Shown: positions 1 through 64,000 of the stretch, in pieces | Layout: each line of letters starts with the position of its first letter | How positions within the stretch are numbered: the first letter of the stretch is position 1 | From: Leifsonia poae | GTDB lineage: Bacteria > Actinomycetota > Actinomycetes > Actinomycetales > Microbacteriaceae | Assembly (NCBI RefSeq): GCF_020009625.1 | Contig: NZ_JAIHLP010000002.1 | Span: 3,906,001-3,970,000, forward strand | DNA: 64,000 bases | Direction: 5' to 3' | Position numbers and translations under genes: made by a program | The notes under the pieces: model-generated | The model's input: the letters and a program-made list of their open reading frames with translations, nothing else | Databases searched by the model: none | Told to the model about the DNA's origin: nothing

Positions 1-1111
1 CCATGGCGGAGGCGCCCGCGAACCACAGGATGAGGATGGTGCTCACGTCGTAGACGGTGCCGAAGACATTGCCCAGGTACTCATGCGCCAGGAACGCCAG
101 CGCTCGACCGTTCGCCGCCCCGCCCGGCTGGAACTCCTTCTGCGGGATCAGCAGCGTGGTCGTGAAGCTCGAAGTGATGAGGAAGACGCTCATGATCAGG
201 GCGGCGGTGGTGAGCAGCCGGTGAGCCCCGCGGATGCGCCCGGCCGGCCGGGCCGGATCGTCGTCTTTCTTGCCCTTGATCTGCGGCATGACCGCGACGC
301 CCGTTTCGAACCCGGAGAGACCGAGTGCGAGCTTGGGGAAGACGAGCAGGGCGATTCCGACGACCATGAGCGGGTCGCCGTGCTGGGTGTTGAGCGCCGT
401 CCACCAATCGTCGATGGCCGTCGGATGCTGGAACACCTCGACGATCGAGGTCGCGATCACCACGACGTTCAGCGCCAGGTAGACCGCCACGAGCACGACG
501 GCGATGCCGATGGCCTCGCGGAACCCTTTGAGGAACACGGCGGCCAGCAGCGCCAGCAGCACCAGGGTGATTGCGACCTGGTTGCCGTGGAACCAGCTGG
601 GCGTGTATGGGTTCTCGATGGCGTGCGCGGAGGCGTCGGCCGCCGACAGGGTGATCGTGATCATGAAGTCGGTGGCAGCGAAGCCGAGCAGGACCAGCAC
701 GAAGAGCTTGCCCGCCCACCAGGGCAGCAGCCGCTCCAGCATGGCGATCGAGCCGGACCCCTTGAAGCTCTCCCGCGCGACGCGACGGTACACCGGGAGC
801 GCACCGAACAATGTCAGGGCGACCAGGACCAGGGTGGCGAACGGCGAGACGATCCCGGCGGCGAGGGCGGCGATGGCCGGCTGGTAGCCGAGCGTGGAGA
901 AGTAGTCGACACCGGTGAGGCACATGACCTGCCACCAGGAGTGCGGGCGTTCAGGGGCGCGGGCGTGCGGGCCCTGGTGGTCGCCGCGTTCGTCGACGAG
1001 CCCGGAGAGCAGCCAGTGGCGGAACGCCCCACCTTTCGGCTTCGTCGCCACTTCGTGCGCTTGGCCGGGAACGGGCCGGTCGGCTGCCTGCTCCGCAGGA
1101 GTGCTGGACAT
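1..1111 (-). CDS. APC-superfamily amino acid permease (3' end cut off by window)
   Basis: About 370 residues are visible, running off the left edge without a stop. After a charged N-terminal tail of about 55 residues (containing AEQAADRP and [16 protein letters not shown]) come repeated hydrophobic spans separated by short loops. The segment [19 protein letters not shown] resembles the conserved GFE region of APC-type transporters, so this is an integral membrane permease, probably for amino acids; the substrate cannot be read from the sequence. The ATG at 1111 is preceded by AAGGA, a fair ribosome site. It lies 46 bp downstream of the zinc-ribbon SDR on the same strand and could be the last gene of the sigma-ogt-SDR unit or have its own promoter. 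Confidence 0.75.
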
Positions 1112-1157
1112 CGGAATCCTTCGTCTACCGGCTACTACTGAGCTTCACAGTACCCGG

Positions 1158-2654
1158 TCACCAGGCCGAGACACGGTAGTCCTTGAGAAAGACTCCGAAG
1201 AGGTCATCCCCGGCCTCCCCGCGAACGATCGGGTCGTATACTCGCGCGGCTCCGTCGACGAGGTCGAGCGGTGCGTGGAAGCCTTCCTCGGCGAGTCGCA
1301 CCTTCGTGTAGTGCGGGCGTTCATCGGTGATCCAGCCCGTGTCGACGCTCGTCATCAGGATGCCGTCGGTTTCGAACATCTCGCGTGCGCTGGTGCGGGT
1401 GAGCATGTTGAGCGCGGCTTTCGCCATATTGGTGTGGGGATGTCCCGGCCCCTTGTACTGGCGGCCGAAGACGCCTTCCATCGCCGAGACGTTGACGATA
1501 TAGCTGCGCCCGGCGGTCGAGGCCGCCATCGAGGCTCGGAGCCGGCTGATCAGCAGGAACGGCGCCGTGGTGTTGCACAACTGCACCTCCAGCATCTCGA
1601 GCGGGTCCACATCCTGCACGGCCTGCGTCCAGCTGTTGACCCGGTTCAGATCGGGCACCAGCCCGCCGGCATCGATGGCCGTGCCGTCGGCGTGCTTCGC
1701 CAGCGACGACGAGCCGGGGGCCATCGCAAGCGCGGCGAGGTCGTTGGCGGTCAGAGCGGCCGGCCGGGCGAGTTCGCCGACCGTTCCGGCCAGGCTCGCC
1801 ACCGAGAGCAGCGGATGCGCGGCGACCGACGCCTGAAGGGCCTGCGGGTGCGGGTCGTTCGTATGACCGAATGTCTCCATCTCGGGCAGCGGGCCGTCGG
1901 GCAGCGGCTGCGACTCGGCCTCGGCGAGCAGAGAATACGAACCGGGGGAACGGCGCACGGTCTGGGCTGCGTTGTTGACGAGGATGTCGAGCGGACCCTG
2001 GGCGGCGACGGAGTCGGCGAGAGCGATCACCTGAGCGGGGTCGCGGAGGTCGATGCCGACCACCCGCAGGCGGTGCAGCCACTCACCCGAGTCGGGGAGC
2101 GAGGAGAACCGCCGCACCGCATCCCGCGGGAACCGCGTGGTGATCGTGAGGTGGGCGCCGTCGCGCAGCAGCCGGAGGGCGATGTGCATGCCGATCTTGG
2201 CCCGGCCGCCGGTGAGCAGGGCGCGTTTGCCGGTGAGGTCGGTTCTGGCGTTCCGTTTGGCGTGGCTGGTGGCGGCGCAATCGGGGCAGAGCTGGTGGTA
2301 GAAGGCGTCGACGACGGTGTACTGCTGTTTGCAGATGTAGCAGGCGCGCGCCTTGAGGAGCGTGCCGGCCGTCGCGCCGGTCGTGTTGGTGCTGAGGTCG
2401 AGCCCGCGGGTCTCGTCGTCGATGCGGTCTGGCGCTCCCGTGGCGGTCGCCGCCACCACGGCTCGGTCGGCCTCGGCCACGGCCGCGCGGATGGCTCGGC
2501 GCCGGGTCTGTTTGACCGACTTGAACATGTGCGCGGTCGCGTGCCGCACGGTCACGAAGTCCGGGTGATCCTCATCGAGTTCGTGCAGGGCCGCCAGCAC
2601 ACGGAGGGTGGCCGCGAGGTCGTCGGGGTCGAGGGAGGGCGAATCGGGAAGCAC
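1158..2654 (-). CDS. SDR-family oxidoreductase with N-terminal zinc ribbon
   Basis: 498 residues, GTG start 9 bp after the ogt stop codon, with no clear ribosome site, so probably coupled to ogt. Residues 1-100 are helical and of unknown function. A CYIC...CPDC four-cysteine cluster (Cys105, 108, 123, 126) looks like a zinc ribbon. A Rossmann fold follows, with the dinucleotide motif TGGRAKIG (148-155) and NNAA at 227-230. Around the catalytic site Ser390 is present, but at the usual YxxxK place the sequence is TNMAK (408-412), so the Tyr is Thr; the nearest Tyr is Tyr400. Ordinary SDRs are about 250 residues, so this is a long, divergent type. It is probably a soluble NAD(P)-dependent enzyme or binding protein. 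The substrate is unknown. Confidence 0.8.
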   Translation of the reverse strand: MLPDSPSLDPDDLAATLRVLAALHELDEDHPDFVTVRHATAHMFKSVKQTRRRAIRAAVAEADRAVVAATATGAPDRIDDETRGLDLSTNTTGATAGTLLKARACYICKQQYTVVDAFYHQLCPDCAATSHAKRNARTDLTGKRALLTGGRAKIGMHIALRLLRDGAHLTITTRFPRDAVRRFSSLPDSGEWLHRLRVVGIDLRDPAQVIALADSVAAQGPLDILVNNAAQTVRRSPGSYSLLAEAESQPLPDGPLPEMETFGHTNDPHPQALQASVAAHPLLSVASLAGTVGELARPAALTANDLAALAMAPGSSSLAKHADGTAIDAGGLVPDLNRVNSWTQAVQDVDPLEMLEVQLCNTTAPFLLISRLRASMAASTAGRSYIVNVSAMEGVFGRQYKGPGHPHTNMAKAALNMLTRTSAREMFETDGILMTSVDTGWITDERPHYTKVRLAEEGFHAPLDLVDGAARVYDPIVRGEAGDDLFGVFLKDYRVSAW

Positions 2655-2663
2655 CGGAGAATT

Positions 2664-3293
2664 CTAGGCGCTGCCGATGGGTGCTCCCGACCGCGCCTCG
2701 AGATCGAGAAGCGCGGTCTTGGCGGGGAGGCCGCCGATGTAGCCCCCGAGCGTGCCGTCCGTGCGCAGCACGCGGTGGCAGGGCACGACGATCGGCAGTG
2801 GATTCGTGGCGCAGGCCGAGCCGACCGCACGCACGGCCTTGGGGTTGCCGACCAGCTGAGCGACCACCTTGTAGGTCTCGGTGCGTCCGTAGGTGATCTG
2901 CGGCAGGTGTCGTTGCACCAGCTGACGGAATCCGCGCGACAGCGCGAGGTCGAGTGGCAGATCGAAGCTCTGCCGGGCGCCGTCGAAGTACTCGTCGATC
3001 TCGCGCGCGGCCGCATCGAGCCGATTCGGTGAGCGCAGGATGCGTGGGCTCAGACGGCCTGCCAGGGCGTCGAGCACGGCGTCGTGGTCCTCGACCGCAT
3101 ACGCCACACGTACCAGGCCGCGCTCGGTAGCGGCGAGCAGCAGCGGGCCGAGCGGGCTGTCGACGACCGTGTATGCGACATCGAGCAGACCGTCGCGCGC
3201 CGCGGCGGACTCCAGATCATCGTGCAGACGGTCGAGCGTCTCCGGCGTGGCCGAGGCGAGCGCAGTGAGCGTGGAAACAAGCGTGTCGGTCAT
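2664..3293 (-). CDS. ogt: Methylated-DNA-[protein]-cysteine S-methyltransferase
   Basis: 209 residues. It removes O6-alkyl groups from guanine in DNA by transfer to its own cysteine. The active-site motif PCHRV is at 171-175 (Cys172), followed by LGGYIGG, the conserved binding loop. The N-terminal half (about 1-110) is the variable domain of Ogt/MGMT proteins. The ATG overlaps the stop of the upstream sigma factor gene by 4 bp (ATGA), so the two are translationally coupled. A much longer open frame continues upstream on this strand to 5429, but it is antisense to other genes and has no family features. The same window also carries an Ada-AlkA fusion, so alkylation repair is represented twice. 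Confidence 0.93.
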   Translation of the reverse strand: MTDTLVSTLTALASATPETLDRLHDDLESAAARDGLLDVAYTVVDSPLGPLLLAATERGLVRVAYAVEDHDAVLDALAGRLSPRILRSPNRLDAAAREIDEYFDGARQSFDLPLDLALSRGFRQLVQRHLPQITYGRTETYKVVAQLVGNPKAVRAVGSACATNPLPIVVPCHRVLRTDGTLGGYIGGLPAKTALLDLEARSGAPIGSA

Positions 3294-3835
3294 GGTTCTT
3301 CTCCGTTCGAGGCGTCGGGCAGCGTCCGGCGCAGGGTTTTGATGCCATCGGCGGCGGCCCGGCGGGCGGCGTCGACGGTTCCGCCGAGGAGGGCGGCCAC
3401 CTCGGCGTAGGGGAGCCCGACGACGTAGTGGTAGGCCACCGCCTGGCGTTGCCGCGGCGGGAGCGCGCCCACCGCTTCCCAGAGGTCGCGATCGTCCGCC
3501 CCGGGGACGCCGAGCGCGCTGGGACGATCGGGAACCTCCGCCACGGGGATCGCGTGCCGTTGCCGGGCGCGCACGATATCGACGGCCTTGCGGTGCGCGA
3601 TGGTGACGAGCCACGCCTCGACATTGGCGTCGGCCGGCAGCTCGGGATAGGCCCGCAGCGCGGCGAGAAAGGTTTCCGACCAGGCGTCGTCGGCGTCGTG
3701 GAGACCGACGACGACTCGGCACACACGCAGAACGGTCTGCGCGTGCTCCGCCACCACGACCTCGAACGGCCGTTTCGCCCGGCTCAGCCCGGCCTCCTGG
3801 CCCGGGTGGTCGACGACGGTGTGTCGTGTGTCCAT
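3290..3835 (-). CDS. ECF-type RNA polymerase sigma factor
   Basis: 181 residues. Region 2 is seen around 24-92, including DDAWSETFLAALR and the segment VEAWLVTIAHRKAVDIVR. Region 4 is at about 118-172, with LPPRQRQAVAYHYVVGL and an HTH-like SLPYAEVAALLGG-type segment. It should direct RNA polymerase to a small regulon. No anti-sigma gene is adjacent. Instead the gene is coupled to ogt (4-bp overlap) and then the zinc-ribbon SDR, suggesting a role in an alkylation or stress response; that is inference. The ATG at 3835 has GAGG about 9 bases upstream. The 187-bp gap to the divergent helicase must hold its promoter, but I could not identify it. Confidence 0.88.
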   Translation of the reverse strand: MDTRHTVVDHPGQEAGLSRAKRPFEVVVAEHAQTVLRVCRVVVGLHDADDAWSETFLAALRAYPELPADANVEAWLVTIAHRKAVDIVRARQRHAIPVAEVPDRPSALGVPGADDRDLWEAVGALPPRQRQAVAYHYVVGLPYAEVAALLGGTVDAARRAAADGIKTLRRTLPDASNGEEP

Positions 3836-4022
3836 GGGCCGGCCTCATTTCGTGATCTTCTCGACGGTCACTGTGCAGACGCGCGGGGGCGGCGGAACGT
3901 GAGACGCCGGTCGACGCATCCGATCCCGAGCGCAGCATAATCCGCCGCCGGGCCTCGCGAAAGCTGTGACCAAGGCGTGTGTGGGCATGCCGGGCCCGCA
4001 GACGTGGAAAGGTGGACTCACC

Positions 4023-6599
4023 ATGCCCCGACAGCGCCAGCTCAGTGTGAGCGACATTCCCGGATACACCGGCCCGGACTCGGTCGATGACGATGCGCTG
4101 TACGAGACCTTCGTCTCCTGGGTCGAGGCCGGGGGCATCACGCTGTACCCGGCGCAGGACGAGTCGGTGATCGAGATCGTCTCCGGTGCCAACCTCATCC
4201 TGAGCACTCCCACCGGAACGGGGAAGTCGCTTGTGGCGGTCGGCGCGCATTTCGCAGCCCTGGCCCGAGGCGAACGCAGCTTCTACACGGCGCCGATCAA
4301 GGCGCTCGTCTCGGAGAAGTTCTTCTCCCTGGTGGAGATCTTCGGCGCCGAGAACGTCGGCATGATGACCGGCGACTCGGCGGTCAACGCGGATGCGCCG
4401 ATCATCTGCTGCACGGCGGAGATCCTCGCGAACCTGGCGCTGCGCCACGGGGCGGACACGCCAGCCGGCCAGGTCGTGATGGACGAGTTCCACTTCTACG
4501 CCGATCCGGATCGGGGCTGGGCCTGGCAGGTGCCCTTGCTCACCCTCGACCGGGCCCAGTTCATCCTGATGTCGGCGACACTCGGCGATGTGTCGGCGAT
4601 CGCGGACGATCTGAGCCGGCGCACGGGTCGCGAGACGGCGACCGTGACCGGCGTCGAGCGTCCCGTTCCGCTGCACTTCTTCTACGAGGTGACCCCGGTG
4701 CACGAGACCGTCGAAGATCTGCTCGCCACTGGGCAGGCGCCGATCTACGTCGTGCACTTCTCGCAGCTGGCCGCCCTCGAACGGGCGCAGGCGCTCTCGA
4801 GTGCGCGCATCGCCAGCCGCGAGCAGCGAGACGCCATCGCGGAGCTGATCGGCGGGTTCCGGTTCACGACCTCGTTCGGCAAGACGCTGTCGCGGCTGCT
4901 GCGCCAGGGGATCGGGGTGCACCACGCGGGGATGCTGCCCAAATACCGCCGTCTCGTCGAGCAGCTCGCCCAGCGCGGTGTACTGCGGGTCATCTGCGGA
5001 ACGGACACGCTCGGCGTCGGCATCAACGTGCCCATCCGCACTGTTTTGCTCACCGCGCTGACCAAGTTCGACGGCACCCGGATGCGCCAGCTCAACGCCC
5101 GCGAGTTCCACCAGATCTCCGGGCGGGCCGGCCGGGCCGGTTACGACACTGCCGGCACGGTGGTCGCGCAGGCGCCCGACCACGAGACGGAGAACATCAA
5201 AGCGATCGAGAAGGCCGGTGACGACCCCAAGAAGCGCCGCAAGATCGTGCGTAAGAAGGCGCCGGAGGGTTTCGTCTCCTGGGGGGAGCCCTCGTTCCGC
5301 AAGCTGATCGAGGCCGAGCCGGAGACACTCACCTCCTCGATGCAGATCACCAGCGCCATGCTCATCAATGTCGTCGCGCGCGGCGGCGATGTGTTCGAGC
5401 ATGTGCGATCCCTCGTGTTCGACAACCACGAGCCGTGGAAGCGGCAGCTCGCCCTGGCGCGACGGGCGCTCGGGCTGTACCGCACCCTGGTGACAGCCGG
5501 GGTCGTCGAGGCGGTGCGCACGCCCGACGGTGAGGTGCGCATCCGGCTCACCGTCGACCTGCAGCCCAACTTCGCCCTGAACCAGCCGTTGTCACCGTTC
5601 GCTCTCGCCGTCTTCGAGCTGTTCGACCGTGAGTCGCCCGAATACGCCCTGGACATCGTCTCGGTCGTCGAGGCGACCCTCGACGACCCGCGGCCTGTGC
5701 TCTCGGCGCAGCAATTCCAGGCGCGCGGCGAGGCGGTGGCGGCCATGAAAGCCGACGGTGTGGAGTACGACGAGCGCATGGAGGCGCTCGAGGCGGTCAC
5801 GCATCCGAAGCCCCACGAAGAGCTGCTGCAGGAGGCGTTCGTCACGTATGCGGGGAGCCAGCCCTGGGTGACCGACTTCGAGCTGCGCCCGAAATCCGTC
5901 GTGCGCGACCTGTACGAGCGCGCGATGACCTTCGGCGAGTTCATCGCGTTCTACAAGCTGGCCCGTTCCGAGGGGGTCGTGCTGCGGTACCTCTCGGATG
6001 CCTACCGCGCCCTCGGTCAGACCGTGCCGGTGGAACTGCGAACCGACGAGCTGCGCGACATCGTCGAATGGCTCGGCGAGCTGGTGCGGCAGGTCGACTC
6101 GAGCCTGCTCGACGAGTGGGAGGAGCTCATCCACCCGGACCTCGCCCGCCACGAGGCCGACAGCGCCGAGATCGCGCCGCCGGCCCCGCGCACCGTCACG
6201 ATGAACCGGCGGGCGTTCTTCGTGCTCGTGCGCAATGAGCTGTTCCGACGGGTGCAGCTCGCCGCCCTCGACAAAGTGCAGCCGCTCGGTGTGCTCGAGA
6301 CAGAGGCGGCGGCGCTCGCGGGGGAGACGACGCCGGCGTTCACCGAGCTCGATTGGGACGAAGCCCTCGAGGCGTACTACTCCGAACACGACACGATCGG
6401 CACGGATGCGGCGGCCCGGTCGGCGGCCATGATCACGGTCGACGAGACGCCGGCCACCGGCGGGATCTGGCGGGTGCGGCAGACCATCGCCGACCCGGCC
6501 GGGGACCACGATTGGGGCATCGACGCCGAGGTGCTACTCGGGCCGTCGGATGAAGCCGGGGTCGCCGTTCTGCGCGTCACCGGTGTCAACCGGCTCTGA
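4023..6599 (+). CDS. DEAD/DEAH-box helicase, DUF3516 family (Ski2-like)
   Basis: 858 residues from the ATG at 4023, preceded by AAAGGTGG; an in-frame ATG at 3966 lacks such a site. Walker A is STPTGTGKS (61-69), motif II is DEFH (154-157), motif III is SAT (184-186), and motif VI is in ISGRAGRAGYD. The C-terminal half (about 470 onward) is the helical region found in actinobacterial DUF3516 proteins and resembles the Ski2/Mtr4-type helicase core with extra domains. It is expected to unwind RNA, perhaps in RNA turnover, but its cellular role is not established. It is a single gene between the divergent sigma operon and pitA. Confidence 0.9.
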   Translation: MPRQRQLSVSDIPGYTGPDSVDDDALYETFVSWVEAGGITLYPAQDESVIEIVSGANLILSTPTGTGKSLVAVGAHFAALARGERSFYTAPIKALVSEKFFSLVEIFGAENVGMMTGDSAVNADAPIICCTAEILANLALRHGADTPAGQVVMDEFHFYADPDRGWAWQVPLLTLDRAQFILMSATLGDVSAIADDLSRRTGRETATVTGVERPVPLHFFYEVTPVHETVEDLLATGQAPIYVVHFSQLAALERAQALSSARIASREQRDAIAELIGGFRFTTSFGKTLSRLLRQGIGVHHAGMLPKYRRLVEQLAQRGVLRVICGTDTLGVGINVPIRTVLLTALTKFDGTRMRQLNAREFHQISGRAGRAGYDTAGTVVAQAPDHETENIKAIEKAGDDPKKRRKIVRKKAPEGFVSWGEPSFRKLIEAEPETLTSSMQITSAMLINVVARGGDVFEHVRSLVFDNHEPWKRQLALARRALGLYRTLVTAGVVEAVRTPDGEVRIRLTVDLQPNFALNQPLSPFALAVFELFDRESPEYALDIVSVVEATLDDPRPVLSAQQFQARGEAVAAMKADGVEYDERMEALEAVTHPKPHEELLQEAFVTYAGSQPWVTDFELRPKSVVRDLYERAMTFGEFIAFYKLARSEGVVLRYLSDAYRALGQTVPVELRTDELRDIVEWLGELVRQVDSSLLDEWEELIHPDLARHEADSAEIAPPAPRTVTMNRRAFFVLVRNELFRRVQLAALDKVQPLGVLETEAAALAGETTPAFTELDWDEALEAYYSEHDTIGTDAAARSAAMITVDETPATGGIWRVRQTIADPAGDHDWGIDAEVLLGPSDEAGVAVLRVTGVNRL

Positions 6600-6625
6600 G
6601 ACGCCGCCTGCGGTGCAGGCTCAAG

Positions 6626-6657
6626 TTGACCTGCACCCGCTGCCGTGTGAGTATCGT
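6626..6657 (+). promoter_or_regulatory. Candidate promoter of pitA
   Basis: TTGACC (6626-6631) is followed 17 bp later by GAGTAT and, at 20 bp, by TATCGT (6652-6657). Either could serve as the -10. The spacing is not ideal, so this is a weak call. It lies in the 169-bp gap between the helicase and pitA. Confidence 0.3.
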
Positions 6658-6768
6658 CGTGGTTGCGTAACCGCGCCAGGTCACCTGCATGAAATCCCGA
6701 TGAATTCTTGGTTGGGACGGACTGTGCCGACACGAGACTGATCCTTCCAGAGAAAGGCACCGGCACTG

Positions 6769-7986
6769 GTGGATCTCACCCTGATCGTCGTGCTCGTCAT
6801 CGCACTGGCCCTGTTCTTCGATTTCACGAACGGTTTCCACGACACTGCGAACGCGATGGCCACGCCCATCGCCACCGGTGCCATGCGGCCGAAGGTGGCG
6901 GTGGCCCTCGCCGCGGTACTGAACCTCGTCGGCGCGTTCCTCTCTACCGAGGTGGCCAAGACCATTTCGGGCGGCATCATCCGCGAGGGGCAGGGCGGCG
7001 TGCAGATCACGCCGGAGCTGATCTTCGCCGGTCTCGTCGGCGCGATCATCTGGAACATGGTCACCTGGCTGTTCGGCCTGCCCTCCAGCTCCAGCCACGC
7101 CCTCTTCGGCGGCCTGATCGGGGCCGCGATCGTCGGGGTCGGGTTCAGCGCCGTCGACTTCGTGGTCGTGCTCGACAAGGTCATCCTGCCCGCGCTCATC
7201 GCGCCGGTCACCGCCGGCGTCGTGGCCTATTGCGCCACCAGACTGGCTTACTGGATCACACGCCGCTACGACGGCCGTCCCGACGGCCGGGGCGGGTTCC
7301 GCTACGGCCAGATCTTCTCGTCGTCGCTCGTCGCCCTCTCGCACGGCACCAACGACGCGCAGAAGACGATGGGCGTCATCACCCTCACCCTGATCGCGGC
7401 TGGCGTCCAGTCGGCGGGGAGCGGCCCGGAGCTGTGGGTGGTCGTCGCCTGCGCCCTCGCCATCGCGATCGGAACGTATTCGGGCGGCTGGCGCATCATC
7501 CGCACGCTCGGCCGAGGTCTCACCGAGGTGAAACCCGCGCAGGGCTTCGCCGCCGAGACCAGCACCGCGGCCACCATCCTGGCCTCCAGCCACCTCGGCT
7601 TCGCGCTCTCCACGACCCAGGTCGCTTCGGGTTCGGTGATCGGTTCCGGGCTCGGCCGCCGGGGATCGTCGGTGCGCTGGGGCACGGCGGGTCGCATCGC
7701 ACTCGGCTGGCTGCTCACCCTGCCGGCGGCGGCCATCGTCGGCGCGATCGCGGCCTGGCTGGCCGATTTCGGACCGGTCGGCATCGCCATCGACGCGGTG
7801 ATCGCCATCACCGTGATCACCATCATCTTCTTGCTCGCCCGCCGCAACAGCGTGCACAGCGACAATGCTGTCGCACCCGCTCCGGTGCAGGGCGCCAGCG
7901 AGGTCGCCGCCTCCGGCCGCGCCGTGAAGATCAAGAAGGTCAAGCCGCTCAAGAAGCCCCGCGGAACGAAGAAGGAGTCGGCATGA
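6769..7986 (+). CDS. pitA: Low-affinity inorganic phosphate transporter, PiT family
   Basis: 405 residues, GTG start preceded by AGAAAGG. The two inverted-repeat signatures of PiT proteins are visible: FDFTNGFHDTANAMAT near residue 20 and ALSHGTNDAQKTMG near 190. About ten hydrophobic spans place it in the cytoplasmic membrane, where it should import metal-phosphate by proton symport. The C-terminal tail is basic (VKIKKVKPLKKPRGTKK) and probably cytosolic. The stop overlaps the ATG of the next small membrane protein by 4 bp, so the two are coupled. Confidence 0.95.
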   Translation: MDLTLIVVLVIALALFFDFTNGFHDTANAMATPIATGAMRPKVAVALAAVLNLVGAFLSTEVAKTISGGIIREGQGGVQITPELIFAGLVGAIIWNMVTWLFGLPSSSSHALFGGLIGAAIVGVGFSAVDFVVVLDKVILPALIAPVTAGVVAYCATRLAYWITRRYDGRPDGRGGFRYGQIFSSSLVALSHGTNDAQKTMGVITLTLIAAGVQSAGSGPELWVVVACALAIAIGTYSGGWRIIRTLGRGLTEVKPAQGFAAETSTAATILASSHLGFALSTTQVASGSVIGSGLGRRGSSVRWGTAGRIALGWLLTLPAAAIVGAIAAWLADFGPVGIAIDAVIAITVITIIFLLARRNSVHSDNAVAPAPVQGASEVAASGRAVKIKKVKPLKKPRGTKKESA

Positions 7987-8315
7987 TCGACTGGGGAGCG
8001 TTCTTCATCGTCTTCGTGGCGTCGCTCGTGGGCTCCAGCCTGGTGGTCTGCCTGTACGCGCTCGGGATGCGGCTGCTCGCCGTCTCCGGTCGCGCTCTCT
8101 TCGTCGAGCCGGTCGAGTTCACCGACGCGATCACCGTCATCTCTCCGGAGGAGGCGGCACACGCCATGAAGAAGGCCAGGAAGGCCCGCAAGAAGAACCC
8201 GATGACCGAGAGGCAGAAGCGGGCCGCGGTCGTCGGCGCTTACGCCTGTTTCGTCCTCTGCGCGGCCGCGGTGCTCTACGGGCTGTACCTGATCATCCCG
8301 TTCTTCCACCGGTAG
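7983..8315 (+). CDS. Small membrane protein coupled to pitA
   Basis: 110 residues with two predicted membrane spans, one at about 6-30 (FFIVFVASLVGSSLVVCLYA) and one at about 80-105. Between them is a cytosolic or periplasmic loop rich in Lys and Arg (KKARKARKKNPMTERQKR). It overlaps pitA by ATGA. I do not recognise a named family with confidence. The strict coupling suggests a partner or regulator of the phosphate transporter. A strong hairpin follows the stop codon. Confidence 0.8.
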   Translation: MIDWGAFFIVFVASLVGSSLVVCLYALGMRLLAVSGRALFVEPVEFTDAITVISPEEAAHAMKKARKARKKNPMTERQKRAAVVGAYACFVLCAAAVLYGLYLIIPFFHR

Positions 8316-8338
8316 CAGGGAACCCTCGAACCAGCGGT

Positions 8339-8366
8339 GCTGCCCGGACAACGGCGTCCGGGCAGC
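8339..8366. terminator. Hairpin between convergent pitA unit and uracil permease
   Basis: A perfect 11-bp stem (GCTGCCCGGAC with its complement) and a 6-nt loop lie between convergent genes. There is no T-run on the plus strand, so it may act as a bidirectional or attenuating terminator. Confidence 0.6.
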
Positions 8367-8405
8367 CCGTTGCACCCGTATCCGGCGTGCGGACCCCCGC
8401 CCACC

Positions 8406-9683
8406 TCAGTCGGTGCCGCGGAGGCGGGCCACTGTGCGCATCACGTGGTAGACGACGATCGCCGCGATGGTACCGAGGGCGATCCCGTTGAAGGTGAGCT
8501 GACCCCAGTTCAGTGTGAAGTCTGCGATGCCCACGACGAGGGCGGTCGCGGCGGTGAACTGATTGACCGGCTTGGAGAAGTCGACCTTGTTGTCGAGCCA
8601 GATCTTCACGCCGATGATCCCGATCAGACCGTAGAGCGCGGTCGTCACGCCTCCGAGCACGCCGGCAGGAATGGTGTTGATCACCGCGCCGATCTTGGGG
8701 GAGAGCCCGAGCAGCACGGCGACGATGCCCGCCACCCAGTATGCGGCGGTCGAATACACCTTGGTGGCGGCCATCACCCCGATGTTCTCGCCGTACGTCG
8801 TGGTGCCCGACCCGCCGAAGAATCCGGCGAGGGTGGTCGCGAGCCCATCGGAGAGGAGCGCCCGCCCGGTGAGCGCGTTGACCGCGGGGTCCGTGAGCTG
8901 GGCGACGCCGCGGATGTGGCCCACGTTCTCAGCCACCAGCACGAGGACCACCGGGAGGAACGCCGGAAGGATGCCGAACGTCGCCGCGGGATTCTCGAAC
9001 GGGTTCGTCGGCAGGGTGAAGACGGGAAGCCCGATCCAGTCGGCCTTCGCCACTTTCGAGAAGTCGACCTCGCCGACGATCACCGCGAACACGTATCCCA
9101 CGGCGACGCCGAGGAAGATCGAAAGACGGCCGAGCAGCCCCCGGAAGAGTACGGTGCTCAACAGCACGGCGAGCAGAGTGACCAGGGCGGTCCAGGGTGC
9201 GACCATGAAATTGTTCTTCGCCGCCGGAGCCAGATTGAAACCGATCAGGGCCACGATGGCGCCGGCGACGACCGGCGGCATCAGAGCGTCGATCCAGCCG
9301 GTTCCGGTGAGGATGACTATTCCGCCCACGATCGTGAGCAGCACGCCGACCGCCACGATCCCGAAAAGGGCTCCGCCCATTCCGTTGCTTGCGGTCGCGG
9401 CCGTGATCGGTGCGATGAAGGCGAACGACGAGCCGAGGTAACTGGGAAGCCGGTTGCGGGTGATGAGGAGGAACAGGATGGTTCCGACACCGGAGAACAG
9501 CAGCGTCGTGCTCGGCGGGAAGTGGGTGAGCACCGGGACCAGGAAGGTCGCGCCGAACATCGCCACGACGTGCTGGGCACCCAGGCCGATGGTGCGGGGC
9601 CAGGTGAGCCGTTCGCCGGGGAGCACGACTTCTGCCGCCCCCACGTTCTTTCCGTCACCGTGCAGCGTCCAGGGGAGGGCCAT
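8406..9683 (-). CDS. uraA: Uracil permease, NCS2/NAT family
   Basis: 425 residues with 12-14 hydrophobic spans. NCS2 features include the N-terminal GLGAQHVVAMFGATFLVP segment, LPVVLVLVAENVGHIRG (the QN/EN motif helix) and GGSGTTTYGENIGVMAATKVYS, which is typical of UraA-type uracil/xanthine carriers. It should import uracil with protons. The ATG at 9683 follows GAAGGA. It is back to back with the AzgA-type permease at 9748, and the two probably share a promoter region, with a near-consensus -35 TTGACA reading leftward at 9720-9715. Confidence 0.92.
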   Translation of the reverse strand: MALPWTLHGDGKNVGAAEVVLPGERLTWPRTIGLGAQHVVAMFGATFLVPVLTHFPPSTTLLFSGVGTILFLLITRNRLPSYLGSSFAFIAPITAATASNGMGGALFGIVAVGVLLTIVGGIVILTGTGWIDALMPPVVAGAIVALIGFNLAPAAKNNFMVAPWTALVTLLAVLLSTVLFRGLLGRLSIFLGVAVGYVFAVIVGEVDFSKVAKADWIGLPVFTLPTNPFENPAATFGILPAFLPVVLVLVAENVGHIRGVAQLTDPAVNALTGRALLSDGLATTLAGFFGGSGTTTYGENIGVMAATKVYSTAAYWVAGIVAVLLGLSPKIGAVINTIPAGVLGGVTTALYGLIGIIGVKIWLDNKVDFSKPVNQFTAATALVVGIADFTLNWGQLTFNGIALGTIAAIVVYHVMRTVARLRGTD

Positions 9684-9713
9684 ATGCGTCCTTCGCGTCG
9701 ATGGGCTTTAGGG

Positions 9714-9742
9714 TTGTCAAGCGCGCATCCGCGCACGATAAC
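9714..9742 (+). promoter_or_regulatory. Promoter of the AzgA-type permease, leaderless
   Basis: TTGTCA (-35, 9714-9719), a 17-bp spacer and GATAAC (-10, 9737-9742) put the start of transcription at or next to the GTG at 9748. The -35 overlaps a TTGACA on the other strand (9720-9715) facing uraA. Confidence 0.55.
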
Positions 9743-9747
9743 CCTCG

Positions 9748-11223
9748 GTGATCCTACGGGAGACGATCATTTCCGCATCCAGTGCCCCCGCCTCGCCCAC
9801 GCCGACCGTCGGCCAACGGCTCGACCGGTTCTTCGAGATCACGAAGCGCGGGACCACTTGGGGCACCGAGGTGCGGGGTGGTCTCGTGACATTCGTGACG
9901 ATGGCGTACATCGTCATCCTGAACCCGCTGATTCTGGGCGGGGCGAAGGATGTGGTGGGCGGCGTGCTCCCGGGCGCCCAGCTGGCCGCCGTGACCGCCC
10001 TCACCGCGGGCGTGATGACTCTGCTGTTCGGCCTCGTCGCCCGCCTGCCGTTCGGCCTGGCGGCCGGCCTCGGCATCAACTCGTTCCTGGCCGCCAATGT
10101 GGTCAAGATCGTCAGCTGGCCGGAGGCCATGGGGCTGGTGGTGATCGACGGCGTGATCATCGTGCTGCTGGCGGCGACCGGGCTGCGCCGGATGATCTTC
10201 AACGCCGTCCCGGCGCAGCTGAAGACCGCGATCACCGTGGGTATCGGTCTGTTCATCGCGTTCATCGGCTTCGTCGACAGCGGTTTCGTGCGCAGCACCA
10301 ACCAGGCGTCGCCACCGGTGCAACTCGGTGAAGCCGGCTCGATCGCCACGCTCCCCACCGTCGTGTTCCTCATCGCGCTGGTCATCATGGGAGTGCTGAT
10401 GGCCCGCAAGGTGAAAGGCGCGCTGCTCATCGGCATCGTGACGTCCACCATCGTGGCCATCGTCGCCGAGGCGATCTTCCGGGTGGGGCCGTCGCTCGGA
10501 AAGAACCCGGCCGGTTGGAACCTGATCGTCCCGGAGCTCCCCAAATCGCTCGTCGCACTTCCTGACCTCGGCCTGGTCGGCCATTTCGACCTGTTCGGTG
10601 CGTTCGGCCGCATCGGCGCGCTCGCCGCGGTGATGCTCATCTTCACTCTGGTCTTCACGAACTTCTTCGACGCGATGGGCACCATGACCGGCCTCGCCCG
10701 CGGCGCCGGCCTGGCCGACAAAGACGGCGCCTTCCCCCGGCTGCAGTCGGCGCTGATCGTCGAGGGCATCGGTGCGGTCGCCGGCGGAGGCGCATCCGCG
10801 TCGTCGAACACCGTGTTCGTCGACTCCGCGGCCGGCGTCGGCGAAGGCGCGAAGACCGGATTCGCCAGCGTCGTGACCGGTCTGCTGTTCCTGCTCGCGA
10901 TGTTCTTCACTCCACTCACGCAGGTGGTGCCGCTCGAGGTCGCCGCGGCCGCCCTGGTGGTGGTCGGCGCGCTCATGGTCGTTCAGATCCGTGACATCGA
11001 CTTCGGCGAGTTCTCCAGTGTGCTCCCGGTGTTCCTCACGATCATCGTCATGCCGCTCACCTACTCGATCGCCAACGGCATCGGGGTCGGCTTCCTCAGC
11101 TGGGTCCTCATCCGCTCGCTCGCCGGCAAAGCGCGCCAGATCAGCCCGCTGCTCTGGATCGTCGCCGCCGGGTTCCTGATCTACTTCGCCCGCGGCCCGA
11201 TCGAGGCGGCGCTTCCGCACTGA
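9748..11223 (+). CDS. NCS2-family purine (adenine/guanine/hypoxanthine) permease, AzgA type
   Basis: 491 residues. The N-terminal FFEITKRGTTWGTEVRGG and the following TMAYIVILNPLIL are hallmarks of the AzgA/GhxP subgroup of NCS2 carriers. FTNFFDAMGTMTGLAR (about 305-320) and GGASASSNTVFVDSAAG (about 345-361) also match. It should import purine bases by proton symport. No ribosome site precedes the GTG at 9748; the promoter places transcription start there, which favours a leaderless mRNA. GGGAG lies a few bases inside the gene before an ATT codon, but that start would be non-canonical. It forms a purine/pyrimidine uptake pair with uraA. Confidence 0.92.
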   Translation: MILRETIISASSAPASPTPTVGQRLDRFFEITKRGTTWGTEVRGGLVTFVTMAYIVILNPLILGGAKDVVGGVLPGAQLAAVTALTAGVMTLLFGLVARLPFGLAAGLGINSFLAANVVKIVSWPEAMGLVVIDGVIIVLLAATGLRRMIFNAVPAQLKTAITVGIGLFIAFIGFVDSGFVRSTNQASPPVQLGEAGSIATLPTVVFLIALVIMGVLMARKVKGALLIGIVTSTIVAIVAEAIFRVGPSLGKNPAGWNLIVPELPKSLVALPDLGLVGHFDLFGAFGRIGALAAVMLIFTLVFTNFFDAMGTMTGLARGAGLADKDGAFPRLQSALIVEGIGAVAGGGASASSNTVFVDSAAGVGEGAKTGFASVVTGLLFLLAMFFTPLTQVVPLEVAAAALVVVGALMVVQIRDIDFGEFSSVLPVFLTIIVMPLTYSIANGIGVGFLSWVLIRSLAGKARQISPLLWIVAAGFLIYFARGPIEAALPH

Positions 11224-11341
11224 CGCCCGGTGGCGAAGATCGGGGATTCCCCTGAGCGGAATCGGGGGATATCCCGATGGTGCCCGGGGGCCGTCCGCGG
11301 TTGACTGGAGGCATCCGATCAACCGAGGGGAACCGTTCATC

Positions 11342-11656
11342 ATGACCGACGCCGCAGGCCACCACGCACCACAGGCCGCTTACGCGGCACCCATCGCGCA
11401 GCCGAGCCAGGGTCTCAGCATTGCCAGTCTCGTGCTCGGGATCGCCTCCCTCGCGTTCAGCTGGACGTTCTTCGCCCCGATCGTGGGGCTGGTGCTCGGC
11501 ATCCTCGCTGTCGGCAGGGAGCCGGCGGGCAAGACGATGGCCGTCTGGGGCATCGTCCTCAACGCGGTGATGCTCGCCGGTGCGGTGATCGCCGCCATGC
11601 TCGCCGTCGTCGGAATCGGTCTCAGCTTCGCCTTCCTGCCGTTCGCATTCCTGTAA
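11342..11656 (+). CDS. Small DUF4190-like membrane protein
   Basis: 104 residues. A hydrophilic N-terminus of about 28 residues (rich in Ala, His, Gln) is followed by SIASLVLGIASLAFSW, then a GLVLGILAVGREP loop and a second long hydrophobic segment at about 60-100. This pattern of two spans linked by a short G-rich loop matches DUF4190 proteins of unknown function. The ATG at 11342 has GAGGGGAA upstream. It stands alone between azgA and trmB and is followed by a hairpin. Confidence 0.8.
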   Translation: MTDAAGHHAPQAAYAAPIAQPSQGLSIASLVLGIASLAFSWTFFAPIVGLVLGILAVGREPAGKTMAVWGIVLNAVMLAGAVIAAMLAVVGIGLSFAFLPFAFL

Positions 11657-11681
11657 GACGCGCTCCGGCCGCACCGGCTTC

Positions 11682-11713
11682 GACGCCCTTCCGACGGCTT
11701 CCGGAGGGGCGTC
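11682..11713 (+). terminator. Hairpin after DUF4190 gene
   Basis: GACGCCCTTCCG (11682-11693) pairs with CGGAGGGGCGTC (11702-11713) with one G-T pair and an 8-nt loop. Its right arm abuts the in-frame ATG at 11715, which argues against that ATG as the trmB start. Confidence 0.6.
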
Positions 11714-11726
11714 GATGGCGATACGG

Positions 11727-11732
11727 GAGAAT
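11727..11732 (+). promoter_or_regulatory. Leaderless -10 of trmB (GAGAAT)
   Basis: GAGAAT matches the xANNNT form and lies 6 bases before the GTG at 11739, which would then be the first transcribed codon. It is a weaker match than the TANNNT sites elsewhere. Confidence 0.4.
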
Positions 11733-11738
11733 GGACGG

Positions 11739-12422
11739 GTGGACACCCCGAATCGCCAGCGCAGTTTCGTCTCGCGCGGACGCAGGACCGAAGCCCAGCA
11801 GCGCGCCCTCGAGGAGCTGTGGCCCGACTACGGCATCGACTTCGTGGAGGAGCGGATCGACCTCGACCGGGCCTTCGGCCGTGTCGCGCCCCGCATCGTC
11901 GAGATCGGCTTCGGCAACGGCGAGAATCTGCTGACCCTCGCTGCGCAGCGTCCGGAGACCGATTTCCTGGGAGTCGAGGTGCACGGTTCCGGGGTCGGGC
12001 GGCTGCTGAACGAGCTGAGCGTGCGGGAGATCGGCAATGTGCGCGTCGTGCGGCACGACGCCGTCGAGGTGTTGGAACGGATGCTGCCCGAGCACAGCCT
12101 CGACGAGGTCCTCATCTTCTTCCCGGATCCGTGGCCGAAGAACCGCCACCGCCGACGTCGACTCGTTCAGCCGGAGTTCGCCCTGCTTCTCGCGCGCTCG
12201 CTGAAACCGACCGGCACGCTCCGACTCGCCACCGACTGGGCGGACTACGCCGAGCACATGATCGCGGTGCTCGACGCCTGTCCCGAGCTCGTGAACAGCG
12301 CCGGCGCCGGTGGCTTCGTGCCGCGCCCGGACGATCGCGCGCTCACCCGATTCGAACAGCGCGGCGAACGCCTGGGGCACGCGATCGTCGACCTCGAGTA
12401 CCGTACGGTCACGCATCCGTAG
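11739..12422 (+). CDS. trmB: tRNA (guanine-N7)-methyltransferase
   Basis: 227 residues from the GTG at 11739. It makes m7G46 in tRNA using S-adenosylmethionine. Motifs include VEIGFGNGENLLTLA (SAM-binding loop), FLGVEVHGSGVGRLL, and the TrmB signature FFPDPWPKNRHRRRRLVQ; the last part contains ATDWADYAEHM. An in-frame ATG at 11715 would add 8 residues, but it sits directly against the previous gene's hairpin, and a -10-like GAGAAT is correctly placed for 11739. Its stop codon TAG at 12420 forms the first three bases of the -10 of the next gene. Confidence 0.93.
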   Translation: MDTPNRQRSFVSRGRRTEAQQRALEELWPDYGIDFVEERIDLDRAFGRVAPRIVEIGFGNGENLLTLAAQRPETDFLGVEVHGSGVGRLLNELSVREIGNVRVVRHDAVEVLERMLPEHSLDEVLIFFPDPWPKNRHRRRRLVQPEFALLLARSLKPTGTLRLATDWADYAEHMIAVLDACPELVNSAGAGGFVPRPDDRALTRFEQRGERLGHAIVDLEYRTVTHP

Positions 12423-12425
12423 GAT
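12420..12425 (+). promoter_or_regulatory. Leaderless -10 of aldehyde dehydrogenase gene (TAGGAT)
   Basis: TAGGAT is 6 bases before the ATG at 12432. Its TAG is the stop codon of trmB, so the promoter is embedded in the end of the upstream gene. Confidence 0.6.
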
Positions 12426-12431
12426 GGTCGC

Positions 12432-13814
12432 ATGACCCTGGCTCAGACCGTCGACGCTCTACGCCGCTCCTTCGATGCGGGCACCACGAAACCGCTCGCG
12501 TGGCGCCTCGCCCAGCTGGCGGCACTGCGCCGGATGCTCACCGAACGGTCGGCGGAGCTCGAGGACGCGCTGCTGGCCGACCTCGCCAAGAACCCCACCG
12601 AGTCGCAGGTGGCCGAGCTCGGGTTCGTGGTCAGTGAGATCGACCACATCACGCGTCGGCTGCGTCGCTGGCTGAAACCCCGCCGCGTCACCGTGCCCGG
12701 TGCGATCCTTCCCGCCCGTGCCAGCATCGTGCGCGAACCGCTCGGGGTCGTTCTGGTGATCGCGCCGTGGAACTATCCCGTTCAGCTTCTCCTGGCGCCG
12801 GTGGTCGGCGCTCTGGCGGCCGGGAACGCGGTCCTGCTGAAACCGAGCGAGCTCGCGCCGGCGACCTCGGCCGCGCTGGCCCGGCTCATCCCCGAATACC
12901 TCGACACCCGCGCCGTTGCGGTCGTCGAGGGCGGGGTGGAACAGACCACCGAGCTGCTGGAGCAGCGATTCGACCACATCTTCTATACGGGCAATGCGCG
13001 GGTCGGCCGCATCGTCGCCGCTGCGGCCGTGCCGAACCTCACCCCGATCACCCTCGAGCTCGGGGGCAAGTCGCCGGTCTATGTGGACGACACGGTCGAT
13101 CCGGAGGCTGCGGCGCTGCGCATCGCCTGGGGCAAGTTCATGAATGCCGGGCAGACCTGCGTGGCTCCCGACTACATCCTCGCCACCCAGGCCGTGGCCG
13201 CGCGTCTCGCGCCGGCTCTGGCCGCCGCGGTGCGCGAGCTGTACGGCGACGACCCCGCCACGAGTCCCGACTACGGCCGAATCGTCAACGACCGTCAATT
13301 CGACCGGCTCACCGGCCTGCTGGATGCGGGCACGACGATCATCGGGGGCGTCTCCGACCCGGTGACCCGCTACCTCGCGCCGACGGTGCTCACCGACGTC
13401 CCCCGCGACGCGGCCGTGATGGGCGAGGAGATCTTCGGTCCGGTCCTGCCGATCGTTCCCGTCTCCGGGCTCGACGAGGCCATCGGGATCATCGCCGGCG
13501 GCGACAAGCCGCTTGCGCTCTACGTGTTCAGCTCGAGTCGTCGTGTGCGTCGGCGCATCCTCACCGAGACGAGTTCCGGTGCGGTCGGATTCGGCGTGCC
13601 CGCGGCGCATCTCGCCGTCGCCGGCCTGCCGTTCGGGGGCGTGGGCGAGAGCGGGATGGGCGCATACCACGGCGAGAACTCGGTGCGGACGTTCAGTCAC
13701 GAGAAGGCCGTGCTGACCAAATCGCTGAAGCCGGACACCATGAGGCTCATCTACCCGCCGTACACCGAGGCCAAGGACAGATTCGTGCGCGGGCTCCTCC
13801 GCAAGCTGAGCTGA
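12432..13814 (+). CDS. Aldehyde dehydrogenase, class 3 / fatty-aldehyde type
   Basis: 460 residues, a normal length for the short class 3 group that lacks the N-terminal extension. Catalytic Cys243 is in GQTCVAPDY and general base Glu209 is in LELGGKSP. The [16 protein letters not shown] motif (109-124) and FGPVLPIVP are typical. It oxidises aldehydes to acids with NAD(P)+. The C-terminal [10 protein letters not shown]...[10 protein letters not shown] resembles enzymes acting on long-chain or aromatic aldehydes, but the substrate is not fixed. It follows trmB by 9 bp yet has its own predicted leaderless promoter. Confidence 0.92.
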
Positions 13815-13856
13815 CACGGCTCCAGACCCACCCTGCGAGACCTCAGGGGAGAGCGG

Positions 13857-13862
13857 TAGGCT
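13857..13862 (+). promoter_or_regulatory. Candidate -10 of aspA (TAGGCT)
   Basis: GCGGTAGGCT resembles the extended -10 elements before pnp and rpsO. It would give a 5' UTR of about 67 nt before the GTG at 13936. Confidence 0.45.
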
Positions 13863-13935
13863 CGAAGCGTCGGCGGCCACGAACGGCCGACATCAGAAGC
13901 ATGCCACCGCACAACGAGAGGCAACGGAGCCAAGC

Positions 13936-15483
13936 GTGACCACCCCCAGTACAGCAACAATGGACGAACCCAAGACCAGCCCGATCCCCATCGTGGACGC
14001 AAGCGAGAACGTCTCCGACGTGCCCACGCCGGTCACTGCCGGCGGCCCGGTTCGCACCGAGAGCGACTCGCTCGGCGCCCGGGATATTCCCGCCGCAGCA
14101 TATTGGGGCGTGCACACCTCACGAGCGCTCGAGAACTTCCCGATCGCGAAGCGTCCGATCTCCGTCTACCCCGACCTCGTCGTCGCCCTGGCCAGCGTCA
14201 AGCAGGCCGCGACGCGAGCCAACCTCGAGATCGGTGCCCTCGAACCGCACAAGGCCGAGATCATCGACCGCGCCTGCCAGCTCATCATCGACGGCCGGTT
14301 CCACGACCAGTTCGTCGTCGGCGTCATGCAGGGCGGCGCGGGAACATCGACGAACATGAACGCCAACGAGGTCATCGCCAATGTGGCGCTCGAGCTCGAC
14401 GGCCATGGCAAGGGCGAGTACCAGCACCTCAGCCCGATCGATGACGTCAACCGCAGCCAGAGCACCAACGACACATACCCGACGGCCATCAAGATCGCCC
14501 TCACGTTCGCGCTCGCCCACCTCCTCGACGAGCTGGCGCTGCTGCGCGACTCCTTCGCCCGCAAGGGGGAGGAGTTCCGCCACGTCCTGAAGGTGGGCCG
14601 CACCCAGCTGCAGGATGCGGTGCCCATGACCCTCGGTCAGGAGTTCCACGGGTTCGCCACCACACTGACGGAAGACCACGCCCGACTCACCGAGACCAAG
14701 TGGCTGCTCGCCGAGATCAACCTCGGCGCCACCGCGATCGGGACGGGTATCACTGCGGACCCTGGCTACGCCGCCTCCGCCGTCAAACATCTCAACACCA
14801 TCACCGGGCTCAATCTCGAGACCGCGCCCGACCTCATCGAGTCGACCAGCGATGCCGGTGCATTCATGTCGTTCTCCGGATCGCTGAAACGCAGCGCGAT
14901 CAAACTCTCGAAGATCTGCAACGACCTGCGCCTGCTTTCCAGCGGCCCGCAGGCCGGTTTCGGCGAGATCAACCTGCCGCCGCGTCAGGCCGGCTCGAGC
15001 ATCATGCCGGGCAAGGTCAACCCGGTCATCCCGGAGGTCGTCAACCAAGTCGCCTTCGCGGTGGCCGGCTCCGACGTCACCGTGACCATGGCGGCCGAGG
15101 GCGGGCAGCTCCAGCTGAACGCCTTCGAGCCGGTGATCGCCCACTCGCTGCTGCAGAGCGTGACGTGGATGACCCAGGCCTTCCACACCCTGCGCGTCAA
15201 CTGTGTCGACGGCATCACCGCCAACGAGGAACGACTCGGCGCGATGGTCGGCTCCTCGGTCGGCGTCATCACGGCGCTCATGCCGCACATCGGCTACGCG
15301 GCGGCTGCAGCCCTGGCCAAGACGGCGCTCCTCACCGGGGGCAACGTGGCCGATATGGTCGTCGATGCCAAATTGATGAGCCGCGAAGACGTGACGAAAC
15401 TGCTTTCACCGGCCCGCCTGAGCGGCCTGGAAGCGATCACGACCGCCGTGCCCATCGTCAACGCGAGCGACCTCACCGACTGA
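13936..15483 (+). CDS. aspA: Aspartate ammonia-lyase (aspartase)
   Basis: 515 residues. It belongs to the fumarase/aspartase superfamily and interconverts L-aspartate with fumarate plus ammonia. Signatures are GAGTSTNMNANEVIANVA, the SQSTNDTYPTA substrate segment, and the family loop GSSIMPGKVNPVIPEV with its catalytic Ser. Residues 1-40 (rich in Pro, Thr, Ser) are an extra N-terminal tail not usual in aspartases; an internal start could be used instead. The GTG at 13936 has only a modest GGAG upstream. Fumarase cannot be wholly excluded, but the motif set fits aspartase best. A terminator hairpin follows. Confidence 0.88.
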   Translation: MTTPSTATMDEPKTSPIPIVDASENVSDVPTPVTAGGPVRTESDSLGARDIPAAAYWGVHTSRALENFPIAKRPISVYPDLVVALASVKQAATRANLEIGALEPHKAEIIDRACQLIIDGRFHDQFVVGVMQGGAGTSTNMNANEVIANVALELDGHGKGEYQHLSPIDDVNRSQSTNDTYPTAIKIALTFALAHLLDELALLRDSFARKGEEFRHVLKVGRTQLQDAVPMTLGQEFHGFATTLTEDHARLTETKWLLAEINLGATAIGTGITADPGYAASAVKHLNTITGLNLETAPDLIESTSDAGAFMSFSGSLKRSAIKLSKICNDLRLLSSGPQAGFGEINLPPRQAGSSIMPGKVNPVIPEVVNQVAFAVAGSDVTVTMAAEGGQLQLNAFEPVIAHSLLQSVTWMTQAFHTLRVNCVDGITANEERLGAMVGSSVGVITALMPHIGYAAAAALAKTALLTGGNVADMVVDAKLMSREDVTKLLSPARLSGLEAITTAVPIVNASDLTD

Positions 15484-15495
15484 ACCCACGAAAAC

Positions 15496-15543
15496 GGGGC
15501 CCCGCTGAGCCCGCTCGCGAGAGCGCGACGGCGAGGCCCCTTT
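15496..15543 (+). terminator. Rho-independent terminator of aspA
   Basis: GGGGCCCCGC pairs with GCGAGGCCCC (one mismatch), enclosing a smaller CGCTC/GAGCG hairpin, and is followed by TTTCGT. Confidence 0.75.
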
Positions 15544-15570
15544 CGTGTGCCGTTCGACCTCTGGCCAGGA

Positions 15571-16446
15571 TCAGGTGACCCGGCAGTACGTGGTGAGGTA
15601 GCCGATCCCGCCGATGGAGACGGTGACGGTCGACCGGTCGCGCAGGAAGACCGGCGGCGTGCGCGAGTATCCGGCGCCGCCCGGGCTTCCGGTCGAGATG
15701 AGGGTGCCGGGCTGAACTGTGGCCGACCGGGAGAGGAAGGACACGATCTCGGCGACGGAGCGCACCATGTCGGCGGTGGAGGAGTCTTGCAGGATGGCGC
15801 CATCGACGTTGGTGGTCAGCCAGAGGTCCTGCGGGTCGCTGATCTCTTCGGCGGTCACGACGACCGGTCCGTTGGGGGTGAAGCCGTCGAAGGATTTGCA
15901 CCGCGACCATTGCGCCTCGGAGAACTGCAGATCGCGAGCGGTGATGTCGTTGACCACCGTGTAGCCCCACACATAGTCGAGGGCGTCCCGCACCGAGACG
16001 TCGCGCGCCGGCTTGCCGATGATCACACCGAGCTCGGCCTCGTAGTCGACCTGGGTGGTGAGGTTCTCAGGCCAGGTGGTGGTGCCCTCGTGGCCCGCCA
16101 GCGAGTTGGGCCACAGGGAGAAGACGGTCGCCGCCTTCTCGGTGCGCAGCTTGAGCTCGGAGGCGTGCGCGGCATAGTTGGCGCCGATGGCGATCACCTG
16201 CGGCGGGCGCAGGACGGCCGAGGCGTGCCGAAGCTCGCGGATCGGCGTGAGCGACGTGTGCTGCGCGATCGCGTTGTCGACGACGGCCTTCACATGCGCG
16301 AGCGCGGCATCGCCCTGCTCGATGAGATCCTGGAGGTCACGCGGAGCCGGATCCATCACCTCGTCGAGGAAGAGAGCGCCGTCTCCGATGACGGCGGCCA
16401 GTCGCGGCTGTGGATCTGTGGTGGAACTGAGGTGCGAGAATCTCAC
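15571..16446 (-). CDS. Fumarylacetoacetate hydrolase (FAH) family protein
   Basis: 291 residues, GTG start. The FAH-fold C-terminal domain (about 85-290) has VIAIGANYAAHASE, the metal-binding DYEAELGVIIGKPAR, and GYTVVNDITARDLQ. Related enzymes hydrolyse or decarboxylate acylpyruvates, ureidoglycolate or catechol-pathway intermediates; the substrate here is unknown. It is divergent from an alpha/beta hydrolase with a 70-bp gap, and both genes have predicted leaderless promoters. Confidence 0.9.
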   Translation of the reverse strand: MRFSHLSSTTDPQPRLAAVIGDGALFLDEVMDPAPRDLQDLIEQGDAALAHVKAVVDNAIAQHTSLTPIRELRHASAVLRPPQVIAIGANYAAHASELKLRTEKAATVFSLWPNSLAGHEGTTTWPENLTTQVDYEAELGVIIGKPARDVSVRDALDYVWGYTVVNDITARDLQFSEAQWSRCKSFDGFTPNGPVVVTAEEISDPQDLWLTTNVDGAILQDSSTADMVRSVAEIVSFLSRSATVQPGTLISTGSPGGAGYSRTPPVFLRDRSTVTVSIGGIGYLTTYCRVT

Positions 16447-16452
16447 TCCACA

Positions 16453-16458
16453 AGGCTA
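16453..16458 (-). promoter_or_regulatory. Leaderless -10 of FAH gene (TAGCCT)
   Basis: Read on the minus strand, TAGCCT lies 6 bases before the GTG at 16446. Confidence 0.6.
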
Positions 16459-16504
16459 TACGGCCGCGACCGCCGAGCCGATCACAAAGGTCGGCCGCGT
16501 CGGC

Positions 16505-16510
16505 TAGCGT
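16505..16510 (+). promoter_or_regulatory. Leaderless -10 of alpha/beta hydrolase gene (TAGCGT)
   Basis: TAGCGT is 6 bases before the GTG at 16517. A GGAGG lies between them but is too close to the GTG to work as a ribosome site. Confidence 0.6.
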
Positions 16511-16516
16511 GGAGGC

Positions 16517-17437
16517 GTGTCCATCGGAGAAAGGCAGTCCGGGGTCGCCGGAGGCGACGACGACGCTGCGCGGCTGGATGCCGGCATCCCCGACATCGAT
16601 TGGTCGATCGCGCCCGTCGGGGCCCGGTTCTCGCGATTCGACGCCCCGAGCGGCGAATTGGCCGTCGTCTCCTTGGGCGACCCTGCCGACCCGCGTGTCG
16701 TGCTCATCCCGGGCGTCACGGGGTCGAAAGAAGACTTCTTCCTGCTGGCGCCGATCCTCGTCGCCGGCGGTTACTTCGTGCAGAGCTTCGATCTCGCCGG
16801 CCAATACGAGTCCGCGCAGGCGGGTCCGGTTCTGGGCGGGCACTACACCTATGAGCTCCTCGTCGGCGACGTTCTCGCTTTCCTGGGTTCGGGGGCGCCG
16901 GCACATGTGCTCGGCTACTCGTTCGCCGGGGTGCTGGCACAATTGGCACTCGCCGAGCATCCCGGGCTTTTCCGCAGTCTCACGCTGCTGACCACGCCTC
17001 CGGAACCGGGGCAGGCGTTCCGGGGTGTCCGGGTGATCGGCTGGCTCAGCTGGTTCCTCGGCGGGCGGCAGGGCGCCGGCCTGATGATCTGGGGGATCGT
17101 CACCAATAAGAACAAGGTGCCGCTCAGCCGGCTCGCCTTCGTGCGGGCCCGTTTCGCACTGACCAGACGATCGAGCGTCGACGACATCGTCGGTTTGATG
17201 AAGCGCGTTCCGGATGTGCGCGACGCGGTGGCCGCGAGCGCGGCGCCGGTGCTCGTGGCCACGGGCAACCACGATCTGTGGCCCACCCATCTGCATGCGG
17301 CCAACGCGCAGTCTCTCGGAGCGACGCTGGCGGTGTACACGACCGGGCACAGCCCGTGCGAGACGGCTCCGCACCAGCTCGCCCGCGACATGATCGCACT
17401 GTTCCATCGCGCCGAACGCGCCGAACAGAACCGCTGA
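16517..17437 (+). CDS. Alpha/beta hydrolase
   Basis: 306 residues. The oxyanion region LIPGVTGSKEDFF (about 63-75) is followed by the nucleophile elbow GYSFAG (Ser near 137). A late Asp is in VATGNHDLWP, and a His near TGHSP completes the triad. The fold is that of serine esterases, haloperoxidases and lipases; the substrate cannot be told. The first 25 residues are acidic and likely disordered. The GTG at 16517 is probably the first transcribed base. It runs toward a glycosyltransferase gene 20 bp away. Confidence 0.85.
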   Translation: MSIGERQSGVAGGDDDAARLDAGIPDIDWSIAPVGARFSRFDAPSGELAVVSLGDPADPRVVLIPGVTGSKEDFFLLAPILVAGGYFVQSFDLAGQYESAQAGPVLGGHYTYELLVGDVLAFLGSGAPAHVLGYSFAGVLAQLALAEHPGLFRSLTLLTTPPEPGQAFRGVRVIGWLSWFLGGRQGAGLMIWGIVTNKNKVPLSRLAFVRARFALTRRSSVDDIVGLMKRVPDVRDAVAASAAPVLVATGNHDLWPTHLHAANAQSLGATLAVYTTGHSPCETAPHQLARDMIALFHRAERAEQNR

Positions 17438-17457
17438 CCCGCCGAACGGGTGCGGCG

Positions 17458-18222
17458 TCAGGCCACGGCACCCGGAAGGTCGCCCGCGTGCTCTTCCTCC
17501 CAGCGGCGGCGCGCAGCACGGCGCCGCCACGGCGACTCCTCCGGCAGGTGCATCCGCAGGGTGGTGTACGCCCACCCGAGACGCCGGCCGAAACCGCGCC
17601 AGGTGGAGAACGGACGTGCCGAGATGCCGACGGTGAGGTTCTCGTCGTAGCGCACGATCTGGTCCGGGTCGAGGTGGATGGCGAGGTCGAGGTCGTCGTG
17701 GATCTCGCGGAGTCCACGGTGCACCCGCCCGCGCATCCGTTGCCACACGTCGCGGCGCATCGCGAAGTTGGACCCGAAGATCGCGGGATGACCGAGCCAG
17801 ATCTCCATGGACCAGAAGTATCCGCCGATGTAAAGCATCTGCCCGAGACCTGCGATCAGGGTGCTGCCGTCGTAGAAGATCCCCGGGCCGGTGAGCACCG
17901 AGATCTCCGGTGAGTCGACGAACTCGGCCTCGATGTGCAGGAGCCAATCGGACGAAGGCCGGGAGTCGGCGTCGAGCCGGGCGATGATGTCGCCGGTGGC
18001 GGCGTCGTAACCGGTCGAGGCGGCAGGCCAGATGCCGCGGACGGGCTCGTCGAGCACCCGGGCTCCGCCGGCGCGGGCGACGGCCGCTGTATCGTCGCTG
18101 CTGCCATTGTCGACCACGATGATCTCATCGGCCGGGCGCAGCTGCACGGCGAGATCGCTGAGACAGCGGGCCAGCATTTCGGCATCGTCGAGGGCCGGAA
18201 TCACGACCGTGATGGAGGGCAA
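17458..18222 (-). CDS. Family 2 glycosyltransferase
   Basis: 254 residues. The GT2 fold begins with ITVVIPALDDAEMLARCL and has IIVVDNGSSDDT (nucleotide-binding) and IARLDADSRPSSDWL (the DxD-like metal site). A hydrophobic patch, LIAGLGQMLYIGGYFW, may touch the membrane. The C-terminus is very basic (ESPWRRRAARRRWEEE). It should transfer a sugar from a nucleotide donor to a lipid or wall acceptor. The start is TTG at 18222, supported by a strong GAGGAGGG 10 bases upstream; the nearer ATG at 18230 is out of frame. Confidence 0.87.
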   Translation of the reverse strand: MPSITVVIPALDDAEMLARCLSDLAVQLRPADEIIVVDNGSSDDTAAVARAGGARVLDEPVRGIWPAASTGYDAATGDIIARLDADSRPSSDWLLHIEAEFVDSPEISVLTGPGIFYDGSTLIAGLGQMLYIGGYFWSMEIWLGHPAIFGSNFAMRRDVWQRMRGRVHRGLREIHDDLDLAIHLDPDQIVRYDENLTVGISARPFSTWRGFGRRLGWAYTTLRMHLPEESPWRRRAARRRWEEEHAGDLPGAVA

Positions 18223-18269
18223 AACCGCATACCCTCCTCACCGCACCAACGGACTGTCTCTTCGCGATC

Positions 18270-19787
18270 CTACGCCTGCGAGGATCGCCAGAGGTGCATT
18301 CCCGCGTAGCTGCGCCACGGCGCCCACCGCGCGCCGTATGCGGCGAGGGCGCGAGCGTCGGAGGGCAGGCCGAGCCGCTCAGCGCCCTGCCGGATCACCA
18401 GGTCGCTGGTGAGCAGCACATCCGGGCTGCCGAGAACGCGCATCGCGACGTAACCGGCCGTCCACGGCCCGATACCCGGCAGGGCGACGAGTTTCGCCTC
18501 CAGCTCTTCCCGGGATTCGCCGACGTCGATCACGAGGTCGCCCGCGGCCAGCGCCCGGGCGGCGTTCACGATGCTGTCGATGCGTTTGGCCGGTCCCCGC
18601 AGCACAGCGTGCCCGTTCTCGGCGATCTGGGCCGCGGTGGGGAAGAGCCGGGTGAAGCCGTCGAGGTCGATCCGTTCGCCCAGTTCCTCGGTGAGGCGGC
18701 CGAGCGCGGTGCGGGCGGCGGGCACCGACACCTGCTGTCCGATCAGGGCACGGAACAGGATCTCATCGGGATCGACGGCGCCCGGAACCCGCCGGCCGGG
18801 CGCGGCGGCGACGCTACGGGCCAACGCCGGGTCGGAGGCGAGGGCCTCGTCGATCGCCAGCGCATCGGCATCGAGGTCGAGCAGACGCCGGATGCGGGCG
18901 ACGAGCGGCGCGAGGTCGGCGACGTCACTCAGGGTGGCCTCGCAGATCACATGCGGCGCCGCCGCGGTGCCGCCGAGCCGGAGGCGCACGACCGCGGTGC
19001 CGTGCGGCAGCGAAATGGCGCGGGAGTACTCGTCGGCCGAGCCCCGTTCGACGCCGGTGACGGCGCGGGCGGTCAGGAACCCGAGCACGGCGGCCCCATC
19101 GAACGGTGCGCGGGCGGGCAGCCGGAGGGTGAGGGCGGCGCGCTCCGACTTCTTCGTGGTGTGCGCGGCGGTGCCGCTGGCGGTGGTGCCGTTGGTGGTG
19201 GTGCCGTTCGCCGCAGTGCGGATCTCTCCCGGCGTGGTGCGGTAGATGTCTATCATCGTCTCGTTGAACTGCCGCACGCTGGTGAACCCCGCGGCGAACG
19301 CCACGTCCGTGATGGTCAGCTCGGTGCCGGCGAGCAGGAGCCGGGCGGTCTGTGCGCGGTGCGCCCGGGCGAGCGCGAGCGGTCCGGCGCCGAGCTCCGC
19401 CACAAGCACCCGACCGAGGTGGCGCGGGGTGTAGCCGAGGCGCTGGGCGAGGCCGGGGACGCCTTCCCGTTCGACCGTGCCGTCGGCGATGAGGCGCATG
19501 GCCCGTGCGGCGAGGTCATCACGCACATTCCATTCGGGTGAGCCCGGCACGGCGTCGGGGAGGCAGCGTTTGCACGCACGCAGGCCGGCCTCGTGAGCGG
19601 CGGCGGCGGTGAGATAGAACGTCACGTTCGCCGGTTTGGGGGCGACGGCGGGGCAGCTCGGGCGGCAGTAGATGCCGGTGGAGTGCACCCCGGTGATGAA
19701 CTGGCCGTCGAACCGGGTGTCGCGGGCGGTCATCGCGCGGTAACGCTCGGCGAAGACCGGGTCGGCGAAACGGTCTTCGATGGTCAT
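18270..19787 (-). CDS. Ada-type methylphosphotriester sensor fused to AlkA-like 3-methyladenine glycosylase
   Basis: 505 residues. The N-terminal Ada zinc domain (1-80) has the Cys cluster CRPSCP...CKRC. An AraC-type HTH (about 90-190) includes [21 protein letters not shown] linker rich in Thr, Asn and Gly (195-215) leads to the AlkA region. The glycosylase HhH motif [18 protein letters not shown] is near residue 450, followed by the catalytic Asp in [11 protein letters not shown]. It should sense DNA methylation, activate repair genes and excise alkylated bases. The Ada alkyltransferase domain is absent; a separate ogt is at 2664. The ATG at 19787 has a candidate leaderless -10. Confidence 0.93.
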
Positions 19788-19793
19788 GGTCCC

Positions 19794-19799
19794 AGTCTG
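19794..19799 (-). promoter_or_regulatory. Possible leaderless -10 of ada-alkA (CAGACT)
   Basis: On the minus strand CAGACT lies 6 bases before the ATG at 19787; it matches xANNNT only. Confidence 0.35.
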
Positions 19800-19866
19800 C
19801 CCCTCCGCTCCGACAAGTGATAGCGGAATTCGGACATGACAGCTCCGCGCATCCTCCCGGATTCTC

Positions 19867-19872
19867 TAAGGT
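19867..19872 (+). promoter_or_regulatory. Leaderless -10 of glcD-like gene (TAAGGT)
   Basis: TAAGGT lies 7 bases before the ATG at 19880. The overlapping AAGGTGAG could also serve as a ribosome site, so both modes are possible. Confidence 0.45.
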
Positions 19873-19879
19873 GAGACAC

Positions 19880-21274
19880 ATGGATGCACTCGACTGGCTC
19901 AGGGCGGCACTCGGCGAAGAGGCGGTCGCCTCCGGGGTGCTCAGTGTCGCGGAAGACGACCTGGAGGCCGCTCGCACCGACCGCTCCGGCTGGAGTGCCG
20001 ACGGCCGCCCGCTCGCGGTCGTGAACGCCACGACCGTCGCGCACGTCCAGGCTGCGGCGCGCACGGCGAGCGAGTTCCGCATCCCACTCGTGCCGCGCGG
20101 GGCCGGCACGGGTCTCGCCGGCGGCGCGAACGGCACGGATGGCGCGATCGTGCTGAGTCTTGCCGGAATGAATCGCATCCTCGAGATCTCGGCGGAGGAC
20201 GAGCTGGCCGTGGTCGAGCCCGGTGTCGTCAACGCCGATCTCAACCGGGCGTTGGAGCCGTATGGGCTGTGGTTCGCCCCCGACCCGGCCAGTCGTGCCA
20301 TCGCGACCGTGGGAGGGAACATCGCCACCAACGCCGGCGGCCTGCTCTGTGCCAAGTACGGCGTGACCAGGGAGGCCGTGCTCGCACTCGATGTCGTACT
20401 GGCCGACGGGCGGCTGCTCCGGATGGGGCACCGCACGGTCAAAGGCGTGACCGGATACGACCTCACTGCGCTGTTCGTCGGGTCGGAGGGCACCCTCGGG
20501 GTGATCGTCGGGGCCACGATCCGTGCGCTCCCGCTCCCCACCGGCACGACCACGACCGTCGGCGCGCTGTTCCCGGATGTGCGCAGTGCGGCGACCGCCG
20601 CTGCCGCCATCACGGCGGCCCGCCTGCGCCCGGCGGTGATGGAATTGCTCGACGGGCCCTCGCTGGAGCGGATCGCCGCGTACCTCGGCGAGCAGACCAT
20701 CGCGGAGGCGTTCGGCCCCATCGGCGGGGGCAGCAGCTACCTGCTCGCCCAGTTCGACGGGCGCGGTTCCGGGGTCGATGCCGAAGCCGCTGGAGTGCTG
20801 CTCGGCGAGGCCGGCGGTCGCGTGCGGGTCTCGGTCGACGCGGAAGAGGGAGAACGGCTGCTCGCCATCCGTCGCGCGTTCCACCCGGCGCTGGCGGCGA
20901 CCGGGGAGGTTCTGATCGAAGACGTGTCGGTTCCCCGCTCGAGAATGCCCGAGATGTTCGCGGCGATCGAACGCATCGGGGAGCGCTACGGCATCGTCAT
21001 ACCGACGGTCGCCCACGCCGGCGACGGCAATCTGCACCCCAACTTCGTCTATTCGGGCGCGGGGGTGCCCGAGAATGTGTGGGAGGCGGCCGACGAGATG
21101 TTCCGTACCGCCATCGAGCTCGGGGGCACCTTGACCGGGGAGCACGGCATCGGAGTGCTGAAACGCCGGTGGCTGGCCGATGAGATCGGTCCGGACTCCT
21201 ACGATCTGCAGGTCAAGCTGAAGTCGGTGTTCGACCCGCTCGGCGTGCTGAACCCGGGCAAGATCTTCGGCTGA
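19880..21274 (+). CDS. FAD-linked oxidase, GlcD/D-lactate dehydrogenase family
   Basis: 464 residues. The FAD-binding PCMH domain (about 30-210) has VPRGAGTGLAGGAN, and the C-terminal FAD-oxidase domain has PTVAHAGDGNLHPNF (about 375-389) and GEHGIGVLKRRW. The family oxidises 2-hydroxy acids such as glycolate or D-lactate with FAD. No GlcE or GlcF partner is adjacent, so a single-subunit dehydrogenase is likely. The ATG at 19880 is chosen over in-frame 19817 because that upstream segment holds promoter-like sequence and no conserved residues. Confidence 0.9.
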   Translation: MDALDWLRAALGEEAVASGVLSVAEDDLEAARTDRSGWSADGRPLAVVNATTVAHVQAAARTASEFRIPLVPRGAGTGLAGGANGTDGAIVLSLAGMNRILEISAEDELAVVEPGVVNADLNRALEPYGLWFAPDPASRAIATVGGNIATNAGGLLCAKYGVTREAVLALDVVLADGRLLRMGHRTVKGVTGYDLTALFVGSEGTLGVIVGATIRALPLPTGTTTTVGALFPDVRSAATAAAAITAARLRPAVMELLDGPSLERIAAYLGEQTIAEAFGPIGGGSSYLLAQFDGRGSGVDAEAAGVLLGEAGGRVRVSVDAEEGERLLAIRRAFHPALAATGEVLIEDVSVPRSRMPEMFAAIERIGERYGIVIPTVAHAGDGNLHPNFVYSGAGVPENVWEAADEMFRTAIELGGTLTGEHGIGVLKRRWLADEIGPDSYDLQVKLKSVFDPLGVLNPGKIFG

Positions 21275-21445
21275 GCGTTCGCGCCGCCGGCCGTGGACAG
21301 ACTCATCGCCCGGTGGTGCGGCGATGCCTGCGACTCTCCCGGGCGACGAGTTGATCTGTGATCTTCTTCTAGGGTGCCGCTGTCGGGCGGCGAGCGCAAG
21401 AGCGGATTTCGGACATGGCTGCGGTGACGCGCTGAGCGAACGCCT

Positions 21446-21475
21446 TTGACGTGGACGCTCGACACCCGGTTGGAT
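21446..21475 (+). promoter_or_regulatory. Candidate promoter of FKBP gene
   Basis: TTGACG (21446-21451), an 18-bp spacer and TTGGAT (21470-21475) would start transcription at the ATG at 21482. The -10 is a poor match. Another possible -10, TAGGGT, is at 21370-21375. The rest of the 207-bp gap holds nothing I recognise. Confidence 0.35.
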
Positions 21476-21481
21476 GGATGC

Positions 21482-21856
21482 ATGGCAGAAAACACCAACC
21501 AGAAGCCCGAAGTCGACGCCCCCGAGGGGCCCGCCCCCATCGCGCTCGAGATCGTCGACATCGTCGAGGGCACCGGCGCCGAGGCGACCCCCGGCGCGAA
21601 GGTCGACGTGCACTACCTCGGCGTGGAGTACGAGACCGGCGAAGAGTTCGACTCCTCGTGGAGCCGCGGACAGTCCATCGATTTCCCGCTCAACAGCCTC
21701 ATCAAGGGCTGGCAGGACGGCATCCCCGGCATGAAGGTCGGCGGTCGCCGCAAGCTGACGGTTCCGCCCGTGCTGGCCTACGGTCCGGCCGGTGGCGGGC
21801 ACCCGCTCTCCGGTAAGACCCTGATCTTCGTGATCGACCTCCTCGGCGTATCCTGA
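21482..21856 (+). CDS. FKBP-type peptidyl-prolyl cis-trans isomerase
   Basis: 124 residues, a single FKBP domain. Conserved pieces include VDVHYLGVEYETGEEFDSSW, FPLNSLIKGWQDGIPGMKVGG and the C-terminal LIFVIDLLGV. It catalyses proline isomerisation during protein folding. No signal peptide is present (the N-terminus is MAENTNQKPEV), so it acts in the cytoplasm. It is a single gene with a strong terminator shared with the convergent AhpD-like gene. Confidence 0.93.
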   Translation: MAENTNQKPEVDAPEGPAPIALEIVDIVEGTGAEATPGAKVDVHYLGVEYETGEEFDSSWSRGQSIDFPLNSLIKGWQDGIPGMKVGGRRKLTVPPVLAYGPAGGGHPLSGKTLIFVIDLLGVS

Positions 21857-21879
21857 GCAGGCCTCTCACCCACACCACG

Positions 21880-21915
21880 AAAACGCTCTCCCCGTCGAAC
21901 GGGGGGAGCGTTTTT
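21880..21915. terminator. Bidirectional rho-independent terminator
   Basis: A stem of about 13 bp (AACGCTCTCCCCG with its complement, one G-T pair) is flanked by an A-run on the left and TTTTT on the right, so it can stop transcription from both convergent genes. Confidence 0.85.
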
Positions 21916-21934
21916 CGTCGGTGGGGCGACGGGA

Positions 21935-22375
21935 TCAGAGCGCGGGCGGGTGCATCCGGGTCGGGATGGCGATGCGGTTCCAGACGTTGATCGTGGCGAT
22001 GGCGAGCAGCAGGTTCGCCAGGGCCTCCTCGCCGAATTCCGCCAGGGCCCGGGCGTAGAGGTCGTCCGAGACGCCGCCCTGGTGGATGAGTGTCACCGCC
22101 TCGGTGAGTTCCAGAGCGACGCGTTCGCGCGGGGTGAACCATTCCGACTCCCGCCAGGTGATCACCGAGAAGACCTTGCGCAGCGGCACGCCGCCGGACT
22201 GGAGGTCGACCGAGTGCATGTCGACGCAGAAGGTGCATCCGTTGAGCTGGGAGGCGCGGAGGTTGACGAGGTCACGCAGCGGGTTCTCCACGTGCTGCGA
22301 GACGTAGCCGTCGAGGTTGACGGCCTTGCGATAGCCCTCGGGGACAACGGACGCGATGTCGATTCGTTCTGTCAT
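21935..22375 (-). CDS. Carboxymuconolactone decarboxylase / AhpD-like protein
   Basis: 146 residues. The AhpD core CTFCVDMHS (a CxxC with a downstream His) is near residue 55, followed by ERVALELTEAVTLI, as in alkylhydroperoxidase-like CMD proteins. The redox CxxC suggests peroxidase or disulfide chemistry, not lactone decarboxylation. It is divergent from a MocR-type regulator; from memory such pairs are common in actinobacteria, and the regulator probably controls it. The ATG at 22375 has a leaderless -10 seven bases upstream. Confidence 0.88.
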   Translation of the reverse strand: MTERIDIASVVPEGYRKAVNLDGYVSQHVENPLRDLVNLRASQLNGCTFCVDMHSVDLQSGGVPLRKVFSVITWRESEWFTPRERVALELTEAVTLIHQGGVSDDLYARALAEFGEEALANLLLAIATINVWNRIAIPTRMHPPAL

Positions 22376-22382
22376 GTCTTCG

Positions 22383-22388
22383 AGGGTA
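22383..22388 (-). promoter_or_regulatory. Leaderless -10 of AhpD-like gene (TACCCT)
   Basis: On the minus strand TACCCT lies 7 bases before the ATG at 22375. Confidence 0.55.
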
Positions 22389-22396
22389 GGAGCAGT

Positions 22397-22419
22397 ATTG
22401 GACCGGCGACAGATCCAAT
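22397..22419. promoter_or_regulatory. Inverted repeat, possible MocR operator
   Basis: ATTGGA (22397-22402) and TCCAAT (22414-22419) form a 6-bp inverted repeat separated by 11 bp, in the 82-bp gap between the divergent AhpD-like and MocR genes. Its position fits an operator of the adjacent regulator; that is inference. Confidence 0.4.
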
Positions 22420-22457
22420 TCTCGCGAAACTGATCAGACCATTTGAAGGAGGCCCGC

Positions 22458-23905
22458 ATGGATGTCCACGTGCCGATCGAAGGCCGCGGCGATCGTGTCG
22501 ACCGCATCTACCGCCACCTCCGCGAGGCCATCCGCGACGGGCGGCTGCGTCTCGGTGAGCGCCTGCCGTCCACGCGTGACCTGGCGGCCCAGCTCGCCGT
22601 CTCCCGCACCACGGTCACCGTCGCCTACGAGCGGCTGGGTGCGGAAGGCTATCTGCTGTCGCGTGTCGGCTCGGGCACGTTCGTCGCCGCGGTGCCGACC
22701 CCGCTTCCGCGCTCGCGGGCCCGGGATACGCACACGGCCGCCCTCCCGACCGCGCGCTGGCGCGGCCTCGACGACCCGCTCTGGACGGAGCCCGTCCCGA
22801 TCGCATACGACTTCAGTGTCGGCTCGCCCGACCCGGCACTGTTCCCCCTGGCGACCTGGCGCCGGTATGTCACCGCCGAGCTGCGGGGCGGCATCCTGCG
22901 CGCGGGCACTACCAGGATCCGGCCGGGCTCGAACGGTTGCGTCGCGTCTTGGCCCGGCATCTGGGGGTCGCGCGGTCGGTGGACGCCGGGGCCGACGATG
23001 TGCTCATCACCAGCGGCGCCCAGCAGGCCTTCGACGTGATCGGGCGCGTGCTGATCGACCCGGGCGACGTGGTGGCGGTGGAAGATCCGGGCTATCCGCC
23101 GGTGCGGCAGCTGTTCGAGAGCCTGGGTGCTCAGGTCGTCCCCGTCGCGGTGGACGAACACGGAATCCGGGTGGCGGAGCTTCCCGCCCGGGCGAGACTG
23201 GTCTATGTGACGCCGTCGCATCAGTTCCCACTGGGATCGGTGCTGTCGTTGGGTCGGCGCACGGCGCTGCTGGAGTGGGCGTCGGCGAACGAGGCGGTGA
23301 TCATCGAAGACGACTACGACAGCGAGTACCGGTTCTCGGATCGTCCGCTCGACCCGCTGCAGAGCCTCGATCAGGAGGGCCGGGTCGTGTACGTCGGCAC
23401 CTTCTCGAAGACCATGCTCCCCACGCTTCGTCTGGGCTTCCTCGTAGCGCCGCCCTCGCTCCTGCCCGCGCTTCGCAGTGCGAAACGGCTGACGGATTGG
23501 CACAACGACTATGTGAGCCAAGCGGCCATGGCCCGCTTCATCGATACCGGCGGTTTCGCCCGGCACGTGCGCCAGGCGACCAAGGCCTACGGTGCCCGTC
23601 ACCGACAGATCATCGACGCCGCTCGCGAGCTGCTCGGCGAGAGCATGCGGGTCGTGCCCTCGGTGGCCGGGCTCCACGTCTGTCTGGTGCCGGTGGACGA
23701 TGCCGAACCGTTCGACGCCGACCGGGTCGCGGCCGATGCCGCGGCGGCGGGTGTGTCGGTGCAGTCGATCGCCCGGTTCTCGCAGGGCGACCACCGTGGG
23801 CTGATGCTCGGATTCGGTGCGATCGCGCCCGAGGACGTGCCCGATGGGCTGCGGGTGCTCGGCCGGGCGATCGCCCGTTCCGCGCATCCGCAGCCCGATC
23901 GGTGA
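22458..23905 (+). pseudogene. MocR/PdxR-type regulator (GntR HTH plus aminotransferase domain), frameshifted
   Basis: The ATG at 22458 follows GAAGGAGG. Residues 1-80 are a GntR winged helix (LPSTRDLAAQLAVSRTTVTVAYERL). The frame is lost near 22907: upstream reads ...GGILRAGT, and the following base-shifted frame continues with HYQDPAGLERLRRVLARHLG and a full fold-type I aminotransferase domain with PLP Lys in GTFSKTMLPTLRLGF. Restoring one base (for example GGGCC in place of GGGC) joins both halves into one protein of about 482 residues. The gene is either inactivated or carries a sequencing error; both halves are otherwise intact, which favours an error or a very recent mutation. Confidence 0.85.
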
Positions 23906-23929
23906 CCGGAATCCGCAGGCGGACCGAAC

Positions 23930-24688
23930 CTAGATCGCGGACCAGCCGCCGTCCGAAGCAAGCACCACACCGCTGACATTCGCGGAGTCCTCGCTCAGCA
24001 GCCACGTGATCGCGGCCGCGAGCTGCTCCGGCTGCGCGACAGGGGGAACGGTCGTCTGCATGATCGGGCCGAGTCGTTCGCCGGCCCACTGCGACCTGAA
24101 CGGCGCCTCGATGTTGGTGGCGACCGGTCCCGGGGCGACGGCGTTGGTGCGGATGCCCTTCGGCGTGTAGAAGACCGACGTGCTCTTCGTGAACCCGATG
24201 ACGGCATGCTTCGAGGTCGTGTACGCGGCACCGGCGGCGGAGCCGCGCAGGCCGGCCTCGGAGGCGACGTTGACGATGGAGCCGCTGCCTGCCTCGACCA
24301 TGAGCGGTAGCACGGCACGGGTGAGGCGCATCGTGGCGGTCACGTTGATGGTCAGCACGCGCTCCCAGGTGGCGTCGTCGACCTCGCCGGCCGGCTGGAA
24401 GCCGTCCATGATCCCGGCGATGTTGGCGACGGCGTCGACCCGGTCGCCGGCCGCGGCGAGCAGGGCGGTGATGGTCTCTTCGCTCGAGACGTCGCCGGCG
24501 ACGGTCACGAGGTCGAGATCGGGGTGCTCGTTCTTCAGTGCATCGAGGCGGTCGGGGGCGATGTCGCTCGCGATGACGCGGGCGCCCTCCGTGGCGAGGC
24601 GGAGCGCCGTCGCCTTACCGATTCCTGACCCTGCACCCGTCACGATGGCGGTCTTTCCGGCGAAGCGAGCGGTGTCTTGCGTGCTCAT
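23930..24688 (-). CDS. Classical SDR-family oxidoreductase
   Basis: 252 residues. It shows TGAGSGIG (cofactor), NIAG, the catalytic Ser in VNVASEAGLRG and YTTSK with the catalytic Tyr and Lys. It oxidises or reduces an alcohol/ketone with NAD(P); the substrate is unknown. The ATG at 24688 follows AGGAGATC. It is divergent from the TetR regulator at 24767 across a 78-bp gap that contains an inverted repeat, so it is the likely target of that regulator. Confidence 0.9.
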   Translation of the reverse strand: MSTQDTARFAGKTAIVTGAGSGIGKATALRLATEGARVIASDIAPDRLDALKNEHPDLDLVTVAGDVSSEETITALLAAAGDRVDAVANIAGIMDGFQPAGEVDDATWERVLTINVTATMRLTRAVLPLMVEAGSGSIVNVASEAGLRGSAAGAAYTTSKHAVIGFTKSTSVFYTPKGIRTNAVAPGPVATNIEAPFRSQWAGERLGPIMQTTVPPVAQPEQLAAAITWLLSEDSANVSGVVLASDGGWSAI

Positions 24689-24740
24689 TGGTGATCTCCT
24701 GAACGATTCTGTGGCGCTCGATCTGGGCGTCGATTTATTT

Positions 24741-24757
24741 ATAGCACTCGGTGTCAT
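24741..24757. promoter_or_regulatory. Candidate TetR operator
   Basis: ATAGCAC-TCG-GTGTCAT is an interrupted palindrome (5 of 7 positions match per arm) that overlaps the -10 of the TetR gene and lies upstream of the divergent SDR, a placement that fits control of both genes. Confidence 0.5.
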
Positions 24758-24760
24758 AAT
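24755..24760 (+). promoter_or_regulatory. Leaderless -10 of tetR gene (CATAAT)
   Basis: CATAAT matches TATAAT at five of six positions and lies 6 bases before the GTG at 24767. Confidence 0.55.
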
Positions 24761-24766
24761 GGAGAT

Positions 24767-25372
24767 GTGAGTTCGCCCGAAACCCTCCCGACTCCGCGCC
24801 GCCGCGGTCGCCCGGCCGACGTCGACCCGGAGCGCGTCGCATTGCTCGCTCTCCGGCATTTCGCCGACCACGGCTATGAGGCGACGACGATGGACGACAT
24901 CGCCCAGCTCGCCGGCATCAGCCGCCGGACCCTCTTCCGCTACTTCCCATCGAAGAGCGACCTCGTCTGGGGTGGCATCGAACCCGTCATCGAACGGCTG
25001 CGCTCCGTGCTCGACAGCGCCGACCCCGCCGAGCCGACCATTGATGTTGTGCATCGCGCCATCGTGCGTTCCCTGGCCTTCCCGCCGGATCGTCTCGAAG
25101 CGACCCGTCGCCGTCTGGTGCTCATCGCGAACGACGAATCGCTCATCGCCGCCGGCCTCTCCAGGCTGAGCGTCAATCGCGACATCGTCAGCAGCTTCGT
25201 CGCCGAGCGAGAGGGTCTCGGGGATGCCTCGCTCCGCGCCCAGGTGCTCGCCGACACTCTGTCGGCGGCGATGTTCTCCGCCCTCACCTGGTGGGCCCGC
25301 CACAGCCCAGACGACCCCCGCGACATCGTCGCCTCAGCGTTGCGCGACCTGCGCGACGGCGTGACCGGCTGA
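24767..25372 (+). CDS. TetR-family regulator, MftR-like
   Basis: 201 residues, GTG start. The N-terminal HTH (about 15-60) reads FADHGYEATTMDDIAQLAGI followed by SRRTLFRYFPSKSDLVWG. This form of the second helix (RRTLFRYFPSK with a following VWG) is typical of the MftR-like subgroup that binds acyl-CoA-type ligands in some members. No mycofactocin genes are present here. It likely represses itself and the divergent SDR through the palindrome covering its own -10. Confidence 0.9.
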   Translation: MSSPETLPTPRRRGRPADVDPERVALLALRHFADHGYEATTMDDIAQLAGISRRTLFRYFPSKSDLVWGGIEPVIERLRSVLDSADPAEPTIDVVHRAIVRSLAFPPDRLEATRRRLVLIANDESLIAAGLSRLSVNRDIVSSFVAEREGLGDASLRAQVLADTLSAAMFSALTWWARHSPDDPRDIVASALRDLRDGVTG

Positions 25373-25412
25373 CGCGACCGAAGTCCCGGCGTGCGCCGAC
25401 GGCCGGCCGTGC

Positions 25413-26453
25413 TCAGGCGTTCGGGATGATCACCGCCCGACCGCGGATCGCGCCGGCGTGCAGGCGCTCGTAGGCTTTCGGCGCCTCGTCGAGCGTGTAG
25501 GTCTCGATCTCCACCTCGACAGCGCCTGATCGCGCCAGATCGAGCACCTCGATCAGCTCCGAGCGGGAACCCCAATACGGTGCTCGGACAGCTACGTCGT
25601 AGGCCACGCGTCCGAAGCCGACGGGGAGCGCACCGCCGCCGATGCCCACGATCGTGACATCGCCGTCGGTCGCGGCCATCGCCCCAGCCAGTTCCACGGT
25701 CGGCTGGACACCGACGAAGTCGAAAACGGCGTTCGCGCCCCGCCCGCCGGTGAGCTCGCGGACCGCGGCCACAGCATCCGGGTTCGACAGCAGGGTGTGC
25801 TGAGCGCCGACCTCCGTCGCGAGGTCGAGCTTCTCCTGGTTCACGTCGAGCGCGATCACGGTCGCGCCGCTGATGGCGCGCAGGATCTGGATGCCGACAT
25901 GGCCGAGCCCGCCCGTTCCGATCACGACGGCGGTCGTTCCGGCGCCGAGCTTCGGCAGCGAGGTCTTGATCGCGTGGTAAGGGGTGAGCCCTGCATCTGT
26001 CAGCGACACGTTCTTCACCGGGTCGAGGCCGCCGAGCGGAACGAGGTGACGCTCGTCGTCGACGATCATGTACTCGGCCATCGCGCCGGGGGCGCCCAGC
26101 CCGGGCGGGCGGATGCCATCGGCCTGCGCGTTGAGGCAGTAGTTCTCCTCGCCGCGAGCGCACATCAGGCATCGTCCGCATCCCCACGGGCCGTAGACGG
26201 CGACCGCATCGCCCGGTCTGACACCCGAGACGCCCGCGCCGACCGCCTCGACGATGCCGGCGCCTTCGTGCCCCAACGTCAGCGGAAGTCCGTAGACATA
26301 CTGCTCGGCCGGCAGCCCCATGATGAACTCATCGGAATGGCAGACGCCGGCGGCGGTGACCGTGAGCAGCACCTGGCCCGGCCCGACCACCGGATCCGGG
26401 ATGCTCACCACCTCGGGTCGGGAGCCGATCTCGCGATATTGGAGCGCTTTCAT
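25413..26453 (-). CDS. Zinc-dependent alcohol dehydrogenase (MDR family)
   Basis: 346 residues. The catalytic zinc site uses Cys in VCHSDE, the His in LGHEGAGIVE, and a later acidic residue. The structural zinc is bound by the four Cys of CGRCLMCARGEENYC. The Rossmann motif GTGGLGHVG is near 173. It interconverts alcohols and aldehydes/ketones with NAD(P). The ATG at 26453 is preceded by GGAAAGGA. It is divergent from the VOC gene, and a 25-bp perfect palindrome lies in the gap. Confidence 0.92.
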   Translation of the reverse strand: MKALQYREIGSRPEVVSIPDPVVGPGQVLLTVTAAGVCHSDEFIMGLPAEQYVYGLPLTLGHEGAGIVEAVGAGVSGVRPGDAVAVYGPWGCGRCLMCARGEENYCLNAQADGIRPPGLGAPGAMAEYMIVDDERHLVPLGGLDPVKNVSLTDAGLTPYHAIKTSLPKLGAGTTAVVIGTGGLGHVGIQILRAISGATVIALDVNQEKLDLATEVGAQHTLLSNPDAVAAVRELTGGRGANAVFDFVGVQPTVELAGAMAATDGDVTIVGIGGGALPVGFGRVAYDVAVRAPYWGSRSELIEVLDLARSGAVEVEIETYTLDEAPKAYERLHAGAIRGRAVIIPNA

Positions 26454-26489
26454 GGGAAGCCGTCCTTTCCGAGTCATATGGTCTTCTCG

Positions 26490-26514
26490 TCACGATACGC
26501 GCGGCGTATCGTGA
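26490..26514. promoter_or_regulatory. Perfect 25-bp palindrome, candidate operator
   Basis: Two 11-bp arms (TCACGATACGC and its exact complement) flank GCG. It overlaps the -10 TATCGT of the VOC gene and lies 36 bp upstream of the ADH start, so a repressor bound here could block both. No regulator gene is adjacent, so the binding protein is unknown. Confidence 0.65.
26507..26512 (+). promoter_or_regulatory. Leaderless -10 of VOC gene (TATCGT)
   Basis: TATCGT lies 7 bases before the ATG at 26520, within the right arm of the palindrome. Confidence 0.6.
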
Positions 26515-26519
26515 CGCGC

Positions 26520-27299
26520 ATGCCGATCATCGACTCCTTCCCGCCCGGCACCCCGATCTGGGTCGACTTGCAGAGCAGCCACCCGCCCGGAGCCGTCGAC
26601 TTCTACCGTGAGCTCTTCGGCTGGGATGCGGCGCCGGCCTCCGCCGAAACGGGCGGCTACTCCCACGCGACCCTTCACGGGGTTTCGGTGACGGCGATCG
26701 GTCCGCTGCCCGAGTCGTTCGGCGAGACCGACCGTTCGGTCTGGACCGCCTACTTCGCTGTCGATGACATCGCAGCGGCAGCCGGCACCGTGGTGGCGGC
26801 GGGTGGCAGTGTGCTGGCCCCGCCGTGGGAGCACATCCCCGGGGTGTGGCTCGGGATCGTGGCCGATCCGGCCGGTGCCGTGTTCGGGCTCTGGCAGCAG
26901 GCGGCGGGCTCGCGTTGGCTGCGTGGGCAGCCCGGCGCGGTTGACTGGCTCGAGCTCGTCGAGGCCGGCTGTGAGACCTCCTTCGACTTCTACGAGACCG
27001 TGCTGGGGGTCGGCGCCAGCCAGATGGCGATGGGAGACGGCGTCTATTCTCTGTTCGATGTGGGGGAGACGAGCGTCGCCGGCGCCACCGAGCCGGCCGT
27101 CGACATCCCTCCGCATTGGCTGGTCTACTTCACCGTCGCCGACCTGGATGCAGCCGTCGCGCGTCTGAAGGAACTCGGCGGGGCCGAGCGAGGGAAACCG
27201 GATGCCGCAGCCGGGGTGGGGCGCTGGGTGGGCGTCGTCGACCCGTTCGGTGCCGCATTCGCCCTGCTGGAGCCGGCTCCAGTGCCAGAGCCCGCCTGA
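26520..27299 (+). CDS. Two-domain VOC (glyoxalase/bleomycin-resistance fold) protein
   Basis: 259 residues made of two similar halves. Each begins with a hallmark helix after a DF-Y pattern (GAVDFYRELFGWDA in the first, TSFDFYETVLGVGAS in the second) and ends with a DPxGAxFxL strand (DPAGAVFGLWQ; DPFGAAFALLE). This is the layout of tandem VOC proteins, which bind small molecules or metals. The catalytic role is unknown. An antisense-length open frame starts earlier, but the ATG at 26520 fits the fold and the promoter. Confidence 0.88.
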   Translation: MPIIDSFPPGTPIWVDLQSSHPPGAVDFYRELFGWDAAPASAETGGYSHATLHGVSVTAIGPLPESFGETDRSVWTAYFAVDDIAAAAGTVVAAGGSVLAPPWEHIPGVWLGIVADPAGAVFGLWQQAAGSRWLRGQPGAVDWLELVEAGCETSFDFYETVLGVGASQMAMGDGVYSLFDVGETSVAGATEPAVDIPPHWLVYFTVADLDAAVARLKELGGAERGKPDAAAGVGRWVGVVDPFGAAFALLEPAPVPEPA

Positions 27300-27325
27300 G
27301 TGCGGCGCCGGAGCGCGCATCCGTC

Positions 27326-27334
27326 TGGTAAACT
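27326..27334 (+). promoter_or_regulatory. Extended -10 promoter of rpsO (TGGTAAACT)
   Basis: TG-G-TAAACT is a good extended -10 with no clear -35. It gives a 5' UTR of roughly 87 nt. The pnp promoter at 32211 has nearly the same sequence (TGGTAGGCT). Confidence 0.6.
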
Positions 27335-27427
27335 TTTCCGGTTGCCGTCACTATCGGCCGCGGAGAAAGAGAGCCCAGGCATCCGGCCCCGGGCACCGCG
27401 CAAAGAGCGAGAAAGAGGTCCACATCT

Positions 27428-27697
27428 ATGGCACTGGAATCAGACGTCAAGAAGGCGATCATCGAAGAGTACGCCACGCACCCCGGTGACACCGGATCCC
27501 CCGAGGTTCAGGTCGCGATCCTGACCAAGCGGATCAAGGACCTCACCGAGCACCTCAAGGAGCACAAGCACGACCACCACTCGCGTCGTGGCCTGCTCCT
27601 CCTGGTCGGGCAGCGTCGCCGTCTCCTCGGCTACCTGTCGGACATCGACATCAACCGCTACCGCTCGCTCATCGAGCGCCTCGGTCTGCGTCGATAA
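27428..27697 (+). CDS. rpsO: 30S ribosomal protein S15
   Basis: 89 residues, the standard S15 length. It binds 16S rRNA helices early in 30S assembly. The signature [20 protein letters not shown] followed by QRRRLLGYL is present. The ATG at 27428 has AAAGAGG upstream. The leader of about 87 nt may hold an autoregulatory structure, as is known for S15 in other bacteria. pnp, often adjacent to rpsO, lies about 5 kb downstream with five genes between them. Confidence 0.98.
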
Positions 27698-27750
27698 CCG
27701 TCGCACACCGACGGGGCAACGCTTCGTCGACACCGCGAGCTTCTTGCGAA

Positions 27751-27782
27751 CGGGCCGTCACCCTCGGGTGACGGCCCGTTTC
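27751..27782 (+). terminator. Rho-independent terminator of rpsO
   Basis: CGGGCCGTCACC and GGTGACGGCCCG form a perfect 12-bp stem with a CTCG loop, followed by TTT. The promoter of the next gene begins within 10 bp. Confidence 0.9.
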
Positions 27783-27789
27783 GTCGTTG

Positions 27790-27795
27790 TACGCT
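27790..27795 (+). promoter_or_regulatory. Leaderless -10 of yhhN-like gene (TACGCT)
   Basis: TACGCT lies 7 bases before the GTG at 27803, just past the rpsO terminator. Confidence 0.6.
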
Positions 27796-27802
27796 CGTCT
27801 CC

Positions 27803-28483
27803 GTGGCCCTCCCGTTCGTGCCGTACATCGTCGTCGGCATCCTGCACCTTCTCGCGCTGCTCTTCGGGGCCGACGCCGCGAGCACTCTCACGAAACCCCT
27901 GCTCATGCCGGCGCTGTTCGTCGCGCTGCTCTGGGCGCTCCCTCGGCGTCGGGGCGAGGTGATGCTGCTCGCCTCGCTGGCGTTGCTGTTCGGGTGGCTC
28001 GGCGATGTCTCCTTGTTGCCGGCCGGCCCGGGCATCCTGTTCGGTCTGGGCTTCTTCCTCCTCGGCCACCTCGCGTACATCGTGCTGTTCTGGCGCCGGA
28101 TGCGCGTGCGCCGCCGGCCGCGCTGGTGGGCCGCCGTGGCCCTCCTCTGGTGGGTGGCGCTCGTCGGAATCCTCGCCCCGCACACCGGCGCCCTGCTGGT
28201 GCCGCTCGCGCTCTACGGCCTCGTGCTCGGTGGGCTCTTCGTCGTCGGATCGGCCTGCGGCCCCTGGGTCACGGCCGGCTCGACGGCGTTCGTCGTCTCC
28301 GACACGCTGCTCGGATTGCACCTGTTCCTGCCCGGATTCAGCCCGTGGCAGATCGACTTCCTCATCATGCTGAGCTATCTGACGGCTCAAGGGCTCTTGG
28401 TCGCCGGCATCCTCCGACGTGAGCGTTCGGCCGCCGGCGCCGAGTCGCCCGCGTCGGCCGAAGTGCAGACCGCCGGCTCGTGA
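27803..28483 (+). CDS. YhhN/TMEM86-family membrane protein (lysoplasmalogenase-like)
   Basis: 226 residues with seven to eight hydrophobic spans. The YhhN pattern is visible: TKPLLMPALFVALLW, then FGWLGDVSLLP with a conserved Asp, LGHLAYIVLF and VVSDTLLGLHLF with another Asp. Family members hydrolyse the vinyl ether bond of lysoplasmalogens; actinobacterial members have not all been tested. The C-terminal tail (from about 208) is hydrophilic. The GTG at 27803 has no ribosome site and a leaderless promoter. Confidence 0.85.
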   Translation: MALPFVPYIVVGILHLLALLFGADAASTLTKPLLMPALFVALLWALPRRRGEVMLLASLALLFGWLGDVSLLPAGPGILFGLGFFLLGHLAYIVLFWRRMRVRRRPRWWAAVALLWWVALVGILAPHTGALLVPLALYGLVLGGLFVVGSACGPWVTAGSTAFVVSDTLLGLHLFLPGFSPWQIDFLIMLSYLTAQGLLVAGILRRERSAAGAESPASAEVQTAGS

Positions 28484-28512
28484 CCTCCGGGTGCCCGGCC
28501 GGGTGACCAGAA

Positions 28513-29715
28513 TCAGCTTTCAGTGCCGCGACCCGTCCGCTTGTCGATGAGGGTCGCAGCCACGAGAGCGGAGGCGACCATGGCGATCCCTGCGGTGACG
28601 CCGACGAGACCGATCAGCGGTGAGGCGAGCGGCAGTACCAGCACCAGGAGGACGGCGATGACGGTCTTGAGTGGCCGGATGACCGCCACCGGCACCAGGG
28701 GAGCGTGCAGCAGCCACAGCATCAGCAGGAACACTGCGACCGGCACGGCGATCGCATACTCGGCGGCCAGATCGGAGGTCTCCGCATTGGCGGCCGCACG
28801 CTGCACGGCCACCTCGAGTCCCGCGCCGATCGCGGTGAGGGAGGCGAAGACGAACGCGTGGCCGTAGCCCCAGATGAACGCCCGGTTCCGTCGGATGCTC
28901 AGCCCTTCGGCCGCGGGCTCGAGGAAGTAGAGCCACCAGAGCGCGAAGAGCAGCACCAGGCCGATTGCGGCGATCGTCACCAGCTCGACCCCCAGGCCGT
29001 GGCTGGCCAGCCCGTTCTGCACCCCGGCGGCGGCGGCCGAGACGGATTCGCCGAGCACGATGATCGTGAACAGGCCGTAGCGTTCGGCGATGTGGTGCGG
29101 GTGCCAGGAGGTCATCCCGGTGCGCTCCGCCCAGAGCGGCACCGAGAGGTCGAGCACGGCCAGCACGATGAAGGCCCACCATCCCCAATCGCCGGGAAGG
29201 GCGAGGCGGCTCACCCAACCCACCTGCACCACGGTGATCCCGATCGCGTACCGCAGAGCAGTCGTGCGGCCCTCCGGATGCTCGATCGCGGCCCGCACCC
29301 ACTGGCTCACCAATCCGACCCGCATGATCAGGTAGCCGACCACGATCGCCGTGAAGTCCTGGTGGTCGAATGCGGCCGGCACCCCGGCGGCGACAACGAG
29401 CACGCCGGCCATCTGGACCAGGGTGGTCAGCCGGTACGGCACATCGTCTGTGTCGTAGGCCGAAGCGAACCAGGTGAAGTTCATCCACGCCCACCAGATG
29501 GCGAAGAAGACCATCAGATACGGGCCGAGTCCGCTCACGATGTCGCCGCTTTCGGCCTTGTGCGCCAACTGTGTCGAGATCTGAGCGATGGCAACCACGA
29601 AGGTCAGATCGAACAACAGTTCCAACGGACTGGAGACACGGTGGGACTCTTCGGTGGCGCGACCGGTCATGCGGATGCGGAAGGCCGGCATCCTGGTCGG
29701 GTTCTCGTTGGTCAT
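28513..29715 (-). CDS. Low temperature requirement protein A (LtrA) family membrane protein
   Basis: 400 residues with about ten membrane spans. The LtrA family features are the N-terminal VSSPLELLFDLTFVVAIAQ and, further on, ERYGLFTIIVLGES. First linked to cold growth in Listeria; the biochemical function is unknown. The ATG at 29715 is the first of the frame; a CACAAT hexamer lies five bases upstream on this strand, so it may be leaderless as well. It is divergent from a VanZ-like gene across 46 bp. Confidence 0.9.
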   Translation of the reverse strand: MTNENPTRMPAFRIRMTGRATEESHRVSSPLELLFDLTFVVAIAQISTQLAHKAESGDIVSGLGPYLMVFFAIWWAWMNFTWFASAYDTDDVPYRLTTLVQMAGVLVVAAGVPAAFDHQDFTAIVVGYLIMRVGLVSQWVRAAIEHPEGRTTALRYAIGITVVQVGWVSRLALPGDWGWWAFIVLAVLDLSVPLWAERTGMTSWHPHHIAERYGLFTIIVLGESVSAAAAGVQNGLASHGLGVELVTIAAIGLVLLFALWWLYFLEPAAEGLSIRRNRAFIWGYGHAFVFASLTAIGAGLEVAVQRAAANAETSDLAAEYAIAVPVAVFLLMLWLLHAPLVPVAVIRPLKTVIAVLLVLVLPLASPLIGLVGVTAGIAMVASALVAATLIDKRTGRGTES

Positions 29716-29761
29716 ACGTCATTGTGGCGGTCTCCCAGCCGGTTTGCGCCACGATGGGGGG

Positions 29762-30196
29762 ATGATCCGCCGCCGTCCCGTGCTCAGCATCTTCACGCCG
29801 GTGTATCTGGTGCTGGTGGGTGTCGTGACGCTGACTCCGCAGCGGGATTCCGGATCCGATTCGTGGACGCATCGGATCGTCGATGCGATCACGAGTACGC
29901 CGCTGACCTCGTGGATGTCGTACGACGGGATCGAGTTCACCGCGAACGTCGTCATGTTCGTGCCGATGGGGTTGCTATTCACGCTGCTGCTCGGCCGCAG
30001 GCGCTGGTGGGTGGCCCTGGCGATCGGCGTCGCGGCGACGTGCCTCATCGAGTTCTCGCAGCTGTTCATCCCGGGCCGGGTCAGCGATGTCCGCGACCTG
30101 ATCGCGAATACTCTGGGCACCGCGGTCGGTATCGGGGTCGCGTTCATCGGCGATGGTCTCGCCGCTTCCCGTCGGGGCGCACTGGCTCGGGAATAG
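29762..30196 (+). CDS. VanZ-like family protein
   Basis: 144 residues with four hydrophobic segments. The VanZ pattern is FTANVVMFVPMGLLFTLLLG, then CLIEFSQLFIPGRVSDVRDLIANTLGT, split here over residues 74-120. VanZ proteins are membrane proteins; some give low-level glycopeptide resistance, most are uncharacterised. The ATG at 29762 has only a run of G before it; CACGAT six bases upstream may be a leaderless -10. Confidence 0.88.
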   Translation: MIRRRPVLSIFTPVYLVLVGVVTLTPQRDSGSDSWTHRIVDAITSTPLTSWMSYDGIEFTANVVMFVPMGLLFTLLLGRRRWWVALAIGVAATCLIEFSQLFIPGRVSDVRDLIANTLGTAVGIGVAFIGDGLAASRRGALARE

Positions 30197-30257
30197 CCCG
30201 CCCAGGATAACCGTTGACACCGATATCCATGCAAACGCATTGAAATGGAGTAGGCAC

Positions 30258-31400
30258 ATGCAGTTCGGTATCTTCAGCGTCGGCGACATCACGGCCGACC
30301 CCACCACCGGTCGCACCCCGACCGACGGATCGCGGTTGCAGGACGTGCTGACCATCGCCCAGCACGCGGAGGAGGTCGGCCTCGACGTCTTCGCGATGGG
30401 GGAGCACCACAACCCGCCGTTCTTCCCGTCCAGCCCCGTCGCCATCAACAGCTACCTCGCCGCCACGACGAGCCGCATCATCCTCTCGACCGCCACGACC
30501 CTCATCACGACCAACGACCCCGTGCGCATCGCCGAGGAGTACTCGATGCTGCAGCACCTCTCGGGTGGCCGCATGGATCTCACCCTCGGGCGGGGCAACA
30601 CCGGCCCGGTGTACCCGTGGTTCGGCGAAGACATCCGTCAGGGCATCCCGCTCGCGATCGAGAAGTACGCGCTGCTGCGTCGCCTGTGGCGTGAAGAGTT
30701 CGTCGACTGGGAGGGCAAGTTCCGCACGCCGCTGCAGGGCTTCCAATCCACACCGCGGCCCCTCGATGACGTGCCGCCCTTCGTGTGGCATGGCAGCATC
30801 CGCAGCCCCGAGATCGCCGAGCAGGCCGCCTTCTACGGCGATGGCTTCTTCGCCAACCACATCTTCTGGCCGGCATCGCACACGCAGCAGATGATCGCCC
30901 TCTACCGTCAGCGCTTCGAGCACTACGGCCACGGCACGGCCGCTCAGGCGATCGTCGGCCTCGGTGGTCAGGTGTTCATGCGCAAGAACTCGCAGGATGC
31001 GGTGAACGAGTTCCGGCCGTACTTCGACAACGCCCCCGTGTACGGACACGGCCCTTCGCTGGAGGAGTTCACCTCGCAGACGCCCCTGACCGTCGGCAGC
31101 CCGCAGGAAGTCATCGACCGCACGCTCGGCTTCCGCGACTACGTGGGCGACTACCAGCGTCAGCTCTGGCTGCTCGACCACGCCGGACTCCCACTGAAGA
31201 CCGTGCTCGAGCAGCTCGACCTCCTCGGCTCCGAGGTGGTCCCGGTGCTGCGCAAAGAATTCGACGCGCTGCGGCCGGCCGGTGTTCCGGACGGCCCGAC
31301 GCACGCCGCTCTGGTGGCTGCGCGGGATGCGGCGGAGCAGGATGCGGTCGAGCCGCCCGCGGCCGGGGTGTCCGCCGGACTCGCCTCGGAGGTGAAGTGA
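30258..31400 (+). CDS. LLM-class flavin-dependent oxidoreductase, CE1758-like
   Basis: 380 residues. The luciferase-like barrel starts MQFGIFSVGDIT, with EEVGLDVFAMGEHHNPPF and GRMDLTLGRGNTGPVYPWFG. It should use reduced FMN and oxygen to oxidise an unknown substrate. It is followed with a 1-bp TGATG overlap by an NADPH-dependent FMN reductase, and the pair matches what I recall as the CE1758/CE1759 families of Corynebacterium. The reductase should supply FMNH2. The ATG at 30258 follows GGAG; an earlier in-frame start at 30153 lies inside the VanZ gene. Confidence 0.9.
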   Translation: MQFGIFSVGDITADPTTGRTPTDGSRLQDVLTIAQHAEEVGLDVFAMGEHHNPPFFPSSPVAINSYLAATTSRIILSTATTLITTNDPVRIAEEYSMLQHLSGGRMDLTLGRGNTGPVYPWFGEDIRQGIPLAIEKYALLRRLWREEFVDWEGKFRTPLQGFQSTPRPLDDVPPFVWHGSIRSPEIAEQAAFYGDGFFANHIFWPASHTQQMIALYRQRFEHYGHGTAAQAIVGLGGQVFMRKNSQDAVNEFRPYFDNAPVYGHGPSLEEFTSQTPLTVGSPQEVIDRTLGFRDYVGDYQRQLWLLDHAGLPLKTVLEQLDLLGSEVVPVLRKEFDALRPAGVPDGPTHAALVAARDAAEQDAVEPPAAGVSAGLASEVK

Positions 31401-32029
31401 TGACCGCCCGCACGATCGCCGTCGTCTCCGCCGGCCTCAGCCAGCCGTCGTCCAGTCGGTTGCTGGCCGACCGGCTCGCGGAGGCGACGGTGCGCCGGCT
31501 CACCGAGCGGGGCGTCGAGGTGGCGGTGCAGACGATCGAGTTGCGCGACACGGCGAAAGACGTGACGAACAACCTCCTCGCCGGCTTTCCCAGCCCTGCG
31601 CTCGCCGACGTCGTCGAGACGGTCACCGGCGCCGACGGCCTGATCGTTGTGAGCCCCATCTTCACGACCAGCTACAGCGGAATGTTCAAGTCGTTCTTCG
31701 ATGTGATCGACCCCACAGCCCTCGATGGGATGCCCGTGCTGATCGGCGCGACCGGTGGAACCGAGCGCCACTCGCTGGCCCTCGAGTACGCGATGCGCCC
31801 GATGTTCACCTACCTGCACGGTGTCGTCGTGCCCACCTCCGTCTACGCCGCCTCCGCCGATTGGGGTAGTGGCGCCGACACGGTGAAGGCACTTCCGGAT
31901 CGCATCGAGCGCGCCGCGGGGGAGTTCGCGGCGCTCGTCTCGGCATCCGACCGCTCCTCGCTCGTCAAGGACCCGTTCACCCTCGACTCCGACTTCGGAG
32001 CCCTTCTCGGCGGCTTCTCCGCCGACTAG
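31400..32029 (+). CDS. NADPH-dependent FMN reductase, CE1759-like, partner of LLM enzyme
   Basis: 209 residues. The flavodoxin-like fold starts with TIAVVSAGLSQPSSSRLLADRL, in which the Ser-rich loop binds FMN phosphate. SPIFTTSYSGMFKSFFDVID is the second flavin contact, and LIGATGGTERH follows. Coupled by a 1-bp overlap (TGATG) to the LLM enzyme. It is predicted to reduce FMN with NAD(P)H and hand it to that oxygenase. Residues from about 170 onward form a family-specific C-terminal tail. Confidence 0.9.
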   Translation: MTARTIAVVSAGLSQPSSSRLLADRLAEATVRRLTERGVEVAVQTIELRDTAKDVTNNLLAGFPSPALADVVETVTGADGLIVVSPIFTTSYSGMFKSFFDVIDPTALDGMPVLIGATGGTERHSLALEYAMRPMFTYLHGVVVPTSVYAASADWGSGADTVKALPDRIERAAGEFAALVSASDRSSLVKDPFTLDSDFGALLGGFSAD

Positions 32030-32210
32030 CGTCTGCCAGCTTCGCCCTCGTCGTCGAGACCGGGTGCGCACGATCGCGTCCCGGCAGTGCCAGCCACTGA
32101 TCAGCCACGGTCTCACCTCCGGTCGAGATCGTGCGGGCACGGATGATTCAGAACCTGCGCGGCGCCCTGCCGCGCTGACCGGGTGTTTCTCCCGGATTCC
32201 CGGCGTCACC
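32030..32210. other. Intergenic region upstream of pnp promoter
   Basis: No gene is visible. An imperfect inverted repeat pairs GCACGATC near 32063-32072 with GATCGTGC near 32126-32133, with a nested GAGACCG/CGGTCTC pair. It could fold into a branched hairpin or act as terminator for the FMN reductase; there is no T-run. Confidence 0.3.
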
Positions 32211-32219
32211 TGGTAGGCT
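32211..32219 (+). promoter_or_regulatory. Extended -10 promoter of pnp (TGGTAGGCT)
   Basis: TG-G-TAGGCT closely parallels the rpsO element (TGGTAAACT), and both are followed by TTCTCC/TTTTCC and CGGT. It predicts transcription from about 32226. Confidence 0.55.
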
Positions 32220-32225
32220 TCTCCC

Positions 32226-32526
32226 GGTCGACTCGATTGTTGGCCGGGCAGTTTCTCGAAACGCCCCCAACTGAATATCGAGCACCAAACGGAGCAGGCT
32301 GGCAGGAGCTGGTCCTCGGTGGTGGTATCCGGATGCGCCGGCACGACGAGCGCAACCGTGTATTTCTACTGATGGCCAGACGGGCACCAACCCTCAGCGT
32401 CGATTCGCGGCGCCGGGATGCCGCACGTTCGCGTCGACTGACGTGACGATCTGCCTGTTCCCCTGCTCCGATGCTGAAGTCGCCGCCCACACGGGGAGGC
32501 GACGTAAAACAAAGGAGAAAGACCTC
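32226..32526 (+). ncRNA. pnp 5' leader, candidate Actino-pnp cis-regulatory RNA
   Basis: About 300 nt separate the predicted pnp transcription start from its TTG codon, with no ORF of note. Several hairpins can be drawn: GTCGCC/GGCGAC (32479-32503) just before the ribosome site, and a GTCGA..CGCG/CGCG.TCGAC pairing near 32400-32442. A conserved structured RNA called Actino-pnp is known upstream of pnp in actinobacteria and is thought to mediate autoregulation. I cannot align to it here, so assignment rests on position and folding potential. Confidence 0.5.
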
Positions 32527-34821
32527 TTGGAAGGTCCCGAAATCAAATTCGCCGAAGCCGTTCTCGACAATGGACGCTTCGGCACCCGCACGGTCCGCTT
32601 CGAAGCGGGCCGCCTCGCGCAGCAGGCTCAGGGCGCAGTTGCCGCCTACCTCGACGAGGAGACCATGCTGCTGAGCGCGACCAGCGCCAGCAAGCACCCG
32701 AAAGACAACTTCGACTTCTTCCCCCTCACAGTGGATGTCGAAGAGCGCAGCTACGCCGCCGGCAAGATCCCCGGCTCGTTCTTCCGTCGTGAGGGCCGCC
32801 CCTCCACCGAAGCGATCCTCGTCTGCCGTCTGATCGACCGGCCCCTGCGCCCGTCGTTCGTGACCGGCCTCCGCAACGAGGTGCAGATCGTCATCACCGT
32901 TCTGAGCATCGCTCCGGACGAGTTCTACGACGCGCTCGCCATTAACGCGGCCTCGATGTCCACACAGATCTCCGGTCTGCCGTTCAGCGGCCCGATCGGT
33001 GCCGTGCGTCTCGCGCTCATCCCCGGCAACGGCGGAGCCGAGGACCAGTGGATCGCGTTCCCGAAGGCCTCGCAGCTGGAAGAGGCCGTCTTCGACATCG
33101 TCGTCGCCGGTCGTGTGATCACCGCGGCGGACGGCTCGGAAGACGTCGCCATCATGATGGTGGAGGCCGAAGCGACCGAAGGCAGCTGGAACCTCATCCA
33201 GGCCGGCGCCACGAAGCCGAACGAGGAGGTCGTGGCCCAGGGCCTCGAGGCGGCCAAGCCGTTCCTCAAGCAGCTCGTCGCTGCGCAGAACGTTCTGGCG
33301 CAGCAGGCCGCGAAGGAGATCGCCGAGTACCCGGTGTTCCTCCCGTACACTCAGGAGACCTACGACAACGTCGCAGGTCTCGCCTACGACGACCTGGTGA
33401 ACGTTTACCAGATCGCCGACAAGATCGAGCGCCAGAACGCGGACGACGCCCTCAAGGAGCGCGTCAAGGTCGCCCTGACCGAGAAGGTCGAAGCCGGTGT
33501 GCTCGACGCCGAGGTGCTGTCGCAGTTCTCGGCGGCGTACAAGTCGGTGTCGAAGGTCGTCATGCGCGGTCGCGTGCTGCGCGAGGGCATCCGCATCGAC
33601 GGTCGTGGCCTCACCGACATCCGCCCGCTCGACGCCGAGGTGCAGGTCATCCCGCGCGTCCACGGCTCGGCGATCTTCCAGCGCGGCGAGACCCAGATCC
33701 TGGGTGTCACCACGCTGAACATGCTCAAGATGGAGCAGCAGATCGACTCGCTGTCGCCGGTCACCAAGAAGCGCTACCTGCACCACTACAACTTCCCGCC
33801 CTACTCCACCGGTGAGACCGGTCGGGTCGGGTCGCCGAAGCGTCGCGAGATCGGGCACGGCTTCCTCGCCGAGCGCGCCCTCGTTCCGGTGCTGCCGAGC
33901 CGCGATGAGTTCCCCTACGCGATCCGCCAGGTGTCCGAGGCTCTCGGCTCCAACGGCTCCACGTCGATGGGTTCCGTGTGCGCCTCCACCCTGTCCCTGC
34001 TGAACGCCGGTGTGCCGCTGCGCGCGCCGGTCGCCGGCATCGCCATGGGCCTGATCTCGGACACGGTCGACGGTGAGACCCGCTACGCGGCGCTGACCGA
34101 CATCCTGGGTGCCGAGGATGCGCTGGGCGACATGGACTTCAAGGTCGCCGGAACGAGCGAGTTCGTCACCGCGATCCAGCTCGACACCAAGCTCGACGGC
34201 ATCCCCTCCGCCGTTCTGGCCGGTGCGCTGAAGCAGGCGAAGGATGCTCGCACGACCATCCTCGCGGTGCTGAACGCCGCCATCGACCAGCCCGACGAGA
34301 TGGCCCCGACCGCGCCCCGCGTGATCTCGGTGCAGATCCCGGTCGACAAGATTGGTGAGCTGATCGGCCCGAAGGGCAAGACGATCAACGCCATCCAGGA
34401 CGAGACCGGCGCCGACATCTCCATCGAGGAGGACGGCACCGTCTACATCGGCGCTGTCGATGGTCCGTCGGCCGAGGCTGCCCGCGCTCAGGTGAACGCG
34501 ATCGCGAACCCCACCAACCCGGAGGTCGGCGAGCAGTTCCTCGGAACCGTCGTCAAGATCGCCGCGTTCGGTGCGTTCGTCTCGCTGCTGCCCGGCAAGG
34601 ATGGTCTGCTGCACATCTCCGAGGTGCGCAAGCTCGCCGGTGGCAAGCGTGTCGAGAACGTCGAAGACGTGCTCGGCGTTGGCCAGAAGATCCTGGTGGA
34701 GATCACCAAGATCGACGACCGGGGCAAGCTGTCGCTCGCCCCGGTGCTCGCCGATGAGGCGGACACCCACGGCCGCGACGCCGCCAGCGAGGGCCCCGAG
34801 GCTCCCGCCGAAGGCGAGTAG
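32527..34821 (+). CDS. pnp: Polynucleotide phosphorylase (PNPase)
   Basis: 764 residues. A 3'-5' phosphorolytic RNase that also makes guanosine tails; a trimer in the cytoplasm. Two RNase PH domains are seen (first with [20 protein letters not shown]; second with [14 protein letters not shown] and the catalytic [18 protein letters not shown]), followed by a KH domain ([17 protein letters not shown]) and an S1 domain ([20 protein letters not shown]). The start is TTG at 32527 giving [12 protein letters not shown], which fits homologues; AAAGGAG lies about 10 bases upstream. A perfect 15-bp hairpin follows the stop. Confidence 0.97.
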
Positions 34822-34836
34822 TCACCCCGCTCCACC

Positions 34837-34871
34837 CGAAGGCCGCGCAGACCCCGTCTGCGCGGCCTTCG
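34837..34871. terminator. Hairpin terminator after pnp
   Basis: A perfect 15-bp stem (CGAAGGCCGCGCAGA and complement) with loop CCCCG lies between convergent pnp and the Lrp-type gene. It lacks a T-run. Confidence 0.7.
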
Positions 34872-34939
34872 TGCATCCACCGCCCCTCACCCCGATCGAA
34901 TCGTCCTCGAATGTGCGGAGTCGGGCCGGGAGGGGCGGG

Positions 34940-35413
34940 TCAGCGGCGGGCGGCGTCGCGGGCGAGCAGGGGGTGCATGCGGAACGGGATGAGCTCGCCC
35001 ATGTCGAGGGACGTCTCGGCGCGTTCGACGCCGTCGCAGGCCTGGATGGCGCCGGTGATGCGGAACAAGTCCTCGGCATCCGTGCACACGACGCGCACGA
35101 GCAGATCGGAGGGTCCGCTGAGACCGTGGGCCTGCACGATCTCGGGGATGGTCGCCAGCTGTTCGACGATGGCGGCGAGCTTCTGTTGCTGCACATGCAC
35201 CGTGACGAAGGCAGCGAGCGGGTAGCCGGCAGCGTGTGCGCTGATGCGTCGATCGAAGGCGAGGAAAACGCCCGCACGTTCCAGTGCGGCCATCCGCGAC
35301 TGCACAGTGTTGCGGCTGAGGCCGAGCCGGTCGGCGAGCGTGACGTTGGTCGAGCGAGGGTCCTCGGTGAGGGCTACGAGGAGCCGCCTGTCGGTGCTGT
35401 CGATGGTGGGCAT
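34940..35413 (-). CDS. Lrp/AsnC-family transcriptional regulator
   Basis: 157 residues. The N-terminal HTH (about 1-50) reads IDSTDRRLLVALTEDPRST, then TLADRLGLSRNTVQSRMAALE; the RAM/AsnC ligand domain follows (70-145). It is divergent from a 2-oxoacid dehydrogenase operon, and Lrp-like BkdR proteins control branched-chain keto acid dehydrogenase in other bacteria, so it likely regulates that operon in response to an amino acid. A GTGC-N8-GCAC inverted repeat encloses its own -10, suggesting autoregulation. The ATG at 35413 is chosen because it fits the promoter and the usual N-terminus. Confidence 0.9.
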   Translation of the reverse strand: MPTIDSTDRRLLVALTEDPRSTNVTLADRLGLSRNTVQSRMAALERAGVFLAFDRRISAHAAGYPLAAFVTVHVQQQKLAAIVEQLATIPEIVQAHGLSGPSDLLVRVVCTDAEDLFRITGAIQACDGVERAETSLDMGELIPFRMHPLLARDAARR

Positions 35414-35414
35414 A

Positions 35415-35430
35415 GTGCGAAACGTAGCAC
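35415..35430. promoter_or_regulatory. Inverted repeat over the lrp -10, candidate operator
   Basis: GTGC (35415-35418) and GCAC (35427-35430) flank the leaderless -10 TACGTT (minus strand, 35426-35421), which lies 7 bases before the ATG at 35413. Confidence 0.5.
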
Positions 35431-35596
35431 GACACGACACGCGGAAACAGTGCACTCTGCTCATCCGACACGCCGATAGTTGTGCGGGGTGATCGCCCGG
35501 CGTAGCGTTCCGAGTAATTCCGGCAAGGAGGCCGGAAGCCGGTCTCTGGTGCCATAAGCGTCGGGATCGGGCGCGAGAGTGAAGGTTGCGTGAACC

Positions 35597-36763
35597 GTGA
35601 CGATCGACAATCAACCCGCCATCCGAAGCCGTGACGACAACGACCGGATGGACGACGTGCACCTCGGCGAACTCCGGCTCGGCGAGATCGACACCGTGCA
35701 GCTCTTGACCCCGACCGGGGAGCGGCTGAGTGATCTGCGCTACGACGCCTGGGTCTCCGACATCGGCGACGACCAGCTGCTCTCGCTCTATGAAGACATG
35801 GTGGTCATCCGTCGCATCGACACGGAGGCCACCGCCCTGCAGCGTCAGGGCGAGTTGGGCCTGTGGCCGCCATTGCTCGGCCAGGAGGCGTCGCAGATCG
35901 GCTCCGGCCGGGCGCTCCGCGCCGACGATTTCGTGTTTTCGAGCTATCGCGAGAACGGCGTGGCCTACTGCCGGGGCGCCGGACTCACCGAACTCGTGAA
36001 AGTCTGGCGGGGAACGGCGCAGACCGGCTGGAACCCCTACGACATCAACATGGCCACCCCGCAGGTGATCATCGGCGCCCAGACATTGCATGCCACGGGG
36101 TATGCCCTCGGCATCCAGGCGGATGGCACCGATTCCGTGGCGATCGCCTACTTCGGCGATGGGGCGACCAGCGAGGGCGACGTCACCGAGGCGATGATCT
36201 TTGCCGCCACCTATGCGGCTCCCGTGATCTTCTTCTGCCAGAACAACCAGTGGGCGATCTCCGAGCCCGTGAGCCTGCAGGCGCAGCGTCCGATCGCCGA
36301 GCGTGCGCCGGGGTTCGGCATCCCGAGCGTGCGCGTCGACGGCAATGACGTGCTGGCCGTGATGGCGGTCACCCGCTCGGCTCTGGATCGCGCCCGCGCC
36401 GGCGGCGGTCCCACGTTCGTCGAGGCCGTCACGTACCGCATGGGCCCGCACACCACGGCGGACGATCCCACCCGGTACCGCGACCCGGCCGAGCTGGACG
36501 ACTGGAAGGGTAAAGATCCGATCAGCCGGGTGGCGGCCTATCTCTCGGCGCGGCGCATCCTCACGCCCGAGAGCGCGGAGGCCGTGGCCGCCACGGCCGA
36601 CCAGGTGGCGGCCGAATTGCGTGCCGGTTGTGTCTCGCTTGCCGATCCCGACCCGATGAGCGTGTTCGACAACGTCTACGCCGAAGCCCACACCGGTCTC
36701 GCCCGCGAGCGCGACCACTACAGCCGCTATCTGCGCACCTTCGTCGGCGGTGACGGGCGATGA
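35597..36763 (+). CDS. 2-oxoacid dehydrogenase E1 component, alpha subunit
   Basis: 388 residues. The thiamine diphosphate site is YFGDGATSEGDVTEAM (about 183-198) ending in the metal-binding QNNQWAIS. The GELGLWPPLLGQEASQIGSG segment is typical of PdhA/BkdA. It decarboxylates a 2-oxo acid and passes the acyl group to E2 lipoyl. An adjacent divergent Lrp-type regulator favours branched-chain keto acids, but pyruvate cannot be excluded from sequence alone. The GTG start at 35597 follows GAAGG. The stop overlaps the E1beta ATG (ATGA). Confidence 0.9.
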   Translation: MTIDNQPAIRSRDDNDRMDDVHLGELRLGEIDTVQLLTPTGERLSDLRYDAWVSDIGDDQLLSLYEDMVVIRRIDTEATALQRQGELGLWPPLLGQEASQIGSGRALRADDFVFSSYRENGVAYCRGAGLTELVKVWRGTAQTGWNPYDINMATPQVIIGAQTLHATGYALGIQADGTDSVAIAYFGDGATSEGDVTEAMIFAATYAAPVIFFCQNNQWAISEPVSLQAQRPIAERAPGFGIPSVRVDGNDVLAVMAVTRSALDRARAGGGPTFVEAVTYRMGPHTTADDPTRYRDPAELDDWKGKDPISRVAAYLSARRILTPESAEAVAATADQVAAELRAGCVSLADPDPMSVFDNVYAEAHTGLARERDHYSRYLRTFVGGDGR

Positions 36764-37770
36764 CGACGCTCACGCTGGCGAAGGCGATCAACGCCGGACT
36801 CCGCAAAGCGCTGGCCGGCGATGACCGCGTCGTGCTGATGGGGGAGGACATCGGAAGTCTCGGCGGTGTCTATCGCGTCACCGACGGGTTGCAGACCGAG
36901 TTCGGTCCGCGCCGGGTGATGGATTCCCCGCTGGCCGAATCCGGAATCGTCGGCACCGCGGTGGGCATGGCATACCGCGGGTACCGACCGGTGGTGGAGA
37001 TCCAATTCGACGGCTTCATCTATCCGGCGTTCGACCAGATCGTCAGCCAGGTTGCCCGGATGCATTACCGGACGGCCGGCGCGGTGACGATGCCGATCAC
37101 CATCAGGGTGCCGTTCGCCGGCGGCATCGGCGCCGCGGAGCACCATTCGGACTCGCCTGAGGCCTATTTCGCGCACGCCGCCGGGCTGCGGGTGGTGTCT
37201 CCGTCCGATCCGGAGGACGCTTACACGCTCATTCAGCAGGCGATCGCCTCCGACGACCCCGTGCTGTACTTCGAGCCGAAACGGCGCTACCACGTGAAAG
37301 GCGAGGTCGACGAGGCGGTGCCGTTGGCCGATGCCCGGCCGATGGGGACGGCCCGCGTTCTCGTCCCCGGCACCGACGTGACCCTGGTCACCTACGGTGG
37401 CCTGGTGCAGGTCGCCCGGGATGCAGCCGTGGCTGCCGGTGACGACGGCATCTCGGTCGAAGTGATCGATCTGCGCTCGCTTTCGCCGCTCGACCTCGAC
37501 ACCGTGATCGCCTCGGTGCGCAAGACCGGCCGTCTCGTCGTGACCCATGAGGCGCCCCTCTCGGGCGGTCTCGGCGCCGAGGTGGCGGCGGCCATCACCG
37601 AGCGGTGCTTCCTCTTTCTGGAGCACGCGCCCGTGCGGGTCACCGGGCAGGACATCCCGTATCCGGCCGCGAAGCTGGAGGGCGCGCACCTGCCGGATCT
37701 CGATCGGCTGCTCGACGGCATCGATCGGGCCCTGGATCGCCCGAACTCGTTGACCGGGGTGGAGGACTGA
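36760..37770 (+). CDS. 2-oxoacid dehydrogenase E1 component, beta subunit
   Basis: 336 residues. Features include LMGEDIGSLGGVYRVTDGL (ThDP-pyrimidine side Glu), SPLAESGIVGTAVGMAYRG, the FDQIVSQVARMHYR segment and HHSDSPEAYFAH. The C-terminal transketolase-like domain holds TYGGLVQVARDAA. With the alpha subunit it forms an alpha2beta2 E1. Both junctions are overlapping (4 bp with alpha, 1 bp with E2), so the operon is tightly coupled. Confidence 0.93.
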   Translation: MTTLTLAKAINAGLRKALAGDDRVVLMGEDIGSLGGVYRVTDGLQTEFGPRRVMDSPLAESGIVGTAVGMAYRGYRPVVEIQFDGFIYPAFDQIVSQVARMHYRTAGAVTMPITIRVPFAGGIGAAEHHSDSPEAYFAHAAGLRVVSPSDPEDAYTLIQQAIASDDPVLYFEPKRRYHVKGEVDEAVPLADARPMGTARVLVPGTDVTLVTYGGLVQVARDAAVAAGDDGISVEVIDLRSLSPLDLDTVIASVRKTGRLVVTHEAPLSGGLGAEVAAAITERCFLFLEHAPVRVTGQDIPYPAAKLEGAHLPDLDRLLDGIDRALDRPNSLTGVED

Positions 37771-39083
37771 TGACCGTCGTCAAAGATTTCGCGTTGCCGG
37801 ATCTCGGTGAGGGTCTCACCGAGTCGGAGCTGGTGAACTGGCATGTTGCGGTGGGCGACGAGGTGCGGCTCAACCAGATCATCGCCGAAGTGGAGACGGC
37901 GAAAGCCCTCGTCGAGCTCCCTTCGCCGTGGAGTGGGGTGGTCTCGGCTCTCTATGTCGAGCCGGGTGTCACCGTTTCGGTGGGGGAACGGATGATCGCG
38001 TTCGAGGTGGAGGGTGAACCGGATGCTCCTCCCGTGCCGTCCGTGCCCGCGGCGGCGGCCGACCTGCCTGAGCCGAACCTGGTGGGGTACGGCGCCCCGG
38101 CGGAGTCGGGTGACCGACCGCACCGCCGGCCGCGGCCCGGCCTCGCCGTCGCGGTGGAGCCTGTCGCCGTCTCCGCATCGGTGTCGACGGCGGAACGTCC
38201 GCGGGCCACTCCGCCGGTGCGCAGACTGGCGCGGGAGCGTGGCGTGGACCTCCGAGCGCTGGTCGGATCCGGCGACCGCGGTGTGATCACTCGGCACGAT
38301 GTGGAGGCCGTCGTCACAGCCGGGACGGCCACCGAGACGGCCACCGGGACGGCTACCGGCGCGGCAGCCGCTGCTGCGCCGGTGCGAGAGCGCCGGTTCC
38401 CGATCAAGGGCGTTCGCCGGCTCACCGCCGAGGCGATGGTGCGCAGCGCGTTCACGGCGCCCCACGCCACGGTCTTCCTCACGGTGGACGTCACGCCGAC
38501 GTCGGAGCTGCTCGACCGGCTGCGCGCGCGCCGCGAGTTCGCCGACAACCGTCCCGGCCTGCTCGCGATCGTGGCGAAGGCGCTATGCCTCGCGATACGC
38601 CGCACCCCTTCGGTCAACGCCCGATGGGAGGAGGCGACGCAAGAGATCGTGGAATTCGGGTATGTGAACCTCGGGATCGCCGCCGCGACGCCACGGGGAC
38701 TCGTCGTGCCCACCATCCCTGACGCCGAATCGTTGAACCTGGGTGAGCTTGCGACGGCCATCCGCGAACTCGCCGAGACTGCGCGTGCCGGACGCACTGC
38801 GCCCGAACGCTTGAGCGGCGGCACCATCTCGATCACCAATGTCGGTGTGTTCGGGGTGGATGCTGGAACGCCGATCCTCACCCCCGGCGAGGCGGCCATT
38901 CTGGCGCTCGGCGCCGTGCGCCGTCAGCCGTGGGAGCATCGCGGCGAGATCGCATTGCGCGAAGTGGTCACACTCGCGCTCTCGTTCGACCATCGGGTCG
39001 TCGACGGTGAGCAGGCGGCCCGCTTCCTCGCCGACATCGGGCGCATCCTGGCCGATCCCGCGACCACGCTCGCGATGGTCTGA
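37770..39083 (+). CDS. Dihydrolipoyl acyltransferase (E2 component)
   Basis: 437 residues. A single lipoyl domain (about 5-80) carries the lipoylated Lys in EVETAKALVELPSP. A linker with Pro/Ala, then an E3-binding domain (ATPPVRRLARERGVDL, about 147-180), an Ala/Thr-rich linker with repeats of TAT/ATGT, and the catalytic domain (210-437) with the active-site SFDHRVVDGEQAARF. It transfers the acyl group to CoA. No E3 (dihydrolipoamide dehydrogenase) gene is next to it, so the E3 must come from elsewhere on the chromosome. Confidence 0.94.
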   Translation: MTVVKDFALPDLGEGLTESELVNWHVAVGDEVRLNQIIAEVETAKALVELPSPWSGVVSALYVEPGVTVSVGERMIAFEVEGEPDAPPVPSVPAAAADLPEPNLVGYGAPAESGDRPHRRPRPGLAVAVEPVAVSASVSTAERPRATPPVRRLARERGVDLRALVGSGDRGVITRHDVEAVVTAGTATETATGTATGAAAAAAPVRERRFPIKGVRRLTAEAMVRSAFTAPHATVFLTVDVTPTSELLDRLRARREFADNRPGLLAIVAKALCLAIRRTPSVNARWEEATQEIVEFGYVNLGIAAATPRGLVVPTIPDAESLNLGELATAIRELAETARAGRTAPERLSGGTISITNVGVFGVDAGTPILTPGEAAILALGAVRRQPWEHRGEIALREVVTLALSFDHRVVDGEQAARFLADIGRILADPATTLAMV

Positions 39084-39102
39084 GCCGCCGGTGGGGGAAG
39101 GG

Positions 39103-40092
39103 TCAGGCGTGCAGGGCAGCGTTCAGCTCGATGCCGCCCGAACGCGGCAGCACCTCGACAGCGCCCGTGAGTGAGTTGCGGCGGAACAGCAGGCCGGGAA
39201 CGCCGGAGAGTTCCACGGCTTTCACCGTCTGCGGGCGACCATCGGCCGTGGGGGTTCCGCCGACCACGACGACCTTGGTGCCCGCTGTCACGTAGAGCCC
39301 GGCCTCGACGACAGAGTCGTCGCCGATCGAGATGCCGATGCCGGAGTTCGCGCCGAGCAGGGCCCGCTCGCCGATGGCGACGCGCTGGGTGCCCCCGCCC
39401 GAGAGCGTACCCATGATGGAGGCGCCGCCGCCGATGTCGGAGCCGTCGCCGACGACGACGCCCTGCGAGACGCGTCCCTCGATCATCGACGTGCCGAGAG
39501 TGCCGGCATTGAAGTTGACGAAGCCTTCGTGCATCACCGTGGTGCCGGGCGAGAGGTGGGCGCCCAGACGCACGCGCGAGGCATCGGCGATGCGCACTCG
39601 GTCGGGCGTGACGTAGTCGAGCAGGCGCGGGAACTTGTCGATGCCGGTGACGTGGATGCCGGCACGCTGCAGCTGCGGGCGCAACCGGTCGAAGTCGGCC
39701 GGATGCACCGGTCCTGCATTGGTCCAGGTGACGATCGGCAGGTGCCCGAAGATGCCGTCGAGGTTGACGGTGTTCGGCGCGACGAGCAGGTGGGAGAGCA
39801 GGTGGAGACGCAGGTAGGCGTCCGGGGTGGATGCGGGAGCGGCGTCCAGGTCGATGTCGACGGTCACGACGTCGATGCGCACATTGCGGCGCGGATCGTC
39901 GCCGGCGAGCGCCTCGAACTCCGCGGGGGCGATCCAACGGTCGCGGCCGGCGGGCAGCCCGCCGAGCTTCGGCTCCGGGAACCAGGTGTCGAGCACGGTG
40001 CCGTCGCCGGCGACGGTCGCGAGTCCGTAGCCCCAGGCCTGGCGGAGGGAGGGGGCGGGCGCGGCGGATTCGGAGGAAACGTCGGAGGGCAT
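39103..40092 (-). CDS. dapD: Tetrahydrodipicolinate N-succinyltransferase
   Basis: 329 residues, the long actinobacterial DapD form. The left-handed beta-helix has hexapeptide-like repeats from about 150: [20 protein letters not shown], then [24 protein letters not shown]. It succinylates tetrahydrodipicolinate in the lysine/meso-diaminopimelate pathway for peptidoglycan. It is divergent from dapE, which removes the same succinyl group two steps later. The ATG at 40092 is the predicted first transcribed base. Confidence 0.95.
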
Positions 40093-40097
40093 GCCTC

Positions 40098-40104
40098 TAG
40101 ATTA
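40098..40104. promoter_or_regulatory. Overlapping bidirectional leaderless -10 elements of dapD and dapE
   Basis: On the plus strand TAGATT (40098-40103) lies 6 bases before the dapE GTG (40110). On the minus strand TAATCT (40104-40099) lies 6 bases before the dapD ATG (40092). The two hexamers share five base pairs, so one 17-bp gap holds both promoters. Confidence 0.7.
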
Positions 40105-40109
40105 GTAGT

Positions 40110-41192
40110 GTGCCTCTCGACCTCAGTGCCTCCTCGATCGACCTCACCCGCCAGATCTGCGACATCGAGTCGGTGTCCGGAGATGAGGGGGGCTTGGCCG
40201 ACGCCATCGAGGCCGCGCTCGTCGACTGCGACCATCTCGAGATCGTGCGCGACGGCGACACGGTCGTCGCCCGCACCGACCTCGGCCGGGATCGTCGGGT
40301 CGTGATCGCGGGCCACATCGACACCGTGCCGGTCAACGGCAATCTGCCGACGCGATTCGAGACCGAAGACGGCGTCGACTACCTGTGGGGTCGCGGCACC
40401 GTCGACATGAAGGCGGGAACGGCGGTTCAGCTCAAACTGGCCGCCGAGCTCACCGATCCGACGGTCGACATCACGTGGATGTGGTACGACCATGAGGAGG
40501 TCTCGGCCGACCTGAACGGTCTCGGCCGGCTCGCCCGCAACCGTCCCGACCTGTTCGTCGGCGACTTCGCCATCCTCGGCGAACCGAGCAACGGTGTGGT
40601 CGAGGGCGGATGCAACGGCAACCTCCGGGTCGAGGTCCGTACCTTCGGGCGCCGTGCGCATTCGGCACGCGGCTGGGTGGGCGAGAACGCCATTCACAAA
40701 GCCGCGCCCATCCTCGAGATCCTGGCGGCGTATACGGCGCGCGAGGTGGAGGTCGACGGTCTGGTCTATCGCGAGGGACTCAATGCGGTCGGCATCTCCG
40801 GGGGAGTCGCCGGGAACATCATCCCCGACGAGTGCATGGTGCACATCAACTACCGATTCGCGCCCAGCAGAAGCGCCGAGGAAGCCATCGAGCACATGCG
40901 CGAGCTGTTCGGCGAGTACGAGATCGCCGTCGTCGACCGCGCGGACGGGGCGCGGCCGGGCCTCGACGCCCCGCTCGCGCAGGAGTTCCTCGCGGCTGTC
41001 GGCGGTGAGGCGAAACCCAAGTACGGCTGGACCGACGTCGCGCGTTTTTCGGCGCTCGGCATCCCGGCGGTCAACTACGGCCCGGGCGATCCGCTGAAGG
41101 CGCACGCCGACGACGAACGGGTGCCTGTCGCCCAGATCACCGCCGTCGAAGCGGGTCTGCGTGCCTGGCTCTCCGGTGTCGGCCGGGGCTGA
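40110..41192 (+). CDS. dapE: Succinyl-diaminopimelate desuccinylase
   Basis: 360 residues, M20 metallopeptidase family. Metal ligands are seen in VIAGHIDTVPVN (His, Asp) and YLWGRGTVDMKAGTA (Asp), with the Glu pair in YDHEEVS and the late His in DPLKAHADDERV. It hydrolyses N-succinyl-LL-diaminopimelate to LL-diaminopimelate. The GTG at 40110 fits the bidirectional promoter. A membrane mannosyltransferase gene follows 25 bp on. Confidence 0.95.
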   Translation: MPLDLSASSIDLTRQICDIESVSGDEGGLADAIEAALVDCDHLEIVRDGDTVVARTDLGRDRRVVIAGHIDTVPVNGNLPTRFETEDGVDYLWGRGTVDMKAGTAVQLKLAAELTDPTVDITWMWYDHEEVSADLNGLGRLARNRPDLFVGDFAILGEPSNGVVEGGCNGNLRVEVRTFGRRAHSARGWVGENAIHKAAPILEILAAYTAREVEVDGLVYREGLNAVGISGGVAGNIIPDECMVHINYRFAPSRSAEEAIEHMRELFGEYEIAVVDRADGARPGLDAPLAQEFLAAVGGEAKPKYGWTDVARFSALGIPAVNYGPGDPLKAHADDERVPVAQITAVEAGLRAWLSGVGRG

Positions 41193-41217
41193 CCAGGCGA
41201 CGCGGGGGCGTGCGACA

Positions 41218-42424
41218 GTGGTACGCCGCGCCCCGAGCGTCGTTCCGTGGTGGTCGCGGTGGTGGGTGCGCGTGCTCGCCGTGTATGCGGCGAGCCGGGT
41301 GCTCACGACGATCCTGCTGCTGATCCTCGCCGGTGTCCAGGGTGCGAACCCCTGGACGGCCGCCCACCCGTCCTATTTCGATTTCGCGTCGATCTGGGAC
41401 GGACGGTGGTACAACATCGTCTCGATCGCCGGCTATCCGTCCACGCTGCCCACGCTCGACGGGCATGTGACCGAGAACGCCTGGGCGTTCATGCCGGTGT
41501 ATCCGGGTGTCGTGAACGCCCTGCAGTTCGTGACCGGGATGTCGTGGCCGGTCGCCGCGGTGCTCCTCTCGGTGGCGTTCGGCGCCGGTGCCGCACTGCT
41601 GTTCTACCGGCTGCTCGTGCGGGTGAAGCTCTCGCCCTCGACGAGCCTGTTCGCGGTCGTCTTGTTCTGCGTGTCTCCGGTGTCGCCGCTGTTCCAGCTC
41701 GCCTACGCCGAGTCGATGTACATCTTTCTGCTGACGGCAGCGCTTCTCCTCCTCGTTGAGCGGCGCTACGCCTGGTTGTTCCCGGTGGTGCTCGTCATGG
41801 CGTTCACCCGGCCGAGCGGCCTCGCTTTCGCGCTCGCGCTCGCCTTCCACGTGGTCTACCGGTGGGTGGTGCGCCGGCGGGATGCGTTCCCGGTTCGCGA
41901 TCGCGTCCTCAGCGTCTCACTCGCCGTGTTCAGCGGGTTCGCCGGTCTCGCCTGGCCGGCGATCGCAGGGCTGGTGACCGGCGACCTGACCGCGTACACG
42001 GATTCCGAGCTCGCCTGGCGCGCCCCGTACATCGGGTACACCCATCTGGTTCCGTTCGCGTCGTGGTTCCAGGGGGCGGATTGGTGGTTCACCTTCATGC
42101 TCCAGCTTCCGGCCTGGCTCGGAATCGTCACCCTTCTGGTGGTCGTCGCGCTGTTCGTCGTCGCCCAGTTCACGCCGGCGGTACGCCGGCTCGGCGTCGA
42201 TCTGCGGTTCTGGGTCGCAGCTTATTCGGTGTACCTGCTCGCGGTCTTCTTCCCCAGTCGAGCACGTTCCGGCTGCTGATGCCCTTGTTCCCCCTGCTCG
42301 GAGCCCTCGCCCTACCGAAGAGTCGCCTCTACCGATCGGCCCTCGTGGCGCTTTTCCTGGCGCTCCAGGTGGGCTGGCTGCTCGTGTGCTGGGGGTCGAC
42401 GGAGCCGATTGGTCGCCCCCGTGA
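41218..42424 (+). pseudogene. Membrane mannosyltransferase-like protein (GT-C/DUF2029-like), two apparent frameshifts
   Basis: A polytopic membrane protein beginning near VVRRAPSVVPWW, with an early acidic loop FDFASIWDGRWYNIVSIAGY typical of GT-C mannosyltransferases using lipid-linked sugar. The frame as read stops after VFFPSRARSGC. One extra C in the C-run at 42252-42255 would restore PQSSTFRLLMPLFPLLGALA. One extra G in the run at 42391-42395 would then end the protein CWGVDGADWSPP with TGA at 42424. With both bases restored the gene is exactly 403 codons. Either the gene is damaged or homopolymers were under-called. The start is uncertain: GTG at 41218 is preferred, with GTG at 41161 possible. 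Confidence 0.75.
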
Positions 42425-42517
42425 TCGGGTGCCCCGGTGTTCGCGGGCGGACACACGATTTCCGCCCTCCGCCGCCGATGACAGATAATGAGTAGACATC
42501 CACGAAAGGGGAGCTGC

Positions 42518-42691
42518 ATGGCGGCCATGAAGCCGAGGACCGGGGACGGGCCAATGGAGGCTGTGAAGGAGGGTCGGCTCATCATCGTTCGAGTGCCGCT
42601 CGAGGGTGGCGGACGACTCGTCGTCTCTGTCAACGACGCGGAGGCCAAAGAGCTTCACGATGCTCTTGCGAGCGTCGTGACTCCCTCCTAG
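42518..42691 (+). CDS. DUF3117 small protein
   Basis: 57 residues: MAAMKPRTGDGPMEAVKEGR is the strongly conserved start of this actinobacterial family (Rv1211-like). It is followed by a short beta-rich body ending VVTPS. Function is unknown. The ATG at 42518 follows AAAGGGGAG, and GATAAT at 42484-42489 may be the -10. A perfect terminator hairpin follows. Confidence 0.92.
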   Translation: MAAMKPRTGDGPMEAVKEGRLIIVRVPLEGGGRLVVSVNDAEAKELHDALASVVTPS

Positions 42692-42716
42692 TAGCATTCA
42701 GCACGAGAACACCGAG

Positions 42717-42748
42717 AACGGGCCCCCATCGGGGCCCGTTTCATTTTC
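42717..42748 (+). terminator. Rho-independent terminator of DUF3117 gene
   Basis: AACGGGCCCC and GGGGCCCGTT form a perfect 10-bp stem with loop CATC, followed by a T-rich tail (TCATTTTC). Confidence 0.9.
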
Positions 42749-42761
42749 TCGGGACCAGGGT

Positions 42762-43394
42762 CTAGTCGCTGAGTTTCGTGATCTGGAGCAGCCCGTCGCC
42801 GGCGAGCGACAGGGCGCTGAGGACGGCGCCGGAGGCAGCCGTCTCGGTGATCAGGGTGCGGAACCCGGTTGCGACGTCGTCGCGCTGGGCCGGATCGGAG
42901 ACGCGCCCCTTCCAGAGCGCGTGCGCGACGAGGACGGTTCCACCGGGGCGGGCCAGACGCAGGCCGTGTTCCACATATTCGATGACCGATTGCGGGTCTG
43001 CGTCGATGAAGACGATGTCGTACGAGTTCTCGTTCATCCGGGGCAACACCTCCAATGCGCGACCGGTGATGAGGCGCACCCGGTTGGCAGAGATGCCGGC
43101 CTCGGTGAAGAATCCTCGCGCGTGCTGCTGGTGCTCCAGCTCCGAATCGATGGACGTGAGCTGGGCGCGAGTGCCGCCGGTGAGCAGCCAGAGGCCGGAG
43201 ACGCCGGCACCTGTGCCGATCTCCACGATGCTCTCGGCCGCAGTGGCAGCGACGACGACGGCGGCCTGCGCGCCGACACTCGCCGCGATCGGATCGATAC
43301 CGAGCTCGAGCGACTGCTGTCGGGCTCGAGCGATGACCTCGTTCTCGACGATCACATCGTCGGCGAACTTCCAGTTCGAATCTTTGTCTGACAC
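42762..43394 (-). CDS. SAM-dependent O-methyltransferase (family 3)
   Basis: 210 residues, GTG start with GGGAG upstream. SAM motif is IVEIGTGAGVSGLWLL (about 55-70); IDADPQSVIEYVEHGLRL holds the metal-binding Asp, and ARPGGTVLVAHALW follows. Its close relatives include the Rv1220c-type enzymes of mycobacteria. The acceptor is unknown. Upstream on this strand a longer open frame continues but lies opposite tatB and has no family features. Confidence 0.9.
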   Translation of the reverse strand: MSDKDSNWKFADDVIVENEVIARARQQSLELGIDPIAASVGAQAAVVVAATAAESIVEIGTGAGVSGLWLLTGGTRAQLTSIDSELEHQQHARGFFTEAGISANRVRLITGRALEVLPRMNENSYDIVFIDADPQSVIEYVEHGLRLARPGGTVLVAHALWKGRVSDPAQRDDVATGFRTLITETAASGAVLSALSLAGDGLLQITKLSD

Positions 43395-43463
43395 AGCACT
43401 CCCGGTGTTCTCCGGCACAAGGATACGGCCAAGACGCGTGGCTTTCGTGCAGGCGATCCGGGT

Positions 43464-43469
43464 TACTCT
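43464..43469 (+). promoter_or_regulatory. Leaderless -10 of tatB (TACTCT)
   Basis: TACTCT lies 6 bases before the GTG at 43476, preceded by GGT. Confidence 0.65.
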
Positions 43470-43475
43470 TATCTC

Positions 43476-43850
43476 GTGTTCGGATTGACCTTCGAGAAGC
43501 TGCTGATCATCGGTGTGATCGCTGCCTTTCTCATCGGACCGGACCGGCTGCCCGGCTACGCCGCGAAACTCGGTCAGTTCGCGCGCACCCTGCGCGAGTT
43601 CGCCAACGGGGCGAAAGACCGGATGCGCGAGGAGATGGGTCCCGAGTTCGACGAGGTCGACTGGAAGAAGCTCGACCCGCGTCAATACGATCCCCGCCGA
43701 ATCGTTCGCGAAGCGCTCCTCGACGATGGGGCCACCGCTGCACCCGTCGCGGTCAGCACGATCAAACCCGTCACCGAGTCGGCGTATGCCCAGCACAAGA
43801 ACAAATTGCGGAACGGGGCGGTTCCCCCGTTCGACGCCGAAGCCACCTAG
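43476..43850 (+). CDS. tatB: Twin-arginine translocase subunit TatB
   Basis: 124 residues. A short membrane helix at 1-22 (MFGLTFEKLLIIGVIAAFLIGPDRLP) contains the FGP-like GPDRLP hinge, followed by an amphipathic helix (about 25-48) and a charged tail. It forms the substrate receptor with TatC. It is a single gene; tatA and tatC are not in the window. The Sec-independent role fits the conserved actinobacterial order with a nearby O-methyltransferase and Mrp. (Residue segment quoted in two parts by position.). Confidence 0.88.
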   Translation: MFGLTFEKLLIIGVIAAFLIGPDRLPGYAAKLGQFARTLREFANGAKDRMREEMGPEFDEVDWKKLDPRQYDPRRIVREALLDDGATAAPVAVSTIKPVTESAYAQHKNKLRNGAVPPFDAEAT

Positions 43851-43863
43851 CGCGTTTATCCAA

Positions 43864-43869
43864 TAGCAT
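43864..43869 (+). promoter_or_regulatory. Leaderless -10 of MFS gene (TAGCAT)
   Basis: TAGCAT lies 6 bases before the ATG at 43876, giving a predicted start of transcription on the ATG. Confidence 0.65.
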
Positions 43870-43875
43870 TCGGGA

Positions 43876-45255
43876 ATGATCGCAACGGAGCCCTCGCTCA
43901 CCCGGCGAACGATCGCCCGCTATGCCATCGGTTCGCTCGGGACCGGCGGGTTCTCCACTCTTCCCGGGCTGGTGCTCGTCTACTATCTGACCGACACGCT
44001 GGGCGTCGCCGCCCTCGTGGCGGGTGTCGTCGTCACGGTGGCGAAGATCTGGGATGTGGTGATCGACCCGGTCATCGGCGCACGGTCGGATCGGATGCTC
44101 GCCAGTCGGGGGTCGAGGCGCCCCATGATGATCCTCGGGGCGATCGCCCTCCCTGTCTTCTTCCTCGTCACCTTCGCGGTTCCGCTCGGAACACCGGTTG
44201 TCGCCTCCGCTGTCTGGGTGCTGCTGGCGTTCGTGCTCACGGCGACGGCGTTCAGCCTGTTCCAGGTCCCGTACATCGCCCTGCCGGCCGAGCTCGCCTC
44301 CGGCTATGACCAGCGCACTCGCCTGCTCACCTGGCGCGTGGTGGTGCTGACCTTCGCGATCCTGCTGTTCGGCGCGGGCGGACCGGCCCTGCGCTCGCTC
44401 GGGGGCGACGACAAGTTCAGCGGATACTTCCTGATGGCCCTCGTCGCCGGCGTGGTGATCGGGGTCGGGATGCTGGTCTCCAGTTTCGTCGCCCCACGGC
44501 ACGCCCCCGGCGCGGTCGTGCTGCCGAAGCAGGGCATCCTCGTCACCCTGCGCACCAACTACGCCGCCGGCGTGCGAGTACTGCGGGAGAGCCAGCCGTT
44601 CCGCGCCCTGCTGCTGGCGTTCCTGCTGCAGGGGTTGGCGACCGGCGTGATGCTGGCCGGGGCGAACTATGTCGCCACCTGGGTGCTGCACTCCGAGGAC
44701 GCGGTGACCTTCCTCTTCGTCGCCCTCATCGGGCCGGCGCTGATCGTCACTCCGCTCTGGGGTGTCGTTTCGCGGCGGATCGGCAAGGAAAGCGGGTTCG
44801 CGGCCGCGAGCATCCTGTTCGGAGTCGCCGCCCTGTCGATGGTCGTCCTCCTCTGGGCCCCCGGCGACTGGGTGTACTTCCCGGTGGCGCTCGTCGGCGC
44901 CGGCTACGCCGGCATGCAGTCGCTGCCGATGGCGATGCTCCCGGACGTGATCTCCCACGACGCCGCCCGCAACGGCGCCGGCCGGGCGGGTACCTTCGGC
45001 GGCATGTGGACGGCGGGCGAGACCACAGGGATGGCGCTCGGCGCCACCGTTCTCACGATCGTGCTCGCCGTCACGGGCTACATCGCCCGTTCCGCGACCC
45101 CGGCGGTCACCGCCGCCGGGGAGACTCAGCCGGCCAGCGCGGTCGCCGGGATCGTGCTCAGTTTCAGCCTGGTGCCCGCGGTGATCGTGGCGCTCAGTCT
45201 CATCCCGTTGTTCCGTTATCGCTTGCGCAAGGAGGACATCGATGGTCGCCTTTGA
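43876..45255 (+). CDS. MFS/GPH-type transporter
   Basis: 459 residues with about 12 membrane spans. LVYYLTDTLGVAALVAG and KIWDVVIDPVIGARSDR (about 55-71) followed by GSRRPMMILGA are typical of the GPH (glycoside-pentoside-hexuronide) symporter group. The substrate is unknown. The gene overlaps the following PLP-decarboxylase gene by 14 bp, so both form one operon, and the transporter may carry that enzyme's substrate or product. Its promoter is predicted to be leaderless. Confidence 0.88.
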   Translation: MIATEPSLTRRTIARYAIGSLGTGGFSTLPGLVLVYYLTDTLGVAALVAGVVVTVAKIWDVVIDPVIGARSDRMLASRGSRRPMMILGAIALPVFFLVTFAVPLGTPVVASAVWVLLAFVLTATAFSLFQVPYIALPAELASGYDQRTRLLTWRVVVLTFAILLFGAGGPALRSLGGDDKFSGYFLMALVAGVVIGVGMLVSSFVAPRHAPGAVVLPKQGILVTLRTNYAAGVRVLRESQPFRALLLAFLLQGLATGVMLAGANYVATWVLHSEDAVTFLFVALIGPALIVTPLWGVVSRRIGKESGFAAASILFGVAALSMVVLLWAPGDWVYFPVALVGAGYAGMQSLPMAMLPDVISHDAARNGAGRAGTFGGMWTAGETTGMALGATVLTIVLAVTGYIARSATPAVTAAGETQPASAVAGIVLSFSLVPAVIVALSLIPLFRYRLRKEDIDGRL

Positions 45256-46732
45256 TTCCGCTGCCATTCTCGCTCGGCTCGCCGCACTGAGGGCGGGGGA
45301 CGCCCCCACCCACGGCGGCCATGTGCTCAGCTACGTCTACGACTCCGGCGTCGCCGACGTCGACGAGCTGGCGGCGCAGGCCGTGCGGCTGGTGCAGCCG
45401 GTGAACGGGCTCGACCCGACCACCTTCACATCGGTCGCGGTGATGGAACGCGAGGTGATCGGGTTCGCCCGCGAGCTCCTCCACGGCGGCGACGATGTCG
45501 TCGGCTCCGTGACCACCGGCGGAACAGAGTCGTGCTTGCTGGCCGTGAAGACGGCTCGGGATGTGTGGCGTGCGTCGGGCGGCGTCGGGCGAGCCCGTCT
45601 CGTGGCGCCGGTGACCGTGCACGCGGCGTTCCACAAGGCCGCGCACTATTTCGACCTGGAACTCGACCTGGTTCCCGTCGACGCCGCAACCGGCGCCGTG
45701 GACCCTGTTGCGCTGATCGCCCGCCTGGGGCTGGATGTGGCGCTCGCAGTGGTCTCGGCACCTTCGTACCCGTTCGCCGTGCTCGACCCGGTGGAGGCCG
45801 TCGCCGAGGCGTGCGAGGCCGCCGGCATCGCATGTCACGTCGACGCGTGCATCGGCGGGTGGATCCTGCCGTTCTGGCGTCGAGCCGACGGCGCACCGCT
45901 TCCCCTCTGGGACCTGAGGGTTCCAGGCGTGACGAGCATCTCGGCCGACCTGCACAAGTTCGGCTACGCGCCGAAGGGTGCGAGCGTCCTTCTCCAGCGG
46001 GGTCGCGACCGGCAGCGGGCTCAGTACTTCGCGACGACGGGCTGGCCGGGCTATCCGGTGGTGAACGCCACGATGCTCGGCTCGAAGTCCGCCGGAGCAC
46101 TCGCGGCATCGTGGGCGATCGTGCAGGCGCTCGGCGCACGAGGTTTCGCAGAACTCGCCGGGTCGTGCGTTCGTGCGACGAGCGCGATCGCCGACATCAT
46201 CGCCGACATCGACGGTTTGCGGCTGGTGGGAGACCCGGTGGGGCCCCTGCTGGCGGTCACGACCGATGACGATGTGCCCGCCGACAGGCAGGTCGACCCG
46301 CACCACTGGGCCGACCAGGCGCGCAAGCGCGGCTGGCTGCTGCAATTGCAACCGGGGCTCGTTCAGTCGGACGGGACACGGCTGCCGCACACGACCCACC
46401 TCACGATCACTCCCGTCACGGAGGAGAGGATCGACGAGCTCGAGACCGCGCTCCGCGCGTCCGCCGACGCCGTTCGGGGTCGTCCGCGTGCCGATGCGAC
46501 GGCGGTGCTCGTCGGTCTGCCACCGGAACTCGCGCAAGCTCCGCTCACCTCCGACACGGCCGCGGCCGTTCTTCAGTCCATCGGCCTCGGCGGTTCCACG
46601 GACAGCACGGGTGCGCGCCTACCCGACGAGATGGCGCCGTTCCTCGCCCTGATCGAGGCGCTGCCCCGGCCCCTCACCGAGCGGCTGCTCACCGAGCTCC
46701 TGGCGCGGATCGTCGAGCCGCCCGCCGACTGA
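45242..46732 (+). CDS. PLP-dependent decarboxylase/lyase, group II type
   Basis: 496 residues. The fold-type I PLP signature is ISADLHKFGYAPKGASV (Lys near 240), with SVTTGGTESCLLAV (phosphate loop), and DACIGGWILPF. Similar proteins include sphinganine-1-phosphate aldolases and aromatic/glutamate decarboxylases; the substrate cannot be told. The last 80 residues (from ATAVLVGLPPELAQAPL) form an extension of about 80 residues beyond the usual fold, ending IVEPPAD. It is co-translated with the MFS gene. A 25-bp perfect inverted repeat follows. Confidence 0.87.
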   Translation: MVAFDSAAILARLAALRAGDAPTHGGHVLSYVYDSGVADVDELAAQAVRLVQPVNGLDPTTFTSVAVMEREVIGFARELLHGGDDVVGSVTTGGTESCLLAVKTARDVWRASGGVGRARLVAPVTVHAAFHKAAHYFDLELDLVPVDAATGAVDPVALIARLGLDVALAVVSAPSYPFAVLDPVEAVAEACEAAGIACHVDACIGGWILPFWRRADGAPLPLWDLRVPGVTSISADLHKFGYAPKGASVLLQRGRDRQRAQYFATTGWPGYPVVNATMLGSKSAGALAASWAIVQALGARGFAELAGSCVRATSAIADIIADIDGLRLVGDPVGPLLAVTTDDDVPADRQVDPHHWADQARKRGWLLQLQPGLVQSDGTRLPHTTHLTITPVTEERIDELETALRASADAVRGRPRADATAVLVGLPPELAQAPLTSDTAAAVLQSIGLGGSTDSTGARLPDEMAPFLALIEALPRPLTERLLTELLARIVEPPAD

Positions 46733-46744
46733 CGCCGCCCGAAC

Positions 46745-46802
46745 CGAGTTGTCACGAATCGCCGTGCGCTCCCGCGGGCGCACGGCGATTCGTGACAACT
46801 CG
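46745..46802. repeat. 25-bp perfect inverted repeat between convergent genes
   Basis: Each arm is 25 bp (left arm begins CGAGTTGTCACGAATC; right arm ends TTCGTGACAACTCG) around an 8-nt loop rich in GC. It sits between the convergent PLP-decarboxylase and mrp genes. It may be a bidirectional terminator, though it lacks a T-run, or a dispersed palindromic element. Confidence 0.85.
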
Positions 46803-46822
46803 CTGAGGGGCGGTCACGCGCG

Positions 46823-47983
46823 CTACTGCTCGGCGACCGTGATTCCGAGCTTCCGGCCGGCGAGTCCGCGGCCGCGGGTGGCGAGATGCTCGGCGACCGC
46901 GCGGATGGCGACGGATGCCGGATCGGCGGGATCGGTCACGACGATCGGCGCGCCCGCATCCCCGCCCGCGCGCAATGGGATGCTGAGCGGCACGGAGGCG
47001 AGCAGCGGCACGGGTTTCTCCTGCCCGGCCGACAGGCGGCGGGCCACCTCGGCGCCGCCGCCCGAGCCGAAGAGGTCGAGCACGGTTCCGTCGGGCTGGG
47101 CGAGGCCCGCCATGTTCTCGATCACGCCGACGACCGTCTGCCCGGTCTGGCGGGCGACCACACCGCTGCGCTCGGCCACATCGGCCGCGGCCGGCTGCGG
47201 TGTCGTCACCACGAGCACCTCGGCGTTCGGCAGCAGCTGACCGACCGAGATCGCCACATCGCCTGTTCCCGGCGGCAGATCGAGCAGCAGTATGTCCAGG
47301 TCGCCGAAGAAGACGTCACCGAGGAACTGTTGGATGGTGCGGTGCAGCATGGGACCGCGCCAGGCCACGGCGGCGGAGGCCGAGTCGACGAACATCCCGA
47401 TGGAGACGACCTTCACGCCGTAGGCGAGCGGTGGCAGGATCATATCGTCGACCCGGGTCGGACGTGGTGCGGCACCCGACTCATCGACGAGTCCGAGGAT
47501 GCCGGGGATGGAGAACCCGTGCACATCCGCATCAACGATCCCCACTCGCAGCCCGCGCTCGGCGAGAGCGACCGCGAGGTTCGCCGTCAGGGTGGACTTG
47601 CCGACCCCGCCCTTGCCGCTGGTGACCGCATACACCGTGGTCAGGGAGTCGGGGCCGAACTGCTGGGCCCGCGCGGCCCGGCCCCCGCGCAGCTTCTCGG
47701 TGAGAGCGGCGCGTTCCTCGCGCGTCATCACGGAGACGGAGACCGAGACCCCGGTGATGCCGGGGACGGCGGCAGCGGCGGTCCGCACATCCCGCTCGAT
47801 GGTGTCGGCGGCCGGGCAGCCCACGATCGTGAGCTTGACGGCGACCGTGGCGTGACCGGACCCGGACACCGCGACACCGCCCACCATGTTCAACTCGGTG
47901 ATCGGCTTGCGGATCTCGGGGTCGAGCACCCCGCCCAGGGCTTTCCCGACCTGGTCGACGAGGTCGGCAGCGATGTCAGGCAT
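46823..47983 (-). CDS. mrp: Mrp/ApbC-family iron-sulfur cluster carrier ATPase
   Basis: 386 residues. An N-terminal MIP18/FeS-assembly domain (1-90; ITELNMVGGVAVSG) is followed by the ParA-like NTPase with deviant Walker A SGKGGVGKS (122-130), DADVHGFSIP and DLPPGTGDVAISVGQLLP. It loads or carries Fe-S clusters. The ATG at 47983 overlaps the DUF1003 gene by 8 bp, completing a three-gene operon. Residues typical of the CxxC cluster site in Mrp C-termini (as in CPxC) are not obvious here, which is seen in some actinobacterial members. Confidence 0.93.
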   Translation of the reverse strand: MPDIAADLVDQVGKALGGVLDPEIRKPITELNMVGGVAVSGSGHATVAVKLTIVGCPAADTIERDVRTAAAAVPGITGVSVSVSVMTREERAALTEKLRGGRAARAQQFGPDSLTTVYAVTSGKGGVGKSTLTANLAVALAERGLRVGIVDADVHGFSIPGILGLVDESGAAPRPTRVDDMILPPLAYGVKVVSIGMFVDSASAAVAWRGPMLHRTIQQFLGDVFFGDLDILLLDLPPGTGDVAISVGQLLPNAEVLVVTTPQPAAADVAERSGVVARQTGQTVVGVIENMAGLAQPDGTVLDLFGSGGGAEVARRLSAGQEKPVPLLASVPLSIPLRAGGDAGAPIVVTDPADPASVAIRAVAEHLATRGRGLAGRKLGITVAEQ

Positions 47984-48503
47984 TGGCCCGCCCGACGCCG
48001 TCTTCCTCGTCGCGCTTGTCGAGATCCTCGAGCAGCGAGCGCAGCTCGGCACGGATGAAGTCCTTCGTGGCGATGTCTTTGATGGCCAGGCGCAGTGCCA
48101 CCACCTCGCGGGCGAGGTACTCGGTGTCGGCGAGGTTGCGTTCGGCCCGCTGCCTGTCCTGCTCGATCTGCACCCGGTCGCGGTCGTCCTGTCGGTTCTG
48201 CGCGAGCAGGATGAGCGGGGCCGCGTAGGAGGCCTGCAACGACAGCACGAGCGTGAGCGCGATGAAGCCGAGCGAGATCGAGTCGAAACGCCAGGCGAGC
48301 GGCGCGATCGTGTTCCAGCCCATCCAGAAGATCACGAAGATCGTCAGGCCGAGGATGAACCACGGCGTGCCCATCGCCCGGGCGATCCATTCGGTGAACC
48401 GGCCGAACCGGTCGCTCTGCTCCATGCCGTCGCCGCGGCGGGGGAGCAGCGTGCGCAGCCCCTTCGGCGAATCCAGGCGGGTGTCCTGCTTACCTCGTGC
48501 CAC
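47976..48503 (-). CDS. DUF1003 membrane protein
   Basis: 175 residues. A DUF1003 body with two membrane spans (about 45-65 and 75-100; TPWFILGLTIFVIFWMGWN, then FIALTLVLSLQASYAAPLIL) is followed by a charged helical tail with NRQDDRDRVQIEQDRQRAE and LEDLDKRDEE. Function unknown; from memory it pairs with a CBS/MgtE_N protein and Mrp in actinobacteria. GTG start; overlaps the CBS gene by 14 bp and mrp by 8 bp. Confidence 0.9.
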   Translation of the reverse strand: MARGKQDTRLDSPKGLRTLLPRRGDGMEQSDRFGRFTEWIARAMGTPWFILGLTIFVIFWMGWNTIAPLAWRFDSISLGFIALTLVLSLQASYAAPLILLAQNRQDDRDRVQIEQDRQRAERNLADTEYLAREVVALRLAIKDIATKDFIRAELRSLLEDLDKRDEEDGVGRANA

Positions 48504-49818
48504 TGGCGTTCCGCCTTCCGCTGGGGATCCGGATACTCCCGGTCTCGTCCGAGACCGCCGTGCGTCTCAGCAGTTCGTCGTCTTCTTCGTCGCGACTTCG
48601 CCAGTCGTCGGGCAGCAGGTAGTCGAGGATGTCGTCAATGGTCACCACCCCGACCAGCCGATGGTTGTCGTCGACGACCGGTACAGAGACCAGGTTGTAG
48701 CTCGCCAGGATGCGGGAGACCTCGGCAGCGCTCGTGCCGGCCGTGACCGGCTCGAGGCTGGGGTCGAGGAGGGTGCCCAGACGCACATGGGGCGGGTAGC
48801 GCAGCATCCGTTGGAAGTGCACGAACCCCAGGTAACGACCGGTGGGGGGCTCGTACGGCGGTAACGTCACACACACGGCCGCGGCGAGGGCGGGAGCCAG
48901 CTCGTGGCGGCGGATCAGTGCCAGCCCTTCGGCCACGGTCGCGTCGGCCGAGAGGATGATCGGCTCGGTGGTCATGAGGCCGCCGGCGGTGTCGGGGGCA
49001 TAGCTCAGGAGCATCCGAACGTCGTCGGCTTCAGCGGGCTGCATCAATTCGAGGAGGTGCTCGCCGCGCTCGTCGGAGAGCTGGGCGATGAGGTCGGCCG
49101 CGTCGTCCGGCTCCATCTGGTCGAGCACATCGGCGGCGCGGTCGTCGTCGAGCTGGGCGAGGATCTGCACCTGCTCGCTCTCCGGCATTTCTTCGAGCAC
49201 ATCGGCGAGCCGGTCATCGGGGAGCTCCTCCGCCACCTCGAGCATGCGCTGCTGGGGGAGGTCGAGCAGGGTGTTGGCCAGGTCGGCCGGTTTCAATTCG
49301 GAGTACGTCGCGATCAGACGTTCGGCGGACTGGGCTTCACCGCCGTTCTGCTTCTCGCGCACCTCATCCCAGGTGGCGAAGGTGGTGGGCCCTTTGCCGA
49401 ACGGGGAGGCCCCGGTCTTCGGGCGGCGCACGAACAGCTGGCTGATCGCCCATTCGCCGGTGGGCGAGTCCTCGATCGCGACGTCTTCGATGGTGGCCTC
49501 ATCGCCGCCCTCTTTGAAGACGACCCGGCGTCCGAGGAGTTCGGCGATCACCCTCACCTCACCGCCGCGTTGCTCGAACCGGCGCACATTGATGAGTCCC
49601 GTTGTGATGATCTGGCCGCTGCCGATGCTCGTCACGCGCCCGATCGAGACGAAGACGCGGCGTTTTCCGGGGATCTCCACGATGAGGCCGACGACGCGCG
49701 GCGGGTCGCTCTTCCGGTAGACGACGAGAACGTCGCGCACCTTGCCCACCCGGTCACCCGCGGGGTCGAAGACGGTCGACCCGGCGAGCCGGGCGACGAA
49801 CACTCTCGTGGCACTCAC
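48490..49818 (-). CDS. MgtE N-domain and CBS-pair protein (PRC-barrel at N-terminus)
   Basis: 442 residues from the GTG at 49818, chosen because a leaderless -10 fits it and the remaining N-terminus (MSATRVFVARLAGS) is sensible. Residues 1-150 form PRC-like beta repeats (VRDVLVVYRKSDPPRVVG). A MgtE intracellular domain follows with alternating acidic helices (about 165-275; LEEMPESEQVQILAQLD, DQMEPDDAADLIAQLS). Two CBS domains end the protein (AGGLMTTEPI; VVGVVTIDDILDYL). It lacks the membrane part of MgtE, so it is a cytosolic sensor, perhaps of Mg2+ or nucleotides. First gene of the operon with DUF1003 and mrp. Confidence 0.88.
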   Translation of the reverse strand: MSATRVFVARLAGSTVFDPAGDRVGKVRDVLVVYRKSDPPRVVGLIVEIPGKRRVFVSIGRVTSIGSGQIITTGLINVRRFEQRGGEVRVIAELLGRRVVFKEGGDEATIEDVAIEDSPTGEWAISQLFVRRPKTGASPFGKGPTTFATWDEVREKQNGGEAQSAERLIATYSELKPADLANTLLDLPQQRMLEVAEELPDDRLADVLEEMPESEQVQILAQLDDDRAADVLDQMEPDDAADLIAQLSDERGEHLLELMQPAEADDVRMLLSYAPDTAGGLMTTEPIILSADATVAEGLALIRRHELAPALAAAVCVTLPPYEPPTGRYLGFVHFQRMLRYPPHVRLGTLLDPSLEPVTAGTSAAEVSRILASYNLVSVPVVDDNHRLVGVVTIDDILDYLLPDDWRSRDEEDDELLRRTAVSDETGSIRIPSGRRNASGTR

Positions 49819-49825
49819 ATGTAAT

Positions 49826-49831
49826 AACTTA
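49826..49831 (-). promoter_or_regulatory. Leaderless -10 of MgtE_N/CBS gene (TAAGTT)
   Basis: On the minus strand TAAGTT lies 7 bases before the GTG at 49818. The opposite-strand stress gene has its own -10-like AAGAAT at 49864-49869. Confidence 0.55.
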
Positions 49832-49863
49832 AGCCCTTGCGGCGGCCACACGGGCTCAGGTGG

Positions 49864-49869
49864 AAGAAT
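49864..49869 (+). promoter_or_regulatory. Possible leaderless -10 of stress-protein gene (AAGAAT)
   Basis: AAGAAT lies 6 bases before the ATG at 49876; it matches xANNNT. Confidence 0.4.
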
Positions 49870-49875
49870 AGCGGG

Positions 49876-50538
49876 ATGAGCACACCGAGCCCGTTGGGCG
49901 GGCGCAGTCGAGGTCTCTTCCCGACGCTTCCCCGCGGGGAGGTCGTGGCGACCTATGAAACGTATCCGGAAGCGCAGCAGGCCGTCGACGTGCTTGCCCG
50001 CGCCGACTTCCCGGTGAGCCAGGTATCCATCGTCGGCAGCGACCTGAAGAGCGTCGAGCGGGTCACCGGCAAGCTGTCCTGGGGGCGGGTTTCGGTGGCG
50101 GGCGCTGCATCCGGGGCCTGGCTCGGGATCTTCTTCGGACTGCTCCTGGTGATCTTCTCGCCGTCGGTCAGCTATGCGTTCGTTCTCGCCGCGGTGCTGA
50201 TCGGCGCAGGATTCGGGATGCTCTTCGGCGTCGTCTCGTACGCCATCAACCGGCGACGGCGCGACTACACCTCAGTGATGCAGGTCATCGCATCCAGCTA
50301 TTCGGTGCTCGTCGACCCGGAGCTCGCCAACCGCGCCCGTAACCTCATGCAGGGCGGAGCCCAACAGGCCGCGTCATACGCGCATCCGGCCCAGCCGGCC
50401 TCCGCGCCGCACCCGTCGGACCCGCCGCCCGCGCCGCACCCCTCGGACCCGCCGCCGGCCCCGCACCCGTCCGACCCGCCGCCCGCGCGGCCACCGTACG
50501 GCGAAACTCGGCCGCCGTCCTCCGACACCCCGCGCTGA
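49876..50538 (+). CDS. General stress protein 17M-like membrane protein
   Basis: 220 residues. The N-terminal domain (25-75) reads VVATYETYPEAQQAVDVLARADFPVS, quoted here by position 25-50, then VSIVGSDLKSVERVTGKLSW. Two membrane spans lie at about 84-130. The C-terminus (about 178-205) is a proline-rich tail with three 9-residue repeats PHPSDPPPA. The 17M name comes from a Bacillus protein; function here is unknown. It runs toward pepP, 12 bp away. Confidence 0.88.
   Translation: MSTPSPLGGRSRGLFPTLPRGEVVATYETYPEAQQAVDVLARADFPVSQVSIVGSDLKSVERVTGKLSWGRVSVAGAASGAWLGIFFGLLLVIFSPSVSYAFVLAAVLIGAGFGMLFGVVSYAINRRRRDYTSVMQVIASSYSVLVDPELANRARNLMQGGAQQAASYAHPAQPASAPHPSDPPPAPHPSDPPPAPHPSDPPPARPPYGETRPPSSDTPR
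50404..50488 (+). repeat. 27-bp tandem repeat in stress-protein tail
   Basis: Three copies of a 27-bp unit encode PHPSDPPPA. The copies differ at a few bases. Such arrays can vary in copy number between strains. Confidence 0.8.
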
Positions 50539-50550
50539 CCGTGCCCGGGG

Positions 50551-52095
50551 TCAGCGCAGGCGCTGCACCCAAGCCTCCACGTCGTCCGCCGTGCGCGGGA
50601 TGGCGATGGAGAGGTTCTCGGCTCCGCCTTCGGTGACGAGGATGTTGTCCTCGATCCGAACACCGATACCGCGGAACCGCTCGGGGACCGTCAGATCGTC
50701 GGGCTGGAAGTAGAGGCCGGGCTCGATCGTGAACGTCATACCGGGCTCGAGCACGCCGTCGAGGTAGAGCTCGCGGCGGGCCTGCGCGCAATCATGCACA
50801 TCGAGCCCGAGGTGGTGGCTCGTACCGTGCACCATGTAGCGGCGGTGGTGCTGATTGTCGGCTTCGAGCGCCTCCTCGGCGGACACCGGCAGCAGACCCC
50901 ACTCCGCGGTGCGCCGGGCGATGACCCCCATCGCGGTCGCGTGGATCTCGCGGAACCGGATGCCGGGGCGCACGATCGCGAACGCCGCATCCGCCGCCTC
51001 GCGGACCGTCTCGTAAACCAGGCGCTGCGTCTCGGTGAACGTTCCGTCGATCGGCAGGGTGCGCGTGATGTCGGCCGTGTAGTAACTGTCGACCTCCACC
51101 CCCGCATCGAGCAGGATGACGTCGCCCGGCACGACGGCGCCGTCGTTGCGGGTCCAGTGCAGGATGCACGCGTGCGGGCCGCTCGCGGCGATGGTGTCGT
51201 AGCCGACGGCGTTGCCGTCGGCGCGGGCGCGGCCGTTGAAGACGCCTTCGACGAGACGCTCCCCACGGGGGTGCGCGGTGATCCGGGCGAGGTCGCCGAT
51301 CACGTCGTCGAAGCCCCGGGCGGTGGCGGCGATCGCGGTTCGGAGCTCGCCGATCTCGAAGGCGTCCTTCACGAGCCGCAGCTCCGAGAGGTCGCGCGCC
51401 AGCGCGTCATCGGCCGTGTGGTCCTCGCCGTCGGAGCTGTCGGAGCTGTCGGCGCTGTCGGAGCTGTCGGCGGCCAGCACAAGACGGAGTGCGTCGATCT
51501 GGTCGGTGAGGGCCGCATCCGCTTCGCGCACCAGCAGCGTGTCGGCGTCGGTCGAATCGATGACGGCGTCGAGCTCGGAGAGATCGCAGGTCGCCAGAGC
51601 GAGGTCGCTCGCGACCTGGGTGAGCGAGGGTCGGGGGCCGATCCAGAATTCGCCGATCTCCGGGTTGGCGTAGAACTCGTCGGAGTCGCGCCCGGCGCGC
51701 TCGCGGAAGTAGAGCGTGGCGTCATGCCCGATGGCTGTCGGTTCGAGCACCAGCACACTGCCCGGTTCGGAGTCCGAACCCCACCCGGTCAGATGTGCGA
51801 ACGCCGAGTGGGCGCGGAACGCGAAGTCGGTGTCATTGGAGCGCTGCTTGAGCCGGCCCGCGGGAACGACGAGACGCTTGCCGGGATGCTGCTCCGAGAT
51901 GCGCGCACGCCGGGCGGCGGCGAAGGCGGCCTGTTCGCGGGCGGCCGGAAGCTCCTCGGCCCGGTCGGCCCAGCCGTTTCCGATGAACTGCCTGAAACCG
52001 TCGGAGCCCGGCGTCGTCGACCGATTGGCGGTCGCGCGGGGCTCGGGGGCGGGGGTGGTCTGCTGACTGGTCGACTGCGAAGACATGCCGTCCAT
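50551..52095 (-). CDS. pepP: Xaa-Pro aminopeptidase (aminopeptidase P)
   Basis: 514 residues. The M24B metal ligands are visible: Asp in ILLDAGVEVDSYYTADITR (two Asp), His in HGTSHHLGLDVHD, Glu in PGMTFTIEPGLYF and Glu in VRIEDNILVT. It removes N-terminal residues before proline. The N-terminal 30 residues are Ser/Thr/Pro-rich; a low-complexity acidic insert (SSDSADSSDSSDGED) at about 211-225 is encoded by a 9-bp tandem repeat. ATG at 52095 has AGGAG seven bases upstream; another ATG is at 52086. Confidence 0.93.
   Translation of the reverse strand: MDGMSSQSTSQQTTPAPEPRATANRSTTPGSDGFRQFIGNGWADRAEELPAAREQAAFAAARRARISEQHPGKRLVVPAGRLKQRSNDTDFAFRAHSAFAHLTGWGSDSEPGSVLVLEPTAIGHDATLYFRERAGRDSDEFYANPEIGEFWIGPRPSLTQVASDLALATCDLSELDAVIDSTDADTLLVREADAALTDQIDALRLVLAADSSDSADSSDSSDGEDHTADDALARDLSELRLVKDAFEIGELRTAIAATARGFDDVIGDLARITAHPRGERLVEGVFNGRARADGNAVGYDTIAASGPHACILHWTRNDGAVVPGDVILLDAGVEVDSYYTADITRTLPIDGTFTETQRLVYETVREAADAAFAIVRPGIRFREIHATAMGVIARRTAEWGLLPVSAEEALEADNQHHRRYMVHGTSHHLGLDVHDCAQARRELYLDGVLEPGMTFTIEPGLYFQPDDLTVPERFRGIGVRIEDNILVTEGGAENLSIAIPRTADDVEAWVQRLR
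51431..51466 (-). repeat. 9-bp tandem repeat in pepP
   Basis: Four near-identical 9-bp units (TCGGAGCTG on the plus strand, one variant with TCGGCGCTG) encode a Ser/Asp-rich insert that lies away from the metal ligands. Confidence 0.75.
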
Positions 52096-52106
52096 TCTTC
52101 CACTCC

Positions 52107-52112
52107 TAGAAT
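52107..52112 (+). promoter_or_regulatory. Leaderless -10 of PHP gene (TAGAAT)
   Basis: TAGAAT lies 6 bases before the ATG at 52119. GGGAGG between them is too close to the ATG for ribosome binding. The complementary strand offers CATTCT as a possible -10 for pepP, so the two promoters overlap. Confidence 0.65.
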
Positions 52113-52118
52113 GGGAGG

Positions 52119-52991
52119 ATGGCTGATGAGCGGCGGTTCCGTGGTCCCATCGACCTGCACACGCATTCGCGCGTCTCCGACGGCACGGAGTCGCCCGCCG
52201 AACTGATGCGCGCCGCGGCCGTCGCCGGCCTGGGCACCGTGGCGCTGACCGATCACGACTCCACCGCGGGGTGGGCGGATGCGGCCTCGGCCGTCGCCGA
52301 GACCGGCGTCACCCTCATCCCCGGCATGGAACTGAGCACCCGGGTGGAATTCGCCAGCGTGCACATGCTCGGCTATCTCTTCGACCCCGAGAACCAGGCC
52401 CTGACCGCCGAGTCGGAGCGCATCCGGAGCGGGCGCCTGCGCCGGGCGGAAGAGATGGTGCGCCGAATCTCGGAGGACTACGACATCACCTGGGCCGATG
52501 TGCTCGCCCAATCGGTCGAAGGCGCGACGGTCGGGCGACCCCACATCGCTGACGCGCTGGTGGCTCGAGGGCTGGCCCCCGACCGTAGCGCCGCGTTCGC
52601 CGGGATCCTGCATTGGCGAGGCGGTTACTACCAGCCGCACTACGCCCCGGATCCGTTGACGGGCGTGCGGCTCATCCGCGAGGCCGGCGGCGTTCCGGTG
52701 CTCGCGCATCCGGGAACGGGCGGCCGTGGGCGGGTCATCCCGGAGGAGCGGCTCGCACGCCTGGCCGACGCCGGGCTGTTCGGCCTCGAGATCGACCACC
52801 GCGAGAACACTCCCGACGGCAAGGAGCGGCTGCACGAGCTGGCGGTGCGCTACGGTCTCGCGATCACCGGGTCGAGCGACTATCACGGCTCCGGCAAACC
52901 GAACCGGTTGGGGGAGAACACCACCTCCCCCGAGGTGCTGGAGGCCATCATCGAAGAAGCGACAGGCGCGGCGCCCTTCTTCGCCTCCTGA
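52119..52991 (+). CDS. PHP-domain phosphoesterase
   Basis: 290 residues. The PHP metal motifs are IDLHTHSRVSDGT (His14, His16), ALTDHDSTAGW, VLAHPGTGG and ITGSSDYHG. The sequence resembles the YciV/RNase AM group, which removes 5' nucleotides or hydrolyses 3',5'-nucleoside bisphosphates; I cannot separate these roles. Length is normal. It is divergent from pepP with 23 bp between the starts. Confidence 0.9.
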   Translation: MADERRFRGPIDLHTHSRVSDGTESPAELMRAAAVAGLGTVALTDHDSTAGWADAASAVAETGVTLIPGMELSTRVEFASVHMLGYLFDPENQALTAESERIRSGRLRRAEEMVRRISEDYDITWADVLAQSVEGATVGRPHIADALVARGLAPDRSAAFAGILHWRGGYYQPHYAPDPLTGVRLIREAGGVPVLAHPGTGGRGRVIPEERLARLADAGLFGLEIDHRENTPDGKERLHELAVRYGLAITGSSDYHGSGKPNRLGENTTSPEVLEAIIEEATGAAPFFAS

Positions 52992-53036
52992 CGATCAGCG
53001 CTTACCCTGAACGGGGCGAACGAACGAGGTGAGAGC

Positions 53037-54179
53037 GTGAGGCGATCGATCTGGACGACCGGCGGTGCGGCGACCCTGCTGGTGACAGCGCTGGTGACGG
53101 CCGGCGGGGTCGGGCCGGTCGCAGCAGACACCTCATATCCATCGTGGGGCGACGTGCAGGCGGCGAAAGCCAGTGCGGCCGCGACACAGGCGGAGGTCGA
53201 CACCCTCAACGGTGTGCTCGTATCGCTGCAGGCCTCATCGAATGCCGCAGCCATGCTCGCCGTGAAGCGTGCGGGGGAGTACGGCAGAGCGGAGGCCAGC
53301 CTGCAGGCGGCGACGCTGAAGGCGAGCGGTCTGCAGAGCCAAGCCGCTGAGGCGGCCGTGGAGGCGGCCACTCTGCGCGCGCAAAGCGGCACGCTCGCCG
53401 AACAGCTCACTCGCGCCGGCGGGTCGGAGCTCTCGCTCCGGCTCTTCCTCAGCGGTAATGATGCGCACTCCTCCGCAGGCCTGCTCTACCAGCTCGGCGC
53501 CGTGACGAAACTGGGCGACCAGGCCAGTACGCTGTTCGCCGCGGCGAACGAGCAGAAGAACCTCGCCGCCTCCCTGAGCGCGCAGGCCGCCGTGGCCGAG
53601 AAGGTGCGCGACCAGCTCGCCACTGCGGCCAAGTCGGCCCTCGACGACGCGCAGGCCGCGAAGGCTGCGGCGGATGCGCAGCTCGCCAGCCAGAAGGAGC
53701 ACGCGACCACCCTGTATGCCCAGCTCGCCTCGCTCAAGAACACCGTGGCCTCGGTCGAGCAGAAATACGCCGAGGGTGTCGCCGCGGCAGCCCAAGCGCA
53801 GGCGGCCAACCAGAGCAACGGAGGTGCGGGAGCCGGCTCCGGCTGGGTCTCGGCGCCGACCGGGATCGTCGTCGACCCCGCGGCCGCGCAGGCCTACGCC
53901 GCGAGCGTGCTCGGCAACTACGGGTGGGGGCCCGACCAGATGAGCTGCCTCGTGCGACTGTGGAACCAGGAGTCCGGATGGCAGGCCGACGCGGTCAACT
54001 CCTCGAGTGATGCATACGGCATCGCCCAGGCCCTGCCACCCCAGAAGATGGAATCCGCCGGCTCGGATTGGCTGACGAACGCGAACACCCAGATCAACTG
54101 GGGTCTGGGCTACATCAGCGGCCGTTACGGCTCACCGTGCGGCGCGTGGGCGCACGAAGTCTCCTACAACTGGTACTGA
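53037..54179 (+). CDS. Secreted coiled-coil protein with transglycosylase-like C-terminus
   Basis: 380 residues. A signal peptide is at 1-30 (RRSIWTTGGAATLLVTALVT, then AGGVGPVAA; predicted cleavage near VAADT). Residues 40-255 are Ala/Gln/Glu-rich helices and form a long coiled coil. The C-terminal 90 residues resemble the lytic transglycosylase fold of Rpf/SLT type (CLVRLWNQESGWQADAVNSS, then AYGIAQALPPQKM, and a final GAWAHEVSYNWY). The Glu in NQESGW may be catalytic. It likely cleaves or binds peptidoglycan during growth or division. The GTG at 53037 has GAGGTGA. Confidence 0.85.
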   Translation: MRRSIWTTGGAATLLVTALVTAGGVGPVAADTSYPSWGDVQAAKASAAATQAEVDTLNGVLVSLQASSNAAAMLAVKRAGEYGRAEASLQAATLKASGLQSQAAEAAVEAATLRAQSGTLAEQLTRAGGSELSLRLFLSGNDAHSSAGLLYQLGAVTKLGDQASTLFAAANEQKNLAASLSAQAAVAEKVRDQLATAAKSALDDAQAAKAAADAQLASQKEHATTLYAQLASLKNTVASVEQKYAEGVAAAAQAQAANQSNGGAGAGSGWVSAPTGIVVDPAAAQAYAASVLGNYGWGPDQMSCLVRLWNQESGWQADAVNSSSDAYGIAQALPPQKMESAGSDWLTNANTQINWGLGYISGRYGSPCGAWAHEVSYNWY

Positions 54180-54259
54180 TCCGCTGATCCGCTCACGGGG
54201 CGCCGGAAGAACGTCGAACGTCGCGCATCCGGCCGCCCACTCGAGCGGACGAAGCAAAC

Positions 54260-55765
54260 CTAGTTCGCGGGGGTCGCGGGTGCGCTGCCCGACGGGCGAC
54301 GGCGACGACGGCGCGGAGCGCTGTTGCCGTCACGGTGCTCGGAACCGCCACCGTCATGCGTACCGGCGGCCGGAGCGTTCTCGCCCGAAGGGGAGGACTC
54401 ACCGGCCGGTGCGCCGGCCGGACGACCGCCGCGCGTGCGGCGCCGCTGACGCTGGGAGGCCTCGGAACCCGAGTCGCCCGATCGCTGGGTCGACCCGCCC
54501 GCGCCGCCGTCGGACGAGCGGCCGCGCCGACCGCCTTCGGTGGCGCGCTGGCCGCTCTCGCCGCCGGATTTGACCGCCGGCGTGCTCTTCAGACGGCCCT
54601 TCGAACCGGCCGGGATGTCCAGGTCGGCGAAGAGGTGGGGGCTCGACGAGTACGTCTCCACCGGCTCGGGCTGCCCCATGTCGAGCGCGCGGTTGATCAG
54701 CGCCCACTTGTGCAGGTCGTCCCAGTCGACGAAGGTGACGGCGATCCCGGTCTTGCCGGCGCGGCCGGTGCGGCCGGCGCGGTGCAGGTAGGTGTCGTGG
54801 TCGTCCGGCACGGTGTGGTTGATCACGTGGGTGACGTCGTTGACGTCGATGCCACGGGCGGCGACATCCGTCGCGATGAGGATGTCTTTCTTGCCGGCCT
54901 TGAACGCGGCCATGGCGCGCTCGCGCTGCTCCTGGTTGAGGTCGCCGTGCACGGCGGCGGCGTTGAAGCCGCGGTCGTTCAGCTCTTCGACGAGCTTGGC
55001 GGCGGCGCGCTTGGTGCGGGTGAAGACGACCGTCTTGCCGCGGCCCTCGGCCTGCAGGATGCGCGAGATGACCTCGTCTTTGTCGAGCGAGTGCGCGCGG
55101 TAGACGACGTGTTTGATGTTCGCCTGGGTGAGGCCCTCATCCGGGTCGGTGGCGCGGATGTGGATCGGCTTGGTCATGAATCGTCGGGCGAGGGCGACGA
55201 TCGGGCCGGGCATCGTTGCGGAGAACAGCATGGTGTGGCGGGTCGCCGGAACCTGCTGGAAGATCTTCTCGATGTCGCTGAGGAAGCCGAGGTCGAGCAT
55301 CTTGTCGGCCTCGTCGAGCACGACCTCCTGCACCTGCTTGAGATCGAGGAGGCGCTGCCCGGCGAGGTCGAGCAGACGACCGGGGGTGCCGACGACGATC
55401 TGGGCACCGGCCTTGAGCTGCTCCACCTGACCCTCGTACGCCTTGCCGCCGTAGATGCTGACGACCTTCGTCGCGCGGTTAGCGGTGGCGACCTCGAGGT
55501 CTTCCGCCACCTGCACACACAGCTCGCGGGTCGGGACGACGACGAGGACTTTCACGCCGGGCGCCGGGTCGAGCCCGATGCGCTGGATGATCGGGAGGCC
55601 GAAGCCGAACGTCTTGCCGGTGCCGGTCTTCGCCTGTCCGATGATGTCCTGGCCGTCAAGGGCGAGCGGGATGGTCTGCGCCTGGATGGGGAACGGCTCG
55701 ATGATGCCCTTCGCCGCGAGCGCGTCCACCATGTCCTGATCGATATTGAGTTCGGAGAAAGTCAC
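54260..55765 (-). CDS. DEAD-box RNA helicase (RhlE/CsdA-like)
   Basis: 501 residues. The Q motif is at 1-30 (FPIQAQTIPLALDGQD), with Walker A AKTGTGKTF, DEAD in VLDEADKMLDLGF, SAT and HRAGRTGRAGKTG. The tail (about 400-501) is Arg/Gly/Ser-rich (GGRRGRSSDGGAGG, RRRRRRPSG) and probably binds RNA. It unwinds RNA, for ribosome assembly or cold response. GTG start at 55765; no clear ribosome site. In Mycobacterium the rhlE gene sits next to a ferritin-like protein gene, as it does here. Confidence 0.93.
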   Translation of the reverse strand: MTFSELNIDQDMVDALAAKGIIEPFPIQAQTIPLALDGQDIIGQAKTGTGKTFGFGLPIIQRIGLDPAPGVKVLVVVPTRELCVQVAEDLEVATANRATKVVSIYGGKAYEGQVEQLKAGAQIVVGTPGRLLDLAGQRLLDLKQVQEVVLDEADKMLDLGFLSDIEKIFQQVPATRHTMLFSATMPGPIVALARRFMTKPIHIRATDPDEGLTQANIKHVVYRAHSLDKDEVISRILQAEGRGKTVVFTRTKRAAAKLVEELNDRGFNAAAVHGDLNQEQRERAMAAFKAGKKDILIATDVAARGIDVNDVTHVINHTVPDDHDTYLHRAGRTGRAGKTGIAVTFVDWDDLHKWALINRALDMGQPEPVETYSSSPHLFADLDIPAGSKGRLKSTPAVKSGGESGQRATEGGRRGRSSDGGAGGSTQRSGDSGSEASQRQRRRTRGGRPAGAPAGESSPSGENAPAAGTHDGGGSEHRDGNSAPRRRRRRPSGSAPATPAN

Positions 55766-55877
55766 GTATTTTTGCCTGTCGATTGAGTACGGATGCGTCT
55801 ACGCCCTGTTTCTCATCGCAGGCGTAGGGCCGTCGTTCCATCGCCGACGGCAGCACAAGCCTACTGGACGCCCCCGT

Positions 55878-55883
55878 TACACT
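55878..55883 (+). promoter_or_regulatory. Leaderless -10 of ferritin-like gene (TACACT)
   Basis: TACACT lies 7 bases before the GTG at 55891 and is preceded by CGT, similar to tatB. Confidence 0.6.
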
Positions 55884-55890
55884 GCTGTAC

Positions 55891-56607
55891 GTGGCATCCT
55901 GGTTCTCCCGACGTCGGCCCCCGGTCGATCTCCCCCATCTCAAGCCGCGGGACGCCCCGACAGCGACCACGCGGGTCGATCTGCACGATGTGATGCCCGA
56001 TCTGCTGCCGTATCTGGGGCAGGCGGCCTACCTGCAACTGGAGGCGTTCCAGACCTTGGCGCGCGTCGTCGGCGAGGTGGACGATCTCGCCGCCAAGGAG
56101 AAGATCGCCGCGGCCGCCGGCGCGTCGCTTTCGAAGCATCAGGGTGTCGCCGCCGAGATCCGACGTCGTGGAGACGACCCCGCCGAGGTGATGCGTCGCT
56201 TCGCCGACGAGATCGACGGGTTCAGCGCGCTGACCACCGGCGCCGACTGGCAGGAGACCCTGCTCGCCGTGCGGGTCACGAGCGGTCTTCTCGACGACTT
56301 CTTCATCCGGCTCGCCGTGGGGCTGCCCGGCGATGTCGGACCGCGCATCGCCCAGCTGCTCGGATCGGACGGCGGACAGGACGGCATCGTCGACGTGCTC
56401 CGGGATGCCATCGCCGTCGACGAGCGGTTGGCGTCGCGGCTGGCGCTGTGGGGCAGACGTCTGGTGGGGGACACTCTGCTCGTGGCGCGCTCCGCGCTGC
56501 ATCTTTCCGGCAACGCCGTCACGGACGATGAGCGCATCGAGCCGATCTTCACCGAGCTGATCGCCGCCCACACGCGCCGGATGGACGCGCTCGGTCTCAC
56601 CGCCTGA
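55891..56607 (+). CDS. Ferritin-like-fold protein (Rv3210c-like)
   Basis: 238 residues, mainly helical. Glu and His residues occur in helices at about 47-60 (YLQLEAFQTLARVVGE), 81-92 (KHQGVAAEIRRR) and near the end (ELIAAHTRRMDAL), which suits a di-metal ferritin-like bundle such as the tRNA hydroxylase-related group. The exact function is unknown. From memory the neighbours rhlE and DUF3107 are conserved in actinobacteria. GTG start with no ribosome site; a leaderless -10 is at 55878. Confidence 0.8.
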   Translation: MASWFSRRRPPVDLPHLKPRDAPTATTRVDLHDVMPDLLPYLGQAAYLQLEAFQTLARVVGEVDDLAAKEKIAAAAGASLSKHQGVAAEIRRRGDDPAEVMRRFADEIDGFSALTTGADWQETLLAVRVTSGLLDDFFIRLAVGLPGDVGPRIAQLLGSDGGQDGIVDVLRDAIAVDERLASRLALWGRRLVGDTLLVARSALHLSGNAVTDDERIEPIFTELIAAHTRRMDALGLTA

Positions 56608-56632
56608 GTCGTCTCAACCGCCAGGGATGCGA

Positions 56633-56665
56633 AATGCGCCTCATTCGACAGGAATGAGACGCATT
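56633..56665. repeat. Imperfect 14-bp inverted repeat (hairpin)
   Basis: AATGCGCCTCATTC (56633-56646) pairs with GAATGAGACGCATT (56652-56665) with one mismatch and a 5-nt loop. It lies between the convergent ferritin-like gene and the small membrane protein gene, and may be a terminator. Confidence 0.65.
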
Positions 56666-56696
56666 CGGCAGCTTTCGTGGCCGGTGGGTCGCGGTG

Positions 56697-56999
56697 TCAG
56701 CGGGCGACGGCGCCTTTGGTGAGAGTGGCGAGGAGTTTGTCGTCGTTGGAAGTGCGCACCCGACCGACGATGAGGTCGATCACGAAGACGATGACGGCCG
56801 TGCCGACGAGGGTGATCCACCAGATCCAGCCGCCGTTCCAGGCGAGGCCGGCCCAGGTGAGAGCGACCCAGAGGGCGCTGGACACCATGACACCGACCGC
56901 CGGGATCAGCACGGCGCCGTGCGTGTGCCGGTGCGGCAGGAAGTAGCGCGCACCGAGACCGAGCAGGGCGCCGCCGAGCGCGACGAAGAGGAGCTCCAT
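56697..56999 (-). CDS. Small membrane protein downstream of DUF3107
   Basis: 100 residues with three hydrophobic spans (about 2-20, 32-52, 58-80). The end RVRTSNDDKLLATLTKGAVAR is charged. I do not recognise a named family. It follows the DUF3107 gene by 9 bp on the same strand and is probably in one operon with it. Confidence 0.8.
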   Translation of the reverse strand: MELLFVALGGALLGLGARYFLPHRHTHGAVLIPAVGVMVSSALWVALTWAGLAWNGGWIWWITLVGTAVIVFVIDLIVGRVRTSNDDKLLATLTKGAVAR

Positions 57000-57008
57000 C
57001 GGTGCGCC

Positions 57009-57233
57009 CTAGCCGACGAATCCGATGCGGCGGGACTCGTCGCTGCCGATCTCGATGTAGGCGATGCCCGCCACCGGAACCAGGTAGACCTTCTGCTTGT
57101 CGTCCGTCAGCCGAAGGAAGCCGGCACCGCTGGTGAGAGCGGTCTGAGCCTGTTCGGCGATCTCGTCGACGGTCTGAGTCGACTCGAAGCTGAGCTCGCG
57201 GGGGGCGTTGACGATTCCGATGCGGATCTCCAC
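57009..57233 (-). CDS. DUF3107 protein
   Basis: 74 residues: MEIRIGIVNAPRELSFES with VPVAGIAYIEIGSDESRRIG at the end match the small actinobacterial DUF3107 family (Rv3208A-like). It is beta-rich and of unknown function. The GTG at 57233 has GAAAGG upstream. It is divergent from adnA with 108 bp between them. Confidence 0.9.
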   Translation of the reverse strand: MEIRIGIVNAPRELSFESTQTVDEIAEQAQTALTSGAGFLRLTDDKQKVYLVPVAGIAYIEIGSDESRRIGFVG

Positions 57234-57328
57234 GTGTGGTGCCTTTCGAATCTGACCGGCGGATGTGTGTTCAGACTACGACACTCGGATCACGGCGCTG
57301 CGCCGCGTTCTCTGTCGGCGGACGCCGG

Positions 57329-57334
57329 TAGCGT
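57329..57334 (+). promoter_or_regulatory. Leaderless -10 of adnA (TAGCGT)
   Basis: TAGCGT lies 7 bases before the ATG at 57342, preceded by CGG. Confidence 0.6.
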
Positions 57335-57341
57335 TCATGGC

Positions 57342-60300
57342 ATGACGATCCGAGGTTTCCGGGCCCGCCTTCCGGTGGCGGGCGAACAGGGCGACCTCGA
57401 ACTCGACCCGTCCCAGCGCGATGTGCTCGACCTGCCGGAGGGCGTCAGCGCCGCGGTGCTCGGCGCCCCGGGCACGGGCAAGACGGCGACTCTCGTGGAA
57501 ACGCTCGCGGAGCGGGTTCTCGGGCGCGGCTATGCGACGAGCGAGGTGCTCGCGCTCACCGCATCCCGGGCGTCGGCCACCCGCTTGCGCGACCGGCTCG
57601 CCGTAAGGGTCGGGGTTCCGACGAACGGGCCGCTCGCGCGCACCGCCACCTCGCTCGCCTTCCAGATCGTGGGGGAGCACGCCCGGTCGACGGACACGGA
57701 GCCTCCCCGCCTGCTCACCGGCGGCGAGCAGGACACGATCATCGCCCAGCTACTCGCGGGCAACATCGAAGACGGCTCAGGGCCGGCCTGGCCCGAGCCT
57801 CTGGGCGAGGAAGTTCGGATGCTGCGCGGGTTCCGCACCGAGTTGCGCGAATTGATGGCACGTGCGGTCGAGCATCGGGTCACGCCGAAAAGACTCGCCG
57901 AGCTGGGGGCTCTGACCGGTCACGCCGAATGGGAGGCCGCCGCTTCGTTCATGCGCGGCTATCGCGATGTGGTCGACTCGTACCGCGGGTCGTCCGTCGA
58001 CGCGGCCGAACTGGTCGACGCCGCTGTGGCGATCGTGGCACGCGGGGGAGCGCTGGAGCGGTTGCGGCTCCTCCTGGTCGACGATTTGCAGGAGGCCACC
58101 GTTGCCACCGTCGCACTGCTGCGGGCATTCGCCGACCGGGGTGTCGCCGTCGTGGCGTTCGGTGATCCCGACGTCGCCTCCACGTCGTTCCGCGGGGCTG
58201 ATGCGTCGGCTCTCGGGCAGCTGTCGGCCCGGTTGGGTGTTCCGGTGACCCGCTTCGTGCTCACGACGGCGCACCGGCAGACTCCCGCTCTGCGCGATCT
58301 GACCGCCCGGATCACCGAGCGCATCGGCACCGCCGCGGCGGGGATGCACCGGGTCGCCCGGCCGGGGCGCGACGAGACCCACGACCGGCCGGTCGTGCGC
58401 GTCGAGGCCGCCTCCGCGCCGGCCGAGGCCGCGCGTTTGGCTCGCAAGCTGCGCGAGCGGCATCTGCTCGACGGTGTCCCGTGGAATGAGATGGTGGTCG
58501 TCGTGCGCTCGGGGGCGCACGTTCCGGCGCTCGCCCGGTCGCTCTCGGTCGCCGAGGTGCCGACGAAGACCAGCGTTGGCGGGCGAGCTCTGCGCGAGGA
58601 CTACGCGGCGCGCCGCCTGGTCAACCTCATCGGTGTCGAGCTCGGCGCCGTGCCGTTGACGGCACTCGAGGCCACCGATCTGCTCACGGGACCTTTCGGC
58701 GGTCTCGACGGTGTGAGCCTGCGCCGGCTGCGCCTGGCGCTGCGTCAGGAGGAGCTGGCCGGTGGCGGCAACCGACCAGCGGACGAACTGCTCGTCGAAG
58801 CCCTGGCCGAGCCGGGGCGACTGGCGACGATCGACTCGTCGCCGGCCAGGCGGGCCGCCCGCTTGGCCGAGACGCTGCGCGCCGGGCGCGACAAGGCCGC
58901 CGCGGGCGCGACCGTCGAAGAGCTGCTCTGGCACGCGTGGGAGCGCAGCGGGCTTGCCAAGCGCTGGCTGGAACAGTCCGAGCGCAGCGGCATCGTCGCC
59001 GACGAGGCGAACCGCCACCTCGACGGCATCGTCGCCCTCTTCACCTCGGCGCGCCGCTTCGTCGAGCGCTCACCCGAGCGGCCGGCCGGTGACTTCGTCG
59101 AAGAGGTTCTGAGGTCCGAGGTGCCGGAGGACACGCTCGCCGCGCAGACCGCGACCGAGGCGGTGCTCGTCTGCACGCCGAGCGCCACCATCGGCGCGGA
59201 GTACGAGGTCGTCGCGGTCGCGGGCCTGCAGGAGAGCGTCTGGCCGAACCTCCGCCTGCGCGGGTCGCTGCTGCACCCTCAGAAGCTCGGCGAGGTGCTG
59301 GCGGGCACCGCATCCGAGACCGCCGACGAGCGGGCGCAGGTGATGGGCGACGAACTGCGGATGTTCGCTCTCGCGGTCTCGCGGGCACGCGGACAGGTCA
59401 TCCTCACCGCCACCGCCAACGATGACGAGCAGCCCTCTCCGTTCCTTCGTCTGGCCGGCGATCTCGCGGTCAACGACACCGACGACGCCGTGCACCCCCT
59501 CTCGTTGCGCGGCCTCGTCGGACGGCTGCGACGTCGGCTCGTGAACACGGGCTCGCCGGATGCGGCCGAGGCGCTTGCCCGTCTCGCCGCGGCCGACGTC
59601 GAGGGCGCCGATCCGGTGTCGTGGTACGGGCTGATCGAGCCCTCCACGCAGGAACCGCTCGTCGACCTGATCGATCCCGAGGCGACCGTGCGGGTGTCGC
59701 CGTCACGGTTGGAGACGTTCGAGAAGTCCCCGCTGGCCTGGTTCGTGGACGCGATGGCCGCCTCGCCGAGCGGACTGGCGGCCGGCATCGGAACCGTCGT
59801 GCACGCGGTGATGGAGCAGGTCAGCACCGAGCCCGACGGGGATCTCAGCATCGACCACATCTGGCGCGGCGTGGAGGAGCGCTGGGGAGAACTACAGTTC
59901 GAGTCGCCGTGGCTGGAGGAGAAGGAGCGGCGGCGAACCCGGCGACTGGCCGAGGGGCTCTCCGACTATCTGAACGACTTCGATCGCGCGGGCGGCGTGC
60001 TGCTCGGCTCGGAAGGCGGCTTCGAGCTCCGGGTGGGGCAGGCCCTCGTCAGCGGCAAGATCGACCGCATCGAACGAACCCCGGAGGGAACCGTCGTGAT
60101 CGTCGATCTGAAGACCGGCAGAAGTTATCCGAGCGGGGCGAAGGTGGCCGAGCACGCGCAATTGAACGCCTATCAGCTGGCCCTCGCGCATGGTGCGATC
60201 GAGGAGGCTGCCGATCCGTCCCTCGTGGCCGGCGGCGCCAAGCTGCTCTTCGTCGGCACCGGGGTGCGCGGCAGAACGTATCGGGAGGCCGTGCAGCCGC

Positions 60301-60461
60301 CGCTCGACGAAGACGGGTTCGAGGGGCTGCGCGAGCGGGTGGGGCGGGCGGCCGCAGGAATGGCGTCGAACACTTTTCTCGGGGTGCTGGAGCTGGGCGA
60401 GCACGATCCGCATGCGCGCTACGAGTACCGCATCCACGTCATTCCGGCGGTGAGCGCATGA
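57342..60461 (+). CDS. adnA: AdnA-like helicase-nuclease subunit (UvrD motor plus RecB-like nuclease)
   Basis: 1039 residues from the ATG at 57342. The N-terminal superfamily 1A motor has GAPGTGKT (41-48), LLLVDDLQEAT as motif II with Asp-Asp in place of Asp-Glu, and SRARGQVILTATA as motif VI. The C-terminal nuclease (about 790-1039) has GTVVHAVMEQ, KIDRIERTPEG and VIVDLKTGRSYP with the Asp-Lys pair, then QLNAYQLALAHG. With AdnB it forms the end-resecting helicase-nuclease of actinobacteria used in double-strand break repair. It overlaps adnB by ATGA. The altered motif II fits reports that the AdnA motor is the lesser one. Confidence 0.88.
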   Translation: MTIRGFRARLPVAGEQGDLELDPSQRDVLDLPEGVSAAVLGAPGTGKTATLVETLAERVLGRGYATSEVLALTASRASATRLRDRLAVRVGVPTNGPLARTATSLAFQIVGEHARSTDTEPPRLLTGGEQDTIIAQLLAGNIEDGSGPAWPEPLGEEVRMLRGFRTELRELMARAVEHRVTPKRLAELGALTGHAEWEAAASFMRGYRDVVDSYRGSSVDAAELVDAAVAIVARGGALERLRLLLVDDLQEATVATVALLRAFADRGVAVVAFGDPDVASTSFRGADASALGQLSARLGVPVTRFVLTTAHRQTPALRDLTARITERIGTAAAGMHRVARPGRDETHDRPVVRVEAASAPAEAARLARKLRERHLLDGVPWNEMVVVVRSGAHVPALARSLSVAEVPTKTSVGGRALREDYAARRLVNLIGVELGAVPLTALEATDLLTGPFGGLDGVSLRRLRLALRQEELAGGGNRPADELLVEALAEPGRLATIDSSPARRAARLAETLRAGRDKAAAGATVEELLWHAWERSGLAKRWLEQSERSGIVADEANRHLDGIVALFTSARRFVERSPERPAGDFVEEVLRSEVPEDTLAAQTATEAVLVCTPSATIGAEYEVVAVAGLQESVWPNLRLRGSLLHPQKLGEVLAGTASETADERAQVMGDELRMFALAVSRARGQVILTATANDDEQPSPFLRLAGDLAVNDTDDAVHPLSLRGLVGRLRRRLVNTGSPDAAEALARLAAADVEGADPVSWYGLIEPSTQEPLVDLIDPEATVRVSPSRLETFEKSPLAWFVDAMAASPSGLAAGIGTVVHAVMEQVSTEPDGDLSIDHIWRGVEERWGELQFESPWLEEKERRRTRRLAEGLSDYLNDFDRAGGVLLGSEGGFELRVGQALVSGKIDRIERTPEGTVVIVDLKTGRSYPSGAKVAEHAQLNAYQLALAHGAIEEAADPSLVAGGAKLLFVGTGVRGRTYREAVQPPLDEDGFEGLRERVGRAAAGMASNTFLGVLELGEHDPHARYEYRIHVIPAVSA

Positions 60462-63400
60462 CCGAGGAGAACCTGGAGGGTGTGCTCGAGTGGGGTGTCG
60501 ACGAGCTGACACTCGACCTCTCCGCGAGCACCGTTGACGACGACCTCACGCCGAAGCGGGGGCGGCTGAGCGCGATGGTGATCGCACAGACTTTGGGGCT
60601 GCCGAGCCCGACCGTGCAGCAGCAGGCGGTCATCGAGGCGCCCTTGGCGCCGGCCATCGTGGTGGCCGGCGCGGGGAGCGGCAAGACCGAGACGATGGCC
60701 AACCGCGTGGTCTGGTTGCTGGCGAACGGGCACGTCGGCGTCTCCGAGATCCTCGGTCTGACGTTCACCCGCAAGGCCGCGGGCGAACTGGCACTGCGTA
60801 TCCGCAAACGCATCGAGCAGCTCGTCGCCTCCGGTCTCACCGACATCGAGTTCGACCCGTTCGACGCGCCGACCGTCGCCACGTACAACGCCTTCGCCAA
60901 CGCGATCTTCCGCGAGAACGCGATGCTGATCGGGCGCGAGCCGGAGTCGGCCGTGCTCAGCGAGGCGTCGGCCTGGCAGCTCGGCCGTCGTCTCGTCGTG
61001 GCCAGCACCGACGACCGCCTCGTCGAGCTGGAGAAGAGCGTCGACGTGCTGACGAGCGCCGTCATCTCGCTGAGCCGGTCGCTGAGCGAGAACGTCGTCG
61101 TGGCGGCCGATGTCGAGCGGATGACCGAGCGGTTCTCCGCCCTCGGCGAGCTGCCGACCGGCAGCGGCCGTGTCAAAGACCTGTACGCCTCGGTGCGGTC
61201 GGCGATCGCCGTGGTCGGCTCCCTTCCGCCGCTCCTCGATCTCGCCGAGAGGTTCGCGGCAGAGAAGGTGCGACGGGGCTTCGTCGAGTACTCCGACCAG
61301 GTCGCCCTGGCATTGACGGTGAGCGAGCGGTTGCCCTCGGTGGTGGCCGACTATCGGGAGCGTTACCGCGTCATCCTCCTCGACGAATACCAGGACACGT
61401 CGGTCGTCCAGACCCGCCTCCTGTCGACGCTGTTCGGCGGTCAGGCCGTGATGGCCGTCGGCGACCCGCACCAGTCCATCTACGGCTGGCGCGGGGCCAG
61501 TGCTGCCAATCTCGGTCGCTTCTCTCTCGATTTCGCCGGCGCGCGTGGGGCTGCGGCCGAGTACGCGCTGTCGACGAGCTGGCGCAACCCGACGCGCGTG
61601 CTCGACGCGGCGAACGTGCTCGTGGCGCCGCTCTCGGCCGGGTCACCGGTTCCGGTCGAGCGCCTGGGCGCACGGCCGGGTGTGGAAGAGGGCGAGCTGC
61701 ACACCCGGTTCGAACAGACCGTCGCCGAGGAGGCCGGTGCCGTGGCCGACTGGCTCGGGGAGAGGCTGCGCCGACGCGATGAGCACGGCAGACCGCCGAG
61801 TGCGGCCCTGCTCTGCCGCTCGCTGAAGAAGATCGATCCGTTCACCTCGGCGCTGGCCGAGCGCGGCATCCCCTACCACGTGCTCGGTCTCGGCGGACTG
61901 CTGGAGCAGCCGGTGATCGCAGACCTGGTGAGCGCGATGCGCGTCATGCACGATCCGACGGCGGGCTCGGAGCTGATCCGGGTTCTCGCCGGTGCGCGCT
62001 GGCGGGTCGGACCGAAGGACATCGCCGCGCTGCGCGGCGTTGCCTCCTGGCTCGCGGCGCGCGACCACCGCTTCCAGGAGCTCGAACCGGCGGTGCGCGA
62101 GCGGTTGCGGCAGTCGGTGGCGGGCGAGGAGTCCGCCTCCCTCGTCGACGCGCTCGACTTCGTGGTGGAGGCGCCGGAATCCCACCGTCAGCTCGCCGGG
62201 TTCAGCGAGGCCGGCCTCGAACGGATGCGCGCGGCCGGTCGTCAGCTCGACTACCTGCGCTCCCGGGTGGGCCTCGACCTGCTCGATCTCGTGACGCTGG
62301 TGCAGCAGGAGTTGCTGCTCGACATCGAGGTGGCGGCGAACGAGACAGCGCAGCTCGGCCAGGCGAGTCTCGACGCGTTCGCCGAGCAGGTCTCCTCGTA
62401 TCTCGCGAGTGACGACCAGGCGACGCTCGGATCTTTTCTCTCCTGGCTGGCAGAGGCGGAGCGTCGTGACAACCTCGCGCCGCGCAGCGAGGAGCCGGAA
62501 CCCGGAACAGTGCAGATCCTCACCATCCACGGCTCGAAGGGGCTGGAGTGGGATGTGGTGGCGGTGCCCCGTATGGTCGACGGCGAATTGCCGGGCGGGC
62601 CTCGCAGCAAGAAGGGCTGGCTGGAGTTCGGCGCTCTCCCTTACGAATTCCGGGGTGACGCGACCGAGCTCCCGCTGCTGGCCTGGCGTACGGCCGAGGC
62701 GCAGAAGGATGTGGATGAGGCGGTCAAGGCGTTCGAAGACGAGATCGTCGAGCGCCACGCCGCCGAGCAGCGCCGGCTCGTGTATGTGGCCGTGACCCGC
62801 GCCCGGGCCAGTCTGCTCCTGAGCGGGTCGTATTGGTCGACGCAGACCCGTCCCCGTGGTCCCGGCGCGTATCTGCTCGAACTCCAGGCAGCAGGCCAGC
62901 TGCCGGCCGACGCCTTCCCGCCGTGCGACGACCCTGAGGAGAACCCGTTCGCCGCCGATGCGCAGACCGTCTCCTGGCCCCTCGATCCGCTCGGCACCCG
63001 TCGGAGCCGGGTGCTGGCCGCCGCGGATGCCGTTCGCTCGGCGCTCGACAGCCGTGCCGGAAAGGGGGGCGTCTACTCCCACGACATCGATCTGCTGCTG
63101 GCCGAGCGGGCGCGCCGCGCCGACGCGGTCGAGCTCGTCGAATTGCCCACGCGCATCCCGGCTTCCCGGTTCAAGGACTACGTGACCGATCCGGGCGCGG
63201 TGGCGGCGGCACTGCGGCGCCCCATGCCGGAGCGTCCGTACCGGCAGACGAGGCTCGGCACCCTCTTCCACGGCTGGGTCGAGCAGCGTTTTGGCACCGT
63301 CGGCGGCGGATCGGATGTGATCGACGCCGCCGCGATGGAACTCGACGACCCGGCAGGCGAGGCGCTCGAGACCGAGGAGCTCGCCGCTCTGCAGCGCACC

Positions 63401-63775
63401 TTCGCCGCGAGCGCCTGGGCGGATCGCCGGCCGAATGAGGTCGAGATCGAGATCCAGATGACCCTGGCCGGTCAGGTCGTGGTGTGCAAGCTCGACGCGG
63501 TGTATCCGGCCGATGACGGGGTGCACACGCATCAGATCGTCGACTGGAAGACCGGCAAGGCGCCGAAGGATGCCGACGACCTGGAACGCAAGCAGTTGCA
63601 GCTCGCCCTCTACCGGCTGGCGTTCGCACATTACGCCGGCATCGATCCGCAATCGATCGACGCCGTGTTCTATTTCGTCGCCGACGACAGGGTGGTGCGA
63701 CCCGAGCGGCTCTACTCCGAAGAGGAGCTGCGGTCGCTCTGGTCGTCGATGACAGGCTTCATGCCGCCGGCGTGA
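60458..63775 (+). CDS. adnB: AdnB-like helicase-nuclease subunit (UvrD motor plus RecB-like nuclease)
   Basis: 1105 residues. The motor is complete: GAGSGKTETM (71-80), GLTFTRKAAGEL, VILLDEYQDTS (motif II), GDPHQSIYGWRGA (motif III), STSWRNPTRVLDAA, TIHGSKGLEWDVVAVP (motif V) and VYVAVTRARA (motif VI). The C-terminal nuclease (about 890-1105) has LGTLFHGWVEQRF, VCKLDAVYPADDG and IVDWKTGKAPKD, with QLALYRLAFAHY. It should be the lead motor of the AdnAB complex that processes DNA ends. The last 64 bp overlap a convergent gene. Confidence 0.92.
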   Translation: MTEENLEGVLEWGVDELTLDLSASTVDDDLTPKRGRLSAMVIAQTLGLPSPTVQQQAVIEAPLAPAIVVAGAGSGKTETMANRVVWLLANGHVGVSEILGLTFTRKAAGELALRIRKRIEQLVASGLTDIEFDPFDAPTVATYNAFANAIFRENAMLIGREPESAVLSEASAWQLGRRLVVASTDDRLVELEKSVDVLTSAVISLSRSLSENVVVAADVERMTERFSALGELPTGSGRVKDLYASVRSAIAVVGSLPPLLDLAERFAAEKVRRGFVEYSDQVALALTVSERLPSVVADYRERYRVILLDEYQDTSVVQTRLLSTLFGGQAVMAVGDPHQSIYGWRGASAANLGRFSLDFAGARGAAAEYALSTSWRNPTRVLDAANVLVAPLSAGSPVPVERLGARPGVEEGELHTRFEQTVAEEAGAVADWLGERLRRRDEHGRPPSAALLCRSLKKIDPFTSALAERGIPYHVLGLGGLLEQPVIADLVSAMRVMHDPTAGSELIRVLAGARWRVGPKDIAALRGVASWLAARDHRFQELEPAVRERLRQSVAGEESASLVDALDFVVEAPESHRQLAGFSEAGLERMRAAGRQLDYLRSRVGLDLLDLVTLVQQELLLDIEVAANETAQLGQASLDAFAEQVSSYLASDDQATLGSFLSWLAEAERRDNLAPRSEEPEPGTVQILTIHGSKGLEWDVVAVPRMVDGELPGGPRSKKGWLEFGALPYEFRGDATELPLLAWRTAEAQKDVDEAVKAFEDEIVERHAAEQRRLVYVAVTRARASLLLSGSYWSTQTRPRGPGAYLLELQAAGQLPADAFPPCDDPEENPFAADAQTVSWPLDPLGTRRSRVLAAADAVRSALDSRAGKGGVYSHDIDLLLAERARRADAVELVELPTRIPASRFKDYVTDPGAVAAALRRPMPERPYRQTRLGTLFHGWVEQRFGTVGGGSDVIDAAAMELDDPAGEALETEELAALQRTFAASAWADRRPNEVEIEIQMTLAGQVVVCKLDAVYPADDGVHTHQIVDWKTGKAPKDADDLERKQLQLALYRLAFAHYAGIDPQSIDAVFYFVADDRVVRPERLYSEEELRSLWSSMTGFMPPA

Positions 63776-64000
63776 CCGTAGCTTTGCGCGTTCTTGTCGC
63801 CGGGTGTGCGATCGAGCATCGCCTCGACGTCGCCGATCGCCATGATCGGCCCGGTGGCGTTGGCGAGGGGTGTGGCCGAGTTGGTGTGCACCCGGTCGAC
63901 GAGACCGTCGAGCATCTCGACGGCGTCGTCGACGATCGACTGGTCGCGAGCCTCGCGGCCATGCAGCAGCCAGCGCGCCACCTCGAGTTCGGCGTAGAGC
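63712..64000 (-). CDS. C-terminal part of a protein, possibly a phosphotransferase (5' end beyond window)
   Basis: The visible 95 residues come from the right edge: LYAELEVARWLLHGREARDQ leads into a helix VDDAVEMLDGLVDRVHTNSA, then a Gly/Asp-rich tail ending in SSSSE. The first part resembles the end of aminoglycoside/macrolide phosphotransferase-like proteins that sit beside adnB in related genomes, but this is from memory and weak. It overlaps the 3' end of adnB by 64 bp in antisense. Confidence 0.4.
   Translation of the reverse strand, partial: LYAELEVARWLLHGREARDQSIVDDAVEMLDGLVDRVHTNSATPLANATGPIMAIGDVEAMLDRTPGDKNAQSYGHAGGMKPVIDDQSDRSSSSE

Follow-up and report, generated by a model that had tools for sequence, protein, structure and literature searches.

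Bidirectional promoters in which a single symmetric -10 element serves starts on opposite strands, one on either side of it, were described in E. coli by Warman, Grainger and colleagues (Warman et al. 2026, PMC12825309). The commonest distance between the two starts in that set is 18 bp, and distances of 23 and 10 bp are also common. All five tested promoters were reported to have basal activity too low for competition; losing one direction did not substantially raise the other, and competition was seen with strong activation. The main text of that paper nowhere uses the word 'leaderless'. For Actinobacteria, leaderless genes are described as having a TANNNT some 12 bp ahead of the start codon (PMC3160421, PMC3898074). 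Two divergent gene pairs of M. tuberculosis come close to the layout reported here. Rv1129c/Rv1130 (prpD and its regulator) is divergent with both mRNAs leaderless, there by experiment, and it is a pair of a regulator and its target, unlike dapD/dapE (PMC3898074). The lysG/lysE pair also belongs to lysine metabolism and has overlapping -10/-35 motifs and a leaderless lysE start; it differs by a 108-bp gap, by regulator control and by the leaderless start being reported for lysE only (PMC5648196). In the open-licence literature, mostly titles and abstracts, we found no description of an actinobacterial divergent leaderless pair that shares one -10.

The locus studied here lies in a stretch of 64,000 nucleotides of the Leifsonia poae genome, referred to below as the window. 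In a profile search, dapD was recognised as TIGR03535 (DapD_actino, 497 bits against a cut-off of 441.5) and dapE as TIGR01900 (dapE-gram_pos, 509 bits against a cut-off of 304.2). Judged by dapD, the closest named relative is Leifsonia aquatica (90%). The choice of the dapD start codon is backed by the conserved spacing across relatives. The dapE GTG keeps a constant distance to TAGRTTA across genomes, though the N-terminus behind it differs in length. The features of the region are listed in the table.

Features of the dapD-dapE junction, in window coordinates
Feature	Position	Strand	Basis or remark
dapD, tetrahydrodipicolinate N-succinyltransferase, 329 aa	39103..40092	-	ORF and TIGR03535; ATG start at 40092
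dapE, succinyl-diaminopimelate desuccinylase, 360 aa	40110..41192	+	ORF and TIGR01900; GTG start at 40110
Entire intergenic gap GCCTCTAGATTAGTAGT, 17 bp	40093..40109	.	between CAT 40090-40092 and GTG 40110
-10 hexamer of dapE, TAGATT	40098..40103	+	TANNNT, 6 nt (40104-40109) to GTG
-10 hexamer of dapD, TAATCT	40099..40104	-	TANNNT, 6 nt (40093-40098) to ATG
Common symmetric element TAGATTA (TANNNTA)	40098..40104	.	hexamers overlap at 40099-40103, 5 bp
Predicted dapE transcription start, first base of GTG	40110	+	inferred from TANNNT spacing
Predicted dapD transcription start, first base of ATG	40092	-	inferred from TANNNT spacing
GTAG	40105..40108	.	with A40104 forms AGTAG, invariant in 27 genus loci with a 17-bp gap beyond the needs of either hexamer

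The original prediction had given a 17-bp gap, two hexamers sharing five base pairs and 6 nt from each to its start codon, and this anatomy is correct to the base. TANNNT can be read on both strands of TAGATTA, as expected of a -10 usable in both orientations. A40099 and T40103 are used by both hexamers, T40098 by that of dapE only and A40104 by that of dapD only, so the shared form makes do with four fixed A/T bases in place of six. Like the leaderless genes of Actinobacteria (PMC3160421, PMC3898074), both dapD and dapE have TANNNT 6 nt before ATG or GTG. By eye, no Shine-Dalgarno sequence stands at the right distance in the gap of the window or in the gaps of the listed relatives; a GAGG near the dapD ATG is only 1-2 nt away and is not conserved. 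Nothing conserved that resembles a -35 element was seen by eye in the coding sequences flanking the gap in the window and in a few relatives, in line with M. tuberculosis, where a -35 motif was not detected (PMC3898074). Both -10s amount to TANNNT and nothing more. The predicted starts are 18 bp apart, which is the commonest distance in the E. coli set, and the second overlap class encountered below, ANNNTANNNT, corresponds to their 23 bp (PMC12825309). The common -10 with starts on opposite strands on either side is likewise shared with the E. coli promoters. In contrast to them, start codons stand at both predicted starts here, the promoter would fill the whole gap and the mRNAs would be leaderless; in contrast to the actinobacterial leaderless genes described (PMC3160421, PMC3898074), dapD and dapE share one hexamer.

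We therefore propose, with high confidence, that the gap is one bidirectional promoter yielding two leaderless mRNAs. RNA polymerase, most likely with the housekeeping sigma factor, would bind TAGATTA in either orientation and would start each time at the first base of the adjoining start codon, the two starts being 18 bp apart. On this reading, both directions are probably used, and at ordinary activity they would be independent of each other. One symmetric -10 for two leaderless-type genes of one pathway, as originally proposed, is supported by the sequence.

The same leaderless signature is present elsewhere in the window. TANNNT precedes an ATG or GTG of a coding frame by 6 nt in 8 cases and by 7 nt in 4, with no other spacing below 14. 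A second divergent pair was observed at 16446 (minus) and 16517 (plus), with frames of 291 and 306 aa separated by a 70-bp gap, each having TANNNT 6 nt before a GTG. A further TANNNTA (TACCGTA, 12399-12405) lies about 27 bp before a leaderless-type start at 12432, which has its own TAGGAT.

Conservation of the element and its spacings in relatives had been named beforehand as one of two observations on which the proposal could fail, and the proposal survived it. Every one of the 28 genus genomes carries TANNNT 5-8 nt ahead of the start of either gene, with the two hexamers overlapping in the form TANNNTA. The gap is exactly 17 bp in 27 of them and 18 bp in one. In the 27 loci with the 17-bp gap, 12 of 17 gap positions are invariant, compared with 3 of 96 fourfold-degenerate dapE sites. 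The fixed bases of the dapE and dapD hexamers are invariant in all 27, as are C40095 and C40097. Of the columns of TAGRTTAGTAG only one varies, between A and G, and it is a free base of the hexamer. A second plus-strand TANNNT, TAGTGT, is found at 40106-40111; the TAGNGT spanning the dapE start codon accompanies AGTAG as an extra plus-strand TANNNT, whose start would fall inside dapE. Two loci from other genera (L126, L128) have AGTGG in place of AGTAG.

The bare motif is not improbable by chance; its place and conservation are. The pattern CAYN5TANNNTAN5RTG matches the 4.1-Mb genome once, namely here, and its reversed control pattern also matches once; over 59 genomes the counts are 59 and 60. 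These equal frequencies are what a random TANNNTA between genes whose leaders lie elsewhere would predict. We give that explanation hardly any weight, because both the sequence and the two spacings are conserved, the background is low, and the spacing and two-sided controls presented below speak against it. The background was taken as TANNNT 5-8 nt before internal in-frame ATG or GTG codons of the same genes, found in 9 of 4774 cases with loci present in two sets counted twice. It also bounds the error of the surveys, in which start codons were picked by the TANNNT rule and the counts are therefore partly circular.

We also considered that only dapE uses the element, with dapD read from a promoter inside dapE and carrying a leader, so that the minus-strand TAATCT would be a by-product of symmetry. 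The -10s are inherently near-symmetric (PMC12825309), and a plus-strand TAGATT needs no more than an A after it to yield a minus-strand TANNNT. However, A40104 is needed by no hexamer but that of dapD and yet varies in none of the 27 genus loci, and no other minus-strand TANNNT occurs between 39800 and 40400. Inspection by eye shows no conserved Shine-Dalgarno sequence in the 6 nt preceding the dapD ATG. Moreover, dapD retains a TANNNT 5-8 nt from its start also at junctions with separate promoters; in the surveys below, each gene has one in 70 of 72 and 46 of 49 pairs. We regard use by dapE alone as improbable, and keep to the bidirectional promoter.

The dapD-dapE junction was then followed across the family and the class; profile-search E-values in the pair survey were computed at a fixed database size. 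A family-wide scan with CAYN4CTAGNTTAGN4RTG matched in 40 of 398 genomes. Loci were fetched for 30 of these matches and left unfetched for 10; dapD and dapE flank 24 of the 30, from 6 genera, and the remaining 6 lie elsewhere. Among 80 named contigs, dapD and dapE are divergent and adjacent in 72, with TANNNT on both genes in 70. A common TANNNTA is present in 8 of them (Leifsonia aquatica, Humibacter, five Cryobacterium and Leucobacter weissii), 2 share ANNNTANNNT, and the other 60 have separate hexamers, with gaps up to 218 bp. The 8 contigs giving no pair comprise five with no dapE match (L013, L053, L056, L074, L082), two with dapE more than 1 kb away (L015, L021) and one, L066 from Microbacterium halophytorum, with dapE on the strand of dapD, as against 72 contigs with a divergent pair. 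One contig titled Stenotrophomonas maltophilia (L054) holds Microbacteriaceae-type dapD and dapE with 69% and 73% identity to the proteins of the window, and its assembly is probably mislabelled or contaminated. At least one genome belongs to both the genus set and the named set (L004 and G001, on contigs of equal length, are apparently one genome).

A sample of the whole class comprised 148 genomes, 124 of them with a DapD-family match, and 110 dapD loci were read. The 14 genomes whose locus was not read include 8 strong matches left unfetched (G465, G478, G536, G447, G471, G548, G419, G506). A divergent dapE was found beside dapD at 49 of the 110 loci, with TANNNT on both genes in 46. The other 61 loci consist of 58 with dapD and no dapE match, two with neither (L285, L295) and one with dapE only (L305), where the upstream DNA searched for dapE was 1500 bp for L201-L230 and about 700 bp or less for the other class loci. 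In 16 of the 46 pairs, from 8 other families, TANNNTA is common to both genes, with gaps of 17, 18 or 20 bp. In five more the common element is ANNNTANNNT (gaps of 22-26 bp), and the hexamers of the remaining 25 are separate. Across the named and class sets, five pairs failed the two-promoter rule (L045, L069, L288, L292, L301).

These families bear on a further explanation, in which TAGRTTAGTAG would be first an operator, bound by a regulator of lysine/DAP synthesis, and a promoter only in second place. The AGTAG, C40095 and C40097, invariant beyond both hexamers in the 27 genus loci, would fit a protein-binding site, and CTAGATTAG is an imperfect inverted repeat. The other families, however, retain the architecture and not the sequence (TACGGTA, TACCGTA), which fits promoter geometry and not one operator. 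In addition, neither dapD nor dapE codes for a regulator; both are biosynthetic enzymes, and the pair does not have the form of a regulator-target divergon of the LysR type. An operator in the first place is thus about as doubtful as use by dapE alone, and a promoter remains the preferred function of the element. The cores seen at TANNNTA-sharing pairs of other families include TACGGTA, TACCGTA and TACTGTA.

Taking the three sets together, 144 pairs were compared (28, 70 and 46, with at least one genome in two sets), and none is closer than 17 bp. The junction in the window, made of a start codon, 6 nt, overlapping hexamers, 6 nt and a start codon, is therefore minimal with respect to all pairs seen. 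Overlapping hexamers occur among the 144 pairs only at offset 6 (TANNNTA) or offset 1 (ANNNTANNNT); by our own reckoning, these are the two overlaps where fixed bases coincide and four A/T bases do for six. Other possible overlaps, such as TAANNTTA with a gap of 16, were found in none of the 144. With 6-nt spacings, offsets 6 and 1 lead to start distances of 18 and 23 bp.

The shared state has probably changed repeatedly. On a tree of 76 DapD and DapE rows, at least 9 changes are needed for TANNNTA (22 of 72 rows) and at least 4 for ANNNTANNNT (7 of 72), gains and losses being counted without separation on a tree built by a quick method, with 15 of its 73 inner branches drawn open. Leucobacter weissii (L042, TACAGTA) stands beside L. 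chromiireducens (L024, separate hexamers, 62 bp), which is most simply a fresh gain. The CTAGRTTAG that Leifsonia, Cryobacterium and Humibacter have in common points to a shared state of greater age, lost in neighbours.

To see the same layout outside dapD/dapE, sites matching the pattern were collected from the class sample. In this sample, 11 of 29 TANNNTA sites, own locus L112 excluded, lie between two divergent coding frames, compared with 2 of 30 for the ATNNNAT control (Fisher p = 0.005), which includes L199 (two-sided) and L200 (not two-sided). The sampled loci are those first in listing order rather than chosen at random, and frames counted as 'coding' on length (at least 80 codons) and G+C order alone. 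The dapD/dapE pair makes up 4 of the 11 two-sided sites. The others include a GntG-type aldolase with a protein matching sigma-70 region 4, a COX15/CtaA protein with an endoglycoceramidase-like protein, and two pairs of AI-2E-type transporters. In the latter (L145, L146), two possibly paralogous genes diverge from a 17-bp gap with TACGGTA or TACCGTA. Of ANNNTANNNT sites with 6-nt spacings, 20 of 30 lie between divergent coding frames, compared with 0 of 30 for the TNNNATNNNA control, drawn from 59 genomes and not from 148 (p 1e-8). Three genomes of a single other genus in the family (L113, L114, L115) also have the element with the same spacings, as CTAGATTAG, between a gene for an Nramp-family transporter and one for a DHA2-family efflux protein; the pair was named from L113, to which the other two are 81-95% identical.

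Spacing was controlled by shifting TANNNTA 3 nt outward on both sides, which preserves all reading phases. This gave 4 matches, compared with 59 at the right spacing in the same 59 genomes, and none of the 4 was two-sided. Raw TANNNTA matches do not exceed the reversed pattern in these genomes, and the reversed pattern of the shifted form gave 75 matches. Since the reversed patterns stay level while the forward one drops from 59 to 4, we read this as a true excess at the right spacing, which sits on a low background for TA-bearing codons. Matches of the ATNNNAT control exceed those of TANNNTA (108 vs 83 of 148 genomes). Codon use differs between the patterns, and the weight is therefore placed on the phase-matched spacing control and the two-sided counts. 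Two genomes of family f16 and genus g102 (G446, G427) have 81 and 26 matches to CAYN5ATNNNATN5RTG, compared with at most 15 in the other tabulated genomes, which suggests a repeated element.

In view of these pairs, rarity of the dapD-dapE arrangement is not supported. The layout recurs at dapD/dapE outside the family and between genes other than these two, and M. tuberculosis already offers a mapped divergent pair whose mRNAs are both leaderless, Rv1129c/Rv1130 (PMC3898074). An element unique to dapD/dapE is ruled out by the other pairs with the same layout. It was also suggested that polymerase, occupying one direction at a time, would couple the levels of the two enzymes. The reported absence of competition at basal activity in the five E. 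coli bidirectional promoters argues against this, if they are a guide to Actinomycetes (PMC12825309), and coupling by polymerase exclusion is retained here as something that may occur under strong activation.

The junction looks like a known type of bidirectional promoter in a dual-leaderless variant, and this variant appears to be common in the class. More broadly, it seems likely to us, though less so than the reading of the dapD-dapE gap itself, that gene junctions with dual-leaderless bidirectional promoters form a class that is widespread in Actinomycetes and geometrically quantised. Their start codons would be 17-20 bp (TANNNTA) or 22-26 bp (ANNNTANNNT) apart, as set by the polymerase footprint, one and the same gene pair would have switched state repeatedly, and the motif together with the distance between the start codons would predict the promoter and both starts. 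Such an architecture combines the symmetric -10 promoter with the leaderless gene, both known ideas, in a form that can be read from the sequence alone: TANNNTA or ANNNTANNNT between opposite start codons at a distance of 17 or 22 bp predicts both starts to the base. If the sampled rates hold, which is an extrapolation, there would be many natural promoters with a whole regulatory region of 17-22 bp. They would offer a test bed for direction choice by polymerase and an aid in fixing start codons in high-GC genomes.

For dapD and dapE themselves, the absence of a leader on both mRNAs would rule out control by riboswitch, attenuation or a Shine-Dalgarno sequence, and would leave the coding sequences and the element as the only places for a regulator to bind. 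For lysine/DAP synthesis in these organisms, this would mean that dapD and dapE are under no leader-RNA control.
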